Assembly: GCA_944324135.1 (NCBI GenBank)
Contig: CALUVE010000021.1
Span: 1-36,996, forward strand
DNA length: 36,996 nucleotides
Direction of reading: 5' to 3'
Source: Candidatus Gastranaerophilales bacterium
Lineage (GTDB): Bacteria > Cyanobacteriota > Vampirovibrionia > Gastranaerophilales > Gastranaerophilaceae
Below the pieces are notes generated by a model that was not told the origin of the DNA, searched no databases, and was given only the letters and a program-made list of their open reading frames with translations. The position numbers and the translations under genes were made by a program. Position 1 is the stretch's first letter, and the number at the start of each line of letters is the position of its first letter. Shown here piece after piece: positions 1-36,996 of this stretch.

Positions 1-69
1 ATACACTATTCATACGAATAACTGAAAAAAATTCCTTTCCCTTTTTCCTTTTTTCCCTATTGATTTTCC

Positions 70-98
70 AACGACTATAAAAAAGTCGTTTTTTTTTT
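70..98 (+). terminator. Rho-independent terminator, plus strand
   Basis: A 7-bp stem (AACGACT at 70-76 with AGTCGTT at 84-90) with a 7-nt loop runs into an unbroken T run of about ten. Polarity is plus strand, so it most likely ends a gene lying left of the window. The rest of 1-192 holds no gene that I can see. Confidence 0.7.
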
Positions 99-192
99 GC
101 ATTTTTTACAAAGTCAATACATTCAGGCAGGAAAAACTTTGCCTATTTATACAGAGTTAATACATTGAGGGATAATTCTTGCGCAATTCCAA

Positions 193-1473
193 TTAATTAA
201 AAAGTATCCCGACAATAGCTGCAGACATATAACAGGTTAATGTTCCGCAAATCAACGCTCTTACGCCTAAACGCGCCAGGTTTTTCCGCTGGTTTGGCGC
301 TAATTCGCCGATACCGCCTAATTGAATTGCTATTGACCCGAAGTTTCCAAAGCTGCATAATGCAAAACACGCTATCAAATAGGCTTTTTCTGATAATTGC
401 TGCGGCAGGTTACTTAAATCAACATAAGCAACCATTTCGTTTAATACTAATTTTGTACCCATCAAGCTGCCTACAGTTGTCGCCTCGTGTAAAGGTACTC
501 CCATAAAGTAGGCAAAGACTGCAAAGATTTTTCCAAGAATCAGTCTCAAAGAAAGCTGAGTCAGGTCAAAAGATGCAAAATTTATATGTAAATATTTTAC
601 TATCAGATTTCCAAGCCCGCCTAAAAACCAGTCTATCATTGCAACTAATGCAACAAGTGCCAAAATCATTGCAATGACATTTATGGCAACTTTCATACCC
701 TCAGAAGCTCCTGCTGATATTGCATCAAATACATTTATATATGGCTTTTTACGTTTGCTGTAAGTTATAGAAAATTCTTCGCTGGTTTCTGGCGTATGAG
801 TTTCCGGATAAATTATTTTTGACAATACAAGTGCTCCCGGGGCTGCCATTATTGATGATGCCAGCAAATATTGTGCAGGAATTCCTAAACCTATATATAT
901 CGGCATTGTTGCACCTGATATACAAGCCATACTGCCAGCCATTGACGCAAGTAATTCAGAGCGTGTAAGTTTTGCAAGATAAGGTCTTATCATAATTTGA
1001 GCCGCAATTTGTCCGACAAAGGCACTAGCAACGTTTGAGAGAGCTTCGGCACCGGATACGGACATAATCTTGTTCATAGCTTTCCCCAAAAGCGGTACTA
1101 CGCGTTGCATTATCCCGTAATAGTAGAGAATGTTCACAAGTATCATCATAAAGATTAGAGAGCTTATAAGCTGGAGTGCAAATACATTAGCTCCGACTCC
1201 GAACAACTCATCGAGTTTTACGTTGTTCATAAGGTGTCCGAAAACAAAAGAGCCACCTTCTTTTGCAAAATCAAGAATTTTTTGGATAAATAACCCGATA
1301 TTCAAAAATAATGCGCGTCCGAGCGGCACCTTGAATACAAATACAGCGAGCAGAATCTGTAAAGCAAATCCTGTTCCGACAGTTTTGTAGTTGATAGCTT
1401 TTCTGTTGTTAGACATCAAAAATGCTATCCCGAAAATCAATATAATCCCAAAAATTCCGAAAAATCTATCCAT
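193..1473 (-). CDS. nupC: Concentrative nucleoside transporter (NupC/CNT family)
   Basis: A 426-residue polytopic inner-membrane protein, the usual length for bacterial CNT transporters, which import nucleosides with H+ or Na+. The sequence shows an N-terminal hydrophobic helix, a conserved block GSMACISGATMPIYIG near residue 180, and the family signature GTKLVLNEMVAYVDL near residue 340 (the G-x-K-x3-NEFVAY motif), plus a C-terminal GSIAIQLGGIGELAP block typical of CNTs. The start is supported by a GAGGGCG ribosome-binding site just upstream of the ATG. It lies downstream of the glycogen-synthase-like gene, separated by a hairpin terminator at 1508-1538, so it is probably a separate transcript; a TATAAT lies at 1501-1506 on the minus strand without a clear -35. 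Ion coupling and substrate cannot be told from the sequence. The gene symbol denotes the family rather than proven orthology. Confidence 0.9.
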   Translation of the reverse strand: MDRFFGIFGIILIFGIAFLMSNNRKAINYKTVGTGFALQILLAVFVFKVPLGRALFLNIGLFIQKILDFAKEGGSFVFGHLMNNVKLDELFGVGANVFALQLISSLIFMMILVNILYYYGIMQRVVPLLGKAMNKIMSVSGAEALSNVASAFVGQIAAQIMIRPYLAKLTRSELLASMAGSMACISGATMPIYIGLGIPAQYLLASSIMAAPGALVLSKIIYPETHTPETSEEFSITYSKRKKPYINVFDAISAGASEGMKVAINVIAMILALVALVAMIDWFLGGLGNLIVKYLHINFASFDLTQLSLRLILGKIFAVFAYFMGVPLHEATTVGSLMGTKLVLNEMVAYVDLSNLPQQLSEKAYLIACFALCSFGNFGSIAIQLGGIGELAPNQRKNLARLGVRALICGTLTCYMSAAIVGILFN

Positions 1474-1507
1474 ACGCCCTCATATAATCTCTACAAGTTT
1501 ATTATAC

Positions 1508-1538
1508 AAAAAAGGAGTATAAAAATACTCCTTTTTTT
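1508..1538 (-). terminator. Terminator between glycogen-synthase-like gene and nupC
   Basis: Thirteen base pairs (1508-1520 with 1525-1537) around a 4-nt AAAA loop. The core is GGAGTAT/ATACTCC, flanked by A and T runs that make the hairpin work in either direction. It lies just past the stop of the minus-strand gene ending at 1561. Confidence 0.75.
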
Positions 1539-1560
1539 ATAAAATGTATAAAAAGTTAAT

Positions 1561-4473
1561 CTAATCTTGCTCCGCGTCTGCGATGTCCGGCAGAATTTTT
1601 CTGTCGAATCCGAGTTTGTCGGTGTATTCATAGATTGGTCCTTTTTTACCTTTTTGAGCCCAGCTGAAGTCGATTTCAAGGTCATTTTGTACCATTTTCT
1701 TGTAATCTTCCGGTCTTTCATAGTACATCTTGAGAGCTTCAACAAGCTTGTTGTAGAAAGATTCTTCGCTGACGTAAGGTGCAAGGAAGCCGGTTTTGCC
1801 GTCTACAATAGTATCGTGGAATCCGCCGACATCTGTTGTGATGACCGGTGTACCTTTAGCAAAGCATTCACCCTGAGTCAATCCGCAAGGTTCGTAAGTT
1901 GACGGTGCACAGAAGAATGTGCTTGCTGCCATAATTGCAGGGTTAGGCATGTTTCCTTTCAGAGCAAGAACATGGTTCAATCGTTCTTTATTCTTGCCGT
2001 AAGCACCATTTTTCAGGTCATACAGGTGCTGTAATTCTTCAGCAGCTTCCGGCGGCCCGCCCACGATAAAGAACGGCATTTTCTTGCCAGGGAATAATTC
2101 TTCCCAGTTGTCGAACAATCTGAAGATTGCACCTTTCATTATTGACAAACCTTTCTGGTCTGTTAATCTGTGTGCAAATGAGATTACAGGCGCATCGACA
2201 AAGTCTTGTTCAGAGATGTTAACATTATTGCCCACAACTTCAGGTTTATCAATTTTGCCGGCCATAATAGGTTTGATAAAGGCGTTATAGAATCGTCCTT
2301 TATTTTCAGTTCTTAATTCCATAACTTTGTCTATACCTGTATTCTGGTCGTATTCTGCGAGTGCAAGCTTGTCTACAAAGTTTTTGTTTGCTATTGCGTG
2401 CATATCAACTTTGTTTTTGTCCAGCCCGTTGATGATACCTGAAATTGTACCGGTCTCCTGACGTCTCTGGAGTAACGGATACAGGATACCTGATTTCATC
2501 GGGTCATTTATAACTTCTTTAGTATAATTCTTAGATACAGGGACAAACCAATCTGAGAGTGCTACGCCGTTGAATAGGTGGTTAAAGTGTTTGTCTCCTG
2601 TTCTGCGTTTCATCAGGATAGTGTTGCACATATCATCATTTTCACCGGAAATTCCGCTGTGTGCGTGTTCTGTGATTGCGATTGCGTAGCTGTCGTAGAG
2701 TGTGTTAATAATATTTTCTGTAACTCTGTTTTTGCTCAGCAATGAACCAGAACCGTCATTTGATTTACCCTGACAGCTGAGGTTGTGACCAATCATCAGA
2801 AGAGGCATATCTTTCAGAGCTTCAAATGTATTTTTAGAAATTTCATTGTAGTTATATTCCATTGGAGCACGGTATCTTAACAGACCTGCCATAGAACCTG
2901 CGTGCCAATCGTTGAGTACCATTGAATTTGGAGCTTTGATTTTGTCAAAGGCTTCTTTGTCACAGATTTTGAGGTTGGAGATACCTGTTTTCGGGTTTTT
3001 ATCCTCAGGGTCTGTTAATGCCATGTTGACTTTTAATTTAGCCAGTTTATATACAGATTTTGTAAACAGTGCAAATCTTTCGGTCTCTTCAGCGTTTGTT
3101 GTTGAATCGTAGATATTATCATTGAAGTAGTCCTGAGATTTTACAAATACAAGAGTTTTCTTTTTATTGCTGTTTGGAACACTTTCTTCAGTTACGTAGT
3201 ATTCAATTTTTTCAGGTTTAGTTTGTCCGTTTCTGAATACGTGTGTTGTTGTTTCAGCGGCTTTTTTCAGTGTGAAAGTTTTACCGTTATAGGTGTATTG
3301 ATATTCATTGAGAGGAAGTTCTAAGAATTCCGATTTATTTTTCTGCAAATACATCGGAATAAATGTAGGCATATCTATACCGAGCATAGAGAAGTTATCC
3401 TGTAGATCAACCGGAACAACGCCTAAACCGCCGGTTTTAATCGGCGCATATTCAGCTGTGAGTGACCAGGTTGAAGTTAATTGCGGGAATTTTTCTTTAT
3501 ATGCTTTTATGTCGCGTACAGTTTGTTCAGCTGTTCTATCCAGACGGGAGATAGCTGCGTTGTGGATACTGTTGAGGGTTTCTTCAGTTTTTCTGTTGTC
3601 GATTTTTTTCGCATAGTTTAATACTTGCAAGAGGTTCAGATCAAAGTGTCTTACTGTGTACAACTGCATCAGCGGGTCAAGACCGAGTTCTGTGGCTTTA
3701 ACAGCATCTGTAGCGTGCTGGTTAGCTTCGTTAATTCTCTGGTCAAAACTGTTTACGGTATTTCGTGCGTCGTAGGCAGCATTTTTAGCTTCGTAAGCAA
3801 CGGCTTTTGCTTCGCTGGCTGCGCCTGCTACGCCGTTTGCAGTGTTGATTGCATTTTCGGATTTATTTAATATGTCGCCTGCCTGTTTTGCCGCATCGGT
3901 GATATCTTCTTCCTTAAATCCGTTTTCTTTTAGTTTTTCTTTATTGTTTTTTACGAATTCATTTATGCCGAGAGCTGAACCGATACCTATGAACATACTT
4001 GTCAGGAATGTAGATGCCGGAAAAGCATTTGTCCCGCCGGAGGCATTTCCTGATGCGTTCGGTTTTGGAAGTTCTATTTTAGAGAGAGCTTCTTCTATTT
4101 TCTTTTCAATATTAAGATTTTTTATATCATCAACAGCCTGCTGCATTGCTTTAGCTGCTTTGCTGCTTGATTTTTTTGCTTGAGTGTAGACTACAGGCAG
4201 ACCTATTATTGATACTGCAAGGGCCGTAATACCGCTGTATTTTTCGGCAAATTTACCAAACGATGATTTTTGTGCACTATTTAATGTCGTTTGATTAAAT
4301 GTGTCCGCTGCCGGCTGAGGTTGTAATTGAGGGGCAGGCTGCGGCTGAGGTTGTTGTACAGGCGGTTGTTGGACAATCGGAGCTGTTACGGGTTGTTGTG
4401 CTGCTTGTTGTTGCATTTTTTGGAACGCGGAAGAACTTAATAGATTTGTTGAAGTATTGATTGGATTGCTCAT
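1561..4473 (-). CDS. Glycogen/starch synthase-like GT5 enzyme with membrane/coiled-coil N-terminal extension
   Basis: About 970 residues, roughly twice a normal GlgA. The catalytic part begins near residue 335. It has the ADP-glucose-binding KTGGL motif (about 346-350), LNDWHAG, IGHNLSCQG, GIINGLD, an RLTDQKGL block, and the C-terminal E-x7-E motif EPCGLTQGE (about 861-869) followed by TDVGGFHDTI. These are hallmarks of GT5 synthases that extend alpha-1,4-glucan from a sugar nucleotide. The first ~330 residues are unusual: a Pro/Gln-rich stretch (about 20-57), two hydrophobic segments (about 81-96 and 151-170) and an Ala-rich predicted coiled coil (about 190-260). The catalytic part also has extra insertions relative to ~480-residue GlgA. 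I chose the ATG at 4473 rather than one ten codons upstream because AAGGG sits at the right spacing. Substrate and membrane location are inferred. Confidence 0.8.
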   Translation of the reverse strand: MSNPINTSTNLLSSSAFQKMQQQAAQQPVTAPIVQQPPVQQPQPQPAPQLQPQPAADTFNQTTLNSAQKSSFGKFAEKYSGITALAVSIIGLPVVYTQAKKSSSKAAKAMQQAVDDIKNLNIEKKIEEALSKIELPKPNASGNASGGTNAFPASTFLTSMFIGIGSALGINEFVKNNKEKLKENGFKEEDITDAAKQAGDILNKSENAINTANGVAGAASEAKAVAYEAKNAAYDARNTVNSFDQRINEANQHATDAVKATELGLDPLMQLYTVRHFDLNLLQVLNYAKKIDNRKTEETLNSIHNAAISRLDRTAEQTVRDIKAYKEKFPQLTSTWSLTAEYAPIKTGGLGVVPVDLQDNFSMLGIDMPTFIPMYLQKNKSEFLELPLNEYQYTYNGKTFTLKKAAETTTHVFRNGQTKPEKIEYYVTEESVPNSNKKKTLVFVKSQDYFNDNIYDSTTNAEETERFALFTKSVYKLAKLKVNMALTDPEDKNPKTGISNLKICDKEAFDKIKAPNSMVLNDWHAGSMAGLLRYRAPMEYNYNEISKNTFEALKDMPLLMIGHNLSCQGKSNDGSGSLLSKNRVTENIINTLYDSYAIAITEHAHSGISGENDDMCNTILMKRRTGDKHFNHLFNGVALSDWFVPVSKNYTKEVINDPMKSGILYPLLQRRQETGTISGIINGLDKNKVDMHAIANKNFVDKLALAEYDQNTGIDKVMELRTENKGRFYNAFIKPIMAGKIDKPEVVGNNVNISEQDFVDAPVISFAHRLTDQKGLSIMKGAIFRLFDNWEELFPGKKMPFFIVGGPPEAAEELQHLYDLKNGAYGKNKERLNHVLALKGNMPNPAIMAASTFFCAPSTYEPCGLTQGECFAKGTPVITTDVGGFHDTIVDGKTGFLAPYVSEESFYNKLVEALKMYYERPEDYKKMVQNDLEIDFSWAQKGKKGPIYEYTDKLGFDRKILPDIADAEQD

Positions 4474-4512
4474 ACGTTTACCCTTATTCTTATATGTACA
4501 CACGCTTTTATA

Positions 4513-4542
4513 TCAAAATTCGTGAATAATATTTTTTGCCAT
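4513..4542 (-). CDS. Candidate 9-residue upstream ORF
   Basis: The ORF reads MAKNIIHEF and stops 39 nt before the glycogen-synthase-like start. A GAGGAG ribosome-binding sequence (4554-4559 on the minus strand) lies 11 nt upstream of its ATG. The ATG sits in the loop of a small T6GC/GCA6 hairpin (about 4532-4551). It could be a translated leader or chance; nothing else supports expression. Confidence 0.25.
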   Translation of the reverse strand: MAKNIIHEF

Positions 4543-4617
4543 TGCAAAAAAATCTCCTCGCATTTTGTTACAAATCTTTATTTATTTTTTAATAAACACT
4601 AAAGAAAATGCAGATAA

Positions 4618-4646
4618 ATTTTTGCACAAGAAAAAATCCCTGTCAA
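4618..4646 (-). promoter_or_regulatory. Candidate promoter for glycogen-synthase-like gene
   Basis: Minus-strand TTGACA (a perfect -35, at 4641-4646), 17-nt spacer ending in TGC (extended -10), then AAAAAT (4618-4623; weak -10). It implies a 5' leader of about 135 nt that includes the candidate uORF. Confidence 0.4.
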
Positions 4647-4743
4647 CCCCTAAAATAGCGCAATTGGGTAATTGTATATGGTGTATGATTTACGTTTAAT
4701 ATAATTAATCTTTTTCATACTTCCAGCTATTCTTAATTCCAAC

Positions 4744-4765
4744 GAGCCCGAAAGGGCTCTTTTCT
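4744..4765 (+). terminator. Hairpin terminator with GAAA loop
   Basis: GAGCCC (4744-4749), GAAA tetraloop, GGGCTC (4754-4759), then TTTTCTTT on the plus strand. The U-rich tail exists only in the plus orientation, although the nearest genes on both sides run minus. It may still stop bioA transcription imperfectly, or end an unannotated plus-strand RNA. Confidence 0.6.
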
Positions 4766-4783
4766 TTGAGTCTTGAAAAATCG

Positions 4784-6124
4784 CTATCCTAAAATGTCTT
4801 TCATACACTTATAGGCTTTTTCGACTACAAAATTCATATCATTTTTTTCAATAATTAATGGAGGATTAAAATAAATTACATCACCGAGCGGGCGTAAAAG
4901 TACTCCTTCTCGAAGGGCTTTTTTATAGATTTGGTAGCCCGTTCTTAATTTTGAGTTGAACGGTTCTTTAGTTTCTTTGTTTTTAACAAGTTCTATAGCG
5001 TTAATTAGTCCTATGGAACGAACTTCTCCGACGTTTTTATGATGGAGAAAAGTTTCTTTAATAAGTTGATTAAAATATTTAGCTTTTTCGCATGCTTTCT
5101 CAATAATTTTTTCATCTTCAAGGATATTTAGCACCTCAATAGCCGCTGAGCATGCAAGCGGGTTGCCGCTGTAGGTGTTGCTGTGCATAAAGGCTTTCCC
5201 GCTGTTGTAGTCAGCGTAAAACGCATCAAAAATCTTTTGGGTTGTTACAAAAATTGCCATAGGCATGTAGCCGCCTGTTAATCCTTTTGACAGACACATA
5301 ATATCAGGCGAAATTCCGGCATGGTTGCATGCAAACATTTTGCCAGTTCTGCCATATCCTGTTGCAATTTCATCAGCTATCAGGTGAACATTATATTCAT
5401 CACAGAGTTCGCGTAATTTTTTCAAATACAATGGCGGATAAACTTTCATTCCGGCAGAGCCTTGCAGCAAAGGTTCAACGAGGAGCGCGCAGGTTTCATT
5501 CCCGTATTCTTTGAACATTTTTTCAGCATGCTCAATGCACTCGCAGCAGCAATCTTCACGATTTTTACCATACGGACAGCGGAAACAGTCCGGCCCTTGA
5601 ATTCTGTTTATATCAAGCAAAATAGGCTTGTAAATTTCAGAGTACAAATCCACCCCGCCAACAGATAGTGCGCCTATAGTTTCTCCGTGGTAGGCGTCAG
5701 AGAGCGCCATGAATTTTTTCTTTTGAGGGTTGCCTGTCTGGTAATGGTATTGAAAACTTACTTTCATCGCAGCTTCAATAGCTGAAGAGCCGTTGTCCGT
5801 AAAATTAAATTTGCACAAACCCTCCGGCAGAACTTTTGATAATTTTTCGCATAAGCTAATTGCTGTTTTGTGGCTGAAGTTTGCAAAAATTACATGTTCA
5901 AGTGTGTCAATCTGTTTTTTTACTGCCGCGTTAATCCGCGGATTGCAGTGCCCTAAAAGATTACACCACCACGAACTTACAACGTCTTTATAAACGTTCC
6001 CGTCAACATCATACAGGTTTATACCTTGAGCGTGGTCTATCACTATCGGTTTCAGTTCTTCGTAATCTTTCATCTGGGAGCACGGATGCCAGATGTATTT
6101 CAAATCCTTTTCAGCCCAATCCAT
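4784..6124 (-). CDS. bioA: Adenosylmethionine-8-amino-7-oxononanoate aminotransferase
   Basis: A 446-residue PLP enzyme that transfers the amino group of S-adenosylmethionine to KAPA, giving DAPA in biotin synthesis. The N-terminal WHPCSQMKDYE block is the BioA signature that separates it from other class III aminotransferases. FTDNGSSAIEAAMK binds the cofactor phosphate, LIADEIATGYGRTG carries the PLP-ring aspartate, and CLSKGLTGGYMPMA contains the Schiff-base lysine. Its start lies 3 nt after the bioD stop, and its ribosome-binding site (GGAG) lies just before the end of bioD, so the two are almost certainly one transcript with coupled translation. A Cys-rich insert (CFRCPYGKNREDCCCEC) occurs in the middle, as in several Gram-positive-type BioA proteins; its role is unknown. 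Confidence 0.95.
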   Translation of the reverse strand: MDWAEKDLKYIWHPCSQMKDYEELKPIVIDHAQGINLYDVDGNVYKDVVSSWWCNLLGHCNPRINAAVKKQIDTLEHVIFANFSHKTAISLCEKLSKVLPEGLCKFNFTDNGSSAIEAAMKVSFQYHYQTGNPQKKKFMALSDAYHGETIGALSVGGVDLYSEIYKPILLDINRIQGPDCFRCPYGKNREDCCCECIEHAEKMFKEYGNETCALLVEPLLQGSAGMKVYPPLYLKKLRELCDEYNVHLIADEIATGYGRTGKMFACNHAGISPDIMCLSKGLTGGYMPMAIFVTTQKIFDAFYADYNSGKAFMHSNTYSGNPLACSAAIEVLNILEDEKIIEKACEKAKYFNQLIKETFLHHKNVGEVRSIGLINAIELVKNKETKEPFNSKLRTGYQIYKKALREGVLLRPLGDVIYFNPPLIIEKNDMNFVVEKAYKCMKDILG

Positions 6125-6127
6125 TTT

Positions 6128-6817
6128 TTATATCTCCTTAAATATCGAAATCAGGGTTTCTTTGTCTATATCTAATTCTTTTGCATTTTTTTCTACGGTT
6201 GCTATAACTTTTATACCGGTTAAATTTTCTGTCTGTTTCAGGTTGTCTTTGTGCATAAAATTGTTTTTATCAAAATTATTCAGAATAATCCCTCTGACGT
6301 TTATTCCGCGGCTGCGTGCATATTCAACAGTTAGCACTGTAGAATTTATTGTCCCGAGACCGCCGTCTGCAACTATTATAACATCAAGGTTGAGACCTTT
6401 TATAATATCTTCCAGCAAAAGTTTTTTATCAGTCAGGTTTATCGGGCAGACTATCCCGCCGCAGCCCTCTGTCAGAAGATAATCGTAATCCTGTTTAATT
6501 CTGTTGAAATCACTTTTTATTTTATCAAGATAAATAAGATTTCCGCCTCGTTCTGCCGCAAGATGAGGTGAAACCGCTTCTTCAAATATATATGATACAA
6601 CCTCTTTCGGGTGGCGTTTTATCTCTGCGGTTTCCAGTACAAATTTTGCATCTCCTGGGGTGAGTGTCCCGTCAGGCTCTTTTACAGCTCCGCTCAGCGC
6701 CGGTTTGAAATATCCGCAGTTAAGACCGTAATCTCTCATTTTTTTTACTAAAAGTCCTGATATAAAGGTTTTTCCTATATCAGTTCCTGTTGCTGTTACA
6801 AATATCCCTTTTGACAT
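6128..6817 (-). CDS. bioD: ATP-dependent dethiobiotin synthetase
   Basis: A 229-residue cytosolic enzyme that closes the ureido ring of DAPA with CO2 and ATP to give dethiobiotin. The N-terminus shows the BioD P-loop TATGTDIGKTFISG, then YFKPALSG, a TEGCGGIVCPI block near residue 115, and VADGGLGTINSTVLT. Length matches the family (about 220-240). It is the first gene of a bioD-bioA pair. The start has an AAGAGAG ribosome-binding site. No BirA-type operator was recognised upstream, and bioB, bioF and bioC are not in the window. The gene upstream ends with a hairpin at 6840-6870, leaving almost no room for a separate promoter, so bioDA may depend on read-through. Confidence 0.93.
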   Translation of the reverse strand: MSKGIFVTATGTDIGKTFISGLLVKKMRDYGLNCGYFKPALSGAVKEPDGTLTPGDAKFVLETAEIKRHPKEVVSYIFEEAVSPHLAAERGGNLIYLDKIKSDFNRIKQDYDYLLTEGCGGIVCPINLTDKKLLLEDIIKGLNLDVIIVADGGLGTINSTVLTVEYARSRGINVRGIILNNFDKNNFMHKDNLKQTENLTGIKVIATVEKNAKELDIDKETLISIFKEI

Positions 6818-6839
6818 AAAATCTCTCTTTCTAAAATTA

Positions 6840-6870
6840 TGCGATAACCCTTTTAAAAAGAGTTATCGCA
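6840..6870 (-). terminator. Hairpin between TpsB-like gene and bioD
   Basis: TGCGATAAC (6840-6848) pairs with GTTATCGCA (6862-6870); the inner CTTTT/AAAAG pairs add to the stem. The minus-strand U tract (TAATTTTAG) is weak, so read-through into bioD is plausible; the plus-strand side is also T-rich. Confidence 0.5.
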
Positions 6871-6894
6871 TTTATTTTATAAACTGTGAATATA

Positions 6895-8868
6895 TTACAA
6901 TGCACCGCGGTCAATAAAGTAGTCGTAGTGTCTGACGTCATCGTAGTTGTTGATAAAGTCAGCGTCAACTTCTTTCTTGGCAGCCGGTTTTGCGGTACTT
7001 CTGTTTCTGAGCAGTGCATCAAAGTTAGGTTCTAATGCAAGTTCAAAGTGGAAACGTCCGTATCTTCTGTCGTATTCGTAAGCGTTATTTACAAGCGGGT
7101 AGCCCCAGTATAATCTTGCGCTCAAGTCGCCAGGCAATGCAACTTTCAAACCTAAACCGATTGATGCTAAGAAGTAGCTGCCGCCATAAACATCTTCACC
7201 TGTTCTTGCACTCGGAAATACACCGGAGTGGTCAGCAAACAGTGCACCTTTAACATATCTTCCGATAAACGGTATTTTTTCGCCTGAACGAGGGCTTGTG
7301 ATTTCTCTTGGCATTAACGGGAATTCCAATTCTCCACTCAGGAAGTATCCGTTTTTACCAATCATGATACCTTCGTTGTAACCTCTAACAGTCATCATAC
7401 CACCTGTTTGGAATTGGTCTAAGTATGGGACCTGATCATTTGCACGTCCCGGAATTACCTGATAATTACCTCTCAAGATACCGATTACACCGTGAGAGAA
7501 GTCGTGCAGTCTTACGACGCTACCGTTAATCTTTAAGTAATTTGATTTGTCATCAAATATCGGTGCTGCATAGCCTACACCCTGACTCAAATACCAAATA
7601 CCGTATTTGGTGTCTTTTCTGATTTGTAAAGCTGTTTCAATACTTGTAACTTCATCAAGTCTGCCTAAAACATCGTCTAATTCCCAGAAACCTGTGTCAG
7701 ATGTTACGCGTGCTCGTTTGTAGTTCAAAGATGAAACTGATTTCAATTCAAAGCCCGGAGTTCTGATGAGCGGTTGTGAATAGTACAAAGCATAGTTATA
7801 AGTTCTGCTCTTGATATTCATCCAGTTGTTATCACCGGCGCCGACTTTAGCAAAACCTGAATAGAAACCGAAGCCTAAACGTCCGTCTTTTTTGTTAACC
7901 GGAACACTGTAATCAAAGAACGGGCTGACAGAATATTTGCTGAAATATGTACCGATGTTCATCTGGTCACGATATCCGAACAAACTGTCCGCAGTAATCA
8001 TTGCGCCGCCTCTGATAGGCCCGATTGATGTACGACCCATGTTATCCATCATTAATCTCAGGTGCCATGGAAATTTTTCTTTTGTACTGAATTCAATATC
8101 GGTTGTATTCTTTTCAGCACCGGCTTTCAAGTTAGCTGTAAGGTTTACACCCTCATTGTATCTGTTGAAGTCCAAAATGTCTTTTTCCAAATCAACAATA
8201 TCAAAGAGCTGGTATTGTTTTTGAGGCATTCTGTCTAAGATATATTTGTCTTTTGTCCAACGGTTGTTTTCAACTGTTATATTACCGATTTTTGATTCAA
8301 TAAGTTCAATGAAAATGTTACCGTTTTGAACTGTTTGTTCCGGGAGAAATGCTCTTGCTGTTACATAACCTTTTTCAGCGTACAAATGGTTGATTTCATC
8401 AATAGCTTTTTGAATATCACTGATGAAAACATTTTTACCTACAAGCGGTCTTGTAATATTAGAAATTTCTTCCTGTGTTAAAATTTCTGACGGTGATACT
8501 TCAATTGAGTTTACGAAAACACCTTTAGTATCAACTTCTTCAATAGTTGCCTGTTGTGCTTCAGGAACTTTTATATCATTTTTAATCACCTGATTGCCGG
8601 CGTTCGGGTCACGTTCAATCTGTTTGCGCTCTTCATAGTACTGATAATCTGCGCCAATACCGTGCTCACGGGTTTTGTATCGCATATTATTCAAGTCATT
8701 GTACATACCGCCAACTTCTGATTGACCTTGTTGTATAAGTGCCGGGTCAATACCTGCCGGAGGTGCTGCTAGTGACGGGGTACAGGATGCTGCAAATGAA
8801 AACGCGCACAAGGCTGAGATACATAATATCGCCTTTTTAATTGTTTTTGTTGTATTCATCTTTTCCAT
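6895..8868 (-). CDS. ShlB/FhaC/HecB-type (TpsB) outer-membrane transporter of the Omp85 superfamily
   Basis: A 657-residue precursor with a signal peptide (hydrophobic core about residues 12-30, cleavage near SLAA-PPAG). A POTRA domain spans about residues 110-195 (VFVNSIEVSPSEIL to GNIFIELIESKIGNI). A 16-strand-type barrel fills about 255-610. The barrel has QTGGMMTVRGYNEG, the conserved VRGY loop-6 motif of TpsB/Omp85 proteins. TpsB proteins export one large beta-helical TpsA partner, but none is visible nearby. The last barrel strand appears to end around FELALEPNF, followed by an unusual hydrophilic tail of about 45 residues. An AAGGAT ribosome-binding site favours the first ATG; a second in-frame ATG lies three codons in. 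Confidence 0.85.
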   Translation of the reverse strand: MEKMNTTKTIKKAILCISALCAFSFAASCTPSLAAPPAGIDPALIQQGQSEVGGMYNDLNNMRYKTREHGIGADYQYYEERKQIERDPNAGNQVIKNDIKVPEAQQATIEEVDTKGVFVNSIEVSPSEILTQEEISNITRPLVGKNVFISDIQKAIDEINHLYAEKGYVTARAFLPEQTVQNGNIFIELIESKIGNITVENNRWTKDKYILDRMPQKQYQLFDIVDLEKDILDFNRYNEGVNLTANLKAGAEKNTTDIEFSTKEKFPWHLRLMMDNMGRTSIGPIRGGAMITADSLFGYRDQMNIGTYFSKYSVSPFFDYSVPVNKKDGRLGFGFYSGFAKVGAGDNNWMNIKSRTYNYALYYSQPLIRTPGFELKSVSSLNYKRARVTSDTGFWELDDVLGRLDEVTSIETALQIRKDTKYGIWYLSQGVGYAAPIFDDKSNYLKINGSVVRLHDFSHGVIGILRGNYQVIPGRANDQVPYLDQFQTGGMMTVRGYNEGIMIGKNGYFLSGELEFPLMPREITSPRSGEKIPFIGRYVKGALFADHSGVFPSARTGEDVYGGSYFLASIGLGLKVALPGDLSARLYWGYPLVNNAYEYDRRYGRFHFELALEPNFDALLRNRSTAKPAAKKEVDADFINNYDDVRHYDYFIDRGAL

Positions 8869-8988
8869 GGTTATCCTTCTATAGAAAGTTTTATATATAG
8901 CTACATTACTTATTGTTATATCTATAAAAACAAAATAAAATATTTTTTGAACTTTTATTACAAAATGTTAACAAAAATTTATTATTTA

Positions 8989-9016
8989 TTAACATTTCGC
9001 CTTTGCCTGTTATTAT
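8989..9016 (+). promoter_or_regulatory. Candidate promoter for ompH-like gene
   Basis: TTAACA (8989-8994), 16-nt spacer, TATTAT (9011-9016). Each hexamer has one mismatch to consensus. The predicted leader is about 105 nt and includes a small AAGATA/TATCTT hairpin (9022-9037). Confidence 0.4.
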
Positions 9017-9128
9017 TATAGAAGATACTAATATCTTTGTAAAGAAGTTAACAAAAAAATCAACCTAATGAATTACTTAGCTTTTTTACGGTGATAGAGA
9101 CTAATTTTTATTATAAAGGAGAAAACTT

Positions 9129-9608
9129 ATGACAAACAAATTCAAATTTTTGTTAAGCGGGGTTGTCGCATGTACTCTTTGCGCTTCTGTAGCTTTTGCT
9201 GATACTGCTCCTGCTGCACCTGCACCTGCTTCTGTCGCTGTTGTCGATGTTCAGGCTGTTGTTAACGCTTCACCTGCTGTTCAGGCTCTTAAAAAAGAAC
9301 AGGAAGCTAATGCTAAAGATTTGATTACTTTCATTGAAAAAGCAAGAAAAGATGTTGCTGCTACTACAGATGAAAAGAAGAAAAAATCTCTTGAAGAAAA
9401 ATATAACAAAGAGTTGGTATCTAAAAGAGAAAAATATGAAAAAGCTTACACTTCAAAATTGTCTCAAATAGATGAATCTATCTCTAAAACTATTGCTGAT
9501 ACAGCCAAAGCAAAAGGCTATACAGTAGTTGTTGCTAAAGGTGCTGTCCTCTATGGCGGTACTGATTTGACTAATGAAGTTAAAAAAGCTGTTTCAGCTA
9601 AAAAATAG
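9129..9608 (+). CDS. OmpH/Skp-like periplasmic chaperone
   Basis: A 159-residue precursor. Residues 1-24 form a clear signal peptide (FLLSGVVACTLCASVAFA, then DTAP). After a short Ala/Pro linker comes VAVVDVQAVVNASPAVQALKKE, the conserved N-terminal strand and helix of OmpH/Skp. A long charged coiled-coil hairpin (about 60-125) follows, then KGYTVVVAKGAVLYGGTDLT, the C-terminal strand typical of the family. Skp-like proteins hold unfolded outer-membrane proteins in the periplasm, which fits the divergent outer-membrane barrel next door. The start has a strong AAAGGAG site 7 nt upstream, and a hairpin terminator follows directly. Confidence 0.88.
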   Translation: MTNKFKFLLSGVVACTLCASVAFADTAPAAPAPASVAVVDVQAVVNASPAVQALKKEQEANAKDLITFIEKARKDVAATTDEKKKKSLEEKYNKELVSKREKYEKAYTSKLSQIDESISKTIADTAKAKGYTVVVAKGAVLYGGTDLTNEVKKAVSAKK

Positions 9609-9632
9609 TCACGATAGCTTATAGTAATTTTA

Positions 9633-9664
9633 AAAAGCCGTATGAAGTTATTCATACGGCTTTT
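9633..9664. terminator. Bidirectional terminator
   Basis: A 14-bp perfect stem (AAAAGCCGTATGAA, 9633-9646, with 9651-9664) and a 4-nt loop, with A and T flanks on either side. It lies between the convergent ompH-like and hydA genes and can serve both. Confidence 0.85.
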
Positions 9665-9692
9665 AGTATTTTCTATTTTATATATTCAAAAA

Positions 9693-11444
9693 TTACACGT
9701 CTTTGTAAGAGCCTGCAAAACGGTCTGTGTAGACAGTGTGCAGAATTTCGTGTGCTTTATGAGAATTCGGATGTTCCAAAAATTCCTGATAAAGCTTCTG
9801 TATAGACGGATTCATATGTGATTTTCTCTGCGGAAGTTCGCTGTCCTCTTTATAAAGCCCGGCTGCACGTTCAGCTTTGATTCTGCTGTCATCACAGCTT
9901 CTTGGCTGTCCGCCGCCGTTGATACATCCGCCGGGGCACGCCATTACTTCAAGCATCTGGAATTGGGCTTTACCCTCTTTGATTTCTCTGATGGATTTTT
10001 CTGCTTCTTTAAGAGTTGAAACTACTCTTACCACAAGCTTTGTACCTTTTAAATCAAGTTCAATATCACGGGAGCGGTTTGTTGTGCCGCGCATCTCTTT
10101 GATATCGACATCCTGGAGAACTTCTCCGGTTGCAAATTCATAAGCTGTTCTGACTGCTGCTTCTGCAACTCCGCCTGATGCTCCGAAGATTGTACCTGCT
10201 CCTGTGTATTCTCCAAACGGTGAATCTGCCGGTTCCGGCTCAAGCGCGTTGAAGTCAATGCCTGCTTCTCTAATCATTCTGCCAAGTTCCTGTGTTGTCA
10301 ATACATAATCAGTGTCAGGGCGTCCGTTATGTGAAAGTTCAGAGCGTTTGCACTCAAATTTCTTAGCTGTACAAGGCATAATTGCAACAACTACAAGGTT
10401 TTCACGTTCAATACCCAGCTGCTGCGGCAGTAATTCCACAAGTACAGGAGACAGCATTGACATCGGAGATTTGCAGCTTGAAAGATGTTTTAGCATTTCC
10501 GGATGTTCTGTTTCTATATATTTAATCCAGGCAGGACAGCAGGAGGTGAACAGCGGAAGATTTTCTCCGGATTTCAGTCTTTCAAGAAATTCTGTTGCCT
10601 CTTCCATTATTGTCAAATCTGCTGAGAAGTTTGTATCAAATATCATATTAAAACCGATGCGTCTGAGTGCGGCATTCATAAGTCCGATTGCGTTAACGCC
10701 CGGTTTAAGTCCGAACATTTCGCCTATTGCAACTCTTGTTGCCGGTGCCATTTGAACTACTACTTTTTTATTCGTGTTTGTAATTTCACCCCAGACGGCT
10801 TCTACGTCTGATTTTATAGTCAAAGCCCCTGTCGGACATACAGCCGCGCATTGTCCGCAGTTGACGCAATCAACCTGTCCGAGGGGTTTACCAGCCATTG
10901 GCTGAACTACTGTTTTGGAGCCTCTGTTGGCAAATCCAAGGACTGCGTGTCCTTGAAATTCGGAGCAGGCTCTCACGCAAGCCCCGCAGAGGATACATTT
11001 GTTCGGGTCTCTTACGATTGACGGGCTGCTGTCATCTATAGGTAGATAATCTTCCAGAGGTTTTTCCGGATAACGGATTTTTCTTATTCCGTATTCTTCT
11101 GCGTATTTTTGGAGTTCGCAGCTACCTGATTTTTCGCAGGTAAGACATTCTTTGTCGTGGTTGGCAAGTAAAAGTTCAAGCACGGTTTTTCTGATTCTTC
11201 TTGTTCTGTCTGTGTTGAGGTGAATTTTTAACCCCGGTTCCGGAGGCATTGTGCATGAGGATTGGATTCCTCTGCCCTCAACTTCTACAACACACATTCT
11301 GCATGCGCCAAATGAAGTTAAATCAGGTCTGTAACAGAATGTCGGAACATTCATTCCGGCTTTTCTGATGATTTCAAGCAGGTTGGGTTCGTCTGTAAAT
11401 TCTACCTCTCTGCCGTCTATGAATAATGTTTTTTTATCTGTCAT
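9693..11444 (-). CDS. hydA: [FeFe] hydrogenase catalytic subunit, NADH-linked type
   Basis: A 583-residue iron-sulfur enzyme that reduces protons to H2 or the reverse. From the N-terminus: a plant-type [2Fe-2S] domain (Cys37, 48, 51, 64), a His-Cys3 cluster (His96, Cys100, 103, 109), and two [4Fe-4S] sites (Cys150/153/156/160 and 193/196/199/203). The H-cluster motifs are all intact: TSCCPAW (Cys302 as proton relay, Cys303 as ligand), MPCTAKKFE (Cys358) and MACPGGCINGGG (Cys503, Cys507). The C-terminus has the small-subunit-like tail. It is last in hydC-hydB-hydA, 55 nt after hydB. The trio matches HydABC/Hnd-type enzymes that use NADH, often with ferredoxin (electron bifurcation). Bifurcation itself is inferred from subunit make-up. 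Confidence 0.95.
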   Translation of the reverse strand: MTDKKTLFIDGREVEFTDEPNLLEIIRKAGMNVPTFCYRPDLTSFGACRMCVVEVEGRGIQSSCTMPPEPGLKIHLNTDRTRRIRKTVLELLLANHDKECLTCEKSGSCELQKYAEEYGIRKIRYPEKPLEDYLPIDDSSPSIVRDPNKCILCGACVRACSEFQGHAVLGFANRGSKTVVQPMAGKPLGQVDCVNCGQCAAVCPTGALTIKSDVEAVWGEITNTNKKVVVQMAPATRVAIGEMFGLKPGVNAIGLMNAALRRIGFNMIFDTNFSADLTIMEEATEFLERLKSGENLPLFTSCCPAWIKYIETEHPEMLKHLSSCKSPMSMLSPVLVELLPQQLGIERENLVVVAIMPCTAKKFECKRSELSHNGRPDTDYVLTTQELGRMIREAGIDFNALEPEPADSPFGEYTGAGTIFGASGGVAEAAVRTAYEFATGEVLQDVDIKEMRGTTNRSRDIELDLKGTKLVVRVVSTLKEAEKSIREIKEGKAQFQMLEVMACPGGCINGGGQPRSCDDSRIKAERAAGLYKEDSELPQRKSHMNPSIQKLYQEFLEHPNSHKAHEILHTVYTDRFAGSYKDV

Positions 11445-11499
11445 AATTTTGTTTTCCTTATAGTTTTTCTTTATGAATAAGTGTTCATATAGGTTATGT

Positions 11500-13362
11500 C
11501 TATTCTAATACAATAGCTCTGAACGGACAGTTAGTCAGGCAGGCTTCACATTTAATACATTTGTCCGGATTAATGTGGTGCGGCTGTTTAACTGTACCCT
11601 CAATAGCGCCGACAGGGCAAATTCTTGCACATTTTGTACAGCCTTTGCATAAATCCGGTTGGATTACAATTTTCTTCATTGCTGTACATACGCCTGCAGG
11701 ACATTTTTTGTCTTTAATGTGCGCTATATATTCATCTCTAAAGTATTTCAGAGTAGATAATACAGGGTTTGGTGCAGTTTTGCCCAGACCGCAGAGAGAA
11801 CCGTCTTTTACTGCGTGAGCAAGTTCTTCCAGAGTGTCAAGGTCTGACATTTCGCCTTTACCTGCTACAATTTTTTCCAGAATTTTCAGCATATTTTTAG
11901 TACCCTCGCGGCACGGAACACATTTTCCGCAGCTTTCATTCTGGGTAAAGTTCATAAAGAATCTTGCAACTTCAACGATACAGGTGTTTTCTGCCATTAC
12001 GACAAGTCCGCCTGACCCTACCATTGCTCCTGCTTTTATCAGGCTGTCATAATCCATAGGGATATCAAGATGCTCTTCTGTTAAACATCCGCCGGAAGGC
12101 CCACCGATTTGGACTGCTTTGAATTTTTTGCCGCCGCGGATTCCGCCCCCGATATCAAATACTATTTCTCTCAACGTTGTTCCCATTGGAACTTCTATAA
12201 GACCGGTGTTGTTTACTTCACCTGTGAGTGCAAATGTTTTTGTGCCTTTTGAGGTTTCTGTACCCATCTGCGCGAACCAGTCTGCCCCTTTTAGCATAAT
12301 AACAGGGACGTTTGCGAGTGTTTCAACGTTGTTGATGAGTGTCGGGCGTCCGAATAAACCTTTATTTGCAGGGAATGGCGGTTTTGGCCTCGGCATACCG
12401 CGTTCACCCTCAATTGATGCAATAAGTGCTGTTTCTTCCCCGCAGACAAATGCGCCTGCCCCCTCTTTTATATGAAGTTTGAAAGAAAAGTTGCTTCCCA
12501 TTATGTTATCACCGAGGAAGTGACGTTCTTCTGCATCTGCAATGGCTTTTCTCAAACGTTTGATTGCAAGCGGATATTCTGCGCGGACATAGATGTAACC
12601 CTCGTCTGCGCCGATTGCAAAAGCAGCGATTGCCATACCCTCAAGCAGTTTATGCGGGTCGCCTTCCATAATACTTCTATCCATAAAGGCTCCCGGATCA
12701 CCCTCGTCGCCGTTACAGACAACGTAGGATTTTCCGCCTCTGTTGGCTGCTGTGAATCGCCATTTTCTTCCGGTAGGGAATCCGCCTCCCCCTCTTCCGC
12801 GCAGTCCTGATTTTTCTATTTCCTCAATTACTGCATCCGGATTGTTTGCTTCTAGAACATTTGCAAGAGCTTCATAACCTCTTACGGCAATTGCTTCATC
12901 AATACATTCAGCATTGATGTGGCCGCAGTTTGCAAGTGCTGTTCTTGTTTGTTTTGCGTAGAAATTTATATCTTCATTTTTGTGAACGTGTTCGTGAGTT
13001 TTCGGGTCTGTATAAAGAAGTCTTTCTACAGGCTGGTTGTGCTTGATGTGGCTTTCGTAGATTTCTTCAACATCTTCGACTTTAACTTTGACGTATGTTA
13101 CGTGTTTGTCAGGAATGATGACAAGCACGCCCTGCTCGCAAAAACCGTGGCAGCCTGTCGGGACAATTGTCATTTTGTCGTAATCAGACAAAATTGATAC
13201 GTCTGCTCCGAGTTCTTTGAATTTTTCAATTACCTTAAGAGAACCGTTAGCGACGCATCCTGTGCCGGCACATACAAGAACTCTTAACCCCTGTTCTTTT
13301 ATAAGTTCTTGTGCTCTTTCCTGTTCTTTTTTTATGTCAATATTTAATGCTGTTTTTTCCAT
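11500..13362 (-). CDS. hydB: NADH-linked hydrogenase diaphorase subunit (NuoF-like)
   Basis: A 620-residue flavoprotein that carries electrons between NADH and the hydrogenase. Three parts are visible. A thioredoxin-like [2Fe-2S] domain (about residues 25-115; CAGTGC and CHGFCEQG) comes first. The NuoF core follows: GLRGRGGGGFPTGRKW for NADH, GDEGDPGAFMDRS for FMN, an SLBB region, and SCGKCVPCREGTKNML for a [4Fe-4S] cluster. The C-terminal ferredoxin domain has two four-Cys motifs (CKGCTKCARICP and CIKCEACLTNCP). The N- and C-terminal additions separate it from complex I NuoF and are typical of HydB/HndC of bifurcating hydrogenases. It starts 1 nt after the hydC stop. Confidence 0.93.
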   Translation of the reverse strand: MEKTALNIDIKKEQERAQELIKEQGLRVLVCAGTGCVANGSLKVIEKFKELGADVSILSDYDKMTIVPTGCHGFCEQGVLVIIPDKHVTYVKVKVEDVEEIYESHIKHNQPVERLLYTDPKTHEHVHKNEDINFYAKQTRTALANCGHINAECIDEAIAVRGYEALANVLEANNPDAVIEEIEKSGLRGRGGGGFPTGRKWRFTAANRGGKSYVVCNGDEGDPGAFMDRSIMEGDPHKLLEGMAIAAFAIGADEGYIYVRAEYPLAIKRLRKAIADAEERHFLGDNIMGSNFSFKLHIKEGAGAFVCGEETALIASIEGERGMPRPKPPFPANKGLFGRPTLINNVETLANVPVIMLKGADWFAQMGTETSKGTKTFALTGEVNNTGLIEVPMGTTLREIVFDIGGGIRGGKKFKAVQIGGPSGGCLTEEHLDIPMDYDSLIKAGAMVGSGGLVVMAENTCIVEVARFFMNFTQNESCGKCVPCREGTKNMLKILEKIVAGKGEMSDLDTLEELAHAVKDGSLCGLGKTAPNPVLSTLKYFRDEYIAHIKDKKCPAGVCTAMKKIVIQPDLCKGCTKCARICPVGAIEGTVKQPHHINPDKCIKCEACLTNCPFRAIVLE

Positions 13363-13363
13363 A

Positions 13364-13858
13364 TTAGTTTTCCTCTTTTAAAAGTGTGTCCAACACTATT
13401 TTGATTGCATCAGATGTCATTTGCGGATAAACCTTGCCGTTAATTACGACAACAGGTGCAAGTCCGCAGGCACCCAAGCAGCTGACTGTTTCCAGAGAAA
13501 ATAAACCATCGCGGGTTGTCAATTGCCCGTCTGTCAGGTTTAATCTTGCTTTTATGGCATTTAAAACAGGCATTGAGCCTCTAACGTGGCAGGCTGTTCC
13601 GTCGCATACTTTAATTTCGTATTTTCCTTTAGGTTCCAGCGAAAATTGTGCATAAAATGTTGCAACACCATATACTGTAGCGGGCGACAGCCCCTCCATT
13701 TTTGTACCGATATAGGTTAAAGCCTCTTCTGGCAGATACCGGTATACTTCCTGTACTTTTTGTAAAATCGCTATCAAATTGGATTTGTTTGAATCATAGG
13801 ATTCTATAATTTTATCCAGTTTAGATGTGTCGATTTTGTTAGGATTCTCTACACTCAT
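13364..13858 (-). CDS. hydC: NADH-linked hydrogenase small subunit (NuoE-like)
   Basis: A 164-residue NuoE/24-kDa-type thioredoxin-fold protein holding one [2Fe-2S] cluster. The ligands are visible as C-x4-C (CDGTAC) and C-x3-C (CLGAC). The N-terminal helical part (IIESYDSNKSNLIAILQKVQEVY, LPEEALTYI, VYGVATFYAQFS) is typical of the family. It is the first gene of the hydrogenase operon, with an AGGAG ribosome-binding site and a well-formed promoter about 70 nt upstream. Confidence 0.92.
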   Translation of the reverse strand: MSVENPNKIDTSKLDKIIESYDSNKSNLIAILQKVQEVYRYLPEEALTYIGTKMEGLSPATVYGVATFYAQFSLEPKGKYEIKVCDGTACHVRGSMPVLNAIKARLNLTDGQLTTRDGLFSLETVSCLGACGLAPVVVINGKVYPQMTSDAIKIVLDTLLKEEN

Positions 13859-13881
13859 CTTAAACTCCTATGTTTTGTGTA

Positions 13882-13915
13882 TGGTCAATGGTCACCGGTG
13901 CAGTCAAAAGCCGGT
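13882..13915 (-). promoter_or_regulatory. Repeats in hydrogenase 5' leader
   Basis: Just downstream of the predicted start site lies a direct repeat TGGTCA-A-TGGTCA (13882-13894, 7-nt period). It is followed by an inverted repeat ACCGG/CCGGT (13894-13898 and 13911-13915). This could be an operator or a leader hairpin; the regulator is unknown. Confidence 0.3.
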
Positions 13916-13927
13916 TTCCTTACATAA

Positions 13928-13956
13928 ATTATCTCACATACGTTTTTTTAAATCAA
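13928..13956 (-). promoter_or_regulatory. Promoter of hydCBA
   Basis: Minus-strand TTGATT (13951-13956), 17-nt spacer, GATAAT (13928-13933). The predicted start is near 13921, giving a leader of about 62 nt. The -35 overlaps the hairpin at 13956-13978 that may end the upstream DUF2339 transcript. Confidence 0.6.
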
Positions 13957-13978
13957 GCGGATTTTGTGAAAAACCGCT
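13956..13978 (-). terminator. Weak hairpin after DUF2339 gene
   Basis: AGCGG/CCGCT pairs with an inner TTTT/AAAA extension, one mismatch and a 3-nt loop. It lacks a U tract in the minus direction, so termination is uncertain. Confidence 0.3.
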
Positions 13979-14014
13979 ATTTGTATGAGGGCAAGAGGAG
14001 GTTTTACAGGTGCA

Positions 14015-15751
14015 CTATTTTTCTCTTTTTATATAGAAATATGAAACTATCATTAAAATAATTCCAAGCACTGTAAATGCCAGCAATTTGTAAACAGTTT
14101 CAAGTGATGCTATGTCATAGAAAAATATTCTTGTGATGGCAAGCAGGCACAGCCAGATACCTGATGTTTTTAAGATTTCATTATCTCTCAAAATTCCGGC
14201 AGTGGCTGTTATTCCTGCATATAAAATCCATACAACGGATGTAAGATAGTCAATGTTCATATTTTGATGGTTTGCAACAAAGGTTGCTGTTTCAAAATGA
14301 AAGTATACAAATCCGACAAGTATTGCGAGGTATTTATAAAGATTTTCTTTGAATTCACTGTTGTTTTCAGACAACGCTCCGGATAAAAGAAGTGCAGCGA
14401 GCGGAACTCCGAACAGTGGCAGCCGCATATTCCATACAGGTGTATAGTTTGCTGTTATACACAGATTGCTATCGTATTTTGCCATAAATATTCCGATAAA
14501 TACCGTGATGAATATCCCTACAGCAAAGTTGTTAAAATTATTGAAAAGTTTATTTTTTGCGGCTATCCACGAGAGAGCAAGGGCTTCTCCGGACCAGATA
14601 AAGATGCTCTGCATATCTGTCGTGAGAAAATATACGGCAAGCCATATATTTACAGCGACAGCTTCTGCGTATTGTTTAAACAAAACAGTGCTTCTTTTGG
14701 AATTTATTACGGCAAGTATTGTGTACACCAATGTGGTTATACCTAATACAATTCCGAGTGCAGTTTTTTCTCCGTCAAAAAATTTGATGGTAAAATATGT
14801 CAGAAATCCGTAGTTTATCCAACCGAGAGTTGTATTTATCCTGTTTTTGCCGAGTGAATACAGGTCGTATACAAGATAAATTCCCCAGAGCATATACGGT
14901 AAAAATTCGGAAAGCTCTGTTTTGGTCGAATAGTAAAAAGCAAAACATAATGTCAGAGGCAGGTTGATAATATTTATCAATGATTTTTCAGAATTTCTAT
15001 ATGTATACACTAACGATAATGCGTTCAAAAATATCAGATACCCAAAAACAAAGTCAGCTGTCGCATTTGAATTTAAAAATACCGGGTTAAGATAACCGCC
15101 GATTAATCCTATAGAAAGCATTGACGTTGTTTTCAGCTTGTCTGCAACTAAGTATGTTCCTGTTAGTATAATTGTTCCTATAGTTACCGCGACAGGCATT
15201 GAAAGAGTATGCAAAATTCCATAAGCACAGTAGGTAGTGATGAATAATGCGGCTGTTCCTGTCCCCATAAGAACTTCTGCGTAATTTTTCAGATTGCCGT
15301 TGTGTAATCTGGCGGCAATCAAAAGCATTACAAGTCCTGCAATAAATCCTAAGCCTGTTTTTATGGCAGGGGTAAAAATTACAAGCGGATATATGAGTTT
15401 AACAAAGATTCCTATTGCAATAATTATTGCAATAGCTCCGATTTTATTAAATAAGTTCCCGAGAAATAAGTTTTCAAATTTGTCACTTCCGGCAGTGTTT
15501 TCATTTTCTTGTTTAATTTTTGGTATAGGCTGGTTTTCAGGCCTTATTACAGGGCTGGAAGTTTCTTCTTCAAACTGTATGTTATTGTTTGAAGGGGGGT
15601 GTTTCTGTTCTGTTTCACAAGACGTGGAATCTGAATTATTTTTAGTTAAATTTTTTAAAGTGCAGGATATTTCATTCAGCTTTAGTTGGATAACGAATAA
15701 CCAAACTGCAAGTATTAGTGTTAAAGTACCTATAAAACTATTTATTTCCAT
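14015..15751 (-). CDS. DUF2339-family polytopic membrane protein
   Basis: A 578-residue protein. An N-terminal membrane helix (about 8-24) is followed by a polar, Asn/Glu/Pro-rich cytoplasmic linker (about 30-90). After that come many closely spaced membrane helices to the end, some 16 or more by eye. The segments IGAIAIIIAIGIFVKL, ARLHNGNLKNYAEVLMGTGTAALFITTYCAYGI and MLSIGLIGGYLNPVFL match the DUF2339 pattern. Function is unknown. It starts 13 nt after the nth stop with an AGGG ribosome-binding site, so it is co-transcribed with nth; no functional link is known. Confidence 0.75.
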   Translation of the reverse strand: MEINSFIGTLTLILAVWLFVIQLKLNEISCTLKNLTKNNSDSTSCETEQKHPPSNNNIQFEEETSSPVIRPENQPIPKIKQENENTAGSDKFENLFLGNLFNKIGAIAIIIAIGIFVKLIYPLVIFTPAIKTGLGFIAGLVMLLIAARLHNGNLKNYAEVLMGTGTAALFITTYCAYGILHTLSMPVAVTIGTIILTGTYLVADKLKTTSMLSIGLIGGYLNPVFLNSNATADFVFGYLIFLNALSLVYTYRNSEKSLINIINLPLTLCFAFYYSTKTELSEFLPYMLWGIYLVYDLYSLGKNRINTTLGWINYGFLTYFTIKFFDGEKTALGIVLGITTLVYTILAVINSKRSTVLFKQYAEAVAVNIWLAVYFLTTDMQSIFIWSGEALALSWIAAKNKLFNNFNNFAVGIFITVFIGIFMAKYDSNLCITANYTPVWNMRLPLFGVPLAALLLSGALSENNSEFKENLYKYLAILVGFVYFHFETATFVANHQNMNIDYLTSVVWILYAGITATAGILRDNEILKTSGIWLCLLAITRIFFYDIASLETVYKLLAFTVLGIILMIVSYFYIKREK

Positions 15752-15764
15752 AAATTATTTCCCT

Positions 15765-16406
15765 TTATTTTTTAACCCCGATTTTCAAACAGTATTCTGC
15801 AACAGGGCAGTCCCCACACTTGGGATTGATTGGTTTGCAGACGTTTTGACCGTGTGTAACAAGAAGTGTATTGATATCAAGCCAGTATTTTTTCGGAAGT
15901 TTTTCCCTCAGAGCAAATTCTGTTTCCTCCGGTGTTTTGGTTTTTACGTAACCTATACGGTTAAAAATTCTATGCACGTGGACATCAACACAAATCGCAG
16001 GTATATTATGGCCTTTTGCTAAAGTCAGGTTTGCGGTTTTTCTGCCGACACCTTTAAATTTTACAAGCTCCTCTATTGTATCAGGAACTTTTGAGTTATA
16101 TTTTTCAACAAGTTCTTTGGACAATTCTACAATCTGTTTTGCTTTGTTTGCGTAAAATCCCACAGGATAGATTGCTTTTTCAAGTTCTTTAACATCGCAG
16201 GAAGCAAAATCTTCCGGAGTTTTGCCAAGTTTCAGCATCCTTACTGTTGCCGGATATGTTGTACGGTCATTTGTCCGCAAACTTAAAATACATGCAATTA
16301 GTACAATAAACGGATCTTTATAGTTTTCCATAAATTCAACAAATTCACTGCGTTTCTGGTTTGCCTTTTTTAAATTTTTTACAATTTTATCTATATCTAT
16401 TGCCAT
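15765..16406 (-). CDS. nth: Endonuclease III (DNA glycosylase/AP lyase)
   Basis: A 213-residue base-excision repair enzyme that removes oxidised pyrimidines and nicks abasic sites. The helix-hairpin-helix VKFKGVGRKTA carries the catalytic lysine, VDVHVHR carries the catalytic aspartate, and the C-terminus has the [4Fe-4S] ligand pattern C-x6-C-x2-C-x5-C (CKPINPKCGDCPVAEYC). Length is normal. The ATG at 16404-16406 has no Shine-Dalgarno sequence; instead a good promoter places the transcription start on the start codon (see promoter entry). The second gene of its operon is the DUF2339 protein. Confidence 0.95.
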   Translation of the reverse strand: MAIDIDKIVKNLKKANQKRSEFVEFMENYKDPFIVLIACILSLRTNDRTTYPATVRMLKLGKTPEDFASCDVKELEKAIYPVGFYANKAKQIVELSKELVEKYNSKVPDTIEELVKFKGVGRKTANLTLAKGHNIPAICVDVHVHRIFNRIGYVKTKTPEETEFALREKLPKKYWLDINTLLVTHGQNVCKPINPKCGDCPVAEYCLKIGVKK

Positions 16407-16413
16407 ACATTAG

Positions 16414-16442
16414 ATTTTAACGTATTTAAGCCGATTTTTCAA
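16414..16442 (-). promoter_or_regulatory. Promoter of nth, predicted leaderless
   Basis: Minus-strand TTGAAA (16437-16442), 17-nt spacer, TAAAAT (16414-16419), each one mismatch from consensus. The A of the nth ATG is the eighth base after the -10, so the mRNA probably starts at or one base before the codon. Confidence 0.6.
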
Positions 16443-16495
16443 ATTTGTTTTCATAAGTTAATCTTGATTTGTAAGGTTGTTCATGTTTAATTATT

Positions 16496-16501
16496 TATAA
16501 T
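16496..16501 (+). promoter_or_regulatory. Possible -10 element for glycosyltransferase gene
   Basis: A perfect TATAAT lies 30 nt before the ATG, but no convincing -35 is seen at 16-18 nt. It is divergent from the nth promoter. Confidence 0.3.
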
Positions 16502-16531
16502 AATGTTACGTAGACTGTTAAGAAATAACTT

Positions 16532-17950
16532 ATGAAAATTCTATTTTACAATTGGTTACAATTTGATGATGTGAAAGTATTCGGGGGCGGTGTAAATATT
16601 TATCAGAAAAATCTGATAGATTATTTGATTAACCATACCTCTCATGAAATATATTTTCTAAGCGGCGGCTTGAAGTATAATCCATTTAGAGATGATGCTT
16701 ACATTGAAAAAACAACTAATATATTCGGCGATAAATGTCACAGTTTTGTGATGGTTAATTCGCCTTTATTAGCGCCGGCTTTATATGTTGCTTATAATCC
16801 TGAGACTTTTCTGGATGATAATATTACGTTGAATTTGTTTGAAAAATTTGTTGAAGAACAGGGCGGATTTGATGTAATTCATCTCAATAATATTGAGGGA
16901 ATTTCTATCAATGTATTAAAACTAAAAGAAAAATTCCCTGAAATAAAAATAGTCTATTCAATGCATAATTATGTTCCTATTTGTCCTGCAGTACAATATT
17001 TTCAGGATTTTTCACAAAAAATATGTAATGATTTTCACGATGGGAAAGATTGTCTGCAATGTATTAAAAATGTTAAATTCAAAACAAGAGATTATCTGGT
17101 GCGAATTAGAGATTGTTTTAATGCTCCTTACCCGTTTAATAAATTGTTTGCGATGTTTTTCTGGGGGAAAGCTAAAAAGTTTGTGCCGGAGAAAGCTTCT
17201 GATTCTGAAGTTTTTGCAAAGTATAGAAAATATAATATCAATATGCTCAACAAATATGCGGATCTGGTACTTGCCGTATCAGAGCGTGTAAGGCAGATTG
17301 CTATAAATAACGGTATTGATGAAAAAATTGTCAAAACTTCTTACATCGGTACAAAATTTGCAGAAAATACCGAGAGAAAATATAAAACTGATAATTCTGA
17401 TTTTCAGATTGTTTATCTCGGATACCCGCGGAAAGATAAAGGGTTTTATTTTATGATTGAGGCGCTTTCTAAACTTGATAAAAACATTGCCTCCTCAGTC
17501 AGTGTAAAACTTGCTGTTCCAAATTGCCCGAGAGAACTTGTTAACGATAAACTTAAAAACTTTAAAAAAGTCACGGTAATCAACGGTTACAAACACAGTG
17601 AATTAAGAGGGCTGCTTTCTGATGTTGATTTGGGGCTTGTGCCTGTTTTGTGGGAGGATAATCTTCCGCAGGTTGCTATTGAAATGATTGCAAGCGGCGT
17701 GCCGGTTCTCTCTTCATCTTTTGGCGGTGCTTCAGAGTTGTGCGATTCAGAATTGTTTAAATACAGGGGCGGTGATGTTCAGGACTTTTTAGATAAGCTC
17801 TCTGCATTCATAAAAGCGCCTGAATTGTTAAATAAATACTGGAGTCACAACAAAAAACTGGTTACAATGGCGGAACACGTGAAAGAATTGGAAACTCTTT
17901 ATTCAAGCAGAGCTTCGCAGTCAATGGAAGTTTTGAGCCGCAGTGTGTAA
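16532..17950 (+). CDS. GT4-family glycosyltransferase
   Basis: A 472-residue GT-B fold enzyme. The N-terminal domain opens with GGGVNIYQKNLIDYL, the usual GT4 acceptor-side glycine loop, followed by FDVIHLNNIEG and IVYSMHNYVPICP. The C-terminal nucleotide-sugar domain begins near residue 290 with IVYLGYPRKDKGFYFMIEAL and has the E-x7-E-like block QVAIEMIASGVPVLSSSFGGASELC. A Cys-rich loop (CPAV to CLQC, about residues 150-175) resembles similar loops in cell-surface glycan GT4 enzymes. Donor and acceptor are unknown. Its neighbours (lpxK, an MCE protein) suggest an envelope-glycan or LPS role. No Shine-Dalgarno is visible. Its last 52 bases overlap the end of convergent lpxK. Confidence 0.8.
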   Translation: MKILFYNWLQFDDVKVFGGGVNIYQKNLIDYLINHTSHEIYFLSGGLKYNPFRDDAYIEKTTNIFGDKCHSFVMVNSPLLAPALYVAYNPETFLDDNITLNLFEKFVEEQGGFDVIHLNNIEGISINVLKLKEKFPEIKIVYSMHNYVPICPAVQYFQDFSQKICNDFHDGKDCLQCIKNVKFKTRDYLVRIRDCFNAPYPFNKLFAMFFWGKAKKFVPEKASDSEVFAKYRKYNINMLNKYADLVLAVSERVRQIAINNGIDEKIVKTSYIGTKFAENTERKYKTDNSDFQIVYLGYPRKDKGFYFMIEALSKLDKNIASSVSVKLAVPNCPRELVNDKLKNFKKVTVINGYKHSELRGLLSDVDLGLVPVLWEDNLPQVAIEMIASGVPVLSSSFGGASELCDSELFKYRGGDVQDFLDKLSAFIKAPELLNKYWSHNKKLVTMAEHVKELETLYSSRASQSMEVLSRSV

Positions 17951-18915
17951 ATATTATTGAAACCAAAAGGTTTTAATTTTACACCATCTTTTTCTGTTGT
18001 AATTATGTTTTCTTGTATTGCGGCGATTTCTTCTTTTGTATATTGGTGATGGTCGTCAAAAGTTATTTTTTTCGTTATTTCAAAATCTTTCAAAAATGCA
18101 AAAAATTGTTCAGGCTGCCCTATTGCGCACATCGCAGCGGCTTTTTCTCCTTTTGGAAGCTCTTCTCCTGTTTTTATATTGTAAACAGTATCGGGTTCAG
18201 CTTTGCAGAGAAGTGTCGGTATTTTCAATTTTTTGCCTGTGATTTTGGCTAATTTTTCAGCTCTTGAGTGGTCAGAATTTTTGCTTACTATAACAAGTTT
18301 ATCAATTCTTTTGAAAGCTTCCTGCCCCTCTCTGAGAGGCCCTGCCGGCAGCAGTTGTTCGTTGCCGAGAGCTTTTTCACTATCCATAAGCACTATATCT
18401 AAATCACGATGTAGTTTTCTGTGTTGAAAACCATCGTCTAAAATTATTCTTGTAACCCCGAAAGTTTTTATTGCGTATTCAGATGCTTTAATCCGGTTTT
18501 TTGATGTTACAACAACGGCTTTTGTGTTTTCTGCAAGCCAGAAAGGTTCATCTCCGGCGTCTTCTGCGGTGTGGAAAATTCTTTCTCCGTCTGAGATTAA
18601 ATTAATATTTTTATTGGAAAGTTTGCCGCCGTATCCTCGGGATACTATTGCTGTTTTTTCTCCTTTTTCGATTAAATATTTTGCTATTTCCGCAACGACA
18701 GGAGTTTTTCCGACTCCGCCAGTGGTTAGGTTTCCGACTGAGATTACAAAAGCATCAACTTTCTTGGGGGTTAGTATCCCCCTGTCATACAAAAGATTTT
18801 TTAGACCGCTCCCGAGCCCGTAAAATATTGAACAAAATCTTAAGGTGTTGAATAAAAAGCCTTTTGCATTTTTGTTGTAGTGTATTTTTGTAATTTCGGT
18901 TTTAATTTTTTTCAT
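17899..18915 (-). CDS. lpxK: Tetraacyldisaccharide 4'-kinase
   Basis: A 338-residue inner-membrane-associated kinase that phosphorylates the 4' position of the lipid A disaccharide. Visible motifs: VISVGNLTTGGVGKTPVV (Walker A), VSRGYGG, EDAGDEPFW, IILDDGFQHRKLHRDLDIVLMD (the LpxK signature with catalytic Asp/His residues) and LLPAGPLREG. Length is normal. It starts 10 nt after the MCE gene stop with no clear Shine-Dalgarno, so translation is probably coupled. The 3' end overlaps the convergent glycosyltransferase by 52 bp. Its presence argues for lipid A, hence a true LPS outer membrane. Confidence 0.94.
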   Translation of the reverse strand: MKKIKTEITKIHYNKNAKGFLFNTLRFCSIFYGLGSGLKNLLYDRGILTPKKVDAFVISVGNLTTGGVGKTPVVAEIAKYLIEKGEKTAIVSRGYGGKLSNKNINLISDGERIFHTAEDAGDEPFWLAENTKAVVVTSKNRIKASEYAIKTFGVTRIILDDGFQHRKLHRDLDIVLMDSEKALGNEQLLPAGPLREGQEAFKRIDKLVIVSKNSDHSRAEKLAKITGKKLKIPTLLCKAEPDTVYNIKTGEELPKGEKAAAMCAIGQPEQFFAFLKDFEITKKITFDDHHQYTKEEIAAIQENIITTEKDGVKLKPFGFNNIYTLRLKTSIDCEALLE

Positions 18916-18925
18916 AATTTGTCAA

Positions 18926-20284
18926 TTAAAACATTAATCTAAACAACAGGAATCGCTTGTTAAGTTTTTCAGAGAATTTTCTTAAATTGCATGTTGTTGC
19001 TTCAGTATTTTCTATAATTTTTTCTAATTCTGTTCTCTGGTCAGGTCCGAGCTTATTCACTGCTGCAAGACTTGTTGAGATGTCTGACATTGCTTTGTTT
19101 ATATTTGCTACTGTATTTGTCAGGTCTTTTTTCAACTGGTCATCTTTGGTGAGTGAATTTACGTATGTGCTGATTTCGTTTACGTTATGTGAGATAACTT
19201 TTAAATCTTCAGCAAAAGCTTCTGCGTTTCCGTTGCCCATAATTATATTCAGGTTGTCGGATAATTGCTCAATGGATTTTGTTGTTGATTTAAGATTTTC
19301 TTTGAATTCTTTATCTCCAATGATGTTATTGATGTTTGCTGAAATTTCAGAGAAATCATTGGTGGCTTTTTCCATCATTGCCATCAATTTGTCTAAATCT
19401 TCTCTTGAAGAATCAAGCAGAGCATCCACTTTTGTCATTGTTTTTGTTGTCTGTGTTGTCAGACGGTTGATGTTGCTGACAGAATTTTTAAGGTCTGTTA
19501 TGACATCATCAGAGAGCAGTTCATTGATTTTTCTGTTTGTTTCTGTGAGAGATTCTGCAGCTCTATACTGCCAGTCCATAAAATCTGCTATTCTCATCGG
19601 TTCTATTATTGTGTATGGAGAATCCTGCTTTGGATACGGAAGAGTTACATCATCAAGGGTTGAAATTCTTAATTTTTTAGTTCCGTTCTCAGAAACAGTT
19701 TTACCTTTCATAAATTCAGGCAGAATCAAGCCCGGAAGATTTACAACATAATCTACTTTGTAGGCGCTGTTTGTCGTGATGTATTCTTTGAAATTATATG
19801 GAACAGCGTCTTTTGACAGAACTTCTATGTTTTTTATTTTACCTACATCGTAATATTTGTCATCCAGTTTCATTTCAACAGGGTCATCCTGATACAAGAC
19901 GTTTTTATCAATCATCGGGATGTAGATGGTTCTTGTAATTGGCGGAGTGATTTCAAGGAAAAGTTCGCCGATTAAACCAGACTGTTGAATTGAAAAAGTT
20001 GAAGCTGTCGGAATTGTTATATCAGGGTTTGTAATAACAAATTTTACATTGACGTGGTTATCTTCCCCGTTAATAACAGGAATAATATCTTCTACCTGTC
20101 CGACTTTCAGCCCCATCATCTGGACACCGGCACCCGGACGCATTCCGTTTACGTCTTTAAATTGGATTTCTATTCTGTCTGCTGACGAAAATGAACGTCC
20201 TTTAACTCTTAGGACTACGACAACGAGTAAACTCAGTGAAATGAGAGTTAAAAGTCCAACCTTGAAAGACGATGAGAATTTCAT
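18926..20284 (-). CDS. MCE/MlaD-type lipid-transport substrate-binding protein
   Basis: A 452-residue protein. One N-terminal membrane anchor (about residues 8-25, VGLLTLISLSLLVVVVLRV) is followed by an MCE domain (about 35-115) with IEIQFKDVNGMRPGAGVQMMGLKVGQV, the core MlaD signature. The rest is mostly long amphipathic helix (about 235-440) rich in Asn/Ile/Leu heptads, as in MCE proteins that form periplasmic barrels or needles. Known members shuttle phospholipids between membranes with an MlaE/MlaF ABC transporter; those partners are not in the window. It is followed by lpxK 10 nt later. AGGGG lies before the ATG. Confidence 0.85.
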   Translation of the reverse strand: MKFSSSFKVGLLTLISLSLLVVVVLRVKGRSFSSADRIEIQFKDVNGMRPGAGVQMMGLKVGQVEDIIPVINGEDNHVNVKFVITNPDITIPTASTFSIQQSGLIGELFLEITPPITRTIYIPMIDKNVLYQDDPVEMKLDDKYYDVGKIKNIEVLSKDAVPYNFKEYITTNSAYKVDYVVNLPGLILPEFMKGKTVSENGTKKLRISTLDDVTLPYPKQDSPYTIIEPMRIADFMDWQYRAAESLTETNRKINELLSDDVITDLKNSVSNINRLTTQTTKTMTKVDALLDSSREDLDKLMAMMEKATNDFSEISANINNIIGDKEFKENLKSTTKSIEQLSDNLNIIMGNGNAEAFAEDLKVISHNVNEISTYVNSLTKDDQLKKDLTNTVANINKAMSDISTSLAAVNKLGPDQRTELEKIIENTEATTCNLRKFSEKLNKRFLLFRLMF

Positions 20285-20318
20285 TATTTTTTCCCCTGAT
20301 TATAATATCTACTTTTTA

Positions 20319-20347
20319 ATATTACAGAAAATAAAAAATAATGTAAA
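20319..20347 (-). promoter_or_regulatory. Candidate promoter of MCE-lpxK operon
   Basis: Minus-strand TTTACA (20342-20347), 17-nt spacer, TAATAT (20319-20324). The predicted start is about 28 nt before the ATG at 20284. A second TATAAT closer to the gene lacks a -35. Confidence 0.45.
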
Positions 20348-20395
20348 GTTGTTAACATTCATCATCCGAGAGCCCTTTATACGGCAGATTCCGGT

Positions 20396-21136
20396 TTACA
20401 AATAGTTAGCAAGGATATTCTTTACGTAATTTTGTGTTTCTTTGTAAGGCGGAACTCCGTCATATTTGTCTACAGCACCGGGGCCGGCGTTGTAGGCTGC
20501 AAGTGCCAGAATTACATTCCCGTTATATTTATCAAGCATTGATTTCAGGTATCTTACTCCGCCGTCTACATTCTGAACGATATTGTAAGGGTCTTTTACA
20601 CCTAAACCTTTTGCAGTCGCAGGCATTAGCTGCATTAACCCCATTGCACCTACTTTGGATTTTGCTTTCGGGTTAAAGCCGGATTCCTGTTTGATTACTG
20701 CCTTTATTAAATTTTCGTCAACCCCGTGTTTTTTAGAAATTTGAGATACTACATCAAGAATTTGAGATTTTGTGGAATTGATGTTTGATGTGCTTACGTT
20801 ATTGACCGGAATTGACTGAGGTTTAATTTCGTTATTAACAGCTTTTTCTACTGCATTATTTATGATATTTGCGTTAACTTTTTTAGCTGCAGGATTCAGA
20901 AGCAGAGAGCCAAAATTTACGTTCTGATATGATTGCAAAACTTTATCAAAAGATTGAACGTTATTTGCCGGCGGCGCTATAGTGGCAGCTCCGGCAGAGT
21001 AAGGAGTATTCGGCGCTTGCGTCGGATTGGCTTTTGCAGTCATGCTGTTTACATAACCGTTCAACTGCATTGCGCGCTGCATTGCCGCAGTCTGTCCGCC
21101 TGATGATAACATTTTTTGTATAAATTGTGAAAACAT
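20396..21136 (-). CDS. SLT-type lytic transglycosylase
   Basis: A 246-residue protein whose last ~110 residues are an SLT domain. [20 protein letters not shown] has the catalytic glutamate (in KQES), followed by [31 protein letters not shown] and [13 protein letters not shown], all classic family motifs. It should cleave peptidoglycan between MurNAc and GlcNAc with 1,6-anhydro ring formation. The first ~130 residues are low-complexity, Asn/Ala/Pro-rich and contain no hydrophobic signal peptide, so the export route is unclear. An AGGAAT site precedes the ATG. No terminator is evident before the MCE operon. Confidence 0.88.
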
Positions 21137-21318
21137 ATTCCTGAATACCCTTTAATTTAACTCTATTCTACCTTTAAATCTATAGTTCCGTATCCTCTAT
21201 ATGAATTAATGATTTTTTTCATAAAGTCAAAAAACAAATATGACTAAACTAGAGTTAAGTTTTCAGGTGGAGGGAAAGATTAAGTTTTTAGTGGAATTTG
21301 CATTTCATTTTTATAGTC

Positions 21319-22365
21319 TTAAGAAAGATTTTCCCATGGTTTTACAAGGAATTTTATGGCTTTGCCCTCAATATGCTGGTTCATAGCCCATTCAATATCT
21401 TTCAAACCTATGGTTTTGGTGATTAATTTTTCAACTTCAACATCACCTGATGCGATATAATTCAGCGCCTGACGGAAATATTTCGGGGTATGGTGGAAAA
21501 CGCTCATTAATCTTATATCGCCGTAGTGCATTTTGGTTGTATCAAAGGTTACTTTTGAGCCGGATTTGCAGCCGCCGAAAAAGTGCACTGTTCCGCCCGG
21601 GCGTACAAATGTGAAAATTCTTTCCCAAATCTCTGGGAGTCCCACGCATTCAACCGCAACATCCAGACCTTTATGCTCTTCTGTGAAGTCGAGGAAGATT
21701 TTTTCAGGATTAGGATATTTTTTGAGGTCAACAATTTCATCAGCGTGTGCAAATTCATCAGCCATCTGAAGTTTTAAAGGATTTCTGCCGGCAACGATTA
21801 CTTTAGCACCTTTGAGTTTAGCCAGTCTCGCAAACATCAGTCCGATTGGTCCTATGCCGATTATTCCGACTGTATCACCTTCTTTTATTCCTGTACGTTC
21901 AACGCCGTGGACAACATTTGCAAGCGGTTCGGAAAACGCAGCTTTGTCAAAACTCAAGCTGTCAGGTAATATGAGGGTATTCTTTTTTACAATTCTTGCT
22001 GGTACTGTAATATATTCAGCGTAAGCTCCGTTTAGCAGGTCGAGATTTTCACAGAGGTTGAATTCTTCTCTTTTACAGAAAAAACATTCTCCGCACGGCG
22101 CTGAATTTGCTGCAACTACGCGGTCTCCTACTTTTACGTTATCGACATTTTTGCCGACTTTGTCGACTATCCCTGCAAATTCATGTCCAAAGCCTGAGGG
22201 GATATTTTTTATCAATACCGGATGACCGCGGCGGAATGTTTTTACATCTGTTCCGCAGGTGAGTGCGGACATTACTTTTACGACAATTTCGCCATCTCCC
22301 GGCGGTTTTACCATAACTTCTTCGTATCGAATGTTTTGTGGTCCGTAGTATTGAATTGCTTTCAT
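21319..22365 (-). CDS. Zinc-dependent medium-chain dehydrogenase (first paralogue)
   Basis: A 348-residue MDR-superfamily oxidoreductase. LTCGTDVKTF and GFGHEFAG supply catalytic-zinc ligands. CGECFFCKREEFNLC supplies the four-Cys structural zinc site, and GIIGIGPIGLMFARL is the Rossmann glycine loop. The second Rossmann strand ends VIVAGRNPLK, with Arg rather than an acidic residue, which hints at NADP(H). It resembles threonine/sorbitol/polyol dehydrogenases, but the substrate cannot be assigned. It lies 10 nt after its paralogue on the same strand, with AAGGG before the ATG. Confidence 0.8.
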   Translation of the reverse strand: MKAIQYYGPQNIRYEEVMVKPPGDGEIVVKVMSALTCGTDVKTFRRGHPVLIKNIPSGFGHEFAGIVDKVGKNVDNVKVGDRVVAANSAPCGECFFCKREEFNLCENLDLLNGAYAEYITVPARIVKKNTLILPDSLSFDKAAFSEPLANVVHGVERTGIKEGDTVGIIGIGPIGLMFARLAKLKGAKVIVAGRNPLKLQMADEFAHADEIVDLKKYPNPEKIFLDFTEEHKGLDVAVECVGLPEIWERIFTFVRPGGTVHFFGGCKSGSKVTFDTTKMHYGDIRLMSVFHHTPKYFRQALNYIASGDVEVEKLITKTIGLKDIEWAMNQHIEGKAIKFLVKPWENLS

Positions 22366-22375
22366 ATTTTTTCCC

Positions 22376-23383
22376 TTAAAATTTTATGTAAGCTTTTAGA
22401 ATTTTGTTGCTGACTGTATCTTCAACTGCTTTTTCTATATTATCAAATTCATAGACAGTTGAGATGTTTTTAACATTTACTCTGCCTGAATCAAGAAGTT
22501 TAAGCGAATCTTTTAAATCTTCAAGTGCCGGCGAGTAACTTCCAAGGACTGTCAGTTCTCTGTAGTAAATTTCATTGTTTGCATAACCGTGATTTTGCGG
22601 AGTGCTGGCAAATACCAGAATTTTCCCGCCGTTTCTAACTGTATCGAGTGCAACATCAATAGTTTTGTCAGCGCCGGATGTCATAAATACAGCGTCAGCA
22701 CCGTAGTTCTCTGTCTTTAATTTTACGTATTGTTTTGTGTAATCTGCGTCTTTTGAATTAAATGCACTTATCCCGAGGTCTTTTAAAATTTGAATTCTTT
22801 CTTCAAGCAAATCACAACCTATAACTTTTACTCCCATAGCTTTGAGAGCCTGAGACATTAAAATTCCTATTGAGCCTAAACCTATAACAAGTGCTGTATC
22901 TCCTTTTTTTAGTTGAGTTCTTTTGACAGCTCTGATGCAGCAGGCAAGCGGTTCATAAAAAGATGCTTCAATTTCTGTTAAGTGTTTTGGTTTTAGATGT
23001 GCTACATTTTTCAGGTGTTCTTCTGATACAAATATGTATTCGCTGAATCCGCCCGGCTCTAAATTAGTTTTTTTAAAATGTTCGCACATAGAGACGTTGC
23101 CGTTTCTGCAATATATGCATTTCCCGCAGGGAATATGATGAGAGGTTATTATGATATCATCTTTTTTAAATCTGGTTGAGGAATTTATTTCAACAATTTG
23201 CGCAACAATTTCGTGTCCTAGAACAGTTCCGTCCTGAACAAGTTTGTGTTGCAATTTTACGATATCAGAGCCGCAGAGCCCGCAGCCGATAAGTTTTACT
23301 ATTGCACCTTTACGTCCGTTAAGAGTTACATCTGCTCTATCTTCAACTATAAATTTGTCGTTTTTAAGCACTGCGGTTTTCAT
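22376..23383 (-). CDS. Zinc-dependent medium-chain dehydrogenase (second paralogue)
   Basis: A 335-residue MDR oxidoreductase, first of a tandem pair. GCGLCGSDIVK and VLGHEIVAQ give the catalytic zinc site, and CGKCIYCRNGNVSMC gives the structural zinc site. LVIGLGSIGILMSQAL is the Rossmann loop, and the following strand ends VIGCDLLEE, where the Asp suggests NAD(H). I start at the ATG at 23383: the GTG three codons earlier lies inside GAGGTG, the likely ribosome-binding site. The tandem with a possibly NADP-type paralogue could allow a paired oxidation/reduction (epimerisation or cofactor exchange), but this is inference. Confidence 0.8.
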   Translation of the reverse strand: MKTAVLKNDKFIVEDRADVTLNGRKGAIVKLIGCGLCGSDIVKLQHKLVQDGTVLGHEIVAQIVEINSSTRFKKDDIIITSHHIPCGKCIYCRNGNVSMCEHFKKTNLEPGGFSEYIFVSEEHLKNVAHLKPKHLTEIEASFYEPLACCIRAVKRTQLKKGDTALVIGLGSIGILMSQALKAMGVKVIGCDLLEERIQILKDLGISAFNSKDADYTKQYVKLKTENYGADAVFMTSGADKTIDVALDTVRNGGKILVFASTPQNHGYANNEIYYRELTVLGSYSPALEDLKDSLKLLDSGRVNVKNISTVYEFDNIEKAVEDTVSNKILKAYIKF

Positions 23384-23420
23384 AAATTTCACCTCTCAAA
23401 AAATTTTAGCACAAACAATA

Positions 23421-23449
23421 TTGCGAATTCTCTAAATAAATTATATAAT
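23421..23449 (+). promoter_or_regulatory. Promoter of GNAT-like gene, predicted leaderless
   Basis: TTGCGA (23421-23426), exactly 17 nt, then perfect TATAAT (23444-23449). The A of the ATG at 23456 is the seventh base after the -10, so the transcript should begin at the start codon. No Shine-Dalgarno is present. Confidence 0.65.
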
Positions 23450-23455
23450 AAATAT

Positions 23456-24433
23456 ATGAGCACAATAAGAAGATTAAATTTTTGGGATTCTCCGAAATTA
23501 AAAAAAATGATTTTCTTTTTGGAGAGCGGTGAGAACCTCAGAAAAGATTTGATGAGTGAAGCTTTCCGTTTCGTGCATCGCTTTTTCCCTCTAAAATACA
23601 GATTTATGCCGGAATCTTATATTCTTCTTGACGGAAAAGAAATTCTCGGACTGGTTACAGTTGCTCCCACACTCGGCAATCCTTATAAGCTTAATATTAC
23701 CCGATTGGTTTTTGATAAAAATTTTTATGATGCAGGTAAACAGCTGATTGAATTTGTGACCTCCAAATATGCCGCAAAAGGTGCTGTGTCATTTACGGTA
23801 TCTGTTGATCAGTGCCACGAAGAGTTGATTAACTTATTTATAAACGGATGCGGTTTCAGGCACTGTTCGTATGAAAATTTATGGAAATTTGAGGATTTAA
23901 AATCTCCAGACAGAGTTTCCTCATTCAGGTATTTTCAAAATAGTGATGCCGGTGAAGTTGCACAATTGTATAACGGTGAATTGATTGATATGTTTCAAAA
24001 TTCCCTTAAGCGTGTGGGAAACGAATTCAAAGAACCGTTTTTTGAGGGTATAACTAATTTTTATAAAACACGTTATGTGCTGGAAGATTCTGTAAGACGC
24101 AGAATTATTGCATATATGTCATTAACTACATCTGACAATCATAATTACATTATAGATTTGACTGAGTCATCAGGTTATGACTTCAATTACGATGAAGTTC
24201 TGGGGTTTGCTATCAAAGAAATTGCAAGAAGAAAAACTGTTTTTTATCCGTTTGTTAAACAAAAACAATACATCAAATCATCAGACAAATTTGAGGAATA
24301 TCTCCACTCCAAAAATTGCCAGTGTGTTCAAACTCAGCTTGTTCTTGTGAAAGATTTTTACAGACCTGTCAGACAGGAACAAAATGCACTTCAGGTATTT
24401 TTGTTTGGCGAAAACCGAATTACTGTAAATTAG
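23456..24433 (+). CDS. GNAT-like N-acetyltransferase-fold protein
   Basis: A 325-residue cytosolic protein. The first half looks like a GNAT fold: ESYILLDGKEILGLVTVAP (paired strands), NITRLVFDKNFYDAGKQLIEFV (acetyl-CoA-binding region) and ELINLFINGCGFRHCSYENLWKF (the closing strand and helix, with the usual GFR turn). The second half is not recognised but may be a second, degenerate GNAT-like domain. The reading frame is open from 23246, but upstream starts would overlap the divergent dehydrogenase, and the promoter points to 23456. Substrate unknown. The divergent neighbour is the dehydrogenase pair; downstream is ilvC after 64 nt. Confidence 0.6.
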   Translation: MSTIRRLNFWDSPKLKKMIFFLESGENLRKDLMSEAFRFVHRFFPLKYRFMPESYILLDGKEILGLVTVAPTLGNPYKLNITRLVFDKNFYDAGKQLIEFVTSKYAAKGAVSFTVSVDQCHEELINLFINGCGFRHCSYENLWKFEDLKSPDRVSSFRYFQNSDAGEVAQLYNGELIDMFQNSLKRVGNEFKEPFFEGITNFYKTRYVLEDSVRRRIIAYMSLTTSDNHNYIIDLTESSGYDFNYDEVLGFAIKEIARRKTVFYPFVKQKQYIKSSDKFEEYLHSKNCQCVQTQLVLVKDFYRPVRQEQNALQVFLFGENRITVN

Positions 24434-24482
24434 TGTTTATTATTTTTTCTTATTTGTGCTAATATTTTGCATAGGAGTATAA

Positions 24483-25523
<1,041 letters not shown>

Positions 25524-25532
25524 CGAGGTAAA

Positions 25533-26375
25533 ATGTTCAGCACAGAAGATATATATGAAGTTGTAGTTTTTTCAATCGGTGATACAAAAGCCGGCACAAA
25601 GATGGGGAAATTACAATTAAAAGATACAAAAGATGACCGCATATTGAATTGTATTCTATGGGAAGAAGCCCTGAACAGAATGGATTCAAAACTTTTCCGC
25701 ACCGGAAATCAATTGCGTATTGTATCAGGTTCTTTCAACGAAAAATTTAACAACTGCCTTGTGTCGGCTCTGGAACTTGTAAAAGAAGCTAAGACAGGTT
25801 TGGATTTGCCGGAGCGGGAAAAACTTTATGATGAAATTTTATCTTACGTAAATAATTTTTCAAACGAAAAGTTGAAAAATTTTATACTTAATTATTTTGA
25901 AGAACATAAAGATTTGATTATGGTTATGCCGGCGGCAAAACTTATGCACCACAATTATGTCGGCGGTTTGCTGCAGCATATTTACGAATGTCTCCAGTTT
26001 GCAGAAATCAATATGGCGCTTTTTGTAAACAGGTTGAATGAAGATGATATTTACGGGGCTTGTATTCTGCACGATATCGGGAAAATTTACGAGTATACAA
26101 TTGATGTGGAAACAGGGCTTGTGGATTATGCAGAGGGATTCCAAAAAGAGTGGATTACACATTCCCAGTACGGATTTACAATTTGTATGGCAAACGGGTT
26201 TAACAAAATTGCGCGTATGATTGCGGCTCACCATGGCAGGGCTGAGTGGGGTGCTATAATCGACTTGAATGAAAAAGATTTGGAACCGGAATTGTATTTT
26301 ATTCATCTTGTCGACAATCTGTCTGCAAAGTTTGGTAAAATTAATATTTCGCTTATCGAAAAGAAAGAGGTATAA
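25533..26375 (+). CDS. YhaM-like OB-fold/HD-domain 3'-5' nuclease
   Basis: A 280-residue protein. Residues 1-90 look like an OB fold (YEVVVFSIGDTKAGTKMGKLQLKD to LRIVSGSFNEKF). Residues about 130-265 are an HD hydrolase domain: AKLMHHNYVGGLLQHIYE, the ILHDIGK metal-binding His-Asp pair, WITHSQYG and AAHHGRAEWG supply the metal ligands. This order is that of YhaM/Cbf1 3'-5' exoribonucleases of Firmicutes, which trim RNA and can act on DNA. GAGG precedes the ATG. The nucleic-acid role fits the two nucleotide-kinase-like genes that follow. Confidence 0.82.
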   Translation: MFSTEDIYEVVVFSIGDTKAGTKMGKLQLKDTKDDRILNCILWEEALNRMDSKLFRTGNQLRIVSGSFNEKFNNCLVSALELVKEAKTGLDLPEREKLYDEILSYVNNFSNEKLKNFILNYFEEHKDLIMVMPAAKLMHHNYVGGLLQHIYECLQFAEINMALFVNRLNEDDIYGACILHDIGKIYEYTIDVETGLVDYAEGFQKEWITHSQYGFTICMANGFNKIARMIAAHHGRAEWGAIIDLNEKDLEPELYFIHLVDNLSAKFGKINISLIEKKEV

Positions 26376-26377
26376 CG

Positions 26378-27052
26378 TTGAGTAATTTGACGGAAAAACA
26401 CAATTTAAAAGGTACATTGATATGTGTTGAGGGAATTGATGGTTCCGGTAAATCTACACAGCTTGCGCTTTTGCGTGATTGGCTGAAATCCATCGGGCAG
26501 GATGTTATTTTCACTGAATGGAATTCTTCAATGCTGATTTCCCAGACGACAAAGCTTGCTAAAAAGAAAAATTTGTTGTCCCCGAGAACGTTCAGCCTTT
26601 TGCACGCTGTTGATTTTGCCGATAGACTGAAACAGGTCATTGAGCCGGCTCTAAAAGCAGGGTTTATAGTTCTTGCTGACAGATACGCATATACCGCTTT
26701 CGCGCGCGATGTAGCAAGAGGTGTTGACAGACAGTGGGTCAGAAAGGTTTATGATTTTGCTATTAAACCTGACCTTGCGGTTTATTTTGACATCAAACCG
26801 GAAACTGCGATGAACCGTATCTGCTCAAACCGCGCACCAAAATTTTATGAAGCCGGCATGGATTTAAAATTGAGTAATGACCCTTATGAAAGTTATTTGA
26901 TATTCCAGTCACGAGTTATCAAGGAATACCAAAGTATGGTGGATGAGTTCGGGCTGGTAAAACTTGATGCGGACGATTCAATCCACTCAAAACAGGTTGC
27001 AATCAGAACATTGCTCAGAGAAATTCTCAAAGAAAAAGGGATAGAGGTGTAG
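26378..27052 (+). CDS. Thymidylate-kinase-like protein, copy 1
   Basis: A 224-residue P-loop kinase of the Tmk type (dTMP to dTDP). It starts with TTG preceded by AAAGAGG. Walker A is GIDGSGKST (residues 19-27) and the DRY motif is ADRYAYTAFARD (about 100-111). Where Tmk proteins carry REPGGT it has TEWNSS (Glu47-Trp48). The lid-like region keeps an Arg (CSNRAPKFYEAG). It is the closest candidate in the window for the essential dTMP kinase, but the altered substrate motif leaves another (d)NMP substrate possible. It is co-linear with copy 2 without gaps over the first 110 residues. Confidence 0.78.
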   Translation: MSNLTEKHNLKGTLICVEGIDGSGKSTQLALLRDWLKSIGQDVIFTEWNSSMLISQTTKLAKKKNLLSPRTFSLLHAVDFADRLKQVIEPALKAGFIVLADRYAYTAFARDVARGVDRQWVRKVYDFAIKPDLAVYFDIKPETAMNRICSNRAPKFYEAGMDLKLSNDPYESYLIFQSRVIKEYQSMVDEFGLVKLDADDSIHSKQVAIRTLLREILKEKGIEV

Positions 27053-27054
27053 TT

Positions 27055-27726
27055 ATGGAAAATTTCAAAAGAAAACATGATTATGAGGGACTTCTTGTTG
27101 TCATAGAGGGAACAGACGGCTCAGGCAAATCTACACAGCTGGAACTTTTGAAAAGATACATGCAGGATATGTCCTACGGGGTAATGGTTTCTGAGTGGAA
27201 AACCTCAAGACTAATTGCAAAAGTTATTGATGAGGCAAAAGAACGCAACCTTTTGAACGCTTCAACATATAGTCTTTTATACGCTGCGGATTTCGCTGAC
27301 CGATTGGAAAACCAGATTATCCCCGCCTTGAAATCAGGGTTTATTGTGCTTTTGGATAGATACTACTACACAGCGCTGGCCAGAGATGTTGTACGCGGGC
27401 AGGATATCGAGTGGGTAAAGAACTTGTATGAATTTGCACCGGAGCCGGATTTGGTATTTTATCTGGATATGCCGGTGGATGTTTTGCTTAAGCGTATTAT
27501 AGGAACAACCGGTCTGGATTTTTACGAAAGCGGAAGAGATGTTGGATTTTCTACTGATTTTTATAAAAGTTTTGAAATTTACCAAAACCGCTGTCTGGAG
27601 GAATATAACAGAATGAAATCAGAATACGGATTCATCAGCATAGACGGTACAAAGTCCATAGAAGAAATCCACGACGAAATGAAAAAACACGTTCAGGAAA
27701 TTCTGGATACTGGTATTTTGGATTAA
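27055..27726 (+). CDS. Thymidylate-kinase-like protein, copy 2
   Basis: A 223-residue paralogue of the gene 2 nt upstream, roughly 45 % alike by eye. Walker A is GTDGSGKST (residues 19-27), the DRY motif is LDRYYYTALARD, and the REPGGT position reads SEWKTS (Glu47-Trp48). The lid-like segment reads GTTGLDFYESG, lacking the Arg present in copy 1. GAGG lies before the ATG. The tandem pair, kept close in sequence but different in the lid, may form a heterodimer or handle different nucleotides. The catalytic P-loop is intact, so it is not obviously a pseudoenzyme. Confidence 0.78.
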   Translation: MENFKRKHDYEGLLVVIEGTDGSGKSTQLELLKRYMQDMSYGVMVSEWKTSRLIAKVIDEAKERNLLNASTYSLLYAADFADRLENQIIPALKSGFIVLLDRYYYTALARDVVRGQDIEWVKNLYEFAPEPDLVFYLDMPVDVLLKRIIGTTGLDFYESGRDVGFSTDFYKSFEIYQNRCLEEYNRMKSEYGFISIDGTKSIEEIHDEMKKHVQEILDTGILD

Positions 27727-27736
27727 AGGGGCAAAT

Positions 27737-27836
27737 ACATAAAAATGCGATACAGTAAAGTCATTTTCGGAACACGCGTCTCGCTTACGCTCGTGCTATC
27801 GTCCTCAAATAACTTTACTGTATCGCATTTTTATGT
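27737..27836. repeat. 25-bp perfect inverted repeat with 50-nt loop
   Basis: Arms at 27737-27761 and 27812-27836 are exact reverse complements. The core GCGATACAG is flanked by A- and T-rich ends. The loop (27762-27811) is GC-richer than its surroundings and contains CGCTTACGCTCGTGC, which can fold further. It sits between the convergent kinase and PilB-like genes and could serve as a two-way terminator, but arm length and loop composition look more like a small repeated element. No second copy was noticed in the window. Confidence 0.8.
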
Positions 27837-27852
27837 TTCAGTCACGCTTTTA

Positions 27853-29241
27853 TTATGCCAGATATTTCTGGATGGTTTCCTTGTCAAAAACTTCGATGCT
27901 GTCTTTTGAGTGAATGAATATCATACACGAAATTAAGGATTTTAGGGTCTCGAAGTCGGAAAACGCAAGCTTGTTACGTAAATCTTCCATATTGTTTGCC
28001 AGAAATTCCATGATAATCGTCTTGTTGTCAAATACAAGGTTGGAAAAATAATCGAAAGATTCTTTTGTCTTAACCCCTTCCATATAAATAATATCCGGTG
28101 ATTGAAACTCAATGAATCTTGCGGCTTTGTCCATATTGAACCCTACGTTTTCGTTCAGCTCACACTGGTTTACATTTTGCAGATTGTATTTTGAAATACT
28201 TTCAAGTGTCATAATGTTTTTGTTTTTGTCTGTTTTTGCGACTTCCAGAAGAAGTGAGTATATGACGTGGGTTTTGCCGCTGAGTGGAGAACCGCAGACA
28301 ATGATTATCCCCGGAGTTTCCAGTGATTGTTTTACTTTGTTGAGACTTTTTGTGTCAGTAATCATTTTTGACAGTTCAAGCGGAGGTTTGTATATTTTGA
28401 GAAAAATTCTTTCTCCCATAATTGTCGGGAATGTAGAAATACTTGCAATTAAGTTGATGTCATCAACTTTGAATGATAATTTGCCGAGCTGCGGAACTTC
28501 GCTCACGGAAGGATCCAGTTTTGCAAGTGTTTTTAATTTAGAAACAAATGAACCGGTGAGAACTTGCGGTATTGCTCCTTTATTTTGCAAATCACCTGAT
28601 TTTTTGAAGTTTACAACCAGTCCTGCATCTTCGCATTGAAAACTTACTTCGTGTACATTTTCGATGATTGCCTGTTTCAGGATTGCTCGTATAATTTTTT
28701 GTATGTGGCTGTCGCTCAAATCCTCGCTGTGCAATTCATCAAGCCAGTTGTAACCTGAGTTTTCCTCAGAGGTGAATATATCACCAACAGTCGCATCAGT
28801 TTTGTAATATTCCTCAATTTTTTTCAGGATGCTGCTTTCAGAAGAGATTACCGGCTCAATAGAGCATTCTGCAGACTCTACGATTTTGTCAATTGCAAAC
28901 AAATCAAGAGGATCTGCCATTGCAACGGTCAGAGTGTCTTCTATTTTAAAAAGCGGAATGATTTTATACCGCTTTGCATCCGCAAAGTTGATGTATTTAA
29001 GGCATCTTGTATCAAGCGTATAGTCATTCAGGTTAACTGACGGGATGTGGAGTTTTGATTCCAGAAAATTTATGAGAGTTTCTTCTGTCAAAATTCCAGA
29101 GTTAATCAAAGCCTGACCTATATTAATATTTTGGGCAGCAGCGATTTCCTGTGCCTGTTCTAAAGTCTCAAAAGGCACTAGACCTGCTCTTACAAGGTCA
29201 TATTTTAATTTTTCAAGGGTTTTGTTAGTAACTGTTTCCAT
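27853..29241 (-). CDS. Degenerate PilB/GspE-like secretion ATPase
   Basis: A 462-residue protein, about 100 shorter than typical PilB. Residues about 20-145 are a GspE-N/MshEN domain (IGQALINSGILTEETLINFLESKLHIPSVNL, YKIIPLFKIEDTLTVAMADPLD), known in relatives to bind c-di-GMP. The C-terminal RecA-like part starts near 180 and includes PTIMGERIFLKIY. Walker A survives as GSPLSGKT (317-324), but the Asp box is reduced to LES (Glu347), Walker B reads PDIIYMEGVKTKES, the conserved His box is gone, and the four-Cys zinc site is absent. It follows the response regulator by 1 nt. A regulatory or weakly active homologue seems likelier than a pilus motor. Confidence 0.78.
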   Translation of the reverse strand: METVTNKTLEKLKYDLVRAGLVPFETLEQAQEIAAAQNINIGQALINSGILTEETLINFLESKLHIPSVNLNDYTLDTRCLKYINFADAKRYKIIPLFKIEDTLTVAMADPLDLFAIDKIVESAECSIEPVISSESSILKKIEEYYKTDATVGDIFTSEENSGYNWLDELHSEDLSDSHIQKIIRAILKQAIIENVHEVSFQCEDAGLVVNFKKSGDLQNKGAIPQVLTGSFVSKLKTLAKLDPSVSEVPQLGKLSFKVDDINLIASISTFPTIMGERIFLKIYKPPLELSKMITDTKSLNKVKQSLETPGIIIVCGSPLSGKTHVIYSLLLEVAKTDKNKNIMTLESISKYNLQNVNQCELNENVGFNMDKAARFIEFQSPDIIYMEGVKTKESFDYFSNLVFDNKTIIMEFLANNMEDLRNKLAFSDFETLKSLISCMIFIHSKDSIEVFDKETIQKYLA

Positions 29242-29242
29242 C

Positions 29243-29620
29243 TTATTTTTCTACCTGAGAGCCTAAATACTGGTCAACTTTTCTGACAACTTCATCAAGA
29301 TCAAACGGTTTTGTGATATATTCATCAACGCCGGTTTCTTCACCGATGAGTTTGTCCTCTTCCTGTGAACGTGCTGTCACCATAAGTATCGGAATATTTT
29401 TGTATTTGCTGTCATATTTCAAAAGTCTGCTGATTTTATAGCCGTTAATTTTGGGCATCATAACGTCAAGGATAATCAAATCCGGCATAATTTCTTTTGC
29501 TAGTTTAAGCCCGTCCTCTCCGTTATATGCGCAATAGCAGGTGTAATCAGATGCTTCCAGCACAAATTTTAGACTTTCTACAATATCCTGTTCATCGTCA
29601 ACGATTAAAATCTTTTTCAT
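29243..29620 (-). CDS. Single-domain response regulator (CheY-like receiver)
   Basis: A 125-residue protein with only a receiver domain. The acidic pair is Asp8-Asp9, the phospho-acceptor is Asp52 (LIILDVMMP), Thr82 (MVTAR) and Lys104 (YITKPF) complete the active site. No output domain, so it should act by protein contact. It is translated just before the PilB-like gene (1 nt gap), making that protein a likely target, and the histidine kinase upstream is a likely phosphodonor. AGAGG precedes the ATG. Confidence 0.92.
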   Translation of the reverse strand: MKKILIVDDEQDIVESLKFVLEASDYTCYCAYNGEDGLKLAKEIMPDLIILDVMMPKINGYKISRLLKYDSKYKNIPILMVTARSQEEDKLIGEETGVDEYITKPFDLDEVVRKVDQYLGSQVEK

Positions 29621-29647
29621 AGTGACCTCTACAATATACCCAATATT

Positions 29648-29656
29648 ATTATAGCA
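29648..29656 (-). promoter_or_regulatory. Extended -10 promoter of response regulator-PilB-like operon
   Basis: TGC followed by perfect TATAAT on the minus strand (29648-29656); no good -35, as allowed for extended -10 promoters. The leader would be about 20 nt. Confidence 0.5.
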
Positions 29657-29706
29657 TATTTCGCTAAAGCAATTGTATTGTAACGTTTTTGTAATCTGAG
29701 AAAATG

Positions 29707-29727
29707 AAAGCCCCTCTCTCTGGCTTT
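29707..29727 (-). terminator. Weak hairpin at the end of the histidine kinase gene
   Basis: AAAGCC/GGCTTT with a 9-nt loop, overlapping the stop codon and followed by CATTTTC on the minus strand. Confidence 0.35.
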
Positions 29728-31405
29728 AGTTCATTGCAGGGACTTTTGCCACCGGAACTGCAAAGTGGAATGCTGAGCCAACATCTGGTGTACTGTCACA
29801 CCAGATTGTACCCTGATGCGCTTCTAAAAGCTGTTTGGCAATAGGCAGTCCGAGCCCTGAGCCCCCAACTTTACGAGAAAGTGAATTTTCAAGCTGGGCG
29901 AATTTATCAAAGGCGTGCAGCAAATCTTTTTCAGCGATTCCAATACCCTCATCTATTACGCTCACCATTATGTAATCACCATTTAGTTTTTTAATATCTT
30001 CCTCAAAATAAGGGTGACATTTGATATCAGCTGCGTTTATTAATTCTGTTTTTATTGTAATATTTTTACCCTCCGGAGTAAATTTTATTGCGTTTGATAC
30101 AAGATTTGTGAGAACCTGTTCCAGTCTCTGGCTGTCTGCGGTTATATCAGGAAGATTTTCTGTTTCTTCTGCAAGTAATGTCAGACCGTGTTCTTTTGCA
30201 ACTTCGGAAAGTGCTGATTTGACGTAATCAACTACTGAATGTATATTCATATCTTTGAATACAAAATCCATCTTGCCGGCTTCAATTTTAGATAAGTCAA
30301 GCAGGTCGTTGATAATTCCTGACAAACGCTGAACATTACGTCCTGCCATATCAAGAAATTTTTCCATATTAGAGGTTACATCTCCGCATTTGCCGCTTTT
30401 TAGTATATCAAGCGAATTTTTAATAGAGGTGAGCGGAGTTCTCAACTCGTGCGAAACTATAGAAATAAATTCAGATTTGAGCCGTTCAAGTTTTTCCAGT
30501 TTATGGTTGGTTTCTTTTATTTCCTGATAGAGTGTTGCGTTTTTTAAAGGCAGTGCAGCCTGTCTTGCAATTGTTTGAAAACATGTCGCATCGTCAGAAG
30601 AAAAGGATGTATCCTTAAAAATTTCCACACATCCGAATACATTTTCTCCGAGAGTTATCGGCGCAAACATATTATCATATTGGAATAAACTGAAAGTGAA
30701 ACGATTTCCCGGATATTTGACAGTTTTTATTACTTTGAGATTTTCTTCGTCAATTTCATAAGGCGGGTTTTCAAAAGCATTTTTGTAATTTAAAATTGTG
30801 CGAAGTTTGATAGCGCTCAGAATTTCATCAGAGATTTCATATAGGGAATTAAGCAATAGCACCGGTTCATCTTCCGTGCAAAATGACAGAGTGCAGGTGA
30901 GCGAAAAACTCAAAGCCTTGTCCAAGCCCTCTATCATATATGAAATCAATTTGTTTTTATCAAGAGTTTCCGCAAAGTTTGAACTTGTGCTGTACAAGGC
31001 ATTTAATCTATAAAGGCTGTCTGCTAAATCTTTGTTTGAATTAGAAAGTTTTTCAAGAGAATTCTTAGTCTTTAAATTTACGCTGACAGTTGAAGTTATC
31101 AGTACGTCAGTCATATCTTTTGTTATGAAAGCGTTTGATAATTTTAAAAGTTCCGGCTCCGGAGTATTTGTTATATATAATATAATAATATTGTTGTCAG
31201 ATAGAGATTTAATTTGTTTTGTAAGCTGCTTAGCTCCGTTAAAACTGCTATCAAGTATAATAATGTCAGGCATTTCTATCTGTACGGATTCCAATACCTG
31301 CAGCTGGGTAGAAAGTACGGCAAAATCGTACGTATTTTTACTGAAAATAGTACTAAAGCGGGCAATATCTTCTGCGTTTTCCGAAGCAAATAATATCTTT
31401 ATCAT
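29726..31405 (-). CDS. Sensor histidine kinase with N-terminal receiver-like and GAF domains
   Basis: A 559-residue protein without membrane segments. Residues 1-110 resemble a receiver (IIILDSS with Asp52; FITKDM with Lys96) but lack the N-terminal acidic pair, so phosphorylation there is doubtful. Residues about 130-290 look like a GAF sensor domain. HisKA follows with SIVSHELRTPLTS (phospho-acceptor His319), then the ATPase domain: N box NLVSNAIKF (434-442), G1 DEGIGI (485-490), F box, and G2 GGSGLGL (514-520). The kinase core is intact. It lies just upstream of the lone response regulator, but a separate promoter splits them. No Shine-Dalgarno is seen before the ATG. Confidence 0.9.
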   Translation of the reverse strand: MIKILFASENAEDIARFSTIFSKNTYDFAVLSTQLQVLESVQIEMPDIIILDSSFNGAKQLTKQIKSLSDNNIIILYITNTPEPELLKLSNAFITKDMTDVLITSTVSVNLKTKNSLEKLSNSNKDLADSLYRLNALYSTSSNFAETLDKNKLISYMIEGLDKALSFSLTCTLSFCTEDEPVLLLNSLYEISDEILSAIKLRTILNYKNAFENPPYEIDEENLKVIKTVKYPGNRFTFSLFQYDNMFAPITLGENVFGCVEIFKDTSFSSDDATCFQTIARQAALPLKNATLYQEIKETNHKLEKLERLKSEFISIVSHELRTPLTSIKNSLDILKSGKCGDVTSNMEKFLDMAGRNVQRLSGIINDLLDLSKIEAGKMDFVFKDMNIHSVVDYVKSALSEVAKEHGLTLLAEETENLPDITADSQRLEQVLTNLVSNAIKFTPEGKNITIKTELINAADIKCHPYFEEDIKKLNGDYIMVSVIDEGIGIAEKDLLHAFDKFAQLENSLSRKVGGSGLGLPIAKQLLEAHQGTIWCDSTPDVGSAFHFAVPVAKVPAMN

Positions 31406-31469
31406 ACAATACTATGTTAGCAAGTATTTAGATATATGCAAATTCTTTAAGTTTTTTGAAATTGTACGT

Positions 31470-33692
31470 TTAATTTTTTCTTTTTGCAGATTTATTTTTC
31501 GAGGAATTGTTGGCGGAAGAATTATTTTTACTTCTCCCCTGAGAAGAGTGGTGTGCAGAAGATTGTATTCTTTTTACGCTGTAGACATCAGGGATAGCCT
31601 GTATGCTGTTTATTACTTTTTTATATGTATCAATGTTGTCAAGTTCAATACTGAGTTCTATTATACCGACTTTGCCTGCTTTTGATTTAACATTTGCAGA
31701 AATAATGTTTGTATTGTTATCAGAGACCGCACCGATAATATCTTTCAAAAGCCCCATTTTTTCAGCGGTTTCAACGCGGATTGTAGTAGTGTAAGTTTTG
31801 CTTGTATTATCTCCGGACCAGTGAATATCCATTAATCTTTCAGGCGGTATTGTATCAAGTGTTTTGCAGTCTAGTCTGTGAACAGAAACCCCTTTTGAAC
31901 GTGTAACAACGCCGACAATCGGTTCTCCCGGAATAGGGGAGCAGCAGCGTGCAAAGGAATAGAGCATCCCCTCAAGACCGACAATATCTTTTTCTGATTT
32001 TTTATGGGTATGACCGGTAAAATTCTGTTCAGGTGCTTTTTGCTGAGGTTTTTTGAGCTTATTAACTATTTTATTAACTGTGGTTTCACCGTAACCCAGT
32101 GCGGCAAATAAATCCTCAGCGCTCTGGTAGTTCATTATTTTAGCTACTTTTTCAAACTCTTCTTTCTTGACGTAATCGTCAAAGACTGCTTTTGTAAGTT
32201 CCCGTTCAAGCATGGTTTTACCCATTTCAACGTGGTCTTCTCGTTTGTTTTTCTTGAACCACTGACGAATTTTTGAGGCAGCCTGCTTGGTTACGACAAA
32301 GTTAAGCCAGTCAAGCCGCGGAGCTGGTGTTTTGGAGGTAATAATTTCAACAATATCACCGTTGTTTAATTTAGTATCAAGCTGCGCAATACGTCCGTTA
32401 ATAAGCGCGCCTATTGTTTTACTGCCGACATCAGAGTGAATTCTGTATGCAAAATCTACGGGAGTTGCATTTACCGGCAAATCTATGACATCGCCGTTTG
32501 GCGTGAACGCAAAAACCTGATCTGAAAATAAATCCAGTTTGACAGAATTTACGTAGTCTTCAGCATTTGTCATGTCCTTTTCGTATTCAACGAGTTTTCT
32601 CATCCAGGAAAATTGCAAATCTGAAGCGTTGTCTGCTTTTTGAGAGCCTTTTTCTTTATATCTCCAGTGTGCGGCAACCCCGTATTCAGCAACTTCGTGC
32701 ATTTCCCAGGTTCTTATTTGAACTTCAAGCGGTTTTGAACGCGGGCCGATTACAGAGGTGTGCAAAGACTGATAGAGGTTTCCTTTCGGCATTGCTATAT
32801 AGTCTTTAAAACGTCCGGGTATAGGTTTGAATTGAGAGTGGATAAGCCCTAAAACTTCATAGCATTCTTTTTCTGTATCTACGATTACACGGACTGCAGT
32901 GATGTCATACAGGTCATGGAAAGCGATATTCAGCCGTTTCATTTTGCTGTAAATACTGTAATAGTGTTTTGCACGTCCTGTTATTTGCGCATTTATGCCG
33001 CTTTTTTTGACATCGTTTGCAATTTTTTCAATAAGCATATTAACAGTCATTTCGCGTTCAGCTTTTTTCTGGGAAACAAGCTGTGCTATTTCAAAGTACT
33101 TATCAGGTTCAAGGTACCTCAGTGATAAATCTTCCAATTCGGCTTTAATTTTACCGATACCTAAGCGGTTTGCAAGCGGGGCAAAGATATCGAGAGTCTC
33201 TTTTGCTATTTTTTGCTGTTTATTTACAGACATAAAATTAAGAGTACGCATATTATGCAGGCGGTCAGCAAGTTTCAAAAATATTATTCTGATATCGCTC
33301 GCCATTGCAATAAAAAGACGCCGGAAATTCTCTGCCTGACGTTCTTCTTTTGATTTAAACTGTAGTTTGCTGAGTTTTGTAACACCTTGAACGAGATTTA
33401 ATACATCATCCCCGAATTTTTCGCGTATTTCTTCAGGTTTCGTATCGGTATCTTCAAGAATATCGTGTAAAAAAGCCGCTTCAAGTGTGTGCGCGTCAAC
33501 TTTTAAATCAATCAAAATTTTGGCAACTTCAACTGGGTGGATGATATAAGGCTCTTCTGAAACTCGGTATTGCCCCTCGTGGAGACGTTTTGCAAATTCA
33601 AAGGCTTCTTCAATCTTTTTTATTTCTTCTTCGTCTCTGTGCTGTTCTGTTAACTTTTGTCTTATATCATCAAATAGCGGTTTTTCTGTCAT
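31470..33692 (-). CDS. rel: Bifunctional (p)ppGpp synthetase/hydrolase
   Basis: A 740-residue RelA/SpoT homologue. The HD hydrolase domain (FLHDILEDTD; LKLADRLHNMRTL) is intact. The synthetase domain has RVIVDTEKECYEVLGLIH and PGRFKDYIAMPKGNLYQSLHT; its RFKD motif marks bifunctional Rel/SpoT (RelA-only enzymes have ExDD). TGS (about 385-445), zinc-finger/conserved-Cys (FARCCSPIPGEPIVG) and ACT domains follow. The last ~30 residues are a Ser/Asn/Lys/His-rich tail beyond the ACT domain. There is no ribosome-binding site; a good promoter starts transcription within a few bases of the ATG. Confidence 0.95.
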   Translation of the reverse strand: MTEKPLFDDIRQKLTEQHRDEEEIKKIEEAFEFAKRLHEGQYRVSEEPYIIHPVEVAKILIDLKVDAHTLEAAFLHDILEDTDTKPEEIREKFGDDVLNLVQGVTKLSKLQFKSKEERQAENFRRLFIAMASDIRIIFLKLADRLHNMRTLNFMSVNKQQKIAKETLDIFAPLANRLGIGKIKAELEDLSLRYLEPDKYFEIAQLVSQKKAEREMTVNMLIEKIANDVKKSGINAQITGRAKHYYSIYSKMKRLNIAFHDLYDITAVRVIVDTEKECYEVLGLIHSQFKPIPGRFKDYIAMPKGNLYQSLHTSVIGPRSKPLEVQIRTWEMHEVAEYGVAAHWRYKEKGSQKADNASDLQFSWMRKLVEYEKDMTNAEDYVNSVKLDLFSDQVFAFTPNGDVIDLPVNATPVDFAYRIHSDVGSKTIGALINGRIAQLDTKLNNGDIVEIITSKTPAPRLDWLNFVVTKQAASKIRQWFKKNKREDHVEMGKTMLERELTKAVFDDYVKKEEFEKVAKIMNYQSAEDLFAALGYGETTVNKIVNKLKKPQQKAPEQNFTGHTHKKSEKDIVGLEGMLYSFARCCSPIPGEPIVGVVTRSKGVSVHRLDCKTLDTIPPERLMDIHWSGDNTSKTYTTTIRVETAEKMGLLKDIIGAVSDNNTNIISANVKSKAGKVGIIELSIELDNIDTYKKVINSIQAIPDVYSVKRIQSSAHHSSQGRSKNNSSANNSSKNKSAKRKN

Positions 33693-33701
33693 AGTAAATT
33701 C

Positions 33702-33730
33702 ATCATACAGATTTTATTTCATTTTTTCAA
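33702..33730 (-). promoter_or_regulatory. Promoter of rel, predicted near-leaderless
   Basis: Minus-strand TTGAAA (33725-33730), 17-nt spacer, TATGAT (33702-33707). The ATG at 33692 is the tenth base after the -10, so the leader is about 0-4 nt. Confidence 0.6.
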
Positions 33731-33770
33731 GTAAAATAGCTGAATTTCATACATAAAGACTACGTTTTTA

Positions 33771-33779
33771 TGTTAATAT
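33771..33779 (+). promoter_or_regulatory. Possible extended -10 promoter of yggU-like gene
   Basis: TG-T-TAATAT, with the ATG at 33786 seven bases after the -10. The hexamer is imperfect and no -35 is evident. It would give a leaderless mRNA. Confidence 0.35.
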
Positions 33780-33785
33780 AGCTTT

Positions 33786-34064
33786 ATGGATAAAGGTTTT
33801 ACGGTCAATTTGAGAATTTCACCAAATTCTGCAAAAAATGAAATAATAAAAAATGATGATGGTTCTGTAAAAGTTAAGATAACAGCCCAGCCGATTGACG
33901 GCAAGGCGAACAAGGCGCTTGTCGAATTTCTTTCCAAAACCTTTAAACTCCCAAAAACTTCTATTGAAATCGTCAGAGGCGAGACATCAAAAGACAAGAC
34001 TATCTTATTTAAAACAGACGATATTGATAAGATAGAACTGCTAAAAGCGGCATTCTTGAGTTGA
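33786..34064 (+). CDS. YggU/DUF167 family protein
   Basis: A 92-residue protein, full family length. It shows the DUF167 pattern: LRISPNSAKNEI at the start, VKVKITAQPIDGKANKALVEFLSKTF in the middle (the PxxGKAN signature), and IVRGETSKDKTIL near the end. Function is unknown in the family. It is divergent from rel with 93 bp between. No Shine-Dalgarno. Confidence 0.88.
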   Translation: MDKGFTVNLRISPNSAKNEIIKNDDGSVKVKITAQPIDGKANKALVEFLSKTFKLPKTSIEIVRGETSKDKTILFKTDDIDKIELLKAAFLS

Positions 34065-34139
34065 AACTATTCCAGTGCCTTTTTTAATACAAGAAAACAT
34101 TTTTTACAAGCGAAAATACAAAGTTCCTGCCTTTCCCTA

Positions 34140-34168
34140 TTGCATTTTTGTTTCTTTGTTGTTATGAT
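34140..34168 (+). promoter_or_regulatory. Promoter of the leader-peptide transcript
   Basis: TTGCAT (34140-34145), 17-nt spacer, TATGAT (34163-34168), with TGT just before it (extended -10). The predicted start is near 34175, about 25 nt before the leader-peptide ATG. Confidence 0.6.
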
Positions 34169-34199
34169 TATAGTAACAAGTATTTTAAAAGGATAAAAA

Positions 34200-34259
34200 A
34201 TGATTTTAAGAACTGCAAAATTCCATCATCAACATCATAGCTTCCTGAAGAGGCTATAG
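34200..34259 (+). CDS. Histidine-rich leader peptide (19 residues)
   Basis: Reads MILRTAKFHHQHHSFLKRL and stops at TAG. Four of five consecutive codons (34224-34238) are CAT for His. AAAGGA lies 6-7 nt before the ATG, so translation is likely. The size, the run of one amino acid and the position just ahead of competing hairpins match amino-acid-operon leader peptides such as HisL. Too short for ordinary gene calling. Confidence 0.65.
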   Translation: MILRTAKFHHQHHSFLKRL

Positions 34260-34341
34260 AATTGATGATGCGCAGTTTTAATAAATAATTCAATTCTTCA
34301 TATAAATAGCCTCTTCGGGATAAATGCGTAAGAGGCTATTT
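34211..34341 (+). promoter_or_regulatory. Transcription attenuator, histidine-type
   Basis: Three competing structures are readable. (1) Leader codons pair downstream: AACTGC (34211-34216) with GCAGTT (34272-34277), and CATCATCAA (34224-34232) with TTGATGATG (34262-34270). (2) Antiterminator: GAAGAGGCTAT (34247-34257) with ATAGCCTCTTC (34306-34316), continued by AGAATTGA (34258-34265) with TCAATTCT (34290-34297). (3) Terminator: 34304-34315 with 34330-34341. A ribosome stalled at the His codons leaves 34247-34265 free and favours (2). A ribosome reaching the stop codon covers that arm and favours (3). This is the logic of his/trp attenuators. Confidence 0.65.
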
Positions 34342-34346
34342 TATTT
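34304..34346 (+). terminator. Attenuator terminator hairpin
   Basis: A 12-bp perfect stem (34304-34315 with 34330-34341), a 14-nt loop and a T-rich tail (TTTTATTT). Its left arm is the same segment used by the antiterminator. Confidence 0.7.
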
Positions 34347-34370
34347 GTTGAATTGGAGGTTTTAAATATA

Positions 34371-35651
34371 ATGTCACTAGTTAATATAATTTCGGCTGTA
34401 GGAAATAATAATTCTGTTTACCCTCTTCTTTTCCGTGATTGCGGGGTAGAAAATCCTATTAAGATTGCACTTACATATAAGCAAAATATTGATGAATCAC
34501 CTAAAGTCGCCAGATATGCAGTTAGAGAACGTTCTATTGATGAATATACTACATCAGCGGTTTGGCTTGGTACTGTACCTGCAGTTGAATATGTCTCTGA
34601 TAAATTCATCGCTAAAAAAGGTTTCAGTCCGCTTATCAGCGCACGTCTTTTTAAGGAAGATTTGGATAAGAATCCGTTCCAAGGGATAGAATTTAACATT
34701 AAAAAATTCGGCAATTCCGCTTCTAAAGAGGTGCAAGCCGCAGTTGCAGACCTTGTGAAAGCTAAAGAAAACAAAAAAGCTTTTGAAAGTTTGATGTCTA
34801 AAAAGTTTGTGGCTGCTGTTACTATCCCGATGGCTTTAATAGGTTTTATCATTCCTAAATGTATATTTGCTCTCTCCAGCAAAATTAACAAAAGAGAAAA
34901 AGCTAAACAACAGCCTGCATATTCTGATATCTTCCCTAAATCCGATATTGCCACATTTGGCCAGAAAAAAGATGTTGCATTCACCGGTTTTGCGTCAACC
35001 GTTGCTAACCTTACAACTCCTGATAAAATGGCTGCAATAGACGGCGGCTATGCTATCGGGCGTATCTTGACAGCACGCCCCGGTTATGAGCCCGTTGATA
35101 TTGCTTTCAAAATGGCAGGTATGCTCTATTTGAATTATGTTGCCCCTAAGCAACTGGAAAAATTGTTTGACTTTACGTCCGGTAAACTTTTCAAAAGTAA
35201 TGTTAATTTAGACCCGAAACTTCTTAATAACAAAGAATTTGTCAGTGAAGTTAAAAATAATAAATTCGAATTTTTGAAAGATATGGACGGCCGTAAAATG
35301 CTTGAATATATTGACAACAATCCGAACAGTTCGTTTACAAAGTTTGCATCAATGTTCAAAAAAGTCACAATGCTCACCTCAGACAGCAGAGACCCGAGAG
35401 TTTTTGTTGATATCAAGGATTTGGAAGCATTTGGAAAAAATATTTATTCCTTTGCCAAAGACGGGCTCGCTTCTAAAAATTTGAACAAGTTTGCGAAAAA
35501 AGCTCTCTGCGTCAAGTCATTTAATATTATATCAAATGTGGCACTGAGCAGCTTTTTACTTTCTTATGTTCTTCCGAAAACGCAATTCGCTCTCAGAGAG
35601 CTTTTCACAGGCTCCAAACTTGAACCAGGTCTTGCTAATATTGATAAGTAA
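34371..35651 (+). CDS. Unknown protein, probable membrane-associated, under attenuator
   Basis: A 426-residue protein that I do not recognise. The ATG at 34371 is chosen over a TTG at 34353 because GGAGG (34355-34359) lies 11 nt before it. Two clear hydrophobic segments are visible (about residues 147-166 and 385-402), plus a weaker one near 248-257. Each is followed by a similar motif: IIPKCIFAL, VAPKQLEKLF and VLPKTQFAL. Between them are Lys/Asn/Asp-rich stretches. No signal peptide, catalytic motif or His enrichment is seen. It follows the histidine-type leader and attenuator directly and ends at a strong terminator, so it is a single-gene transcript. Nothing links it by sequence to histidine metabolism. 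Confidence 0.75.
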   Translation: MSLVNIISAVGNNNSVYPLLFRDCGVENPIKIALTYKQNIDESPKVARYAVRERSIDEYTTSAVWLGTVPAVEYVSDKFIAKKGFSPLISARLFKEDLDKNPFQGIEFNIKKFGNSASKEVQAAVADLVKAKENKKAFESLMSKKFVAAVTIPMALIGFIIPKCIFALSSKINKREKAKQQPAYSDIFPKSDIATFGQKKDVAFTGFASTVANLTTPDKMAAIDGGYAIGRILTARPGYEPVDIAFKMAGMLYLNYVAPKQLEKLFDFTSGKLFKSNVNLDPKLLNNKEFVSEVKNNKFEFLKDMDGRKMLEYIDNNPNSSFTKFASMFKKVTMLTSDSRDPRVFVDIKDLEAFGKNIYSFAKDGLASKNLNKFAKKALCVKSFNIISNVALSSFLLSYVLPKTQFALRELFTGSKLEPGLANIDK

Positions 35652-35679
35652 TGCGAGGCTGATTAAAGTTATACATGCT

Positions 35680-35713
35680 AAAAGCGCCCTCTATATTAAT
35701 AGAGAGCGCTTTT
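35680..35713. terminator. Bidirectional terminator
   Basis: AAAAGCGC (35680-35687) with GCGCTTTT (35706-35713), and CTCTAT (35689-35694) with ATAGAG (35699-35704), one mismatch, ATTA loop. T-rich on both strands; serves the unknown gene and convergent gap. Confidence 0.85.
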
Positions 35714-35732
35714 TCAGGTTTAATTATAAAAA

Positions 35733-36737
35733 TTATAATTTAGAAGCAACCATCAAAGTAGTTTCAGCTAAACGAGTTGAATAACCCATTTCGTTGTCGT
35801 ACCAAGAAATGATTTTAACCTGGTTGCCGCCCATTACACGAGTTAACAAAGCGTCAACTGTTGAAGATTGTGAAGTGCCGATGTAGTCAGAAGATACAAG
35901 CGGTTCTTCAGTGTAGCAAAGTACGTGACCGTCAGCACCAGCTTTTAATGCTGCGTTAACTTCTTCAACTGTAACGTCTTTAGCAAGTTCAAATACAACG
36001 TCTACCAAAGAAACGTCCGGAGTAGGAACTCTCATAGCGAAACCGTCCAATTTACCTTTCAATTGCGGTAAAACAAGAGCAACAGCTTTAGCTGCACCAG
36101 TTTTTGTAGGAACAATGTTCAAAGCGCCAGCTCTGGCTCTGCGTGGGTCTTTGTGACCGGCATCAAGGATTCTTTGGTCACCTGTGTATGAGTGAACTGT
36201 TGTCATCAAACCTTTTACGATGCCGAATTTTTCATCGATAACTTTAGCTACAGGAGCCAAGCAGTTTGTTGTGCAAGAAGCCATTGAAATTACGTTGTGT
36301 TTAGCAGGATCGTATTCTTTATCGTTTACACCCAAAACAATTGTAATATCTTCGTTTGTTGCAGGAGCAGAGATGATAACTTTTTTAGCACCTGCTGTGA
36401 TGTGAGCTTTTGCTTTTTCTGCATCTGTGAAGAAACCTGTTGATTCAACAACAACTTCTACACCTAAATCTTTCCAAGGCAATTGTGCCGGATCTTTTTC
36501 TGCAAAGAATTTAATTTTTTTACCGTTTACGATAATACCTTCTTCGTAAGCTTCAACTGTGCCGTCAAATTTGCCCATAACTGAGTCGTGTTTGAATAAC
36601 AATGCTGCTTCAGCAGGTTTCAAACCAGGGTCGTTGATAGCTACATAATTAATTTTGTCAAAAATACCTTCTCTGATAGCGGCTCTCAATGTGTTACGGC
36701 CGATTCTACCAAAACCGTTAATTGCTACATTTACCAT
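35733..36737 (-). CDS. gap: Glyceraldehyde-3-phosphate dehydrogenase, type I
   Basis: A 334-residue glycolytic enzyme oxidising glyceraldehyde 3-phosphate to 1,3-bisphosphoglycerate. INGFGRIGR binds the dinucleotide. AINDP carries the Asp usually linked to NAD preference. ASCTTNCLAP has the catalytic Cys, and its partner His lies in TTVHSYTGDQ. Phosphate-site residues are in NIVPTKTGAAKAV, and WYDNEMGYSTRL closes the domain. AAGGAG lies ahead of the ATG, stronger than at most genes here, fitting high expression. NAD versus NADP use is not settled by these motifs. Confidence 0.96.
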   Translation of the reverse strand: MVNVAINGFGRIGRNTLRAAIREGIFDKINYVAINDPGLKPAEAALLFKHDSVMGKFDGTVEAYEEGIIVNGKKIKFFAEKDPAQLPWKDLGVEVVVESTGFFTDAEKAKAHITAGAKKVIISAPATNEDITIVLGVNDKEYDPAKHNVISMASCTTNCLAPVAKVIDEKFGIVKGLMTTVHSYTGDQRILDAGHKDPRRARAGALNIVPTKTGAAKAVALVLPQLKGKLDGFAMRVPTPDVSLVDVVFELAKDVTVEEVNAALKAGADGHVLCYTEEPLVSSDYIGTSQSSTVDALLTRVMGGNQVKIISWYDNEMGYSTRLAETTLMVASKL

Positions 36738-36779
36738 AAGTTTTTACTCCTTCTTATTCTGTAAACTTATTACAAATTT

Positions 36780-36808
36780 GTTATACATCAAAAATATTTT
36801 GTTAGCAA
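36780..36808 (-). promoter_or_regulatory. Promoter of gap
   Basis: Minus-strand TTGCTA (36803-36808), 17-nt spacer, TATAAC (36780-36785). The leader is about 36 nt and contains the strong AAGGAG. Confidence 0.55.
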
Positions 36809-36985
36809 GCAAGTAGCTGCATCTTTAATTTTTTATTAATATTTATATATATATTGTATATCCTTGTTAAAATCTGTAAATGCTTGCTATTAGTGCATTT
36901 GCCCGTTTTTGTCTTTTTGAATTGTAACAAAAACTTAACAAAAGAGGTCAAAAAATTAAAGTTTTAGGAAAGAAAAGCCGAAAAC

Positions 36986-36996
36986 ATGAGTACTAA
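36986..36996 (+). CDS. Possible start of a plus-strand gene, cut by the window edge
   Basis: ATG AGT ACT AA at the very end, preceded by AGGAAAG about 14 nt upstream. Only three codons are visible, so neither the product nor the reality of the gene can be judged. It would be divergent from gap. Confidence 0.3.

Follow-up and report, generated by a model that had tools for sequence, protein, structure and literature searches.

A histidine attenuator has been described in Enterobacteria (PMC3896937, PMC9413887). In the his operon of Escherichia coli and Salmonella (hisL; Rfam His_leader), a short ORF with clustered His codons is combined with alternative 1:2, 2:3, and 3:4 pairings, and ribosome stalling averts the terminator. 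The histidine attenuators predicted in Firmicutes (Bacillus cereus group, Peptostreptococcaceae, Erysipelotrichales) have leader peptides with three to five His codons, a terminator, and an antiterminator (PMC9413887). In some amino-acid attenuators (PMC9413887), among them those of Actinobacteria, and in the sequestor T-boxes of that phylum (PMC1262725), one of the alternative hairpins sequesters the ribosome binding site, either in place of termination or in addition to it. The Actinobacteria study found no conserved RNA structure 5' of histidine operons (PMC1262725). Finally, auxotrophic Gram-positives control histidine transporters by T-box or HisR, i.e., they have histidine-responsive genes that are not biosynthetic (PMC9413887).

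We analysed a window (the whole stretch of DNA under study) of 36,996 nucleotides from Candidatus Gastranaerophilales bacterium (contig CALUVE010000021.1), part of a 1.82-Mb genome that is 99.9% complete. It contains a putative attenuator that shares the His-rich leader, the alternative pairings, and the terminator of the systems above. However, hisL controls biosynthesis, whereas the gene found here encodes a His-free protein of an uncharacterised family in a host where neither hisD nor IGPD was detected, and most Gastranaerophilales relatives add a Shine-Dalgarno pairing. The Firmicutes attenuators also precede his biosynthesis operons, so that both phylum and target differ. In contrast to the systems sequestering the ribosome binding site, both outputs occur here within one family, with a balance that varies by genus. 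T-box and repressor systems work without a leader peptide, and their targets are known transporters (hisXYZ, yuiF). No Rfam family matched the window leader at the gathering score, and His_leader was not among the permissive matches (E up to 10); the T-box covariance model, the only T-box search made, gave no match at either threshold. A search confined to open-access journal articles returned no report of such an attenuator for Gastranaerophilales. The novelty lies in the phylum, the target, the two outputs in one family, the link to the loss of biosynthesis, and the His-free product.

The leader and its alternative folds

The features of the locus, all on the forward (+) strand, are the following:

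34140..34168, +, candidate sigma-70 promoter: TTGCAT, 17-nt spacer, extended -10 TG-T-TATGAT at 34160-34168
34187..34195, +, leader ribosome binding site region (AAAAGGATA), assigned from its sequence; a GGA-type motif is likewise placed in many orthologs
34200..34259, +, His leader ORF MILRTAKFHHQHHSFLKRL followed by a stop: ATG at 34200, TAG at 34257-34259, 19 codons
34211..34230, +, strand 1 (AACTGC and CATCATC), overlapping the first His codons; pairs with 34264-34277
34243..34265, +, strand 2, antiterminator 5' arm, holding the final codons of the leader together with its stop codon; pairs with 34290-34320
34264..34277, +, strand 1' (GATGATGCGCAGTT), partner of strand 1
34270..34274, +, GCGCA, which may form a weakly supported pseudoknot with the terminator loop (TGCGT, 34325-34329)
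34289..34320, +, strand 3: antiterminator 3' arm, terminator 5' arm (34304-34315), and 5' arm of the Shine-Dalgarno pairing (34289-34296)
34304..34348, +, intrinsic terminator with a stem of 12 bp (34304-34315/34330-34341), a loop of 14 nt, and a U-rich tail
34350..34360, +, GAATTGGAGG(T), the Shine-Dalgarno of the gene and the stretch pairing with TTCAATTC (34289-34296)
34371..35651, +, controlled gene, encoding a membrane-type, mostly helical protein of 426 residues with 0 His

The original prediction, made from the letters of the window, had named an extended -10 promoter, a leader of 19 codons containing HHQHH, three nested pairings in which the terminator shares an arm with the antiterminator, and a stop codon placed such that the ribosome could switch the fold. 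These elements were recovered. The promoter is plausible from its TG-T-TATGAT element, and similar TTGC..TATxAT stretches lie 5' of the orthologs L004, L005, and L057, though its -35 is weak and a consensus scan requiring 9 of 12 positions does not list it. The leader ORF, with AAAAGGATAAAAA standing 5' of it, carries HHQHH at codons 9-13 (His codons at 34224-34229 and 34233-34238). The other three HHxHH matches in the DNA of this genome were rejected as leaders, being antisense to frames of 385-491 residues; so was MIQNSLKLHHFHHKNSR in another genome (G003, L257), a candidate second leader antisense to an lptC-like frame.

The leader/downstream pairing joins 34211-34216 to 34272-34277 and CATCATC to GATGATG, and the antiterminator arms span 34243-34268 and 34295-34320. 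The terminator stem is 100% complementary (-16.8 kcal/mol) and is followed by a U-run. The region is more stable than dinucleotide shuffles, with minimum free energy z-scores of -5.07 for 34176-34352 and -3.79 for 34240-34352. We then folded only the RNA left uncovered by a ribosome footprint. When the A-site is placed on the first His codon, the prediction shows the antiterminator (-31.9 kcal/mol) and no terminator; when it is placed on the stop codon, the terminator is predicted to form (-18.1 kcal/mol). Ribosome position thus decides the predicted fold, as expected from a stop codon lying within the antiterminator arm. Without a ribosome, the 1:2 hairpin and the terminator are predicted together (-47.7 kcal/mol). 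The terminator can already form in these models when the ribosome is at the last His codon (34236), and effective stalling must therefore take place at earlier codons.

Conservation and output of the predicted switch

Using a cut-off of E≤1e-60, we found orthologs of the controlled gene in 215 of the 383 genomes (largely MAGs) of the window's family, spread over 22 of its 41 genera. We collected the upstream regions of about 137 orthologs, giving 135 distinct leader regions, all of which contain an ORF of 14-30 residues with 3-7 His. These ORFs nearly always start with ATG (examples are MDTLITSKLHLHHHINLKRL, MFTPSVKRHHHNHHHCH, MTWKITLKLHHHYHHRYPEGL, MKTGNQNRLHHHHHLG, and MKKTIEIVKIHHDHSLSR), and the ATG of the gene itself (34371) is also kept in orthologs. 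Among 80 representatives sharing less than 80% identity, all have at least three His in the leader, against 4.9% of the dinucleotide-shuffled upstream regions analysed with the same ORF-picking rule. Gene neighbourhoods vary between genera, with no neighbour related to histidine, yet the leader and the gene remain paired, i.e., they were held together through rearrangement.

We assessed covariation as the percentage of paired positions between the arms of the same sequence, compared with 500 swaps of arms between the 80 representatives. Own arms were better paired than any swap in the main 2:3 helix (83.8% versus at most 76.5%, 13 of its 15 pairs showing double changes), the upper 2:3 helix (84.3% versus 83.3%), the inner 3:4 helix (86.5% versus 79.2%), and the outer 3:4 helix, which involves the Shine-Dalgarno (86.1% versus 84.0%). 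The pseudoknot 34270-34274/34325-34329 gave 63.3% versus at most 62.3%, which is too weak to rely on even with double changes at 5 of 5 pairs. The column-wise test showed no difference between own and swapped arms for the 1:2 helix, where it is uninformative because an alignment is lacking. An alignment-free comparison of duplex energies showed own arms at -13.1 kcal/mol and swapped arms at -9.4 kcal/mol (sd 0.28); once the His codons were removed, these values became -7.6 and -5.5 kcal/mol. Comparison of related loci had been proposed as a check on the prediction, and it bore it out: leader His codons are conserved while the neighbouring residues change, and both hairpins covary.

The prediction had considered only the terminator as output. 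The terminator stands, with its 12-bp stem and U-rich tail, but a second pairing had been overlooked: in the window, TTCAATTC (34289-34296) pairs with GAATTGGA (34350-34357), which overlaps the Shine-Dalgarno region of the gene. This pairing with strand 3 is found in most relatives and recurs with other letters: CAAUUCUAAAU/AUUUAGAAUUG, CUUUUUUCGUU/AGCGAAAAGAG, CUCCUUUA/UAAAGGAG, and UUUCAAUUUCACAU/AUGUGAGAUUGGAG. A hairpin with a U-run occupies the place of the terminator in 50 of the 80 representatives, including the window and its genus. It is absent from about 30 (e.g., many of the genera g10, g11, and g25), most of which retain a Shine-Dalgarno pairing with covarying arms. Among the relatives, the predicted accessibility of the Shine-Dalgarno, obtained from a noisy model with a crude motif picker, was 0.39 for a ribosome stalled on the first His codon and 0.30 for one standing at the stop, whereas shuffles gave 0.41 and 0.42. 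The difference has a Wilcoxon p of 1.7e-7, computed on sequences that are not independent and ignoring phylogeny. In the window species the modelled values are the same (0.39 stalled, 0.40 finished), making the terminator the likelier output there. In summary, the presence of the Shine-Dalgarno pairing in most relatives and the absence of the terminator in some genera suggest that the modelled switch is transcriptional, translational, or both, with a balance that varies between genera. One attenuator family can thus be seen shifting between the two types of output.

Predicted histidine auxotrophy and the controlled protein

The searches that failed to find hisD and IGPD (hisB) in the window's genome gave matches in 13 of 14 control genomes and, among sampled relatives outside the family, in 23 of 23 (hisD) and 21 of 23 (IGPD). 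The host is therefore predicted to be a histidine auxotroph. In the 383 genomes of the family, the gene and hisD co-occur only six times, whereas 209 genomes have the gene only, 95 hisD only, and 73 neither. This corresponds to a Fisher p of 1.7e-35 that is uncorrected for relatedness and thus overstates independence. However, exclusion is also seen within genera: the seven g57 genomes with the gene all lack a hisD match while hisD is present in many of the others of this genus, and it recurs in g22 (one overlap) and g6 (three overlaps). The 73 genomes with neither show that auxotrophy does not depend on the gene. In two of the six genomes with both, hisD scores far above the rest of the family (601 and 535 bits; G190:C10:29542-30756 and G324:C9:33655-34875), and these copies were perhaps acquired from elsewhere or are binning contaminants.

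The prediction had described the downstream gene as encoding an unrecognised membrane-type protein, and this holds: searches of Pfam, NCBIfam, and PDB sequences gave no match, and hence no transporter family. The protein has about two clear hydrophobic segments, a strong one at 150-168 and another near 379-408. Its structure model (pLDDT 76.7) has a best Foldseek E of 0.21 and a best Z of 7.2 (over 101 residues), values that do not exceed the background of helical models; matches to phage-ejection, mechanosensitive-channel, and ABC-transporter folds were rejected as helix matches at that level. The protein is nearly devoid of His. Among 42 distinct orthologs, 36 have none, four have one, and two have two, a share of 0.044% compared with 1.16% for the paralogs and 1.69% for the remaining genes of the window (Mann-Whitney 4e-12). 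No other residue is comparably depleted: Cys comes next (0.39-fold), and Asn, Tyr, and Asp are not depleted. Since it is almost free of His, the protein can be made in histidine starvation. The enzymes of amino-acid biosynthesis reportedly contain little of the amino acid that they produce, which has been explained by the need for these proteins in starvation (PMC4209129). We read the His-free protein as following this logic, with the differences that it is not biosynthetic, that it occurs in predicted auxotrophs, and that His is nearly absent from it.

The leader, the covarying alternative helices, the fold switch, the co-occurrence with loss of his biosynthesis, and the depletion of His, all established computationally, point to a locus that is very probably a ribosome-mediated histidine attenuator controlling this gene. 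When charged tRNA-His is ample, the ribosome would reach the leader stop codon at 34257 and cover strand 2, strands 3 and 4 would pair, and the terminator would halt transcription near 34346; in transcripts that read through, the Shine-Dalgarno region would tend to be paired by TTCAATTC. Under a shortage of charged tRNA-His, it would instead pause at the first His codons and leave strand 2 free to pair with strand 3, and the gene would be transcribed and translated, giving an almost His-free membrane-type protein that could be made during starvation. If the leader is left untranslated, the 1:2 hairpin would form and the terminator would hold the gene off. In this scheme, the transcription start, the stalling, the termination, and the induction by starvation are all inferred from the sequence and the models. 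Control of a non-biosynthetic gene by histidyl-tRNA had been part of the prediction, and the near-exclusion with hisD and the near absence of His in the product support it. The family of the controlled protein thereby acquires a signal that can be tested (charged tRNA-His), a physiological setting (histidine auxotrophy of gut bacteria related to Cyanobacteria), and a signature (no His).

Could the His codons and hairpins be products of chance? AT-rich regions easily give rise to CAT-rich frames and U-runs, and 4.9% of the shuffles do reach three His, but conservation and covariation over about 22 genera refute this explanation, to which we give practically no credit. A different signal is conceivable, such as a metal bound by the His-rich peptide or mRNA, or queuosine in the tRNAs reading CAU, AAU, UAU, and GAU. 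Leaders use CAT 334 times and CAC 20 times, whereas window genes use CAC 126 times and CAT 60 times, and Asn and Tyr are common between the leader His codons. Models of attenuation indicate that the choice of synonymous regulatory codon affects sensitivity (PMC1183508); the preference for CAT could also result from the CATCAT/ATGATG pairing, because CAT pairs with the ATG of strand 1'. Furthermore, Asn and Tyr codons are one mutation away from His codons, the product is depleted in His but not in Asn, Tyr, or Asp, and the gene nearly excludes hisD, which makes a signal other than histidine very improbable. A purely translational attenuator, in which strands 3 and 4 only hide the Shine-Dalgarno and the apparent terminator is incidental, would account for the representatives that lack the hairpin with U-run and mostly retain the Shine-Dalgarno pairing. 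It is nevertheless unlikely given that 50 of 80 have a strong hairpin with a U-run, among them the window and its genus, and that accessibility is unchanged in the model for the window.

The role of the protein is less clear than its regulation. That it helps an auxotroph to obtain histidine or His-containing peptides is the likeliest role and, in our judgement, about an even call. The fuller proposal of a new, His-free family for histidine acquisition, controlled by an attenuator with termination and Shine-Dalgarno outputs, that replaced histidine biosynthesis several times in gut Gastranaerophilales, is tentative and falls slightly short of even. The regulation could also be as proposed and the protein have a general starvation or envelope function without any part in histidine acquisition, which we regard as a serious contender if somewhat under even: no transporter fold or family was matched, the protein has few clear hydrophobic segments, his-prototrophic relatives have paralogs, and the 73 genomes mentioned above do without both hisD and the gene. 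On the other hand, the near-exclusion with hisD, also within genera, is what a role in acquisition predicts. If such a role is true, the association of an attenuator with amino-acid depletion provides a route to nutrient-scavenging genes among uncharacterised proteins.

Paralogs and other loci

The window's genome encodes two paralogs of the controlled protein. In the phylogenetic tree, the orthologs with His leaders form one clade (99/99), separate from the paralogs, which have a different leader. In these paralogs (L209/L002 at G000:C34:12888-14279, L021, L022, L024, L026-L030, L207, and L210-L214), a conserved leader ORF ending mostly in LMNLxWGL and a stop lies 4-55 nt 5' of the gene (MLKNIRRNSIIKANAPIVKLMNLIWGL in the window's own genome). 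Trp control by this leader finds no backing in the Trp content of the paralogs, which are not depleted (0.66% versus 0.55%); an arrest peptide or a coupling ORF may fit better than a Trp attenuator.

A distant homolog that groups with these paralogs (L023:1495-2877, in G034:C93) has an HHHH leader (MNTLFTQAERHHHHN) and a single His in 461 residues. This is a possible independent origin of the arrangement of a His leader with a His-poor protein, in a sequence on a long branch and from a 63% complete genome; a homolog search with this protein returned only the protein itself. In two other genomes (L254 and L251; G001:C43 and G002:C18), a 212-residue protein beginning with MKIASINTYQTKPHF has a C-terminal HHHHHRHW, perhaps a metal-binding tail. 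Finally, positions 1561-4503 of the window encode a starch/glycogen-synthase-like protein (Glyco_transf_5 and Glycos_transf_1) whose N-terminal extension is long, Pro/Gln-rich, and helical.
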